This document shows positions 1-33,140 of a stretch of DNA of 33,140 bases, one piece after another. Within the stretch, counting starts at the first letter, position 1; each line of letters starts with the position of its first letter. The translations under genes and the position numbers were made by a program. Below the pieces are notes generated by a model, which saw nothing but the letters and a program-made list of their open reading frames with translations, was not told where the DNA came from and ran no database searches. Origin of the DNA: a virus; IMG/VR virus record IMGVR_UViG_3300021093_000228, positions 1 to 33,140 of that record. One strand, written 5' to 3'.

Positions 1-2
1 AA

Positions 3-92
3 GGTATGAAAGCAAAACTAACCTCTGCAAAAACTGCAAGAGACCCAGATTCAAGAATCAACAAAGCCCTTCGTCGTTGGAATTGTAATTAA
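3..92 (+). CDS. 16: Terminase small subunit gp16, C-terminal end (partial)
   Basis: The window opens inside a reading frame that runs from base 3 to a TAA at 90-92 and gives a basic 29-residue tail containing AKTARDPDSRINKALRRW. It ends 12 bases before the large terminase start. In T4-like phages gene 16 (small terminase, which recognises DNA and regulates gp17) sits directly upstream of gene 17. The call rests mainly on this position and on the Lys/Arg-rich helical tail; too little is present to see a domain. The other forward frame open here would give a Cys-rich peptide and seems less likely. The 5' end lies outside the window. Confidence 0.55.
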   Translation, partial: GMKAKLTSAKTARDPDSRINKALRRWNCN

Positions 93-104
93 AATTTATA
101 TTTT

Positions 105-1751
105 ATGACTGATAATGTATATCTTGGTAATCCAAACCTTAAAAAGGCAAATACACAGATTGAATTTACAGAAGACCAGATTATTGAGTTCTTAAAGTGT
201 AAAGAAGATCCTGTATATTTTGCTAGAAATTATATTAAGATCGTATCTTTGGATCACGGTCTAGTTCCTTTTGAGATGTACCCATTCCAAGAGAAGTTAA
301 TTGAAAACTTCCATAAGAATAGATTTAATATCTGTAAAATGCCCCGTCAAACGGGTAAGTCTACAACTTGTGTTTCATATTTGTTACATTATGCAGTTTT
401 CAACGACAATGTTAATATAGCTATTCTAGCGAACAAAGCATCTACAGCAAGAGATCTACTTGGAAGATTACAACTTGCTTATGAAAACTTACCCAAGTGG
501 ATGCAACAGGGTATTATCTCATGGAACAAAGGATCTCTGGAACTGGAAAATGGCTCCAAAATTTCATCTAACTCTACTTCGTCATCTGCTGTCCGAGGCG
601 GATCCTATAATGTCATCTTTCTTGACGAGTTCGCTTTCATCCCGAATCACATTGCTGATGACTTCTTTGCCTCTGTTTATCCTACTATTTCTTCTGGACA
701 GAGCACAAAGGTCATCATAGTTTCAACGCCACGCGGTATGAATCACTTCTACCGCATGTGGCATGATGCTGAAAGAAGTAAAAATGAATATGTACCAACA
801 GACGTTCATTGGTCAGAGGTACCCGGAAGAGATGAAGCATGGAAAGAACAAACTATTTCCAACACTTCAGAGGCACAATTCAAGGTTGAGTTTGAGTGTG
901 AATTTTTAGGGTCAGTTAACACTCTCATTAATCCATCAAAATTAAGAAATCTTGTTTACGAAGATCCAATAAAAAGAAATGCTGGTCTGGATATTTATGA
1001 AGACCCAAATGAAGAGCACAATTACTTAATCACTGTTGACGTTGCTCGTGGATTAGGTAATGATTATTCGGCATTTATTGTTTTTGACATAACAGAGTTC
1101 CCTTATAAGGTAGTTGGTAAGTATAGGAATAATGAAATTAAACCTATGCTGTTTCCAAATATTATTCATGAAGTGGCAAGAGCATATAATGATGCATGGT
1201 TATTAATTGAAGTTAATGATATTGGAGATCAAGTTGCCAATATTTTACATTTTGATCTTGAATATGATAATGTTTTAATGTGTGCAATGCGTGGTCGTGC
1301 CGGTCAAATTGTTGGTTCTGGTTTTTCTGGTAAAAAATCCCAACTAGGCGTTCGTATGACATCTGCTGTTAAAAAGTTGGGATGTTCTAACTTAAAAACT
1401 TTACTGGAGGATGATAAGTTACTTACCGTTGATTACGATATCATATCAGAACTTACGACATTTGCACAGCGTCATAATTCATTCGAAGCAGAAGAAGGAT
1501 GTAATGATGACTTGGCAATGTGTCTTGTTATTTTCTCTTGGTTAGTTGCACAGGACTACTTCAAAGAAATGACGGACAATGATGTTCGCAAAAGGATCTA
1601 TGAAGAGCAAAAGAATCAGATTGAACAAGATATGGCCCCATTTGGATTTATTAGTGATGGATTGGACGAAATGACCTTTGTTGATACTGATGGAGATAGA
1701 TGGTACACGGATGAATATGGTGACGTATCATATATGTGGGATTATAAGTAA
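105..1751 (+). CDS. 17: Terminase large subunit gp17 (DNA packaging ATPase-nuclease)
   Basis: This is the packaging motor, which pumps phage DNA through the portal into the prohead and cuts it at headful. The protein has 548 residues (T4 gp17 has 610). The N-terminal ATPase shows a Walker A of the terminase type, PRQTGKST, at residues 80-87 and a Walker B with catalytic glutamate, IFLDEF, near 171-176. The coupling motif VSTPRG follows near 207. The C-terminal RNase H-like nuclease begins near residue 307 with VDVARGLGND, whose Asp312 and Asp320 are the probable metal ligands, and a later acidic cluster, CNDDLAM, fits the third ligand. The start is the first ATG after gene 16; no strong ribosome site is visible. 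The stop overlaps the next start as TAATG, so the next gene is probably translationally coupled. Confidence 0.97.
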   Translation: MTDNVYLGNPNLKKANTQIEFTEDQIIEFLKCKEDPVYFARNYIKIVSLDHGLVPFEMYPFQEKLIENFHKNRFNICKMPRQTGKSTTCVSYLLHYAVFNDNVNIAILANKASTARDLLGRLQLAYENLPKWMQQGIISWNKGSLELENGSKISSNSTSSSAVRGGSYNVIFLDEFAFIPNHIADDFFASVYPTISSGQSTKVIIVSTPRGMNHFYRMWHDAERSKNEYVPTDVHWSEVPGRDEAWKEQTISNTSEAQFKVEFECEFLGSVNTLINPSKLRNLVYEDPIKRNAGLDIYEDPNEEHNYLITVDVARGLGNDYSAFIVFDITEFPYKVVGKYRNNEIKPMLFPNIIHEVARAYNDAWLLIEVNDIGDQVANILHFDLEYDNVLMCAMRGRAGQIVGSGFSGKKSQLGVRMTSAVKKLGCSNLKTLLEDDKLLTVDYDIISELTTFAQRHNSFEAEEGCNDDLAMCLVIFSWLVAQDYFKEMTDNDVRKRIYEEQKNQIEQDMAPFGFISDGLDEMTFVDTDGDRWYTDEYGDVSYMWDYK

Positions 1752-1978
1752 TGGACTTAGACGATCAGTTTGAACTAGAACATTTATTTCTTTCTGAACG
1801 TATTTGTAGAACTTGTAATATAAGAAAAAATCTAATAGAAGGATTTTATAGGACAAAGAAAAACAATATGGTTTCCTCTTCTTATTCTTATGAGTGTAAG
1901 GAGTGTACTATAAAAAGAGTTAAAGAATCCAGAAAAACTAAACAACCAAATTTAATGTGGGAATATCCTGACTGGTAG
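1751..1978 (+). CDS. Small four-cysteine zinc-finger protein, unknown function
   Basis: This is a 75-residue protein starting on the TAATG overlap with the large terminase stop. It contains two CxxC pairs, Cys19/Cys22 and Cys49/Cys52, separated by 26 residues, followed by a basic stretch (KRVKESRKTK). That spacing is typical of a treble-clef or zinc-ribbon fold such as the zinc part of HNH and endonuclease VII-type phage proteins, but no HNH catalytic histidine is visible and the protein is too short to be a full nuclease. A nucleic-acid-binding accessory to packaging is an inference from its position alone. The gene is followed by a late promoter and the sheath gene. Confidence 0.72.
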   Translation: MDLDDQFELEHLFLSERICRTCNIRKNLIEGFYRTKKNNMVSSSYSYECKECTIKRVKESRKTKQPNLMWEYPDW

Positions 1979-2019
1979 ATTTGTTCACGCACTGTTTCCC
2001 CATTGAAAATAGTCTTTTT

Positions 2020-2027
2020 AATAAATA
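2020..2027 (+). promoter_or_regulatory. Late promoter element upstream of gene 18
   Basis: The octamer AATAAATA matches the T4 late promoter consensus TATAAATA with one mismatch. It lies 38 bases before the sheath start in a short AT-rich gap. T4 late promoters have no -35 element and are read by RNA polymerase carrying gp55, which is encoded in this window. Confidence 0.68.
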
Positions 2028-2064
2028 TTTTTAGAATAATTCTGGACCTTTAGGAGAATTAAAG

Positions 2065-4224
2065 ATGCCTCTAAATTTAGCATCTCCTGGAATTGTAGTA
2101 AGAGAGGTTGACCTAACTGTTGGTAGAGTAAACGCAGCATCAAATAAAGTAGGTGCTTTAGTTGCTCCTTTTGCCAAAGGACCCGTTAACCTCCCAACAC
2201 TAGTTGAGACCGAACAAGACTTAATTAACAACTTTGGAGAACCATATCCAACAGATAAGCATTACGAGCACTGGATGGTTGCTTCGTCTTACTTAGCGTA
2301 TGGTGGTTCTTTAAGAGTTGTAAGAGCAGATGACACCGATCTAAGAAATTCTTTTGCTGGAGCAGCTGCAAATATTAAAATTCTTAGTTTAGATGATTAT
2401 AATAACAAAGGGTATGACACTTCAACTATTACTGATGTAACTGTTGCTGCAAGAAATCCAGGGTCTTGGGCAAACGGAATTAAAGTTGCTTTAATTGATG
2501 CCAAAGCAGATCAAGTTCTTACTGGTGTTTCTACAAACGTCAACTTAGCTACGATTGCTGTTGGATATGGAGTAACACAAGCAATTTCCTCAGTTCTTCC
2601 TGGAGCAGGAACAACCTCAGTGCTTGATGGATATCTTAAAGGGGTTATTACTGTAATTAGTGGGACTAACGTAGCTGTAAAGGTTCTTTCGCACGTTTCT
2701 GCTGCTGGAATTGAAACAGAAGTTGATTATCAACCATCTGGTGTTTATGCTTTCTCTGGATCTGGAACCGTTGCTATTCATACAACTGGCAGTTCTTCAG
2801 GTTTAACAACCACTTATACATCACAACTTGATTGGTTTGATCAACAAACAATTTCGTTAACTAACTCAACAATTAATTGGAATAATATTGCGGATCGTCC
2901 ATCAACATCTTCTTTTGCTGCTGCAAGAAGTTCAAGGTTTGATGAAGTTCATGTTGTTGTAATCGACGACAAAGGTGAAGTTACTGGAAACGCTGGTACA
3001 ATCCTCGAAAAACATCTTTCACTTTCTAAAGCAAAAGATGCAGAGTTCTCTGTAGGATCTCCTTCATACTGGAGAAAATATCTTGCAACTAATTCACAAT
3101 ATATCTTTGGTGGAAGTGCCCCTGCTGGAATTGTTACTTCATCCTTCAGTTCTAATTTCTCACTAGATACTGATACTGGATGGGATCAAGATGCTCAAGG
3201 AGTTAATTTTGCTACAACTGGAGCAAATACATTAACTCTTAGTGGTGGACTAAACTACAATGGTCAAACTGGAGTTTCAACTTCTGGTGCTTTTGCAGTA
3301 TCACTTGCTGGTTTAGTATCTGGTTATGAATTATTTGAAAATACTGATCAGTATCAGGCAGACTTCCTGCTAATGGGATCGGCAAACTATGCAAAAGAAA
3401 CTGCACAAGCACTCGCCAACAAATTGATTTCTGTTGCTGAAATAAGAAAAGATGCTATTGCATTCATTACACCATATAGATTAGCATTCTTAAATGATAC
3501 TGCTGCTGGTTCAGTTACTGTTAATTCGGATGCAACAATTACTGATAATGTAATTAGTTTTTATTCACCAGTTACTTCTTCATCATTTGCTGTATTCGAT
3601 AGTGGATACAAGTACATGTATGATAGATTTGCTGATACCTTCCGTTATGTTCCATTGAATGGTGACATCGCTGGACTGTGTGCTAGAAATGATATCAATA
3701 ACTTCCCATGGTTCTCGCCTGCAGGAACTCAAAGAGGTGCAATCCTCAACGCAGTAAAACTTGCTTATAATCCAAGCAAGACTCAAAGAGATAAACTCTA
3801 TTCAAATAGAGTTAATCCAGTTATCTTCTCTCCTGGAGCAGGTATTACACTCTTTGGTGACAAGACTGGACTTGGTAAGGCATCTGCTTTCGATAGAGTC
3901 AATGTTCGTAGATTGTTCATCTACCTTGAGAATGCAATCTCTGCAGCTGCAAGAGATCAGATGTTTGAATTTAACGATGAAATCACAAGAACAAACTTTG
4001 TAAATACTGTTGAACCTTTCCTCCGCGATGTTCAAGCGAAGAGAGGTATCTTTGACTTCAGAGTTATCTGTGATGAAACAAATAATACTGCCGCAATCAT
4101 TGATAATAATGAGTTTGTTGCAGACATCTTCGTAAAACCTGCAAGATCAATTAACTTCATTGGTCTTACCTTTGTTGCCACCAGAACTGGTGTTTCGTTC
4201 GATGAAGTAGTCGGTACTGTTTAA
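2065..4224 (+). CDS. 18: Contractile tail sheath protein gp18
   Basis: Gene 18 encodes the contractile sheath subunit that polymerises around the tail tube and shortens during infection. The product has 719 residues, longer than T4 gp18 (659). The N-terminus (LASPGIVVREVDLT) and the conserved C-terminal domain (roughly residues 560-719, ending INFIGLTFVATRTGVSFDEV) are those of the phage sheath family. The central part, residues about 130-450, is rich in Ser, Thr and Gly, as expected for the variable surface-exposed insert domains. A clear ribosome site, AGGAGA, lies at 2052-2057, eight bases before the ATG. It is followed directly by the tube gene. Confidence 0.96.
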   Translation: MPLNLASPGIVVREVDLTVGRVNAASNKVGALVAPFAKGPVNLPTLVETEQDLINNFGEPYPTDKHYEHWMVASSYLAYGGSLRVVRADDTDLRNSFAGAAANIKILSLDDYNNKGYDTSTITDVTVAARNPGSWANGIKVALIDAKADQVLTGVSTNVNLATIAVGYGVTQAISSVLPGAGTTSVLDGYLKGVITVISGTNVAVKVLSHVSAAGIETEVDYQPSGVYAFSGSGTVAIHTTGSSSGLTTTYTSQLDWFDQQTISLTNSTINWNNIADRPSTSSFAAARSSRFDEVHVVVIDDKGEVTGNAGTILEKHLSLSKAKDAEFSVGSPSYWRKYLATNSQYIFGGSAPAGIVTSSFSSNFSLDTDTGWDQDAQGVNFATTGANTLTLSGGLNYNGQTGVSTSGAFAVSLAGLVSGYELFENTDQYQADFLLMGSANYAKETAQALANKLISVAEIRKDAIAFITPYRLAFLNDTAAGSVTVNSDATITDNVISFYSPVTSSSFAVFDSGYKYMYDRFADTFRYVPLNGDIAGLCARNDINNFPWFSPAGTQRGAILNAVKLAYNPSKTQRDKLYSNRVNPVIFSPGAGITLFGDKTGLGKASAFDRVNVRRLFIYLENAISAAARDQMFEFNDEITRTNFVNTVEPFLRDVQAKRGIFDFRVICDETNNTAAIIDNNEFVADIFVKPARSINFIGLTFVATRTGVSFDEVVGTV

Positions 4225-4248
4225 TTCTAATTAAAGGAACCAAAAACC

Positions 4249-4827
4249 ATGGCAGAACAATTCAATAGACCCCCACTAAGAACAATCACTGGTTTCAAAA
4301 GTAAACTAGTTGGTGGCGGCGCAAGACCTAATCTATTTGAAGTAGAACTTGCTTTCCCTGATAATCTTGGCATTGCCAATGACGTAAAGGAAAAATCAAG
4401 ATTCTTGGTTAAGGCAGCTGCACTGCCTGCTTCCAATATTACTCCAATTGAAGTTAATTTCAGAGGAAGAATTCTCAAAATTGCTGGTGATAGAACGTTT
4501 GATACCTGGACAATTACAGTCATCAACGATACCGACTTTATTATTCGTTCCGCATTTGAAAAGTGGATGAACTCTATTAATAAATTATCTGATGGAACTG
4601 GTCTTCAAAATCCAGTAGATTATCAGGCAGATGCATATGTTCACCAATTAGATCGTGACGGTTCAACTCTAAGAACTTATCAGTTCTATGATTTATTCCC
4701 AACTAACATTAGTCAGATTGATCTTTCTTATGAAACCACAGATACACTAGAAGAATTCACTGTAGAAATGCAGGTTCACTGGTGGAAGGCAATTGCTGGT
4801 TCAGTTGGTGGTGAAAGTATTGAGTAA
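4249..4827 (+). CDS. 19: Tail tube protein gp19
   Basis: This encodes the inner tube subunit (192 residues; T4 gp19 has 163), which stacks in hexameric rings inside the sheath and forms the DNA channel. The sequence shows the gp19 family pattern: an N-terminal segment ending PNLFEVELAFPD, a central INFRGR-like strand (EVNFRGRILKIAGDRTF) and the segment FDTWTITVINDTDF followed by FEKWMNSINKLSD. The C-terminus has the strand pair ISQIDLSYE and EEFTVEMQVHWW. The ribosome site AAAGGA lies about ten bases upstream of the ATG. Its TAA stop forms part of the late promoter of gene 20. Confidence 0.95.
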   Translation: MAEQFNRPPLRTITGFKSKLVGGGARPNLFEVELAFPDNLGIANDVKEKSRFLVKAAALPASNITPIEVNFRGRILKIAGDRTFDTWTITVINDTDFIIRSAFEKWMNSINKLSDGTGLQNPVDYQADAYVHQLDRDGSTLRTYQFYDLFPTNISQIDLSYETTDTLEEFTVEMQVHWWKAIAGSVGGESIE

Positions 4828-4833
4828 TAAATA
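4826..4833 (+). promoter_or_regulatory. Late promoter element upstream of gene 20
   Basis: AATAAATA (one mismatch to TATAAATA) overlaps the stop codon of gene 19 and lies 28 bases before the portal start. The gap to gene 20 is otherwise AT-rich with no hairpin. Confidence 0.65.
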
Positions 4834-4861
4834 GAGTATAACAAGTAGTTCACAGATTATA

Positions 4862-6547
4862 ATGGCAAAACTTTTTGGTTTTTCAATTGAGAATGAGAAA
4901 AAACCCGACTCTGTAGTGTCCCCCGTTCCTCAAAACAATGAGGACGGGGTTGACCATTTTATACAGAGCGGGTTTTATGGTCAGTACGTAGATATTGAAG
5001 GTGTATATAGAAATGAATATGATCTAATTCGTAGATATCGTGAAATGGCACTTCATCCAGAGTGTGATGCTGCCATTGAAGATGTTGTCAATGAAGCAAT
5101 TGTTAGTGACTTGTATGATTCTCCCATTGAAATTGAATTATCAAATTTAAATGCAAGCGATAAAATCAAATCAGTTATTCGTCAAGAGTTTAGACACATT
5201 AAGGAACTCATGGACTTTGATAGAAAGTGCCATGAGATTTTTAGAAATTGGTATGTTGATGGGAGACTTTATTATTTAAAAGTTATCGATGTTAAAAGTC
5301 CCGAAAGTGGTATTCAAGAAATTAGATATATTGATCCTATGAAAATGAAAGCCGTAAGGCAAATGAAAAAAGAACCAAATGATGGTAGAAATAACCCTTT
5401 GGTTAGAAAACAAGAAAGCGAAACTAATATTTTAAATACAGAGATTGAAGAGTATTACATCTATACTCCAAATCCAAGTTATCCATTGGGTAATTTTTCT
5501 TCAAGAAGTTCTAACGCACAAAAATCAATTAAGATTGCTAAAGATTCTATCACATATTGTACATCTGGTCTTGTAGATAGAAATAAGGGATCTGTTCTTT
5601 CCTATCTCCATAAAGCAATTAAGGCTCTCAACCAGTTAAGAATGATTGAAGATTCGCTGGTTATTTATCGTTTATCTCGTGCCCCAGAGCGTAGAATTTT
5701 TTATATTGATGTTGGTAATCTTCCAAAAGTAAAAGCAGAGCAATATCTACGCGATGTAATGTCTCGTTACAGAAATAAACTTGTGTATGATGCAAACACT
5801 GGTGAAGTTCGTGATGATCGTAAATTCATGAGTATGCTTGAAGATTTTTGGCTTCCAAGAAGAGAGGGTGGTCGTGGTACAGAAATCACAACACTTCCCG
5901 GTGGTCAAAACCTAGGCGAACTTTCTGACATTGAGTATTTTCAAAAGAAACTCTATAGAGCACTTGGAGTCCCAGAATCTAGAATTGCTTCTGATGGTGG
6001 ATTTAATCTAGGTCGTTCTTCAGAAATTCTTAGAGATGAACTTAAGTTTTCTAAGTTTGTTGGAAGATTAAGAAAACGTTTTGCGAACATGTTTAATGAT
6101 ATGCTTCGTACCCAATTAATTCTAAAAAATATTATTACTCCAGAAGATTGGGAAAGAATGGAAGATCATATTCAATATGATTTCATTTATGATAATCAAT
6201 TTGCAGAACTTAAGGAATCGGAATTGATGAATGAGAGACTTGGACTTGCAGCAACAATCGAACCTTACATTGGAAAGTATTATTCTGTTGAGTATGTTCG
6301 TAAAAAGATTTTACGTCAAACTGATGCTGAAATTATTGATATCGATAAGCAAATTGAAAAAGAAATTAAAGATGGGATTATTCCTGATCCAAACTCAGTC
6401 GATCCAATAACTGGAGAACCATTACCACAAGATGGTGCTGGATTAGATATGAGTATGGGTGAAGTTCCAACAGAACCAGATCTGGAGCAACAATCTGCTG
6501 ACGTTGATGCACAATTGCAAAAAGATACCAAAAAGGCAGAGATATAA
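4862..6547 (+). CDS. 20: Portal vertex protein gp20
   Basis: Gene 20 makes the dodecameric portal, the nucleation point of prohead assembly and the gate for DNA packaging. The protein has 561 residues (T4 524). The core is strongly portal-like: EYDLIRRYREMALHPECDAAIEDVVNEAI at about residues 52-80, the RLSRAPERRIFYIDVGNLP segment near 272-290, and the clip/stem region with LPGGQNLGELSDIEYFQKKLYRALGVPESR near 345-375. The C-terminal 70 residues are acidic and Pro/Gln-rich. This is the gene commonly used as a diversity marker for cyanomyoviruses. The stop codon lies inside the next late promoter. Confidence 0.97.
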   Translation: MAKLFGFSIENEKKPDSVVSPVPQNNEDGVDHFIQSGFYGQYVDIEGVYRNEYDLIRRYREMALHPECDAAIEDVVNEAIVSDLYDSPIEIELSNLNASDKIKSVIRQEFRHIKELMDFDRKCHEIFRNWYVDGRLYYLKVIDVKSPESGIQEIRYIDPMKMKAVRQMKKEPNDGRNNPLVRKQESETNILNTEIEEYYIYTPNPSYPLGNFSSRSSNAQKSIKIAKDSITYCTSGLVDRNKGSVLSYLHKAIKALNQLRMIEDSLVIYRLSRAPERRIFYIDVGNLPKVKAEQYLRDVMSRYRNKLVYDANTGEVRDDRKFMSMLEDFWLPRREGGRGTEITTLPGGQNLGELSDIEYFQKKLYRALGVPESRIASDGGFNLGRSSEILRDELKFSKFVGRLRKRFANMFNDMLRTQLILKNIITPEDWERMEDHIQYDFIYDNQFAELKESELMNERLGLAATIEPYIGKYYSVEYVRKKILRQTDAEIIDIDKQIEKEIKDGIIPDPNSVDPITGEPLPQDGAGLDMSMGEVPTEPDLEQQSADVDAQLQKDTKKAEI

Positions 6548-6550
6548 ATA
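6543..6550 (+). promoter_or_regulatory. Consensus late promoter upstream of the gp67-like gene
   Basis: The octamer TATAAATA is an exact T4 late promoter match. It overlaps the stop codon of gene 20 (TAA at 6545-6547) and lies 25 bases upstream of the gp67-like start. Confidence 0.78.
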
Positions 6551-6575
6551 AAATATACTGTTATATAAAATTTTT

Positions 6576-6761
6576 ATGGAAGACATTGTCGATTTGATTG
6601 CAACTGATTCTGCTGCTTCTGATATTACTGACAAAATTAAAGAACTTTTGTTTAGTAAAGCAGGAGAAAAAATCGAAGGACTTCGTCCAGCAGTTGCTAA
6701 TACTATGTTTGGTGAGAATGAAGAACTTGATGCCACTGAGCCTAACGAGGATCAAGAATAA
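6576..6761 (+). CDS. 67: Prohead core protein, gp67-like
   Basis: This 61-residue protein starts MEDIVDLIATD and ends with an acidic tail (ENEELDATEPNEDQE). T4 gp67 is a small prohead core protein encoded between genes 20 and 21, with an N-terminal helix followed by a strongly acidic tail; position, size and charge pattern agree. The segment DKIKELLFSKAGEKIEGLRPAVANTMFG resembles the helical half of gp67. In T4 it helps the scaffold determine head shape and is degraded by gp21. The acidic tail is shorter than in T4, so the homology is probable rather than certain. It is followed by the next gene with overlapping stop and start (TAATG). Confidence 0.65.
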   Translation: MEDIVDLIATDSAASDITDKIKELLFSKAGEKIEGLRPAVANTMFGENEELDATEPNEDQE

Positions 6762-7027
6762 TGATAACAAAAGTTTTAGCGAATGAATTAAATTTACCAA
6801 CAACAACTGGTGCTGCAACTAGTTTTAGTGAGGCAACTGTAGTTCGTCTTGTAAACACTGATACAAATTCACGTATTGTCACAATTGTACAATCTCAAGA
6901 CGGGACTGGTGTTGGATCAATTACAATGCCCCCAAATTCAGTTGAATTTCTTGTAAAAACAGCAAGTCACTGTGTATTTGCTAGTAGTGCTCTTGTAAGA
7001 GGAACAAAAGTAGGATTTACAAATTAA
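6761..7027 (+). CDS. Beta-rich 88-residue protein in the head cluster, unknown function
   Basis: I do not recognise this protein. It sits between the gp67-like core protein and the protease, where T4 has gene 68, but it does not look like gp68: it lacks the charged helical character. Instead it is rich in alternating hydrophobic and Ser/Thr residues (TVVRLVNTDTNSRIVTIVQ, then SITMPPNSVEFLVKT and CVFASSALVRGTKVGF), consistent with a small beta-sandwich. A capsid decoration or head-associated protein would fit the location, but this is inference. The start codon overlaps the previous stop, and gene 21 follows four bases after its stop. Confidence 0.8.
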   Translation: MITKVLANELNLPTTTGAATSFSEATVVRLVNTDTNSRIVTIVQSQDGTGVGSITMPPNSVEFLVKTASHCVFASSALVRGTKVGFTN

Positions 7028-7031
7028 GAAA

Positions 7032-7682
7032 ATGAAACTCATCACAGAAGAAGTATCAGACATTAAATTTATCACCGAAGGAAAAGGTGCCGAAAAGAAA
7101 ATGTATATTGAGGGAATTTTCCTTCAAGGAGATATTTGCAACCGCAATGGACGCATGTATCCCATGAGTACTCTTTCAAAAGAAGTACAAAGATATAATG
7201 AAACCTTCGTTCAAAAAGGTCGTGCTCTTGGAGAACTTGGTCATCCAGATGGTCCAACTGTAAATTTGGACAGGGTATCACACAAGATTGTTTCTCTTAC
7301 TCAAGAAGGAAATAACTTTGTTGGTAAGGCACAACTTCTCGAAACCCCAATGGGTAAAATTGCAAAATCTCTCATTGGTGAAGGTGTTACTCTCGGTGTT
7401 TCTTCTCGTGGTGTTGGATCACTTAAAATGACCAACGAAGGTCATAAAATTGTTGGCGAAGATTTTATGCTTGCAACTGCAGCTGATATCGTTGCCGATC
7501 CTTCTGCTCCTGATGCTTTTGTTCAGGGAATTATGGAAGGTAAAGAGTGGGTTTGGGAAGGTGGTATTCTTCGTGAAAGACTTGCAGAGCAAACCCAAAA
7601 GAGAATTAATACTCTCATTGATCAAAAAGTATTAGAAGAGCAAAAACTTTCCTTGTTCCAAGACTTTTTATCAAATCTTTAA
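7032..7682 (+). CDS. 21: Prohead core protease gp21
   Basis: This is the serine protease of herpesvirus-assemblin-like fold that matures the prohead by cutting the scaffold and capsid precursors. It has 216 residues, close to T4 gp21 (212). The likely catalytic histidine is His71 in GELGHPDG and the nucleophile is one of Ser124/Ser125 in LGVSSRG; a following acidic stretch, EDFMLATAADIVADPSAPDAF, is the usual family block. The N-terminal strand block (MYIEGIFLQGDICNRNGRMYP) is also typical. The gene directly precedes the scaffold and capsid genes, as in T4. The C-terminal helix (about residues 180-216) is Gln/Lys-rich and probably removed during self-processing. Confidence 0.96.
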   Translation: MKLITEEVSDIKFITEGKGAEKKMYIEGIFLQGDICNRNGRMYPMSTLSKEVQRYNETFVQKGRALGELGHPDGPTVNLDRVSHKIVSLTQEGNNFVGKAQLLETPMGKIAKSLIGEGVTLGVSSRGVGSLKMTNEGHKIVGEDFMLATAADIVADPSAPDAFVQGIMEGKEWVWEGGILRERLAEQTQKRINTLIDQKVLEEQKLSLFQDFLSNL

Positions 7683-7684
7683 TT

Positions 7685-7696
7685 TATAAATAAATA
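7685..7696 (+). promoter_or_regulatory. Late promoter(s) upstream of gene 22
   Basis: An exact TATAAATA at 7685-7692 overlaps a second copy, AATAAATA, at 7689-7696. They lie 30-42 bases upstream of the scaffold start. Since no late element is visible between genes 22 and 23, this is probably also the main promoter for the major capsid gene. Confidence 0.78.
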
Positions 7697-7726
7697 TAGA
7701 TTATATTTAAAAAATCTAACAAACAA

Positions 7727-8860
7727 ATGTCCGTTGGTAGCAATTTACAAGAAATGGAAAACGTAGTAACCAAAGGAGCAAAGGCAGCCGATCCCATGCC
7801 AAAGTTGGATCTGGATACCCCAGGTCAAACTGCAAGTTGGGAAGATCTTGGCGGACCAACTCCAGAAAATTACAAGTCCGACGATGATTCGGCAAAACTA
7901 AAAGAACCTAGTGCAACCCTTAAGCAAGTTAAGGATGTTGTAACTAAAGGTGCTAAGCCTGCCGAGGCAATGCCTGCTGGTATGAAGGAAGAAACTGAAG
8001 CAGAAGAGGATGAAGTCCTTGAAGATGCTGAGGAAGAAGTTCTGGAAGTAGAAGCAGAAGGCGAAGAGGTTGCCGAAGAAGAGGAAGAGGAAGAAGAAGT
8101 CGCTGAAGAGACTGAAGCAGAATTCAGTGTCGAAGAAGATGTTCAGGCACTCTTCACTGGTGAAGAGCTTTCCGAGGAGTTCCAAGAGAAAGCACGTACC
8201 ATTTTCGAAACTGCTATTAAGACAAAGGTTGCCGAAGTTAAAGAGCAAATTGAATCTCAATACGAAGCAGCACTGATTGAAGAAATTCAATCAATTAAAG
8301 AAGAGTTGACAGATCGTGTTGATGCATACCTTGAGTATGTTGCTGATGAGTGGATCGCAGAGAACACTCTAGCAATTGAGCACGGTCTGAAGACTGAAAT
8401 GACCGAATCATTCCTTGCAGGAATGAAGAGTCTTTTTGAAGATCATTATGTATCAATCCCTGAAGATAAATATGATGTTATCGAGAGTATGGTAGATAAG
8501 CTTGATGAAATGGAGACTAAACTCAACGAGCAAATTCAAAGAAATGTTGCTCTTAATAAGAGATTAGCAGAGTCCACATCCGACGTAATTTTTGCTGAGG
8601 TATCCGAAGGTCTAGCACTTTCGCAGAAGGACAAACTCGCTTCTCTTGCAGAAAATGTTGAGTTTGATAGTGAAGCTAACTATCGTGAGAAACTAGTTAA
8701 GTTGAGAGAATCATATTTCCCAACTAACGCTGGTACTCAAAGAAGCAAAACCGAAACAGTATCGGAAGAAGTAACATCTGAAGAGCAATCGATTCAAGAA
8801 TCATATTCTCCAATGATGTCTGCATATCTTCAGACACTCGGCAGAGCTGCTAAAAAGTGA
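7727..8860 (+). CDS. 22: Prohead scaffolding core protein gp22
   Basis: This is the major internal scaffold around which the capsid assembles, later degraded by gp21. It has 377 residues, longer than T4 gp22 (269). The C-terminal 250 residues are helical and charged with coiled-coil character, as expected. The extra length is N-terminal: residues 1-90 carry two copies of a motif, VVTKGAK plus a following Met-Pro, at residues 13-19 and 71-77, and residues 85-135 are an almost continuous Glu-rich stretch. Position between genes 21 and 23 is the strongest evidence. The last residues (MMSAYLQTLGRAAKK) resemble the conserved gp22 C-terminus that contacts the capsid shell. Confidence 0.9.
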   Translation: MSVGSNLQEMENVVTKGAKAADPMPKLDLDTPGQTASWEDLGGPTPENYKSDDDSAKLKEPSATLKQVKDVVTKGAKPAEAMPAGMKEETEAEEDEVLEDAEEEVLEVEAEGEEVAEEEEEEEEVAEETEAEFSVEEDVQALFTGEELSEEFQEKARTIFETAIKTKVAEVKEQIESQYEAALIEEIQSIKEELTDRVDAYLEYVADEWIAENTLAIEHGLKTEMTESFLAGMKSLFEDHYVSIPEDKYDVIESMVDKLDEMETKLNEQIQRNVALNKRLAESTSDVIFAEVSEGLALSQKDKLASLAENVEFDSEANYREKLVKLRESYFPTNAGTQRSKTETVSEEVTSEEQSIQESYSPMMSAYLQTLGRAAKK

Positions 8861-8912
8861 TCTCTTTATCATAAAAAATCAAACTATAACACTTCCAAAG
8901 AGGTAAAATCAA

Positions 8913-10337
8913 ATGCAAATGTTCAATACCGAGCATCTGCAGGAGAAGTGGGCACCAGTTCTAGACTATGATGGTCTTGATCCTATTAAGGATTCCCATC
9001 GCAGAATGGTTACCGCAGTTCTCCTGGAGAACCAAGAAAGAGCAATCCGCGAAGAGCGCGAATTCCTCTATGAAGCACCAACCAATGGCACCGGTTCATC
9101 TGGTGGCACCGCAGGTTTCTCTGCCACTGCTTCTTCCCCAACCGCAGGTTTCGACCCTGTTCTGATCTCACTGATCAGACGCTCAATGCCTAACCTGGTC
9201 GCTTATGACCTCGCTGGCGTTCAACCAATGAACGGTCCTACTGGACTTATCTTCGCAATGCGTTCACGCTATGCTAACCAAACTGGCGCTGAAGCATTCT
9301 TCAACGAAGCAGATACTTCCTGGTCCGCAACCAGTGCAAGCAGACTTCCTGGAGACGTTGGTTCTGGATACACCCAAAATGAGGGTGCTCTTACCGGCGG
9401 CGCAGTTGGTTTCGGTACTACCGCTACCCCATCAGCATTCAACCCTGCTGCTCTTAACCCAGAGGGTTCACAAGCTGCTGGTACATACCCAACTGGTCGT
9501 GGTATGGACACCGAAGATGCTGAAGCACTTGGCGACGGCACTGCTGGTGAATTCAACCAGATGGCATTCTCGATTGAGAAAGTCACTGTTACCGCTAAGT
9601 CACGTGCTCTGAAGGCAGAATACAGCCTTGAGCTTGCACAAGACCTTAAGGCAATCCACGGCCTGAATGCTGAAGCGGAACTCGCAAATATCCTCTCAAC
9701 TGAGATTCTTGCTGAGATCAACCGCGAAGTTATCAGAACCGTTTATAAGGTTGCTGAGTCTGGTGCTCAAACCAACGTTGCTACCGCTGGTGCTTTCGAC
9801 CTCGACGTTGACTCTAACGGTCGTTGGTCAGTTGAGAAGTTCAAGGGTCTTATCTTCCAAATCGAGCGCGATGCCAACGCAATCGCACAAAGAACTCGTA
9901 GAGGGAAGGGTAACATGATCCTCTGCTCCGCTGATGTTGCTTCGGCACTCACCATGGCAGGCGTTCTTGATTACACCCCTGCACTCAACGCTAACCTCAA
10001 CGTTGATGACACTGGTAATACCTTTGCTGGTGTTCTCCAAGGTAAGTACAGAGTATACATCGATCCATATTCTGCTAACCTTGCTGCTGATCAGTACTAC
10101 GTTGTTGGTTACAAGGGTTCCAGCCCATATGACGCTGGTCTCTTCTACTGCCCATATGTTCCTCTCCAAATGGTTCGTGCCGTTGGCGAGAACACCTTCC
10201 AGCCAAAAATTGGCTTTAAGACCCGTTATGGTCTTGTTGCCAACCCATTCGCTGAGGGTACAAGCGCAGGTCTTGGTCGCCTTGCTGTTAACGCTAACCG
10301 TTACTACAGAAGAGTCAAGGTTCAAAACCTCATGTGA
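8913..10337 (+). CDS. 23: Major capsid protein gp23 precursor
   Basis: This is the HK97-fold major head protein (474 residues; T4 precursor 521). The N-terminus MQMFNTEHLQEKWAPVLD and the RRSMPNLVAYDLAGVQPMNGPTGLIFAMRSRY region (about residues 88-120) are hallmark gp23 sequences. In T4 the first 65 residues are a propeptide removed by gp21; an equivalent, Gly/Ser/Thr-rich end of the prosegment lies near residues 50-75 here. The ribosome site AGAGG is at about 8899-8903. A second in-frame ATG at 8919 is possible. Base use is visibly more C- and G-rich at third positions than in neighbouring genes, as expected for the most highly expressed late gene. A strong terminator follows. Confidence 0.98.
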   Translation: MQMFNTEHLQEKWAPVLDYDGLDPIKDSHRRMVTAVLLENQERAIREEREFLYEAPTNGTGSSGGTAGFSATASSPTAGFDPVLISLIRRSMPNLVAYDLAGVQPMNGPTGLIFAMRSRYANQTGAEAFFNEADTSWSATSASRLPGDVGSGYTQNEGALTGGAVGFGTTATPSAFNPAALNPEGSQAAGTYPTGRGMDTEDAEALGDGTAGEFNQMAFSIEKVTVTAKSRALKAEYSLELAQDLKAIHGLNAEAELANILSTEILAEINREVIRTVYKVAESGAQTNVATAGAFDLDVDSNGRWSVEKFKGLIFQIERDANAIAQRTRRGKGNMILCSADVASALTMAGVLDYTPALNANLNVDDTGNTFAGVLQGKYRVYIDPYSANLAADQYYVVGYKGSSPYDAGLFYCPYVPLQMVRAVGENTFQPKIGFKTRYGLVANPFAEGTSAGLGRLAVNANRYYRRVKVQNLM

Positions 10338-10360
10338 TTTAATTCACAAGATCATAACGA

Positions 10361-10385
10361 GAGGGGCATGTGCCCCTCTTTTTTT
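10361..10385 (+). terminator. Rho-independent terminator after gene 23
   Basis: A perfect 7-bp GC-rich stem (GAGGGGC / GCCCCTC) with a four-base loop is followed by seven T residues. It closes the capsid transcription unit. Confidence 0.93.
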
Positions 10386-10386
10386 A

Positions 10387-10394
10387 TCTAAATA
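10387..10394 (+). promoter_or_regulatory. Possible late promoter after the gene 23 terminator
   Basis: TCTAAATA differs from TATAAATA at one position. It directly follows the terminator T-run and precedes the next start by 20 bases, so a restart of late transcription here is plausible. Confidence 0.45.
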
Positions 10395-10414
10395 AAAATA
10401 AAACCATTAGTAAG

Positions 10415-10573
10415 ATGAAACCAACCCCAAGAGAAGCAAAGGTAATTCACGAACACTATGAAAGAGTAGTTGAGCATCTCATCAATGAAGGTTATGCTGC
10501 CGATAAAGATGGTGCAGATAGCATCATTCATGGTATGAGTGAAGAGTGGTATAATTTAATTATTGCTGAATGA
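10415..10573 (+). CDS. Small 52-residue protein, unknown function
   Basis: The start chosen is the first ATG after the gene 23 terminator; the frame stays open further upstream, but that part would lie across the terminator hairpin. The peptide (MKPTPREAKVIHEHYERVVEHL onwards) is mostly helical with a C-terminal SEEWYNLIIAE. It resembles short phage proteins of unknown function that carry an EHY-V-LI-EGYA pattern in which a helix is followed by a helix-turn, but I cannot assign a role. The following structural gene starts four bases after its TGA. Confidence 0.68.
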   Translation: MKPTPREAKVIHEHYERVVEHLINEGYAADKDGADSIIHGMSEEWYNLIIAE

Positions 10574-10576
10574 TAA

Positions 10577-11122
10577 ATGGCATCTGCTTTTGACAAACAA
10601 ATACAAAATAGAAATTTTCTTTCGCCAGTTGGGTTTAGATTTACCCTGGCAAAATATCCAAAAGTTTCTTTTTTTGTAACATCTGCTAGACTGCCAGAAA
10701 TTACACTCGGAACAGCGATTCAACCATCATATCTTAAGGACCTCGATATTCCTGGAGAAAAGTTGGTTTATGGTGATTTTAATTTGAGATTCTATGTTGA
10801 TGAAAACATGGAAAATTATATGACCATTCATAATTGGTTAACTGGTCTTGGATTTCCAGAAACCGCACAACAATACATCAACGTAACAACAAATGATGAT
10901 GCTCTTAGAGATCCAAAAGAGGCATTTAGTGATGGTACGCTAAGGATTCTCAATAGCAATTATAGAGATACTGCTTTAGTTAAGTTTAAGGATTTATTTC
11001 CAATTGCAATATCATCTTTAGAATTTGAATCTTCAGATACTGACATCAACTACTTTACAGCAGACGTAACTTTCAAGTATACTGTCTATAATATCCTAGG
11101 AACTGACGGCAATCCTTTATGA
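10577..11122 (+). CDS. Tail tube-family protein (gp3-like tail completion or tube-end protein)
   Basis: The 181-residue product has the architecture of the T4 gp19/gp54 tube superfamily: an N-terminal strand block (SPVGFRFTLAKYPKVSFFVTSARLPEI), a central block with IPGEKLVYGDFNLRFYVDENMENYMTIHNWL and a C-terminal pair (PIAISSLEFESSDTDINYFTADVTFKYTVY). Its length is close to T4 gp3 (176), and in cyanomyoviruses the gene between 23 and uvsY is, as I recall, usually labelled gp3, the tail completion and sheath stabiliser protein. Alternatives are the tube initiator gp54 or a second tube paralogue. The structural role is well supported, the exact gene number is not. The stop overlaps the uvsY start as ATGA. 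Confidence 0.8.
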   Translation: MASAFDKQIQNRNFLSPVGFRFTLAKYPKVSFFVTSARLPEITLGTAIQPSYLKDLDIPGEKLVYGDFNLRFYVDENMENYMTIHNWLTGLGFPETAQQYINVTTNDDALRDPKEAFSDGTLRILNSNYRDTALVKFKDLFPIAISSLEFESSDTDINYFTADVTFKYTVYNILGTDGNPL

Positions 11123-11550
11123 ATCTTGATGAAATTCAGGAGATGTGGCAGAGAGATTCTGTCATTGACCCTGATAATTTACACGATGAATCTTTAAAAA
11201 TTCCTCAACTTCACGCAAAGTATTATACACTCTATAATACTATTACTCTTTTGCGCGAAAAAGCAAGGGAAACCTACAATAGAGTTAAGTTAGAACGTTA
11301 TAATTACTACACTGGGAAGGCACCAGCAGAGGTTTATATTGAAGAACCTTTTCCATATAAAGTTAGAGATAAAGAGGCACTACAAAGGCATATGGATGCT
11401 GACGAGAAGTTGAACAAGATAGATCTTAAAATCCGATATTATGACATCATGTTAAAGTTCCTTGAGGAAATTATTAAAACAGTTTCAAATAGAACTTTTC
11501 AAATTAAAAACGCAATTGAGTGGAATCGTTTCCAATCTGGTTTCAACTGA
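11119..11550 (+). CDS. uvsY: Recombination mediator protein UvsY
   Basis: UvsY loads the UvsX recombinase onto gp32-covered single-stranded DNA. The protein has 143 residues (T4 UvsY 137). The N-terminus MNLDEIQEMWQRDSVID parallels the T4 start (MRLEDLQEELKKDVFID), and the middle carries the YNRVKLERYNYYTGKAP segment matching the T4 basic helix and YYSG turn, then DADEKLNKIDLKIRYYDIMLKFLEEI, ending NRTFQIKNAIEWNRFQSG like the T4 end (SRGFAIKHIQDMRAFEAG). The gene overlaps the upstream stop (ATGA) and is followed by uvsW, the same neighbourhood as in T4. UvsX, its partner, is at 30003-31010. Confidence 0.92.
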   Translation: MNLDEIQEMWQRDSVIDPDNLHDESLKIPQLHAKYYTLYNTITLLREKARETYNRVKLERYNYYTGKAPAEVYIEEPFPYKVRDKEALQRHMDADEKLNKIDLKIRYYDIMLKFLEEIIKTVSNRTFQIKNAIEWNRFQSGFN

Positions 11551-11553
11551 GAC

Positions 11554-11561
11554 AATAAATA
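11554..11561 (+). promoter_or_regulatory. Late promoter element upstream of uvsW
   Basis: AATAAATA, one mismatch to TATAAATA, begins four bases after the uvsY stop and lies 23 bases before the uvsW start. T4 uvsW is a late gene as well, which fits. Its final base is the first base of the leader hairpin. Confidence 0.65.
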
Positions 11562-11583
11562 CCCATAGGTGATACTTATGGGT
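11561..11583 (+). promoter_or_regulatory. Leader hairpin at the uvsW start
   Basis: ACCCATA (11561-11567) and TATGGGT (11577-11583) form a perfect 7-bp stem with a nine-base loop containing GGTGA. The 3' arm ends one base before the ATG. The only Shine-Dalgarno-like bases (AGGTGA) fall at the stem-loop junction and in the loop, so the structure may control or position translation initiation. It lacks a T-run and is therefore not a terminator. Confidence 0.6.
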
Positions 11584-11584
11584 T

Positions 11585-13048
11585 ATGTCTCATTTGGTTA
11601 TTTCTAAAAAGAACGAAGTATATCTTCAAATAAAAGCAGAACCGCATGTCTATTACGAACTAGCAGATCAGTTCACATTTGACGTGCCAGGCGCAAAATT
11701 TATGCCTCAGTATCGCAACAAATACTGGGATGGAAAAATTCGTTTATTTAATACGCAGACTGGTGAGATTTATGTAGGTCTGTTGGATAAAATCACACAT
11801 TTTTGTGAGACTCATAATTATAGTTTTGAATTTGTAAATAATAAGTTCTATGGTTTACCATTTGAAGTCAATGATATGATTTCAAAAGAAGGTGTAAAAG
11901 ATTATATGAATTCTATCTGTAAGTATTCTCCCCGTGAATACCAAGTTGAGGGAGTATACGACGCCCTAAGACATAATAGAAAGCTGCTGATATCTCCAAC
12001 TGCTTCTGGAAAGTCTCTGATGATATATTCGATTGTGAGATATTACGTTGAGAAAGGACAAAATACTCTGATAGTCGTGCCAACGACTTCCCTTGTAGAA
12101 CAGATGTATAAAGACTTTGAAGATTATGGGTGGGATGTCGGTTCATATTGCCACAAGATCTATGCAGGAAAAGAAAGAGAGACTGACTCACAGGTTATCA
12201 TTACAACCTGGCAGTCCATCTACAAACTTCCCCGTCAATACTTTTCAAGATTTAATGTGGTTGTTGGAGATGAAGCACACCAGTTTAAGTCTAAGTCTCT
12301 AATATCTATAATGTCTAAACTTTCAGATGCAAAATATCGTTACGGTTTTACCGGTACTCTGGATGGTACACAGACGCATAAGTGGGTATTGGAAGGTCTC
12401 TTTGGTCCTTCATATAAGATTATCAGAACAGAAGAACTGATGAAGAAGGGTCATGTTGCTAAGTTAGATATCAATGTTCTTCTATTGAAACACTCACCAC
12501 ATAAGTTTGAAAATTTTGAAGAGGAAGTCCAATACATTATCAACCATGAAAGACGTAACAAATTTATACGAAATCTTGCCCTTGATCTTAAAGGTAACAC
12601 TTTGATTCTCTTCTCAAGAGTAGAAGGTCACGGCCAACCTCTTTATGAATTAATAAATAGTAGCAAAACTGATGAACGTCATGTGTTCTTTGTTCATGGT
12701 GGGGTCGCTACTGAAGACCGCGAAAAAGTAAGAGAAATCACCGAAAAAGAAAATAACGCAATCATTGTTGCTTCTTATGGGACATTTTCTACGGGGATTA
12801 ACATTAAAAATTTACACAACGTTATCTTTGCTTCACCTTCAAAGTCTAGAATTCGTAATCTCCAAAGTATAGGAAGAGTTTTAAGAAAAGGCAACAATAA
12901 AACAAAGGCAACTTTGTATGATATTGCTGATGATATTAGTTACAAGTCAAGAAAAAATTATACACTCAATCACCTAATAGAAAGAATAAAAGTTTATAAC
13001 GAAGAAAATTTTAATTATGACATTGTAAACATACCGCTTAAAAACTAA
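11585..13048 (+). CDS. uvsW: UvsW RNA-DNA and recombination helicase
   Basis: UvsW is a superfamily 2 helicase that unwinds R-loops and branched recombination intermediates and shuts down origin-dependent replication late in T4 infection. The protein has 487 residues (T4 503). The first 100 residues form the small UvsW N-terminal domain (YRNKYWDGKIRLFN). Motif Q is near 115 (YSPREYQVEGV), Walker A is PTASGKS at 138-144, DEAH lies near 229, motif III is FTGT near 254, and motifs IV-VI include SYGTFSTGINIKNL and QSIGRVLRKG in the C-terminal half. The start follows a hairpin without a spaced ribosome site. The stop overlaps the next start (TAATG). Confidence 0.95.
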   Translation: MSHLVISKKNEVYLQIKAEPHVYYELADQFTFDVPGAKFMPQYRNKYWDGKIRLFNTQTGEIYVGLLDKITHFCETHNYSFEFVNNKFYGLPFEVNDMISKEGVKDYMNSICKYSPREYQVEGVYDALRHNRKLLISPTASGKSLMIYSIVRYYVEKGQNTLIVVPTTSLVEQMYKDFEDYGWDVGSYCHKIYAGKERETDSQVIITTWQSIYKLPRQYFSRFNVVVGDEAHQFKSKSLISIMSKLSDAKYRYGFTGTLDGTQTHKWVLEGLFGPSYKIIRTEELMKKGHVAKLDINVLLLKHSPHKFENFEEEVQYIINHERRNKFIRNLALDLKGNTLILFSRVEGHGQPLYELINSSKTDERHVFFVHGGVATEDREKVREITEKENNAIIVASYGTFSTGINIKNLHNVIFASPSKSRIRNLQSIGRVLRKGNNKTKATLYDIADDISYKSRKNYTLNHLIERIKVYNEENFNYDIVNIPLKN

Positions 13049-13458
13049 TGGGAGATGAATTTCACGCTGCAATAAAATTAATTTCTGGGGAAGAAATATT
13101 TGCCCTTATCTCAATAGATGAAAATGATGGTGATCCAATTTTGTTGTTACAAAATCCAGTTATAATGAAAGTTTTAGAAAGCCCCCATGGAACTTATGTC
13201 AAAGTAAAACCGTGGATGGATATCCCTACCGATGATCTTTTTGTTTTGAAATTAGATAAAATTATTACTATGAGTGAAGTTAATGATAAAAAAGTTATAG
13301 GATTCTATGAAAAATATCTTAGAGATGAAGACGATGATGCAAGTGAATTTTCCGAACCAAATAAAGTAAATATTTCAAATAAGATGGGTTATGTCTCTTC
13401 TGTAGATGAAGCGAGGAAGAAACTTGAAAGAATCTTTAAAGGTATTAAAGAAAGCTAA
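13048..13458 (+). CDS. Sm-like protein, paralogue A
   Basis: A 136-residue protein sharing a block pattern with three other small proteins in this window. Its blocks are IKLISGEEIFALI at 9-21, LLQNPVI at 33-39, KPWMDI at 54-59 and LDKIITMSEVNDKKVIGFYEKYL at 69-91. This strand order and the SGE/NP/PW landmarks agree with the Sm-like protein of putative cyanophage origin whose crystal structure was published from marine metagenome sequence. Members of the Sm fold form rings that bind RNA or act as protein scaffolds; no activity is known for this one. This copy has an extra charged C-terminal tail (95-136). The start overlaps the uvsW stop; gene 55 follows after a promoter. Confidence 0.75.
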   Translation: MGDEFHAAIKLISGEEIFALISIDENDGDPILLLQNPVIMKVLESPHGTYVKVKPWMDIPTDDLFVLKLDKIITMSEVNDKKVIGFYEKYLRDEDDDASEFSEPNKVNISNKMGYVSSVDEARKKLERIFKGIKES

Positions 13459-13507
13459 TGTCTCATCTTCAAACCTAACAAAGGTATTCTACTTAGATTT
13501 GCCAAAG

Positions 13508-13535
13508 TTGTCAAGTCTTTAAAATATGGTATAAT
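13508..13535 (+). promoter_or_regulatory. Sigma70-type early promoter for gene 55
   Basis: TTGTCA at 13508-13513 and TATAAT at 13530-13535 are separated by 16 bases, and the -10 is extended (TGG before TATAAT). Transcription would start near 13542, about 27 bases before the gene 55 ATG. The 110-base gap between the Sm-like gene and gene 55 contains no other gene. Confidence 0.82.
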
Positions 13536-13568
13536 ATACATAACATTTTTTAATTGAATAACAATGTC

Positions 13569-14084
13569 ATGCCAAAAAAGAAATCAGAACATTATGTCAA
13601 CAACAAGGAACTTCTAGAAGCATTGATCGTTTATAGATCAAAAGTAGAAAAAAGTTTTTTTGAACTCAATGGTAGAGAACCTACTAGAGAAGATAGAGCA
13701 AAGCATTGGAAAGGTAAACCAACCATTCCAAATTATCTTGGAGAATGTTTTCTCAAAATCGCAACTCATCTTTCTTATAAACCCAATTTCGTGAACTACA
13801 TGTTCCGCGATGATATGATTTCTGATGGCATAGAAAATTGTATTCAATATATTCACAATTTTGATCCAAGTAAAAGTACAAATCCCTTTGCTTACTTTAC
13901 CCAAATTATTCACTACGCATTTTTGAGAAGAATACAAAAGGAGAAAAAGCAATTAGAAATCAAAACTAAGATTATTGAGAAGACTGGTTTTGATGAGGTT
14001 ATGATGGTTGACGATAGCTTGCTTTCTGGGCATAGTTCAGACTATAATAGTATTAAGGACGCTATTCAGTATAAATCTCGATGA
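13569..14084 (+). CDS. 55: Late-transcription sigma factor gp55
   Basis: gp55 is the phage sigma factor that directs host RNA polymerase to TATAAATA late promoters. The protein has 171 residues from the ATG at 13569 (T4 gp55 185). A TTG five codons upstream is in frame, but ATG with MPKKKSEHYVNNKELL is the better start. The region from about residue 60 to 130 is a minimal sigma region 2: LGECFLKIATHLSYKPNF, then MISDGIENCIQYIHNFDPSKSTNPFAYFTQIIHYAFLRRIQKEKKQ, containing the aromatic residues used in promoter melting. A short C-terminal tail should hold the clamp-binding motif. It is expressed from a host-type promoter, consistent with switching on the late elements listed here. The stop overlaps gene 47 (ATGA). 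Confidence 0.94.
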   Translation: MPKKKSEHYVNNKELLEALIVYRSKVEKSFFELNGREPTREDRAKHWKGKPTIPNYLGECFLKIATHLSYKPNFVNYMFRDDMISDGIENCIQYIHNFDPSKSTNPFAYFTQIIHYAFLRRIQKEKKQLEIKTKIIEKTGFDEVMMVDDSLLSGHSSDYNSIKDAIQYKSR

Positions 14085-15115
14085 AGGTTGCCATAATTAC
14101 GGATACCCATTACGGTGCCAGAAAGGGTTCAAAACATCTACATGACTATTTTGAACTCTTTTACAACAATGTTTTTTTTCCTGCTATGGAAAAGCATGGA
14201 GTAAAAACAGTCATTCACATGGGAGATGCTTTCGATAGTCGCAAATCTATTGACTATCAAAGTCTTGAATGGTCAAAGAGAGTTGTTTTTAATCCTTTGA
14301 AAAAATACGATGTTCATATGATTGTTGGTAATCATGACACGTACTATAAAAACACGAATGAAGTCAATTCACCAGAACTTCTTCTTCAAACTTATACCAA
14401 CATTAAAACTTATAGTAAAGCCACTGAAGTAAATGTTGGTGGATTAGATATTTTATTTTTACCCTGGATTAATCAAGAAAATGAAGAATCATCTCTTAAA
14501 ACTATCAAAAAGACTTCTTGCAAGGTTGCGATGGGGCACCTTGAACTCCAAGGATTTAGAGTTAATAGACAACTCATCATGGAGCATGGTTTGCAAAGCG
14601 AACTATTTGAGGAGTTCAGTCATGTCTTCTCGGGACACTATCACACTCGATCGTCTGATGGAAAAGTCTTCTACCTAGGCAATCCTTATGAGATGTTCTG
14701 GACTGATGTGAATGATACTCGTGGGTTTCATATTTTTGATACAGAAACTCTAGAGTTAACTCCTATCAACAATCCATATAAGATGTTTTATAACATTTAT
14801 TATGAGGATACTCCGTATCAAATGTTTGACGCTACGGAGTATGAGAATAAAATTGTTAAAGTTGTTGTCCGTAAAAAATCAAATCCAAAAAACTTTGAGA
14901 AATTTATTGATAAACTCTATTCAGTAGGAGTTCAGGATCTAAAGATCATTGAGAACTTTGAAATTCAAGAGAGTGAAGATTTCGAAGTTGGTGAAGATGA
15001 GAACACTATGACAATCTTAAATAGATATATTGAGGAGTCTGAAGTATCTCTAGATAAGGATAAAATCAAAAATATCTTTCAGAGTATTTACAGAGAGGCG
15101 TGTGAAGTAGAGTAA
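14081..15115 (+). CDS. 47: Recombination endonuclease subunit gp47 (SbcD/Mre11-like)
   Basis: gp47 is the nuclease subunit of the gp46/gp47 complex that resects double-strand ends for recombination-dependent replication, and helps degrade host DNA. The protein has 344 residues (T4 339). All calcineurin-like phosphoesterase motifs are visible: ITDTHYG at 6-12, HMGDAFDSR near 46-54, VGNHDTY near 81-87, a GHLELQG block near 151 and SGHYHTR near 186. The C-terminal third is the usual capping and gp46-binding part. It starts on the ATGA of gene 55 and ends on the TAATG of the DUF3110 gene. Confidence 0.96.
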   Translation: MKVAIITDTHYGARKGSKHLHDYFELFYNNVFFPAMEKHGVKTVIHMGDAFDSRKSIDYQSLEWSKRVVFNPLKKYDVHMIVGNHDTYYKNTNEVNSPELLLQTYTNIKTYSKATEVNVGGLDILFLPWINQENEESSLKTIKKTSCKVAMGHLELQGFRVNRQLIMEHGLQSELFEEFSHVFSGHYHTRSSDGKVFYLGNPYEMFWTDVNDTRGFHIFDTETLELTPINNPYKMFYNIYYEDTPYQMFDATEYENKIVKVVVRKKSNPKNFEKFIDKLYSVGVQDLKIIENFEIQESEDFEVGEDENTMTILNRYIEESEVSLDKDKIKNIFQSIYREACEVE

Positions 15116-15393
15116 TGTTTCTTTTAGCAGTCAAAGACCGCAAAGATGATGGTGCTTATGCTGTAATTGACCAAAATGGAGATAAAGTTCTCTTTTTGTT
15201 CGAAGAAGAGGATGATGCCACTCGTTACGCCATGATGCTTGAAGAACAGGAAGATTCTGAAATGGACGTTGTAGAAGTTGACGATGCCCTTGCCATAAAA
15301 ACTTGTAGGATGTATAATTACAAGTATGCTGTGATCACACCAAACGATATCGTTATTCCCCCTAAATTGAATGATAACCTTTCACAAGATTAA
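15115..15393 (+). CDS. DUF3110 family protein (cyanobacterial type)
   Basis: A 92-residue protein between the two recombination nuclease subunits. The segment FLLAVKDRKDDGAYAV, then VLFLFEEEDDATRYAMMLEEQED and a final MDVVEVDDALAIKTC match the pattern of DUF3110, a family I know chiefly from cyanobacteria and their phages, with the EDEDDATRFA-like core. Its function is unknown. In T4 small genes also separate 47 and 46, but not this family. Its presence is one of the better host indicators in the window. The C-terminus overlaps gene 46 by 23 bases. Confidence 0.85.
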   Translation: MFLLAVKDRKDDGAYAVIDQNGDKVLFLFEEEDDATRYAMMLEEQEDSEMDVVEVDDALAIKTCRMYNYKYAVITPNDIVIPPKLNDNLSQD

Positions 15394-17101
15394 ATGGAAA
15401 AACTTTCTCTCTACCGGAAATCAGTGGACAGAGGTTAACTTTCAAAAAAATAATACGAATCTTATTATCGGAACAAATGGAGCTGGCAAGTCAACCATTT
15501 TGGATGCGTTGACTTTTGTTCTCTTCAATAAACCATTTCGTAAGATTAATAAACCACAACTTCCAAATACAACTAATGAAAAAGATTGTTGTGTAGAAAT
15601 TGAGTTTACTACAAATAATCGCCATTATCTTGTGCGTCGTGGTATCAAACCAAATATCTTTGATATTGAAGTGAATGGATCTCCACTGCACAAAGAAGCA
15701 GATGATCGTGCCAATCAAAAAATTCTGGAAGAAAATATTCTTAAAGTGAACTATAAGTCTTTTACTCAAATTGTAATTCTTGGTAGCAGCACTTTTGTTC
15801 CATTTATGCAGTTAACTACTGCCAATCGTCGAGAGGTCATTGAGGACCTTTTAGATATTCGTATTTTTTCTGCGATGAATGGAATTATCAAGGATAAAAT
15901 CCGCACGCAAAAGGATCAAATAAAATCTTTAGAACTTAAGAAGCAAACTCTTAAAGAAAAAGAGCAGATGCAACGAGAGTTCATTGAAGAGCTAGAAAAC
16001 CGTGGCAATGCCAATATTAATGCCAATAAAGAAAAGATTGTCAACTTAGATAAAGAAGTTGGTGTTTATATGGATGAGAATGCTCGAACAGAAGAGCAGG
16101 TATATTCTCTTACGAAAGAACAAGAAGAGGTTATTGGTGCTGGCGATAAGTTAGTAAAACTTAACAATCTTAAGGGTAAAATTTCACAAAAGGTAAGCAC
16201 AATTACCAAAGAACATAAGTTTTTCGCCGAAAATACGGTATGCCCTACTTGTACGCAAACTATAGAAGAAGAGTTTCGGTTAAATAGAATTACAGACGCT
16301 CAAAATAAGGCAAAGGAACTTAAGGAAGGTTACGAAGAACTCGAAAACACTATCAAGTTCGAACAGGACAGAGAGCGTCAATTCACTGCACTTTCTCAGG
16401 AGATTACAAAGTTAACGCATGGCATTTCTCAAAACAATACTCGAATTAGCCTCAACCAGAGACAAATCAGAGATCTTGAGCATGAAATTCAAACTATTAC
16501 CGAAAACCTTGCAAACCGAAATTCTGAACATGAGAAGCTAGAAGAGTTTAGAGAAAATCTCCAAAAAACATTTGAATACTTAGCAGACAAAAAACAGGAA
16601 ATCGTTTATTACGATTTTGCCTATTCCCTACTCAGGGACGATGGCGTTAAGACGAAGATCATTAAGAAGTATCTTCCGTTCATAAATCAGCAGGTGAATC
16701 GTTATCTACAGATGATGGACTTTTATATTAATTTCCATTTGGATGAAGAGTTTAACGAAACGGTAAAATCACCCATCCACGAAGACTTTTCTTATAGTTC
16801 CTTCAGTGAGGGTGAGAAAATGAGAATCGACCTTGCCCTTCTCTTCACCTGGAGAGAAGTCGCTAGAGTCAAAAACTCCGTTAATACCAATCTGCTGATT
16901 ATGGATGAGGTGTTTGATTCCTCACTTGATGGATTTGGAACCGACGAGTTCCTTAAGATTATTCGTTATGTCATTAAGGATGCTAATATTTTTGTGATTT
17001 CCCATAAGGCAGACCTTCATGACAAATTTGAAAGTGTCATAAGGTTTGAGAAAGTCAAAGGTTTTTCCCGTATGGTATCTTCACAGGCACAAGGAGAATG
17101 A
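15371..17101 (+). CDS. 46: Recombination endonuclease subunit gp46 (SbcC/Rad50-like ATPase)
   Basis: gp46 is the SMC-like ATPase partner of gp47. The 576 residues (T4 560) show Walker A GTNGAGKST at 34-42, two coiled-coil arms, a zinc hook CPTC at 291-294 in the middle of the coiled coil, the ABC signature FSEGEKMRIDLALLF near 480 and Walker B LLIMDEVFDSSLD near 515. Two such subunits join through the hooks. The ATG at 15371 overlaps the DUF3110 gene; the start is supported by the family N-terminus (ITFHKIKWKNFLSTG). The stop overlaps the next small gene. Confidence 0.97.
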   Translation: MITFHKIKWKNFLSTGNQWTEVNFQKNNTNLIIGTNGAGKSTILDALTFVLFNKPFRKINKPQLPNTTNEKDCCVEIEFTTNNRHYLVRRGIKPNIFDIEVNGSPLHKEADDRANQKILEENILKVNYKSFTQIVILGSSTFVPFMQLTTANRREVIEDLLDIRIFSAMNGIIKDKIRTQKDQIKSLELKKQTLKEKEQMQREFIEELENRGNANINANKEKIVNLDKEVGVYMDENARTEEQVYSLTKEQEEVIGAGDKLVKLNNLKGKISQKVSTITKEHKFFAENTVCPTCTQTIEEEFRLNRITDAQNKAKELKEGYEELENTIKFEQDRERQFTALSQEITKLTHGISQNNTRISLNQRQIRDLEHEIQTITENLANRNSEHEKLEEFRENLQKTFEYLADKKQEIVYYDFAYSLLRDDGVKTKIIKKYLPFINQQVNRYLQMMDFYINFHLDEEFNETVKSPIHEDFSYSSFSEGEKMRIDLALLFTWREVARVKNSVNTNLLIMDEVFDSSLDGFGTDEFLKIIRYVIKDANIFVISHKADLHDKFESVIRFEKVKGFSRMVSSQAQGE

Positions 17102-17271
17102 ACACCCCAAACTGGCAACACCATTCCAAGAAGGAGCAGAAGCGGAAACTGAAACCGCAAGCACTCCGACAAGCAAAGGCACGACTGATCCACTTTAAAA
17201 AGCGGCACATGACCTCCCCCAAAAAGGGAGGTTCTTCTGTATTATACGTTCATATGATTCAAGTCAAATGA
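17098..17271 (+). CDS. Small basic 57-residue protein, unknown function
   Basis: This reading frame begins on the ATGA overlap with gene 46 and ends on the ATGA overlap with the VWA gene. The product (MNTPNWQHHSKKEQKRKLKP onwards) is very rich in Lys, Arg, Gln and His, and would be strongly positive. Both junctions follow the coupling style of the surrounding genes, which supports it as real. Against it, a terminator-like hairpin lies inside its 3' part, and composition could reflect non-coding DNA. I do not recognise a family. Confidence 0.55.
   Translation: MNTPNWQHHSKKEQKRKLKPQALRQAKARLIHFKKRHMTSPKKGGSSVLYVHMIQVK
17212..17232 (+). terminator. Hairpin between gene 46 and the VWA gene
   Basis: ACCTCCC (17212-17218) and GGGAGGT (17226-17232) form a perfect 7-bp stem with a seven-base A-rich loop, followed by TCTTCTGTATTATAC. 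The T content is moderate, so it may be a weak terminator or an mRNA stability element. A -10-like TATTAT at 17240-17245 follows but has no -35 match. Confidence 0.55.
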
Positions 17272-19409
17272 CCGTTCGCCACGAAATCAAATCTCAACTT
17301 GCCAAACTGCTTGCCACTGAAGATCTTGTGGTTGAGCACAAGAAAGTAGAGACTGCTCAGTTTAATGTTCATACTCGTGTTCTTACTTTGCCAATGTGGG
17401 AGAAGGCAAGCAATACCGTGTATGACCTGCTGGTTGGGCACGAGGTCGGACACGCTCTCTATACACCTGATGAAGATTGGTTGAAGACTCACAAGATTCC
17501 CCCGCAGTTTGTGAATGTGGTGGAGGATGCCCGCATTGAGAAACTGATGAAGCGTCGTTATGCTGGTCTTTCCAAGACCTTCTATAAGGGATATGGAGAA
17601 CTTGCCGAGCAAGACTTCTTTCAGATTGCTGATGATGATCTGAGCACTTATAACCTTGCTGATAAAGTTAATCTCTATTATAAGATTGGTAATTTTGTAG
17701 ATATTCCTTTTGAGGATGATGAAAAGGAACTTGTTTCCCTGATTGGAGAGACTGAAACCTTTGCCGATGTTCTGATTGCTGCAGAAGCACTTTATAAGTA
17801 TTGTAAGCAAAAGCAGCAAGAAGAAACCAAGACTCCAATGGATTCACTTGAGTCGCAGAGTCAAGGTTCTAATCAACCTGCTTCTGACTTCTCTGACCAG
17901 ATGGAAGGTGAGAATGACCAGCAGGAGCAACCTGGTGAGACTGATTCTTATGGTGGCACTGCCGAACAGGAGCAACAGAAACCTACTTCTTCTGGTGGAG
18001 AAACCAATGAAGAACCCGAAGTGAAAACTATGGAATCCCTTGAGGAAGCACTCAAGGACTTGGTTGACCAGAGTGGGCAAGAGAATGTTTACCTTGAGTT
18101 GCCCAAACTTGACTTGGATAAAGTTATTGTTCCTAATGCTGAAATCCATGATAAGTGTAAGCAATACTGGAATGCTTGGGTTGAAGAACGGGAAGTTTCC
18201 ACCGAAGAAATCTTTGGTGAAGTTGATAAAAACTTTGTAGAGTTCAAGCGTTCGGCACAGAAAGAAGTCAACTATCTGGTGAAAGAGTTTGAGTGTCGCA
18301 AGGCAGCAGATTCCTATGCTCGTGCTACCACTGCCCGCACTGGTGTGTTGGACTGTACCAAACTTCACACTTACAAATACAACGAAGACCTCTTTAAGAA
18401 AGTCACCACTCTTGCCGATGGTAAGAATCATGGTCTGGTGTTTATCCTTGATTGGTCTGGTTCTATGAGTGATGTAATGCTGGATACTGTCAAACAACTG
18501 TTCAACCTTGTGTGGTTCTGTAAAAAAGTTGCAATCCCATTTGATGTTTATGCCTTTACCAGTGATTATCCTCTGGTAAAGTATGATGAGGATAACAAGG
18601 CAAATATCCGTGAACTTGCCTATACCAAGAAAGATGGTCTTGTTCAGGTTGGTGAATGGTTTTCGCTGATGAATATGCTCACCAGCAAGACCAATGTCAA
18701 AACTTTGGAAGAGCAGATGAAAAATATCTTCCGTCTTGCTTCTGCTTTCCGTTACAACTCTTTTGTCCGTTATAACATTCCTTATGGTTTGAGTCTTTCT
18801 GGCACTCCGCTGAATGAGACTTTGATTGCTCTTCACCAGATTCTTCCCAAGTTCCAGCAAGAAAACAAACTTCAAAAAGTTCAGTGTGTTGTTCTAACCG
18901 ATGGTGAGGCAGCAATGCCAAAGTATCACCGTGAAGTTCAGCGCCGCTGGGAGGAAGACCCTTTTCTGGGCACTGGTTACATTGGACATAATTCTTTCCT
19001 GCGTGACCGCAAGACTGGAAATACCTATTCACTTGATTGTGAGTGGTATGAGTTTACCGATGTTCTCCTTCAAAATCTGCGTGATAAGTTTAAGGATATG
19101 AACTTCATTGGTATTCGTGTGCTTGAAGGTCGTGATGCTGGTTCTTTTATCCGCCGTTATTGTGGATATTATGGTCCAGACTTTGAAAAAACCATGAGCA
19201 TTTGGAAGAAAGAAAAGGCATTTACGATTAAGAAGTCTGGGTATAATGCTTACTTTGGACTTTCAGCAAATGCTCTCGCACAAGACTCCGAGTTTGAAGT
19301 TGCCGAATGTGCGACCAAGACTCAAATTAAATCTGCTTTTGTAAAGAGTCTTAAGTCCAAGAAAATGAACAAAAAGATTCTTGGAGAGTTTGTGGAACTC
19401 GTTGCCTGA
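17268..19409 (+). CDS. CobT-like metallopeptidase-motif and VWA-domain protein
   Basis: A 713-residue protein in three parts. Residues 1-180 carry a zinc peptidase motif, HEVGH at 58-62, followed 24 residues later by NVVEDARIEK (Glu86, Glu91), in the style of a third zinc ligand. Residues about 185-275 are a Gln/Glu/Ser-rich linker. From about 385 there is a von Willebrand A domain with a complete MIDAS motif, DWSGS at 395-399, and a later TDGEA at 544-548. This layout agrees with CobT of the aerobic cobaltochelatase and with VWA partners of MoxR-type AAA proteins; the matching ATPase is at 19662. Metal chelation for cobalamin and protein remodelling are both possible roles. Cyanophage genomes often label such genes peptidase or CobT. 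Confidence 0.85.
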   Translation: MTVRHEIKSQLAKLLATEDLVVEHKKVETAQFNVHTRVLTLPMWEKASNTVYDLLVGHEVGHALYTPDEDWLKTHKIPPQFVNVVEDARIEKLMKRRYAGLSKTFYKGYGELAEQDFFQIADDDLSTYNLADKVNLYYKIGNFVDIPFEDDEKELVSLIGETETFADVLIAAEALYKYCKQKQQEETKTPMDSLESQSQGSNQPASDFSDQMEGENDQQEQPGETDSYGGTAEQEQQKPTSSGGETNEEPEVKTMESLEEALKDLVDQSGQENVYLELPKLDLDKVIVPNAEIHDKCKQYWNAWVEEREVSTEEIFGEVDKNFVEFKRSAQKEVNYLVKEFECRKAADSYARATTARTGVLDCTKLHTYKYNEDLFKKVTTLADGKNHGLVFILDWSGSMSDVMLDTVKQLFNLVWFCKKVAIPFDVYAFTSDYPLVKYDEDNKANIRELAYTKKDGLVQVGEWFSLMNMLTSKTNVKTLEEQMKNIFRLASAFRYNSFVRYNIPYGLSLSGTPLNETLIALHQILPKFQQENKLQKVQCVVLTDGEAAMPKYHREVQRRWEEDPFLGTGYIGHNSFLRDRKTGNTYSLDCEWYEFTDVLLQNLRDKFKDMNFIGIRVLEGRDAGSFIRRYCGYYGPDFEKTMSIWKKEKAFTIKKSGYNAYFGLSANALAQDSEFEVAECATKTQIKSAFVKSLKSKKMNKKILGEFVELVA

Positions 19410-19415
19410 TAAATA
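19408..19415 (+). promoter_or_regulatory. Late promoter-like element after the VWA gene
   Basis: GATAAATA differs from TATAAATA only at the first base. It overlaps the TGA of the VWA gene and lies 24 bases before the next small gene, the same geometry as the elements upstream of genes 20 and 67. Confidence 0.5.
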
Positions 19416-19439
19416 TTTGAAAGAATTCTAATAAGTCTA

Positions 19440-19577
19440 ATGAGTAGATTTACAGATTTGTTTCAGCAACCAGAACCAGTTGCCGAACCAGCACCAGAGC
19501 CTGTAAAGGAAGTAGTTGAAGAAAAGGTAATTCCCATTACCAAGGCTTCAAAGAAGAAAAAATTCACTATGGAGTGA
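19440..19577 (+). CDS. Small proline/glutamate-rich protein, unknown function
   Basis: A 45-residue protein starting MSRFTDLFQQ, continuing with Pro-Glu/Val-Ala repeats (PEPVAEPAPEPVKEVVEE) and ending in a basic KKKK tail. The N-terminal ten residues could be an amphipathic helix that docks on a partner; the middle would be an extended linker. It sits between the VWA and AAA genes, with a late-type promoter before it and a terminator after it, so it may be expressed apart from them. I do not recognise a family. Confidence 0.65.
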   Translation: MSRFTDLFQQPEPVAEPAPEPVKEVVEEKVIPITKASKKKKFTME

Positions 19578-19602
19578 TAGACCACTTTCCAAACTGTCCA
19601 CT

Positions 19603-19625
19603 GGGGGTCCTTGTGACCCCCTTTT
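19603..19625 (+). terminator. Rho-independent terminator upstream of the AAA gene
   Basis: GGGGGTC (19603-19609) and GACCCCC (19615-19621) form a perfect 7-bp stem with a five-base loop, followed by TTTT. It separates the small gene from the AAA ATPase gene. Confidence 0.87.
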
Positions 19626-19630
19626 CCGTA

Positions 19631-19636
19631 TATAAT
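19631..19636 (+). promoter_or_regulatory. Probable -10 element for the AAA ATPase gene
   Basis: TATAAT lies 9 bases after the terminator stem; a start near 19643 would leave a leader of about 19 bases. No good -35 exists at 17 bases (TCCTTG); TTGTGA at 19611-19616 is only 14 bases away. The promoter is therefore probable but weaker than others listed. Confidence 0.55.
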
Positions 19637-19661
19637 AACTTCAGTTAAACAAAACCACTCA

Positions 19662-20750
19662 ATGACCATTTCCGCTGACTACATCCGCACTTCTCTCCAA
19701 GCAGTGTATGGGGAGTCCGTGACTGCTGCTGATATTCGTGCCTGGTGTGCTATGAACGGTGCCAACTACCAGACTGTTACCAATAAACTCAACGATTACA
19801 AGACTGGTCGTGGTAAGTGGAACCTGACTATCCAGGAAGCACGAGAGCAGTTTGAGCAAGTTGTAAAAGCACCTGCCGCTATTCCTGCTATTGAGCAAAA
19901 TCTTATCCCTGAAAAAGATGATACCTTCGTCAAGTTTGGTAACTTTGGTGATGTTCGCAAGATTATTGAGTCCCGTCTTTTCTATCCTACTTTCATTACG
20001 GGACTCTCTGGTAATGGTAAAACTTTCTCTGTTGAGCAAGCGTGTGCCCAACTCAAGCGTGAACTGATTCGTGTCAACATTACGATTGAGACTGATGAGG
20101 ATGACCTGATTGGTGGTTTTCGTCTTGTTGACGGCAACACTGCCTGGCACAATGGTCCTGTGATTGAGGCACTTGAGCGTGGTGCTATTCTCCTGCTGGA
20201 TGAGATTGACCTTGCTTCCAACAAGATTCTGTGTCTCCAGTCCATCCTTGAAGGTAAGGGTGTATTCCTTAAAAAGATTGGTCGCTGGGTCAAACCTGCC
20301 GCTGGTTTCAATGTGATCGCCACCGCAAATACTAAAGGTAAGGGTAGTGATGATGGACGCTTTATCGGCACCAATGTTCTTAACGAAGCATTCCTTGAGC
20401 GTTTCCCTGTGACCTTTGAGCAGTCCTATCCTGCTCCTGCGACTGAACAGAAGATCCTTGAGGGCATTGCTTTGGATCTGGGTATGGAAGACCGTCAGTT
20501 CTGTAAGCGCCTGGTTGATTGGGCGGACGTGATCCGCAAGACGTTCTATGATGGTGGTATTGAAGAAATCATCAGCACCCGTCGTCTTGTCCATATTATT
20601 CGTGCTTACAGTATTTTTAACGACAAGGCAAAGGCAATTCAGGTTTGCGTCAATCGTTTTGATGATGAGACCAAGCAATCTTTCTTGGAACTCTACGATA
20701 AAATTGATGTTAATTTCCAAATGCCCGTTGACCACGAAGCACCTTTCTGA
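19662..20750 (+). CDS. cobS: MoxR/CobS-type AAA+ ATPase
   Basis: A 362-residue AAA+ ATPase. The first 60 residues form a small helical domain (ADYIRTSLQAVYGESVTAADIRAW). Walker A is GLSGNGKT at 114-121, Walker B is ILLLDEID at 176-183, followed by the sensor/insert block FNVIATANTKGKG and an arginine-finger region NEAFLERFPVTF. This is the architecture of CobS, the ATPase of cobaltochelatase, and of MoxR proteins. In cyanophages it is regularly annotated CobS, porphyrin biosynthesis. The VWA/HExxH protein just upstream is its likely partner, as CobT or other VWA proteins are for these ATPases. Its enzymatic role in the phage is unproven. A promoter for the next genes lies within its last codons. 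Confidence 0.85.
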   Translation: MTISADYIRTSLQAVYGESVTAADIRAWCAMNGANYQTVTNKLNDYKTGRGKWNLTIQEAREQFEQVVKAPAAIPAIEQNLIPEKDDTFVKFGNFGDVRKIIESRLFYPTFITGLSGNGKTFSVEQACAQLKRELIRVNITIETDEDDLIGGFRLVDGNTAWHNGPVIEALERGAILLLDEIDLASNKILCLQSILEGKGVFLKKIGRWVKPAAGFNVIATANTKGKGSDDGRFIGTNVLNEAFLERFPVTFEQSYPAPATEQKILEGIALDLGMEDRQFCKRLVDWADVIRKTFYDGGIEEIISTRRLVHIIRAYSIFNDKAKAIQVCVNRFDDETKQSFLELYDKIDVNFQMPVDHEAPF

Positions 20751-20757
20751 TATAATT
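20729..20757 (+). promoter_or_regulatory. Sigma70-type promoter for the DUF3310-clamp genes
   Basis: TTGACC (20729-20734), a 17-base spacer and an extended -10, TGATATAAT (TATAAT at 20752-20757). It overlaps the end of the AAA gene. The expected start near 20764 leaves a leader of about 24 bases. Confidence 0.8.
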
Positions 20758-20758
20758 G

Positions 20759-20782
20759 GGGAAGGTAAAAAAGTGCCTTCCC
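20759..20782 (+). other. Inverted repeat between promoter and start codon of the DUF3310 gene
   Basis: GGGAAGG (20759-20765) and CCTTCCC (20776-20782) are perfect 7-bp arms with a ten-base loop, followed by TTATT and the ATG at 20788. For read-through transcripts from the AAA gene it can fold as a weak terminator; transcripts starting at the local promoter would lose most of the 5' arm. Confidence 0.55.
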
Positions 20783-20787
20783 TTATT

Positions 20788-21150
20788 ATGGACGAGTATC
20801 CTTATTCAATGAACGATTTTACTATTAGTATGAACGAAGACATTATTAAACAATCTCCCAGTACTCCATGGAAGTATAACGAAGAAGAAATCGTAAAAGA
20901 ACTCCTTGAGTACATCCGTGGAACTTATAATCAACACTATTCCGCTGGTGATCAGAAGATTCAAACTCTAGATCTGATTGAAGCGTGTGGTGATGGTGAA
21001 GCATTCTGCCGTAGTAACATCCTTAAGTATGCTTCCCGTTATGATAAGAAGGGCAGTGCTCGCCGTGACATTATGAAGATCCTTCATTATGCTGTTCTTC
21101 TTTTGAACTTCAATGATAAGAATGCCGTCCGTGAAACCTACAATCAATGA
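20788..21150 (+). CDS. DUF3310-type phage protein
   Basis: A 120-residue protein. The frame is open far upstream, but the first start after the promoter is ATG 20788 (MDEYPYSMNDFTIS). The C-terminal half, HYSAGDQKIQTLDLIEACGD, FCRSNILKYASRYDKKG and DIMKILHYAVLLLNF, fits the pattern of DUF3310, a short helical domain common in phages and sometimes labelled nucleotide kinase without proof. The function is unknown; location directly before the sliding clamp gene, in the same transcript, suggests a role in early replication or nucleotide metabolism. The stop overlaps an ATGA upstream of the clamp start. Confidence 0.82.
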   Translation: MDEYPYSMNDFTISMNEDIIKQSPSTPWKYNEEEIVKELLEYIRGTYNQHYSAGDQKIQTLDLIEACGDGEAFCRSNILKYASRYDKKGSARRDIMKILHYAVLLLNFNDKNAVRETYNQ

Positions 21151-21155
21151 ACAAC

Positions 21156-21821
21156 ATGAAACTCTCTGACAACACCCTGACTATTCTTAAGAACTTCGCA
21201 GGTATCAACAACTCTATTCTTGTGAAGCAGGGTACTCGTCTTCGCACCATCTCTGTTGCCAAGAATATTCTTGCCGAAGCAGATATTACTGAAGAGTTCC
21301 CCCGTGACTTTGCCATTTATGATCTCAACCAGTTTCTTAATGGTTTGAGTCTTCACCAGGACCCTGACCTTGATTTCAAAGAGGATTCCTATCTTTCCAT
21401 CAAAGAAGGCAAGCGTAGGGTGAAGTATTTCTTTGCCGATCCTAATGTGATTATCTCTCCCCCAGATAAAGATATTCAACTTCCTTCACAAGATGTTTGT
21501 TTCCAACTTGACAGTGCTTCTTTGGAGAAACTGGTCAAGGCAGCAGCAGTTTATCAACTCCCAGACCTTTCTGCGATTGGTGAAGCAGGTGTAATCAAAC
21601 TGGTTGTGCGTGATAAGAAGAACGATACTTCCAATGAATATGCCATTGTTGTTGGTGAAACCGACCAAGAGTTTACTTTCAACTTCAAAGTGGAAAACAT
21701 CAAAATCATTCCTGGTGCCTACGATGTAGTTGTGTCTTCTAAACTTTTGTCACAGTTCACCAATACTCGCTACAACCTTAAGTATTATATTGCCCTGGAA
21801 CCTGATTCTACTTTTGGATGA
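21156..21821 (+). CDS. 45: Sliding clamp gp45
   Basis: gp45 is the trimeric processivity clamp for gp43 and also the mobile activator of late transcription through gp55. The product is 221 residues from the start at 21156 (T4 228). I chose this ATG because the resulting MKLSDNTLTILKNFAGINNSI matches the T4 beginning (MKLSKDTTALLKNFATINSGI). An in-frame ATG three codons earlier, at 21147, overlaps the upstream stop as ATGA and is also possible. Further clamp landmarks are DFAIYDLNQFLNGLSL near 48-63, and the C-terminal ALEPDSTFG, matching T4 VALEADSTHDF. The next gene starts on the ATGA of its stop. Confidence 0.95.
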   Translation: MKLSDNTLTILKNFAGINNSILVKQGTRLRTISVAKNILAEADITEEFPRDFAIYDLNQFLNGLSLHQDPDLDFKEDSYLSIKEGKRRVKYFFADPNVIISPPDKDIQLPSQDVCFQLDSASLEKLVKAAAVYQLPDLSAIGEAGVIKLVVRDKKNDTSNEYAIVVGETDQEFTFNFKVENIKIIPGAYDVVVSSKLLSQFTNTRYNLKYYIALEPDSTFG

Positions 21822-22330
21822 ACATCTTCGTAACTTCTCCTTGGCCCGCAGAGAGTGCCATTTGTCTCCCTGATAAACATGTAGTTAAGATGCCTTTGGA
21901 ATGCTGCCAAATGCTTTCCATTGTGGCATCTGAAAAATGGGGTCACGGGTATGGTCCTTTGCTTAAGACTGACAACACTCCCTACAGAACTGAAAAGGGT
22001 GCGTTTCGTAATCATCCCTGTACCAAATGGGCAATGGATAGTATCCACAATGCCTATTGGTTGATTAAGCATGGACTTAACTTGTGTGATGAATACACTT
22101 TGAGGTATAATAAAATCCACTCCTGCTACAAGACACTTGTAGATGCCTTCTATTTGTTTCCAAGGGGAAAGATTACAGAAGTAACTCCATTCGCTCGTGC
22201 CATGCCCGAAGAATGGAAATATGACGACAGCATTGATACATTCACTGCTTACAAAATGTATATCGCATCCAAACCTTGGGTTGCTGATAACTATCTGCGT
22301 ATGCCAGAGCGTAAACCAGAATGGGTATGA
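21818..22330 (+). CDS. Conserved-looking 170-residue protein of unknown function
   Basis: I do not recognise a named family with certainty. The protein starts MNIFVTSPWPAESAICLPDKHVVKMPLECCQML and later has RNHPCTKWAMDSIHNAYWLIKHGLNLCDEYTLRY, a mix of conserved-looking His, Cys, Trp and Glu that suggests an enzyme or metal site (about residues 20-110), followed by a loop-rich tail rich in Pro and Trp. I recall similar proteins with LPDKHVVKMPLE and HPC-W blocks in other marine T4-like phages. It lies between the clamp and clamp loader genes, with ATGA overlaps on both sides, so it is co-translated with replication proteins. Confidence 0.82.
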   Translation: MNIFVTSPWPAESAICLPDKHVVKMPLECCQMLSIVASEKWGHGYGPLLKTDNTPYRTEKGAFRNHPCTKWAMDSIHNAYWLIKHGLNLCDEYTLRYNKIHSCYKTLVDAFYLFPRGKITEVTPFARAMPEEWKYDDSIDTFTAYKMYIASKPWVADNYLRMPERKPEWV

Positions 22331-22449
22331 AATACGAGAAAGGCACCTTTTTTCTTGACAGATATACACATAAAGTGTATATTTTTGATGGGAAAGAATG
22401 GTGGGAAATTGTCCCAAGTTCTTATTTGAAAAAACCTGATTGGACTTAA
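22327..22449 (+). CDS. Small 40-residue aromatic-rich protein, unknown function
   Basis: It starts on the ATGA of the previous gene and ends three bases before the gene 44 ATG. The peptide, MKYEKGTFFLDRYTHKVYIF and then DGKEWWEIVPSSYLKKPDW, is unusually rich in Trp, Tyr and Phe and looks like a short beta-sheet protein. A promoter for gene 44 lies within it. Tight coupling on both sides supports it, but its size leaves some doubt. Confidence 0.62.
   Translation: MKYEKGTFFLDRYTHKVYIFDGKEWWEIVPSSYLKKPDWT
22355..22383 (+). promoter_or_regulatory. Sigma70-type promoter upstream of gene 44
   Basis: TTGACA (22355-22360), a 17-base spacer and TATATT (22378-22383), inside the coding sequence of the 40-residue protein. 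The spacer and -10 carry a perfect 8-bp inverted repeat, ATATACAC / GTGTATAT (22362-22369 and 22375-22382), which could bind a dimeric regulator. The expected start is near 22390, about 60 bases before gene 44. Confidence 0.6.
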
Positions 22450-22451
22450 TT

Positions 22452-23396
22452 ATGAATAGTGATTTTATTTGGGTTGAAAAGTATCGACCCAAAACGATTG
22501 AAGATTGTATTCTCCCAGAGTCTACCAAGACTATGTTTAGGGAGTTTCTAAATAAGGGCGAAATTCCTAATATGCTTCTTGCTGGTCCTCCTGGTATTGG
22601 CAAGACTACTGTTGCTAAAGCACTTTGTAACGAACTGGGAGTAGATGTTTATGTCATCAATGGATCCGACGAAGGTAGATTCCTCGATACTGTCCGAAAC
22701 AATGCGAAAAACTTCGCTTCGACCGTCTCACTTTCGTCAGATGCTAAACACAAAGTCGTCATCATTGACGAAGCAGATAACACAGGGAACGATGTACAAC
22801 TCCTTCTACGGGCGTTTATTGAGGAATTTGCTGGTAATTGCCGTTTCATCTTTACCTGTAACTACAAGAACAAGATCATCGAGCCCCTTCATAGCAGATG
22901 TGCCGTCGTTGACTTCTCAATCAAAGGGAAAGAAAAAACCGCACTGGCAGGATCCTTCTTCAAGCGTTTACAAGACATCCTGGATGCGGAAGGCGTCCGA
23001 TTCGATCAAAGAGTACTTGCGGAGCTTATCAATAAACACTTCCCCGACTGGCGACGAGTCCTCAACGAATGCCAAAGGTACTCTGTGGGGGGAGAAATCG
23101 ACTCTGGTATTCTTGCTTCTTTCTCTGACATCTCTGTAAATGACCTCATTAAACATCTCAAGGAAAAGAATTTCACCGAAGTCCGCAAGTGGGTGGTCTC
23201 CAACCTGGACAACGATGCTTCTAGTTTACTTCGCAGGATTTATGACTCCTGTTATAGTTGCCTTTCTCCCGCAACTATCCCTGCTGCCGTTCTTGTTATT
23301 GCTAAGTATCAATACCAATGTGCGTTCGTGGCTGACCAAGAAATTAACCTCCTAGCAGCACTAACTGAAATTATGGTGGAGTGTGAATTCAAATGA
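22452..23396 (+). CDS. 44: Clamp loader large subunit gp44
   Basis: gp44 is the AAA+ subunit that forms, with gp62, the complex opening and loading the gp45 clamp. The product has 314 residues (T4 319), starting MNSDFIWVEKYRPKTIEDCI. Visible motifs are the RFC box (EKYRPKT), Walker A GPPGIGKT at 45-52, Walker B DEAD at 106-109, sensor 1 FIFTCNYK near 132-139 and the arginine finger SRC at 148-150. The frame is open four codons upstream of the ATG, but the ATG fits the family start. Its stop overlaps the next gene as ATGA. Confidence 0.96.
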   Translation: MNSDFIWVEKYRPKTIEDCILPESTKTMFREFLNKGEIPNMLLAGPPGIGKTTVAKALCNELGVDVYVINGSDEGRFLDTVRNNAKNFASTVSLSSDAKHKVVIIDEADNTGNDVQLLLRAFIEEFAGNCRFIFTCNYKNKIIEPLHSRCAVVDFSIKGKEKTALAGSFFKRLQDILDAEGVRFDQRVLAELINKHFPDWRRVLNECQRYSVGGEIDSGILASFSDISVNDLIKHLKEKNFTEVRKWVVSNLDNDASSLLRRIYDSCYSCLSPATIPAAVLVIAKYQYQCAFVADQEINLLAALTEIMVECEFK

Positions 23397-23692
23397 ATGT
23401 AAAACTAATTCGTATGTGGTCTGGTGAAGATGTTATTGCCGACCTTATTGATGATCTAACTGATGTGGGTGAAGACGCTATTGTTATCGCCAACCCGATT
23501 GTTGCTGTTCCTGCTGGCAATGGCCAGATGGGATTTGCTCCTTGGTCTCCCCTTCTTAAAGGAAAAAATGAGGAACTAAAAATTACCAAAAAATATATCG
23601 TTTATATTGCTGAAGCACAAGAACAAATTGTAGATAATTACAATGATATGTTCTCAGTAATTAAATCTCCAAGTAAAAAATTGATTGTTTGA
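23393..23692 (+). CDS. Sm-like protein, paralogue B
   Basis: A 99-residue protein that starts on the ATGA of gene 44. Its blocks are VKLIRMWSGEDVIADLID at 3-20, VIANPIVAV at 31-39, APWSPLL at 49-55 and KITKKYIVYIAEAQEQIVDNY at 63-83. The order SGE-x-VIA, then NP, then PW, then a strand ending in a helix with Tyr, is shared with three other proteins here (13048, 26655 and 26950) and agrees with the cyanophage Sm-like fold. Of the four, this copy is the most typical in length. A role in RNA handling, or as a ring-shaped adaptor for the replisome, is inference from the fold and context. Confidence 0.75.
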   Translation: MNVKLIRMWSGEDVIADLIDDLTDVGEDAIVIANPIVAVPAGNGQMGFAPWSPLLKGKNEELKITKKYIVYIAEAQEQIVDNYNDMFSVIKSPSKKLIV

Positions 23693-23694
23693 TT

Positions 23695-23904
23695 ATGAAA
23701 AATCATCAAGTAAAGTCCAAGTGGTATTATATTTTCTGGGGTGCTATGGCAGTTGCCGTAGTCGGTGGACAGATTTATGTCGGCACTGGATACCGTGAAA
23801 TGGCAGAAGCAACCAAAGGAACTCAAATTCTTGTGACTTGTGAGGTTATTCCACCTTATACTCCACCAACACAAAGAGTCAATAAGACACGGGAGTTTGA
23901 GTAA
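23695..23904 (+). CDS. Small single-pass membrane protein, unknown function
   Basis: A 69-residue protein: a basic N-terminus (MKNHQVKSK), a hydrophobic segment WYYIFWGAMAVAVVGGQIYVG at about 10-30 that is long enough to span a membrane, and a soluble tail with VTCEVIPPYTPPTQR. The positive N-terminus implies that the tail faces the periplasm or thylakoid lumen. ATG 23695 is used; it begins two bases after the previous stop. The TAATG overlap links it to the next gene. I recognise no family. Confidence 0.75.
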   Translation: MKNHQVKSKWYYIFWGAMAVAVVGGQIYVGTGYREMAEATKGTQILVTCEVIPPYTPPTQRVNKTREFE

Positions 23905-24122
23905 TGGGACTACTACAAATCGACTTTAAATCTCTTAAAGAAGAACCTGTAAAGACTACTCCCCAGAATGTAAGGGAAGCAAACGAAGCATTGTTTCGTG
24001 CTAAAATGACTCTACCTGCTGCCGCAAAACATTGTGGTATGACCCAGAAGGAAATGAAACTTACCTTCTTTGAATATTTGAAGTATCACCCAAAAGATTA
24101 TGACCAGTCAAAAGAGTCTTAA
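23904..24122 (+). CDS. Small helix-turn-helix-like protein, unknown function
   Basis: A 72-residue protein. The C-terminal half, TLPAAAKHCGMTQKEMKLTFFEYLKYHP, has the spacing of a helix-turn-helix (AAAKHCGMTQKEMK, with the turn glycine) as in proteins that choose a DNA sequence, but it is short and could also be a protein-binding bundle. The N-terminus (MGLLQIDFKSLKEEPVKTTP) is unstructured in appearance. It overlaps the methyltransferase gene by 23 bases. A regulatory or DNA-binding role is a suggestion only. Confidence 0.72.
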   Translation: MGLLQIDFKSLKEEPVKTTPQNVREANEALFRAKMTLPAAAKHCGMTQKEMKLTFFEYLKYHPKDYDQSKES

Positions 24123-24969
24123 AACTTGTTTAAGATATCCGGGCGGTAAGTCCCGTGCTTGTGAGAAGATGGGACCTTACTTCCCAGACCTTCGCAACTA
24201 TAATGAGTTCCGTGAACCCTTTCTTGGAGGAGGAAGTGTTGCGATTTATATCACCAAGAAATATCCCAACCTAGATATTTGGGTGAATGATTTATACGAA
24301 CCCCTTGTAAACTTCTGGCAGCAACTGCAGATGTTTGGGGTTGATATGAAAGATAAGTTGGCAGATTTAAAGACGGCAAATAATACTCCCGAGTTGGCGA
24401 AAGAATTGTTCCTTTCCTCCAAGGAGAAAGTCAATGACCAAGATGTGCCAAGCATTGATCGTGCTGTGGCTTTCTATGTTATTAATAAGTGCTCTTTCAG
24501 TGGTCTCACAGAAAGTTCATCATTTTCACAACAGGCAAGTGTCTCCAACTTCTCTATGCGGGGGATTGAAAAGTTGCCTGCGTATTCTAAACTGATTGAA
24601 AAATGGCGTATAACTAACTATTCCTACGACTATTTGTTGGATGGAGAGACTAGTGCTTTTGTGTATCTTGATCCTCCTTATGATATTAAGGATAATCTCT
24701 ATGGGCGTAAGGGATCAATGCACAAAGGATTTGATCACGATAAGTTTGCTGCTGATTGTGATTTTCGTTATCCTATGCACCAACTGATTAGTTATAATTC
24801 TGACCAACTTGTAAAAGACCGCTTTAAGAACTGGAACGCTGCCGAGTTTGATTTGACTTATACGATGCGTTCAGTTGGTGAATATATGCGAGAGCAAAAA
24901 TCTAGAAAAGAACTACTACTTTTTAATTATGGAATTGAAGGACTGGTTAAATTCGATCAATCAAACTAA
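24100..24969 (+). CDS. dam: DNA adenine methyltransferase (D12 class, Dam-like)
   Basis: This transfers a methyl group from S-adenosylmethionine to N6 of adenine in DNA, probably protecting phage DNA or marking replication. The 289 residues contain PGGKSR at 14-19, the cofactor motif FREPFLGGGSV at 37-47, the following NDLYEPLVNFW block near 64-74 and the catalytic DPPY at 191-194, the order alpha of the Dam/D12 class. Target sequence cannot be read from the sequence; GATC is the usual specificity of the family. The gene begins within the previous gene and its 3' end overlaps gene 62 by 41 bases, so it is embedded in the clamp loader operon. Confidence 0.92.
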   Translation: MTSQKSLKTCLRYPGGKSRACEKMGPYFPDLRNYNEFREPFLGGGSVAIYITKKYPNLDIWVNDLYEPLVNFWQQLQMFGVDMKDKLADLKTANNTPELAKELFLSSKEKVNDQDVPSIDRAVAFYVINKCSFSGLTESSSFSQQASVSNFSMRGIEKLPAYSKLIEKWRITNYSYDYLLDGETSAFVYLDPPYDIKDNLYGRKGSMHKGFDHDKFAADCDFRYPMHQLISYNSDQLVKDRFKNWNAAEFDLTYTMRSVGEYMREQKSRKELLLFNYGIEGLVKFDQSN

Positions 24970-25309
24970 GAACCATTTGATTGACGAAGACCCTTCACTT
25001 GAGAAGGAATATCCTCCCTACATTGTAAATCGTTGTTTCTCTGGGCATTTAGATTCAGTACTATTTGCGAATGAAATGAACCAGTATCATTTCCTCGCCA
25101 AGAAACTACAATATGACTTTATGCTAAATAGTCTGAGGAAAAAGAAGAGATTTTCTCCCTGGCTCCGCAAAGATACAATCAAAGATCTTGATTATGTTAA
25201 GCGTTACTATGGTTATAGTAATGAGAAGGCAAAACAAGCTTTGAGGATTCTTACAGAAGAACAACTTACTTTTATTAAATCGAAATTTGAAACTGGAGGA
25301 AAAAAATGA
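24929..25309 (+). CDS. 62: Clamp loader small subunit gp62
   Basis: gp62 is the non-ATPase subunit that joins four gp44 subunits into the clamp loader. The product, from ATG 24929 (MELKDWLNSINQTKNHLIDE), is 126 residues, shorter than T4 gp62 (187). The segments YPPYIVNRCFSGHLDSVLFANEMNQYHFL and KRFSPWLRKDTIKDLDYVKRYYGYSNEKAKQAL are characteristic of gp62 in cyanomyoviruses. It overlaps the methyltransferase by 41 bases, and its stop overlaps regA as ATGA with a strong GGAGG ribosome site for regA inside it. In T4 gene 62 directly follows gene 44; here several genes intervene. Confidence 0.93.
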   Translation: MELKDWLNSINQTKNHLIDEDPSLEKEYPPYIVNRCFSGHLDSVLFANEMNQYHFLAKKLQYDFMLNSLRKKKRFSPWLRKDTIKDLDYVKRYYGYSNEKAKQALRILTEEQLTFIKSKFETGGKK

Positions 25310-25746
25310 GTGTCGTTCAAGAACCTGAAGTGAAGTGGACGCCCGATCAAATGGTGGAAGTGGTTCTTAATGAACCTGATGACTTTTTGAAAGTGCGTGA
25401 AACTTTGACTCGTATTGGAGTCGCATCACGAAAGGAAAAGAAAATCTATCAGTCTTGTCATATTCTTCACAAGCAAGGTAGATATTATCTCGTTCACTTT
25501 AAGGAACTGTTTGCTTTGGATGGCAAACACGCTAACCTGACCGTGAATGATGTTCAGCGTCGAAATCGTATCGCTCAACTTCTTGCTGATTGGGGTCTGA
25601 TTATAATCGTTGATGTTGCCAAGATTCAAGATATCGCTCCCTTGAATCAAATCAAAGTTCTTGCCTATAAGGACAAGGGAGATTGGATTTTAGAGACCAA
25701 ATATAATATTGGATCTAAAAAGAAAAAGGTAGAGGATGCCGAATGA
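25306..25746 (+). CDS. regA: Translational repressor RegA
   Basis: RegA binds mRNA near the start codons of early genes and lowers translation, including its own and that of clamp and clamp loader genes in T4. The protein has 146 residues (T4 122). Typical blocks are FLKVRETLTRIGVASRKEKKIYQSCHILHKQGRYYLVHFKELF at 28-70 and RRNRIAQLLADWGLIIIVD near 84-102. The order 62-regA-(43) is that of T4, although several genes separate regA from 43 here. A GGAGG ribosome site lies nine bases upstream. The gene is followed by a promoter that partly overlaps a weak hairpin. Confidence 0.95.
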   Translation: MSVVQEPEVKWTPDQMVEVVLNEPDDFLKVRETLTRIGVASRKEKKIYQSCHILHKQGRYYLVHFKELFALDGKHANLTVNDVQRRNRIAQLLADWGLIIIVDVAKIQDIAPLNQIKVLAYKDKGDWILETKYNIGSKKKKVEDAE

Positions 25747-25762
25747 TAAAGTGGGATAGGAG

Positions 25763-25791
25763 TTGACATCTCCCTTTTTTCTGTCTATAAT
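25763..25791 (+). promoter_or_regulatory. Consensus sigma70 promoter after regA
   Basis: TTGACA (25763-25768), a 17-base spacer and TATAAT (25786-25791): a perfect match to both hexamers and to the spacing. The spacer contains CTCCC and six T residues, the end of a weak hairpin (GGAG / CTCC at 25759-25773) that could end regA transcription. The start should lie near 25798, about 21 bases before the next gene. Confidence 0.92.
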
Positions 25792-25803
25792 GACAAAGTT
25801 GTT

Positions 25804-25819
25804 TATACACATATACACA
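25804..25819 (+). repeat. Tandem TATACACA repeat in a 5' leader
   Basis: Two adjacent copies of TATACACA (25804-25811 and 25812-25819) end on the A of the following ATG. A third copy is inside the promoter upstream of gene 44 (22363-22370). Its purpose is unknown. Confidence 0.6.
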
Positions 25820-25998
25820 TGGCAACTCCTGAAACAGATTTAGATTATGCTGAATGGGTAACAGATCAATATCTTTACCATGCAGTAAAAAGTATTGATT
25901 CAAGACTTGGAGAAGGTTATGCCCTCAAAAATCCAAACTTGGTTTCGACAATGATTTCTTTGACTGCAGCTGAACATCATAAAGCTCTTGATAGTTAA
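25819..25998 (+). CDS. Small 59-residue protein, unknown function
   Basis: The first gene after a consensus promoter and bounded by a terminator, so it is a single-gene unit. The product, MATPETDLDYAEWVTDQYLY, then HAVKSIDSRLGEGYALKNPN and a final TMISLTAAEHHKALDS, appears all-helical and slightly acidic. I recognise no family. The isolation of a 59-codon gene with its own strong early promoter and terminator suggests that it is made early and in quantity, perhaps as a host-modifying protein; this is inference. Confidence 0.8.
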   Translation: MATPETDLDYAEWVTDQYLYHAVKSIDSRLGEGYALKNPNLVSTMISLTAAEHHKALDS

Positions 25999-26021
25999 TA
26001 TGATAACCGAATAAAAGAGTA

Positions 26022-26044
26022 GGGGATTCCACATCCCCTTTTTT
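26022..26044 (+). terminator. Rho-independent terminator before the hsp20 gene
   Basis: GGGGAT (26022-26027) and ATCCCC (26033-26038) form a perfect 6-bp stem with a five-base loop, followed by six T residues. Confidence 0.88.
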
Positions 26045-26055
26045 ATGCTTTCTTG

Positions 26056-26061
26056 TATAAT
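26056..26061 (+). promoter_or_regulatory. Probable -10 element for hsp20
   Basis: TATAAT lies 12 bases after the terminator T-run, with no TTGACA-like -35 at 17 bases (the region reads ATCCCC). Transcription would start near 26068, at the base of a 5-bp leader hairpin, GTGGA / TCCAC (26067-26071 and 26083-26087). Confidence 0.55.
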
Positions 26062-26121
26062 TAGTAGTGGATGCCGTAAGGGTCCACACATTCAAACCTC
26101 GCTTAAAAAGGAGCTACAATA

Positions 26122-26556
26122 ATGACGAACCTCACAAGGTATACTGCTGCGGATCTTCCTGCCCTGATGGAAAAGATTACTCGCAATAGTATTAACATGG
26201 ACGAATATTTTGATCGTCTGTTTCATCTTCACGAAACTACATCAAATTACCCTCCTTATAATCTAGTTCAGGTAAATAACGTGGAATCTAAATTAGAACT
26301 AGCACTTGCTGGATTTAAGAAAAAGGAGGTTTATGTCTACACGCAAGATGGTAAACTTTTTATTGAAGGTCAAAAAGAAGATAAGGAAACGGAAACCAAT
26401 TATCTCCACAAGGGTCTGGCTCAACGGTCATTTACACGAGCATGGACACTCTCTGACGATACGGAAGTTCGATCAGTTGATTTTGAGGATGGGCTTTTGA
26501 CAGTTACTTTGGGTAGAATTGTCCCAGAGCATCACAAGCGTAAGGACTATCTCTAA
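26122..26556 (+). CDS. hsp20: Small heat-shock protein (Hsp20/alpha-crystallin)
   Basis: An ATP-independent chaperone that holds unfolding proteins. The 144 residues comprise an N-terminal arm (about 1-50) with the FDRLFHLHETTSNYPPYN segment, then an alpha-crystallin domain with VNNVESKLELALAGFKKKEVYVYTQDGKLFIEGQK, then RSFTRAWTLSDDTEVRSVDFEDGLLTVTLGR and a short C-terminal tail. Hsp20 is a common gene in T4-like cyanophages, and it probably protects phage proteins or the replisome under infection stress. A clear AAGGAG ribosome site is at 26108-26113. It is in its own unit, bounded by terminators. Confidence 0.95.
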   Translation: MTNLTRYTAADLPALMEKITRNSINMDEYFDRLFHLHETTSNYPPYNLVQVNNVESKLELALAGFKKKEVYVYTQDGKLFIEGQKEDKETETNYLHKGLAQRSFTRAWTLSDDTEVRSVDFEDGLLTVTLGRIVPEHHKRKDYL

Positions 26557-26579
26557 ATAGAATTGAATATCGTCGGCGC

Positions 26580-26621
26580 GAGGAGCACCTGGCAAAATCC
26601 AGGTTGACTCCTCCTTTTTTT
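26580..26621 (+). terminator. Strong terminator after hsp20
   Basis: The two-part stem consists of GAGGAG / CTCCTC (26580-26585 and 26608-26613) and CCTGG / CCAGG (26588-26592 and 26599-26603) with a six-base loop, followed by C and seven T residues. Its 3' arm contains the -35 hexamer of the following promoter. Confidence 0.9.
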
Positions 26622-26632
26622 CTTGCTATAAT
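26604..26632 (+). promoter_or_regulatory. Sigma70 promoter for the Sm-like/polymerase genes
   Basis: TTGACT (26604-26609), a 17-base spacer and an extended -10, TGCTATAAT (TATAAT at 26627-26632). The -35 is inside the terminator stem. Start expected near 26639, and a GGAGG ribosome site follows at 26637-26641, 13 bases before the next ATG. Confidence 0.88.
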
Positions 26633-26654
26633 GAATGGAGGAATAAACTACTAA

Positions 26655-26984
26655 ATGGCAATCAAACTAGCACTACTAAAATCTGGTGAGCAAGTAATTA
26701 CCGACGCAAAAGAACTTCTTATTGATGATAAAGTTTGTGGATATTACTTTATCAAACCACATAAGGTTCGTCTCAATCGCCCTATCGTTCTCACCGAAGA
26801 TGATGAGGTAAATCCTGACTCTGTTGAAGTAACTCTTTCTCCTTGGATTCTCATTTCCAAGGATGAAGAAATGGGTGTTACTGCTGACTGGGTTGTAACT
26901 ATGGTTGAACCAATTGATGATGTGAGAGAAATGTATTTGGAGAAAACTAATGGAGAGACTGGTAAAGATTCTAGCACTAACTAA
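26655..26984 (+). CDS. Sm-like protein, paralogue C
   Basis: A 109-residue protein. Blocks are IKLALLKSGEQVITDAKEL at 3-21, YFIKPHKVRL at 31-40, TLSPWILIS at 60-68 and DWVVTMVEPIDDVREMY at 78-94. These are in the same order as in the other three Sm-like proteins of this window, although KP replaces NP. As the first gene of the polymerase operon with a strong early promoter, it should be made early. The C-terminus overlaps paralogue D by 35 bases, so the two adjacent members may be translated together. The call rests on pattern, not on a search. Confidence 0.75.
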   Translation: MAIKLALLKSGEQVITDAKELLIDDKVCGYYFIKPHKVRLNRPIVLTEDDEVNPDSVEVTLSPWILISKDEEMGVTADWVVTMVEPIDDVREMYLEKTNGETGKDSSTN

Positions 26985-27207
26985 CAATACAATTTTAATC
27001 AGTGAGATTGTAGAGGTTGGTGCCGATGTTGGGGAACCTGATTGTAAACTCACTAATCCCTTTGTAATTAGAAGTGACAAAACAATGGAATCATTCCTTT
27101 GTGATTATACCGCACAGGATACTTTTATGATAAGTTCAGACAAGATTCTGACTCTTGCAGATCCAACAGATGAACTTCTGTCCAAATATTATGATTTAAT
27201 TGCCTGA
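26950..27207 (+). CDS. Sm-like protein, paralogue D
   Basis: An 85-residue protein with VKILALTNNTILISEIVEV at 5-23, KLTNPFVIRS at 33-42 and KILTLADPTDELLSKYYDLI at 65-84. The glycine-containing SGE of the other members is replaced by TNNT, but the NP block and the C-terminal strand-helix (DKILTLADPTDELLSKYY) closely follow paralogue A. The ATG used overlaps paralogue C by 35 bases, and the stop overlaps the polymerase start as TGATG. The adjacent pair C and D may be a duplication within this operon. Confidence 0.72.
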   Translation: MERLVKILALTNNTILISEIVEVGADVGEPDCKLTNPFVIRSDKTMESFLCDYTAQDTFMISSDKILTLADPTDELLSKYYDLIA

Positions 27208-29702
27208 TGAGATTTTACACAAACGTCCAGATGGTCGGGGATCACTTCCTCGTTCGTGGTTATGATAATGGAGAACACTTCATGACCCGAGAGAAGTTTT
27301 CCCCGACTCTTTTTGTTCCTTCGAAAAGAGAAACTAAGTATCAAACTTTGAATGGAGAATATGTAGAACCTATTGAACCTGGATCAGTTCGTGAGTGTAG
27401 AGATTTCATCAAAAAGTATGATGGCGTAGAGGGATTTAAAATCTACGGGAACGATAGATATGTCTATCAATATCTCTCTGCTAAGTATCCAGAAGAGCAG
27501 ATCAAGTTTGATATTGACAAAGTCAAACTAGCAACCCTTGATATTGAGGTTGCGTCTGAGAATGGTTTCCCAGATGTAGAGTCTGCCGCTGAGGAAATTC
27601 TTCTCATCACACTTCAGGATTATTCTTCTAAGGAGATTATTACTTGGGGTAAAGGTCCTTTCAAACTAAAGCAGGGTAATCACTACTACAAGCAGTTCAA
27701 TAATGAATATGATCTTCTCAATGATTTTATTCATTGGTGGATGGATAATACACCAGAAGTAATTACTGGGTGGAACAGCAAGTTGTACGATATTCCATAC
27801 ATCGTTCGTCGCCTTGATCGTATTCTTGGTGAGAAACTGATGAAGCGCATTTCTCCTTGGGGATTGGTTACTGAACTGGAAACTTATATTGCTGGTCGTA
27901 AGAATATCTCTTATGATATTGGTGGAATCTCTCAGTTAGATTATCTGGATTTGTATAAGAAGTTTACTTACACCAACCAGGAATCATATCGATTAGATCA
28001 CATTGCCAGTGTTGAACTTGGTGCTAAGAAGTTAGATCACAGTGAGTTTGATACTTTCAAGGATTTCTACACAAAGGGTTGGCAGAAGTTTGTAGAATAT
28101 AACATCGTTGACGTGGAACTTGTTGACCGTATGGAAGACAAGATGAAACTCATCGAACTCGCTCTCACTATGGCATATGACGCCAAAGTAAACTATGAGG
28201 ACGTGTTTTATCAGGTTCGTATGTGGGATACGATCATCTACAATTATCTTAAGAAAAGAGATATTGTAATTCCACCTAAAGAAAAAACCGATAAAGATTC
28301 CAAGTATGCTGGTGCTTATGTAAAGGAACCGATCCCTGGAAAGTATGATTGGGTAGTGTCGTTTGACCTTAACTCTCTGTACCCTCACCTGATTATGCAA
28401 TACAATATTTCACCAGAGACTCTTCTGGATGAGAGGCATCCATCAGCAACAGTAGATAAAATCTTAAATCAATCCATTACATTTGAAATGTATAAGGATT
28501 ATGCTGTTTGTGCCAATGGTGCTATGTTTCGCAAGGATGTGCGTGGATTTTTGCCAGAACTGATGGAAAAGATCTATAAGGATCGAACTGTTTTTAAGAA
28601 AAAAATGCTTGCTGCCAAACAGGAGTATGAAAAAACACCAACAAAAGAACTTGAAAAAGAGATCGCACGGTGTAATAACATCCAAATGGCACGGAAGATT
28701 CAATTGAACTCTGCTTATGGTGCCATTGGTAACCAGTATTTTAGATATTACAAACTTGCAAACGCAGAAGCAATCACACTCTCTGGGCAAGTCTCTATCC
28801 GCTGGATTGAGGACAAGATGAACCAATATCTAAATAATCTGTTAAAAACTGAGGAAGTCGATTATGTTATCGCATCTGACACTGACTCGATCTATCTTAA
28901 CATGGGACCTATTGTTACTAAATTTTTTAGTAATAAGTCTGGTGATAAAATAGCAATTGTTTCCATACTTGATAAGATTTGTCAAGAAAAACTGGAACCA
29001 TTCATCGAACAGTCTTATCAGGAACTTGCGGATTACGTTTCGGCGTATGAACAAAAAATGCAAATGAAGCGTGAGAACATTGCTGAACGTGGTATTTGGA
29101 CTGCAAAGAAGCGTTATATTCTTAACGTATGGAACAGTGAAGGTGTTCAATACAATGAACCCAAACTGAAGATGATGGGTATTGAGGCAGTGAAGTCTTC
29201 TACACCTGCTCCTTGCCGACAGATGATTAAAGACGGTCTCAAACTTATGATGAGCGGAACTGAAGAGGATGTTATTAACTTCATTGATAGGTGCCGAAGT
29301 GAATTTAAGAAGATGCCACCAGAGCAGATTGCCTTTCCAAGAACTGCTTCTGACGTTGTAAAGTATCGTTCCTCATCCGACATTTATGTGAAGGGAACAC
29401 CCATTCATATTCGTGGAGCACTTTTATTCAATCACTATGTGAGGGAGAATAAACTTACAAATAAATATTCACTCATTGCTAATGGAGAAAAAATTAAATT
29501 TCTCTACTTGAAAAAACCAAATATTATTCAGGAAAATGTGATCTCATTTATCCAAGATTTTCCTAGAGAACTAAACCTTGACAAGTATGTGGACTATGAT
29601 CTACAATTTGAAAAGAGTTTTGTAGAACCACTCAAATCTATTCTTGACGCCATTGGATGGAGTGTCGAAAAAACTGTTAACCTTGAATTATTTTTTGCCT
29701 AA
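27207..29702 (+). CDS. 43: DNA polymerase gp43 (family B)
   Basis: This is the replicative polymerase with proofreading exonuclease. The protein has 831 residues (T4 898). The N-terminal exonuclease has Exo I LDIEV at 111-115 with the catalytic Asp112 and Glu114, then the ITGWNSKLYDIPYIVRR Exo II block, and the YNIVDVELVDRM Exo III block. Polymerase motif A is DLNSLYPHLIM near 386-396, motif B is KIQLNSAYGAIGNQYFR near 500 and motif C is SDTDSIY, with Asp558 and Asp560. The C-terminus, ending KTVNLELFFA, probably carries the clamp-binding peptide (LELFF). The gene is intact, without the split or intron found in some relatives. Confidence 0.98.
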   Translation: MRFYTNVQMVGDHFLVRGYDNGEHFMTREKFSPTLFVPSKRETKYQTLNGEYVEPIEPGSVRECRDFIKKYDGVEGFKIYGNDRYVYQYLSAKYPEEQIKFDIDKVKLATLDIEVASENGFPDVESAAEEILLITLQDYSSKEIITWGKGPFKLKQGNHYYKQFNNEYDLLNDFIHWWMDNTPEVITGWNSKLYDIPYIVRRLDRILGEKLMKRISPWGLVTELETYIAGRKNISYDIGGISQLDYLDLYKKFTYTNQESYRLDHIASVELGAKKLDHSEFDTFKDFYTKGWQKFVEYNIVDVELVDRMEDKMKLIELALTMAYDAKVNYEDVFYQVRMWDTIIYNYLKKRDIVIPPKEKTDKDSKYAGAYVKEPIPGKYDWVVSFDLNSLYPHLIMQYNISPETLLDERHPSATVDKILNQSITFEMYKDYAVCANGAMFRKDVRGFLPELMEKIYKDRTVFKKKMLAAKQEYEKTPTKELEKEIARCNNIQMARKIQLNSAYGAIGNQYFRYYKLANAEAITLSGQVSIRWIEDKMNQYLNNLLKTEEVDYVIASDTDSIYLNMGPIVTKFFSNKSGDKIAIVSILDKICQEKLEPFIEQSYQELADYVSAYEQKMQMKRENIAERGIWTAKKRYILNVWNSEGVQYNEPKLKMMGIEAVKSSTPAPCRQMIKDGLKLMMSGTEEDVINFIDRCRSEFKKMPPEQIAFPRTASDVVKYRSSSDIYVKGTPIHIRGALLFNHYVRENKLTNKYSLIANGEKIKFLYLKKPNIIQENVISFIQDFPRELNLDKYVDYDLQFEKSFVEPLKSILDAIGWSVEKTVNLELFFA

Positions 29703-29866
29703 TGGATCTTCCTATTGACGATAAAGAACTAGCAACCATTGTGAGTGCAATGCATCTTGGTGGTGATACTGCCCTTTATCAAAAACTTAAACTTGTGAAG
29801 GAACTGCGTGAGCAAAACCTTCCTTATAAAAAAATACTTCGTGAACAATACGGGATGGTAGCTTGA
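29702..29866 (+). CDS. Small 54-residue protein, unknown function
   Basis: It starts on the TAATG of the polymerase stop and ends on the TGATG of the next gene. The product begins MDLPIDDKELATIVSAMHLG and continues GDTALYQKLKLVKELREQNL, two probable helices with a glycine hinge. Such short helical genes between 43 and uvsX are common in cyanomyoviruses, but I know no function. The tight overlap on both sides supports it as coding. Confidence 0.75.
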   Translation: MDLPIDDKELATIVSAMHLGGDTALYQKLKLVKELREQNLPYKKILREQYGMVA

Positions 29867-30003
29867 TGGAAAACCTAATTGAAGTGAAATATCAGTTGAA
29901 AGAACACCAAAATGCTGTTCTATTTAAGTTCTTTAAAACAGAAGAAGAATCTAATTCGTTTAAAGAACAACATCCAGATTATGTTTTTATTGGAGATAAG
30001 TGA
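29866..30003 (+). CDS. Small 45-residue protein, unknown function
   Basis: Starts on the TGATG of the previous small gene and ends one base into the uvsX overlap (TGATG). The peptide reads MENLIEVKYQLKEHQNAVLF and KFFKTEEESNSFKEQHPDYV, with a strand-helix-strand look (EVKYQLKEH, KTEEESNSFKEQHP, YVFIGDK). No family recognised; coupling to uvsX on one side supports it. Confidence 0.7.
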   Translation: MENLIEVKYQLKEHQNAVLFKFFKTEEESNSFKEQHPDYVFIGDK

Positions 30004-31010
30004 TGGATTTTCTTAAAGATATCGTAAAAGAAATTGGTGATGACTACACTAAACTAGCATCAGACATTGATGAGACTGAGACTTATGTTGACACAGGTTC
30101 GTACATTTTTAATGCACTGGTTTCAGGTAGCATATTTGGTGGTGTATCTGGGAATAAGATTACTGCTATTGCTGGAGAGTCTTCTACTGGAAAGACTTTC
30201 TTCTCACTCGCTGTGGTTAAAAATTTTCTTGATACCAACCCTGATGGTTACTGCCTCTATTTTGACACTGAGGCTGCTATTAATAAATCACTCCTAGAAA
30301 GTCGTGGTATTGACCTGAGTCGTTTGGTTGTTGTGAATGTTGTAACCATTGAGGAATTCCGTAGCAAGGCACTCAAGGCAGTTGATATTTACTTAAAAAA
30401 ACCTGTAGATGAACGCAAACCCTGTATGTTTGTGTTAGACTCTCTGGGTATGCTTTCGACTGAGAAAGAGATTACTGATGCACTGAATGATAAACAAGTT
30501 CGTGACATGACCAAATCACAACTGGTTAAAGGTGCTTTCCGTATGCTCACTCTCAAGTTGGGGCAGGCAAACATTCCAATGATTGTTACCAACCACACTT
30601 ACGATGTTATTGGCGCTTACGTTCCTACAAAAGAAATGGGTGGTGGTAGTGGTCTTAAGTACGCCGCTTCTACTATCATATATCTCAGTAAGAAAAAGGA
30701 AAAAGACGGAACAGAAGTCATTGGAAACATTATCAAAGCAAAGACTGCTAAGTCACGTTTAAGTAAGGAGAACCAAGAAGTCAATGTCCGTCTATTTTAT
30801 GATGAGCGTGGTCTTGATCGCTATTATGGTCTTTTGGAACTCGGGGAACTCGCTGGACTCTGGAAGAATACTGCGGGGAGGTATGAGATTAATGGCAAGA
30901 AAGTTTATGGAAAGGAAATCTTAAAGAATCCTGACCAATATTTTACCGAAGAAGTAATGCAGCAACTTGATGCTGCCGCGAAACAAGAATTCTCTTATGG
31001 AACGAATTGA
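30003..31010 (+). CDS. uvsX: RecA-like recombinase UvsX
   Basis: UvsX performs strand exchange in recombination and in recombination-dependent replication. It has 335 residues from ATG 30003 (T4 393); a GTG one codon upstream is in frame. Walker A is GESSTGKT at 59-66, the FDTEAAIN motif is near 83-90, and Walker B is MFVLDSLGML near 142-151. The L1/L2 DNA-binding loops and a glycine-rich KEMGGGSGLKYAAST block follow near 210-225. It interacts with UvsY (11119). The C-terminus overlaps gene 41 by 14 bases. Confidence 0.96.
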   Translation: MDFLKDIVKEIGDDYTKLASDIDETETYVDTGSYIFNALVSGSIFGGVSGNKITAIAGESSTGKTFFSLAVVKNFLDTNPDGYCLYFDTEAAINKSLLESRGIDLSRLVVVNVVTIEEFRSKALKAVDIYLKKPVDERKPCMFVLDSLGMLSTEKEITDALNDKQVRDMTKSQLVKGAFRMLTLKLGQANIPMIVTNHTYDVIGAYVPTKEMGGGSGLKYAASTIIYLSKKKEKDGTEVIGNIIKAKTAKSRLSKENQEVNVRLFYDERGLDRYYGLLELGELAGLWKNTAGRYEINGKKVYGKEILKNPDQYFTEEVMQQLDAAAKQEFSYGTN

Positions 31011-32376
31011 GACCACAATTCTTAGAAATCTTGTATATAATGAAGAATATTCTAGGAAAGTAATTCCTTTTATTCAACCAGACTACTTTGAGCAGCGAAC
31101 AGAAAAAGTCATCTTCCAAGAAATTGTTCACTTTATTGTAAAGTATGGTTCGGCAATTACAACCGAAGCACTTCAAATTGAACTAGAGAATAGGACCGAT
31201 CTAACAGAAAGTGAAGTCAAGGAAGTGAGAGAGATTAGTTCTTCTCTCACCGATTTTCCAGTTGAGAAGCAGTGGTTACTTGATACTACTGAAAAGTGGT
31301 GTCGTGACCGTGCCATTTATTTGGCACTTATGGAGTCTATTAATATTGCTGATGGCAATAATGAAAAAAAGAATAGGGATGCCATTCCTTCTATTCTTTC
31401 CGACGCACTGGCAGTATCCTTTGATAATCATATTGGACACGATTACCTGAATGACTACGAAGCACGCTATGAGTCCTATCACAGAAAAGAGGATCGTATC
31501 CCGTTTGACCTTGAGTATTTTAACAAGATTACGAAAGGTGGTCTTCCTAATAAGACTCTTAACATCGCTCTTGCTGGGACAGGTGTTGGTAAGTCTCTAT
31601 TCATGTGTCATATGGCTAGCGCCTGTCTCCTTAACGGACACAATGTGCTTTACGTTACAATGGAGATGGCAGAGGAGAAAATTGCTGAACGTATTGACGC
31701 AAACCTTCTCAATGTCAACATCCAAGATTTGACAGACTTGCCAAAGACAACCTTTGAAAATAAGGTTACTAAACTCTCCAAGAAAACTCAAGGAACTCTA
31801 ATCATTAAAGAGTATCCTACTGCTTCGGCACATAGTGGACACTTTAAGGCACTTCTTAATGAGTTGTCACTTAAGAAGTCATTCCGCCCAGATATTATCT
31901 TCATTGATTACCTTAATATCTGTGCCTCTTCACGCTATAAGACAAACCTTTCTGTCAACTCATATTCTTATATTAAGGCAATTGCCGAAGAACTTCGTGG
32001 ATTGGCAGTAGAGGCAAATGTTCCTATCGTTTCTGCAACACAGACCACTCGCTCTGGTTATGGAAATAGTGATGTGGAACTGACTGATACGAGTGAATCA
32101 TTCGGTCTACCTGCTACTGCCGACCTTATGTTTGCTCTTATTTCCACCGAAGAGTTAGAAGGTCTTGGACAACTCATGGTGAAGCAACTGAAGAATCGCT
32201 ACAATGACCCCACCATCTACAAGCGTTTTATTGTGGGTATTGATAGAGCAAAGATGAGACTGTATGATTGCGAACAGTCTGCCCAGAAAGACATACTTGA
32301 CTCTGGGCAAGAAGACGAGTATAATGACTACGAAGACAAGAAACCCAAAAAATCATTCGAAGGATTTAAATTTTAA
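30997..32376 (+). CDS. 41: Replicative DNA helicase gp41 (DnaB family)
   Basis: gp41 is the hexameric helicase that unwinds the fork and binds the primase. It has 459 residues from ATG 30997 (MERIETTILRNLVYNEEY; T4 475). A longer start upstream is in frame, but this ATG fits the family. Residues 1-150 form the N-terminal collar. Walker A is AGTGVGKS at 193-200, Walker B is DIIFIDYLNI near 305-314, with an SATQTTR block near 347. The last 35 residues are acidic and Lys-rich. The 14-base overlap with uvsX and TAATG with mazG make it part of the same unit. No loader gp59 or primase gp61 is in the window. Confidence 0.96.
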   Translation: MERIETTILRNLVYNEEYSRKVIPFIQPDYFEQRTEKVIFQEIVHFIVKYGSAITTEALQIELENRTDLTESEVKEVREISSSLTDFPVEKQWLLDTTEKWCRDRAIYLALMESINIADGNNEKKNRDAIPSILSDALAVSFDNHIGHDYLNDYEARYESYHRKEDRIPFDLEYFNKITKGGLPNKTLNIALAGTGVGKSLFMCHMASACLLNGHNVLYVTMEMAEEKIAERIDANLLNVNIQDLTDLPKTTFENKVTKLSKKTQGTLIIKEYPTASAHSGHFKALLNELSLKKSFRPDIIFIDYLNICASSRYKTNLSVNSYSYIKAIAEELRGLAVEANVPIVSATQTTRSGYGNSDVELTDTSESFGLPATADLMFALISTEELEGLGQLMVKQLKNRYNDPTIYKRFIVGIDRAKMRLYDCEQSAQKDILDSGQEDEYNDYEDKKPKKSFEGFKF

Positions 32377-32786
32377 TGGAACGACATATTGATTTTGATC
32401 GCTATCAAAAGTTTGTAGATGCTGTAACCTCTGACGCATCTACTGATTTTCTTGCTCTTTCCGACCGTCTGGTTCAACTGGATGAGAAAGGAGCAAACAT
32501 TGAGCGACTACTTACTGCTGGTGTTGGCATCAATGCCGAGGGTGGCGAATTCCTAGAAATCATCAAAAAGATGGTTTTTCAGGGCAAACCTTGGAATGAA
32601 GATAACCGCCAACACCTTATTATTGAGTTGGGTGACCTGATGTGGTATGTTGCTCAAGCATGTATGGCATTGGGTGTTTCTTTTGATGATGTGATTGCCA
32701 CCAATGTTAAAAAACTTGAGAAGCGTTACCCAGAAGGTGCTTTTGATGTTTACTTCTCTGAAAACCGTGCTGCTGACGATCGATGA
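32376..32786 (+). CDS. mazG: MazG-type nucleotide pyrophosphohydrolase
   Basis: MazG enzymes remove pyrophosphate from nucleoside triphosphates. The protein has 136 residues with the metal-binding helices EGGEFLEIIKKMVFQGK at 55-71 and IIELGDLMWYVAQACMALG at 82-100; the four acidic ligands are Glu55, Glu58, Glu84 and Asp87 (the EXXE and EXXD pattern). MazG is often found in cyanophages. An idea that it reduces ppGpp has been proposed for cyanophage MazG, although the preferred substrate is not settled. It follows gene 41 (TAATG) and overlaps the next gene. Confidence 0.92.
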   Translation: MERHIDFDRYQKFVDAVTSDASTDFLALSDRLVQLDEKGANIERLLTAGVGINAEGGEFLEIIKKMVFQGKPWNEDNRQHLIIELGDLMWYVAQACMALGVSFDDVIATNVKKLEKRYPEGAFDVYFSENRAADDR

Positions 32787-32959
32787 CTAAAGATAAAAAA
32801 GTAACAGTTAAAATTCCTGTTCGTGCTGCAGCAGCAGTTCGTCAAGTGCTCTTTGAAGCACAACGCGGATATTCTTATGATCATGTGCCTGAGCGTATTG
32901 TTGAACTCCGTGAAGTTATTGCGGATCTTGACGATGCCATTGGTGCTGTGGTAGAATAA
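32783..32959 (+). CDS. Small 58-residue protein, unknown function
   Basis: It begins on the ATGA of mazG. The product, MTKDKKVTVKIPVRAAAAVR onwards, has a basic strand, then an alanine-rich helix with EAQRGYSYDHVPERIVELR and a C-terminal ADLDDAIGAVVE, a pattern resembling ribbon-helix-helix-like or small helical phage proteins, but I recognise no family. It is the last gene before the tRNAs and ends just before a hairpin. Confidence 0.75.
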   Translation: MTKDKKVTVKIPVRAAAAVRQVLFEAQRGYSYDHVPERIVELREVIADLDDAIGAVVE

Positions 32960-32965
32960 AAACCA

Positions 32966-32981
32966 CGACCCGAAAGGGTCG
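32966..32981 (+). other. GAAA-tetraloop hairpin between the last gene and the tRNAs
   Basis: CGACCC (32966-32971), GAAA and GGGTCG (32976-32981) form a perfect 6-bp hairpin with a stable GNRA loop. There is no T-run, and the tRNA gene begins three bases later, so it is more likely an RNA-processing or stability element than an efficient terminator. Confidence 0.6.
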
Positions 32982-32984
32982 CTT

Positions 32985-33057
32985 GGGGAATTAGCTCAGT
33001 TGGTAGAGCGCCTGCTTTGCAAGCAGGATGTCAGCGGTTCGAGTCCGCTATTCTCCA
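32985..33057 (+). tRNA. tRNA-Ala(UGC)
   Basis: A full 73-base cloverleaf. Acceptor arms GGGGAAT / ATTCTCC with one G-T pair, D stem GCTC / GAGC, anticodon stem CCTGC / GCAGG around loop TTTGCAA (anticodon TGC at 33018-33020), and a T arm AGCGG / CCGCT with loop TTCGAGT. The discriminator is A. The 3' CCA is not encoded. Alanine codons GCA/GCT are frequent in the window's late genes. Confidence 0.97.
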
Positions 33058-33059
33058 TT

Positions 33060-33139
33060 GCCCAAGTGGTGAAATTGGTATACACGCATGACTTAGGATC
33101 ATGTGCTTCGGCGTGGAGGTTCGAGTCCTCTCTTGGGCA
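33060..33139 (+). tRNA. tRNA-Leu(UAG)
   Basis: An 80-base gene with a long variable arm as expected for leucine. Acceptor arms GCCCAAG / CTTGGGC, anticodon stem CATGA / TCATG around loop CTTAGGA (anticodon TAG at 33094-33096, reading CUN codons), a variable arm TGCTTCGGCG and a T arm GAGG / CCTC with loop TTCGAGT. The discriminator is A; CCA is not encoded. It lies two bases after tRNA-Ala, so the two are probably one transcript. Confidence 0.95.
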
Positions 33140-33140
33140 T

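Follow-up and report, generated by a model that had tools for sequence, protein, structure and literature searches.

Downstream of hsp20 in a T4-like cyanophage, a transcription terminator and the early promoter of the DNA polymerase (g43) operon occupy the same bases. Does this locus serve only to pack two transcription signals into little space, or is the overlap part of something larger? The window, by which we mean the whole stretch of DNA analysed (33,140 nucleotides, a 33-kb virus record), is related to phages S-SRM01, Bellamy and S-SKS1. The features discussed are listed in Table 1.

Table 1. Positions, in the window, of the genes and of the observed and predicted transcription signals.
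Feature	Position	Strand	Remarks
regA	25306-25746		followed by a small gene, then hsp20
Sigma70 consensus promoter after regA	25763..25791	+	weak stem around the −35 box
Terminator hairpin and T-run, then −10-like box	26021..26039	+	upstream of hsp20; stem without −35 box
Terminator hairpin with T-run, then −10-like box	19603..19621	+	stem without −35 box
hsp20	26122..26556	+	phrog_432; gene upstream of the element
T4-type late promoter box (predicted) TCTAAATA	26552..26559	+	overlaps hsp20 stop codon; TAAATA at 26554-26559
Predicted late small RNA, ~55 nt	26565..26621	+	conservation from predicted +1; covariance model match 26565-26619
5′ segment GAATATCGTCGGCGC	26565..26579	+	predicted unpaired; antisense to host 5S rRNA
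Intrinsic terminator hairpin	26580..26613	+	conserved inner CTGGCAAAATCCAG; outer stem covaries among relatives
−35 box TTGACT, early promoter	26604..26609	+	within 3′ side of hairpin
Terminator T-run	26615..26621	+	inside early-promoter spacer
−10 box TATAAT, early promoter of g43 operon	26627..26632	+	extended −10
g43 operon	26655..29702	+	phrog_431 gene, phrog_483 gene, DNA polymerase gp43 (27207-29702)

The hairpin downstream of hsp20 has an MFE of −19.4 kcal/mol (z −3.33), and none of 200 shuffled sequences was equally stable. As in an intrinsic terminator, it is GC-rich and the T-run follows immediately. The promoter boxes resemble TTGACA and TATAAT, match the sigma70 consensus at 11 of 12 positions and are separated by 17 bases, within the 16-18 required of a sigma70 early promoter; a TG lies one base before the −10 box, and the −35 sequence spans a small bulge on the stem's 3′ side. 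A preliminary description of this DNA had proposed such an overlap between a strong terminator and the promoter of the polymerase operon, with the −35 box in the stem, the T-run in the 17-base spacer and an extended −10, and both the exact coordinates and the stability of the hairpin bear this out. It had also placed terminators directly before a −10 box at two further sites, and at both of these good hairpins, T-runs and a −10-like box were found. The same arrangement, with a weaker stem, had been claimed for the region after regA (25753-25791). There the promoter is a perfect match (12/12), but the terminator is unsupported in the window, the stem (MFE −6.9, z 0.17) being no better than shuffled sequences. 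A better-looking fused version after regA is present in P-SSM2 (L120), as read by eye.

The preliminary description took these overlaps for a repeated, compact design and proposed a search for TTGAC-bearing terminator stems in other cyanophages. Among 204 strong intergenic terminators from the window and nine cyanophage genomes, ten sequences in all, eight carried TTGAC 16-18 bases before a −10 box, whereas the other 59 permutations of these letters gave a mean of 0.32 (19 in total, highest 3), so that the frequency is not random. TTGAC still ranked first under a laxer definition of terminators, with 15 cases against at most 7 for any other permutation. Three of the eight belong to the element described below (S-SM2, S-CAM22 and the window) and five are other sites. 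Fused sites other than the element are located, for example, in S-PM2 (124323), in S-SM2 (167164) and, downstream of hsp20, in S-RSM4. The S-RSM4 site (L086:1992-2050), like those downstream of hsp20 in L054 and L055, is a plain fused terminator-promoter without the RNA core introduced below; a fusion of this kind can thus remain at the locus when the small RNA lies elsewhere or was not seen. Compact fusion of terminator and promoter in cyanophages is real and recurrent, beyond chance, and mutual regulation of the two is possible.

The overlap is also frequent in the element itself. A fused promoter was detected in 100 of 119 distinct elements, with a spacer of 17 in 95, and in none of the other 19, compared with 32 of 595 shuffled tails; these 119 are of the fixed-distance form (207 instances), come partly from scans that selected non-consensus cores and include a few contigs counted under two locus identifiers. 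Among 13 named Synechococcus phages the fused promoter was found by script in eight and by eye in S-N03, which the script had missed because of an interrupted T-run. S-PM2, Syn9, S-RSM4 and S-MbCM7, however, have kept the late box, the 5′ core and the terminator and have no fused sigma70 promoter; in S-PM2 a convergent gene follows the element. Thus, the repeated design is confirmed as recurrent, but since four phages keep the element without the promoter, there is no support for the view that the element exists for the sake of the overlap.

Judged by comparison of related phages, the hairpin forms just the 3′ part of a larger conserved unit. This unit consists of TAAATA, five variable bases, GAATATCGTCGNCGC, an optional linker, the hairpin (outer stem variable, inner part CTGGCAAAATCCAG) and the T-run. 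Among its best-conserved parts is the 5′ core that precedes the hairpin. In most of 80 related viral contigs the block lies downstream of hsp20, either directly or after one more gene. Our alignment A1 comprises 73 sequences, namely 68 of these 80 hsp20-anchored contigs, the window and four isolates; the contigs left out were identical copies, were cut at the contig end or lacked a full match, and of eight sequences initially without a match one (L078) was recovered. The element is located upstream of the g43 operon or far off near psbA/hli genes (S-RIM8, Syn19, S-RIM2, S-PM2, Syn9), and it moves as an intact unit. This changing neighbourhood, together with the retention of the element without the promoter, suggests a function in trans.

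The box at the 5′ end is predicted to be a T4-type late promoter. In PMC2988020, T4 late boxes are described as 8 bp long, starting at −13 and ending at about −6. Because T4 late boxes end there, the G at which conservation resumes (26565 in the window) is the predicted +1. The late motif of cyanophages given in PMC2984593 is NATAAATA; box and spacing in the window are those of a T4-type late promoter, with CTAAATA rather than the full ATAAATA. TAAATA is present at 13 other places on the + strand of the window, and several of these coincide with gene junctions. Of the 65 distinct modules to which 71 loci were reduced, 62 have TAAATA, 50 of them at the modal distance from the core, and three lack it. 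It occurs shortly before the core in 12 of the 13 named phages, ACG-2014f having none within 25 bases of the core; in S-N03 and others its distance from the core differs. The whole unit looks like the gene of a late small RNA of about 55 nt in T4-like Synechococcus phages, as predicted from these conserved signals.

Several observations concern the surroundings of the element. The contig sequence L002:6433-6540 is identical to window positions 26554-26655 through the element and TATAATGA, after which the two part and the following gene is present in another version, as if the point of divergence were a recombination joint. Four loci (L026, L040, L042 and L076) contain another block between hsp20 and the element, in which inverted repeats TTTGACCGCA ... 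TGCGGTCAAA flank a small hairpin; this block is possibly a mobile insert. The wcaG and PhotoRC-II RNAs share loci L082, L083, L115 and L116 with the element. The hsp20 leader of the window (26065-26127) gave a weak match to the ROSE_3 thermometer (E 0.22), whose 19.7 bits fall short of the cut-off of 43 bits.

Conservation of the hairpin is seen at the RNA level. It folds at −16.8 to −24.4 kcal/mol in all 73 sequences, 67 of which contain TTGAC. RNAalifold returned only four pairs for the first alignment, in which two stem classes were misaligned, and covariation was counted in 32 sequences of one class. In these, 99.8% of the cells were paired. Changes on both sides were seen in 6 of the 13 pairs, which include 5 of the 7 outer-stem pairs, and involved 42 cells; none of 500 shuffles scored as high, and sliding the partners by one to three columns left at most one pair with two-sided changes. 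A covariance model matched 13 of 14 records at E ≤ 0.001, once in each except S-SM2, which has two matches (the second at E 2e-4); the match in S-RSM4 was weaker (E 1.3e-6). Seven further Synechococcus phages gave matches at E ≤ 2.7e-4, those of S-PM2, Syn9, S-SKS1 and S-SRM01 at 3e-12 or better and those of ACG-2014f, S-MbCM7 and S-N03 at 3e-6 to 3e-4; a second match in ACG-2014f (L121; 5e-4) is a sequence without the 5′ core. In total the element was matched in 13 of 13 named Synechococcus phages tested, a non-random sample in which S-RIM8, Syn19, S-SM2 and S-RIM2 had been chosen from BLAST matches of the element.

The model did not match P-HM2, P-SSM4, P-TIM68 or T4, and the only match in P-SSM2 was of the promoter type (E 0.19) and not convincing, although small Prochlorococcus-sized genomes in the host sample carry complementary 5S. 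No Rfam family matched the element at the gathering score, neither for the window stretch nor for seven other loci. A search for a host homologue of the RNA in six cyanobacterial genomes, in which 150 of 782-1186 candidates per genome were scored, yielded no convincing one; the best reached E 0.0017 and 25.7 bits, compared with 46-81 bits for the phage elements. In the folds of the window and S-SM2 RNAs the 5′ 15 nt are unpaired and the hairpin begins at the next base; in three of the five folds (L020, S-PM2 and Syn9) the 5′ end is partly paired. A promoter of its own, a terminator and a free seed give the element, as read from its sequence, the layout of a trans-acting small RNA.

The 5′ core is complementary to host 5S rRNA. 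Its complement, GCGNCGACGATATT, is present in 37 of 101 Synechococcus-family genomes, and the reversed control in three. Of the 54 places with this complement, 49 are in 5S genes located by Rfam and one more, at a contig start (L316), reads as 5S; of the others, L311 is not 5S and three have no assignment. The match in L301 covers 5S nt 65-78, and the overall pairing about nt 65-79. On the Rfam structure, nt 65-78 of L301 take in loop A together with the end of helix II and the 5′ strand of helix V/loop E; in mature 5S the target is helical. For five elements the best duplex energies were −29.6 to −39.4, against shuffled means of −21.7 to −24.8, in an uneven comparison of the best over 60 hosts with the best over 10 for each of 20 shuffles. 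The margin over the best shuffle was small for L077 (−32.5 vs −31.1), and for L405, a rare allele expected to fit few hosts, the median host (−19.7) was no better than shuffles. In L020 (4125-4153) the optional linker TATGCCACG can lengthen the predicted 5S duplex via bulges (best −39.4 kcal/mol). The S-N03 RNA (L119) has a longer 5′ part in which two more antisense-5S-like stretches, CCGCTGC and GCAGTGTTT, were seen by eye; these perhaps extend the pairing with 5S.

We compared variation in the phage core with that in 5S copies of the hosts, 80 in number and taken from 75 genomes. Of the 101 genomes, 28 that gave no 5S match were left out, as was G082, which gave a poor one. Core positions 0, 1, 2 and 5 are invariant in the 80 host copies and in 74 phage elements, a set in which one row (L019, whose true core is consensus) was mis-anchored in the promoter, so that one count is off at several positions. 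Between −1 and 8, host 5S varies at −1, 3, 4, 6, 7 and 8 and the phage core at −1, 3, 4, 6 and 8, and the phage minor alleles at −1, 3, 6 and 8 equal host alleles or wobble with them. The commonest phage base at position 8, G (47/74), does not pair with the prevailing host 5S type: the host complement at this position is C in 71 of the 80 copies and G in the other 9. The phage T allele at this position is explained by wobble with G; a host A variant, GCGACGACG, was rejected as its partner, the sole match (L311) not being 5S. Positions 9, 10 and −2, which are invariant in hosts, vary in 6, 6 and 4 of the 74 phage elements, respectively (one row being mis-anchored at 9 and 10). The edges of the pairing are frayed.

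Open scans of viral contigs allowed any non-consensus base at a chosen core position, with positions 9-11 fixed. Matches without hairpin and T-run were rejected (12 of 13 at position 0, 5 of 59 at position 3, 1 of 16 at position 4 and 1 of 62 at position 6). Counted as distinct elements, which within one scan are related and hence non-independent, the scans gave C in 13 and T in 1 at position −1, T in 32 and A in 1 at position 3, T in 4, A in 1 and C in none at position 4, and T in 26 at position 6. The host complements are A/C at −1, C/T at 3, G/T/A at 4 and C/T at 6; alleles seen in hosts are present in 13/14 (C at −1), 32/33 (T at 3), 5/5 (T or A at 4) and 26/26 (T at 6) distinct elements. 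At the host-invariant positions 5 and 0, both with host complement T, the scans gave three elements with C, which breaks the pairing, and one doubtful element, respectively.

With wobble allowed, 21 of the 26 distinct cores that deviate from the consensus form a mismatch-free duplex with some sampled host 5S haplotype, and the other five have a mismatch to each host type sampled. The four nulls, of which two were biased towards transitions, gave means of 3.2-7.5 and a maximum of 14, and 0 of 2000 trials in each reached 21. Some of the matches involve two sites; for example, phage GACTATCATCGCCGC matches the rare host type AACTATCATCGCCGC (1 copy), and phage GACTATCGTTGCCGC matches another rare host type (2 copies). 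T at positions 3 and 6 would likewise form a wobble pair with the predominant host type, and it arises by a frequent type of mutation. The matching of cores to host haplotypes holds at the level of populations. The element combines complementarity with covariation, as a base-pairing small RNA does. These comparisons show that phage core variants track host 5S variants; the predicted gene and its pairing are well supported at the level of sequence.

Our preferred reading, to which we assign a probability of roughly 0.7, is that the element encodes a late-promoter-driven phage small RNA whose 5′ end is antisense to host 5S rRNA and which would hinder 5S/50S late. The late RNA polymerase with gp55, gp33 and gp45 would make an RNA of ~55-65 nt that stops at the hairpin. 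The 5′ end of this RNA would pair in trans with 5S rRNA that is nascent or free, at the end of helix II, loop A and the helix V/loop E side. The pairing may compete with 5S folding and ribosomal-protein binding and so limit 50S assembly or 5S stability, at a time when the phage would no longer need new ribosomes. In addition, the late polymerase, by ending transcription within the early promoter, may contribute to silencing of the g43 operon late in infection; since the RNA is retained in some phages that lack the promoter, such silencing would be an optional add-on. The fullest version, in which an antisense RNA directed against rRNA, with a seed tracking the host 5S type, disables 5S/50S biogenesis and its late synthesis also shuts the replication operon, is put forward tentatively, as possible rather than probable.

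Two other pairings were considered. A search for exact 9-nt core complements in eight element-bearing phage sequences (seven isolates and the window) and two without the element gave scattered matches, a few of them common to two related phages and none seen in most, and a phage target was dropped. By eye, the hairpin sequence CUGGCA also seemed able to pair with the 5S 3′ end, but S-RSM4, S-MbCM7, S-N03 and ACG-2014f have different loops that do not allow it, and this pairing was dropped as well.

Other explanations share part of this evidence. The RNA might use 5S as a decoy or guide to reach ribosomes and tune late translation, with no block of 5S maturation. A 5′ end that pairs with 5S and a structured 3′ part with a conserved inner stem-loop would suit such a role, but in mature 5S the stretch that would be paired is helical, and in the 50S subunit it is covered by protein; we regard this role as unlikely. 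It is quite unlikely that a late small RNA has another RNA or a protein as its partner and that the 5S match is coincidental: the 14-nt complement is nearly confined to 5S in 101 genomes, the mirrored alleles include two-site haplotypes (such as GACTATCATCGCCGC with host AACTATCATCGCCGC), and no repeated phage target emerged from the eight phage sequences, even though the conserved inner stem-loop of the hairpin could be a protein site and G at position 8 mismatches most host 5S.

The view of the preliminary description, that the locus is a compact, insulated junction in which a terminator shields an early promoter and no separate RNA gene exists, accounts for the fused promoter of 100 of the 119 distinct elements, for its 17-nt spacer in 95 and for the other fused sites in the same phages. 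Against it, S-PM2, Syn9, S-RSM4 and S-MbCM7 retain late box, core and hairpin with no fused promoter, and the 5′ core, which precedes the hairpin and is one of the best-conserved parts, matches 5S; a junction of this kind and nothing more is very improbable. We consider it extremely improbable that the element acts as DNA to which host 5S rRNA hybridises in an R-loop, for instance at a replication start. T4 origins use R-loops, the same complementarity would hold, and in many phages the element adjoins the DNA polymerase operon. These points are outweighed by the mostly fixed distance of the late box, by a terminator with RNA-level covariation and by positions near psbA; moreover, the 3′ end of 5S lies outside the paired stretch, and priming would need cleavage.

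If the preferred reading, a late small RNA antisense to host 5S, is correct, a virus acts on host ribosomal RNA through base pairing and an RNA step is added to late control in abundant aquatic phages. The seed would also record host 5S types, giving a sequence-only hint of the host for uncultured cyanophages. We know of no phage or bacterial small RNA that targets rRNA by base pairing. Trans-acting small RNAs of phages are short and have a 3′ intrinsic terminator, a free 5′ seed and a promoter of their own. Among the open-licence PMC papers listed by literature searches, judged by titles and the starts of abstracts, none reported the RNA described here or a phage RNA antisense to rRNA.

Compared with trans-acting phage-encoded small RNAs, a class that has been reviewed (PMC12197685), the architecture is the same, but the predicted partner is an rRNA instead of an mRNA and variation of the seed parallels that of host 5S. 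CfrI of S-PM2, as portrayed in PMC2984593 and PMC5931967, is likewise a non-coding RNA of a T4-like Synechococcus phage; it differs in being ~225 nt long and antisense to the phage's own psbA and homing endonuclease gene. The predicted late promoter shares with T4 and cyanophage late promoters (PMC2988020 and PMC2984593) TAAATA about one helical turn before the start and AT-rich sequence after it, but the box of the element drives no protein gene directly and a terminator follows ~50 nt on. PhotoRC-II and wcaG (RF01717 and RF01761; PMC2864571) are likewise conserved cyanophage RNA structures near psbA/hli genes, but they are classed as cis-regulatory and occupy other positions of the same loci. 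The arrangement of promoter, seed and terminator is thus that of an ordinary small RNA, and it is the predicted target, host 5S rRNA, that sets the element apart.
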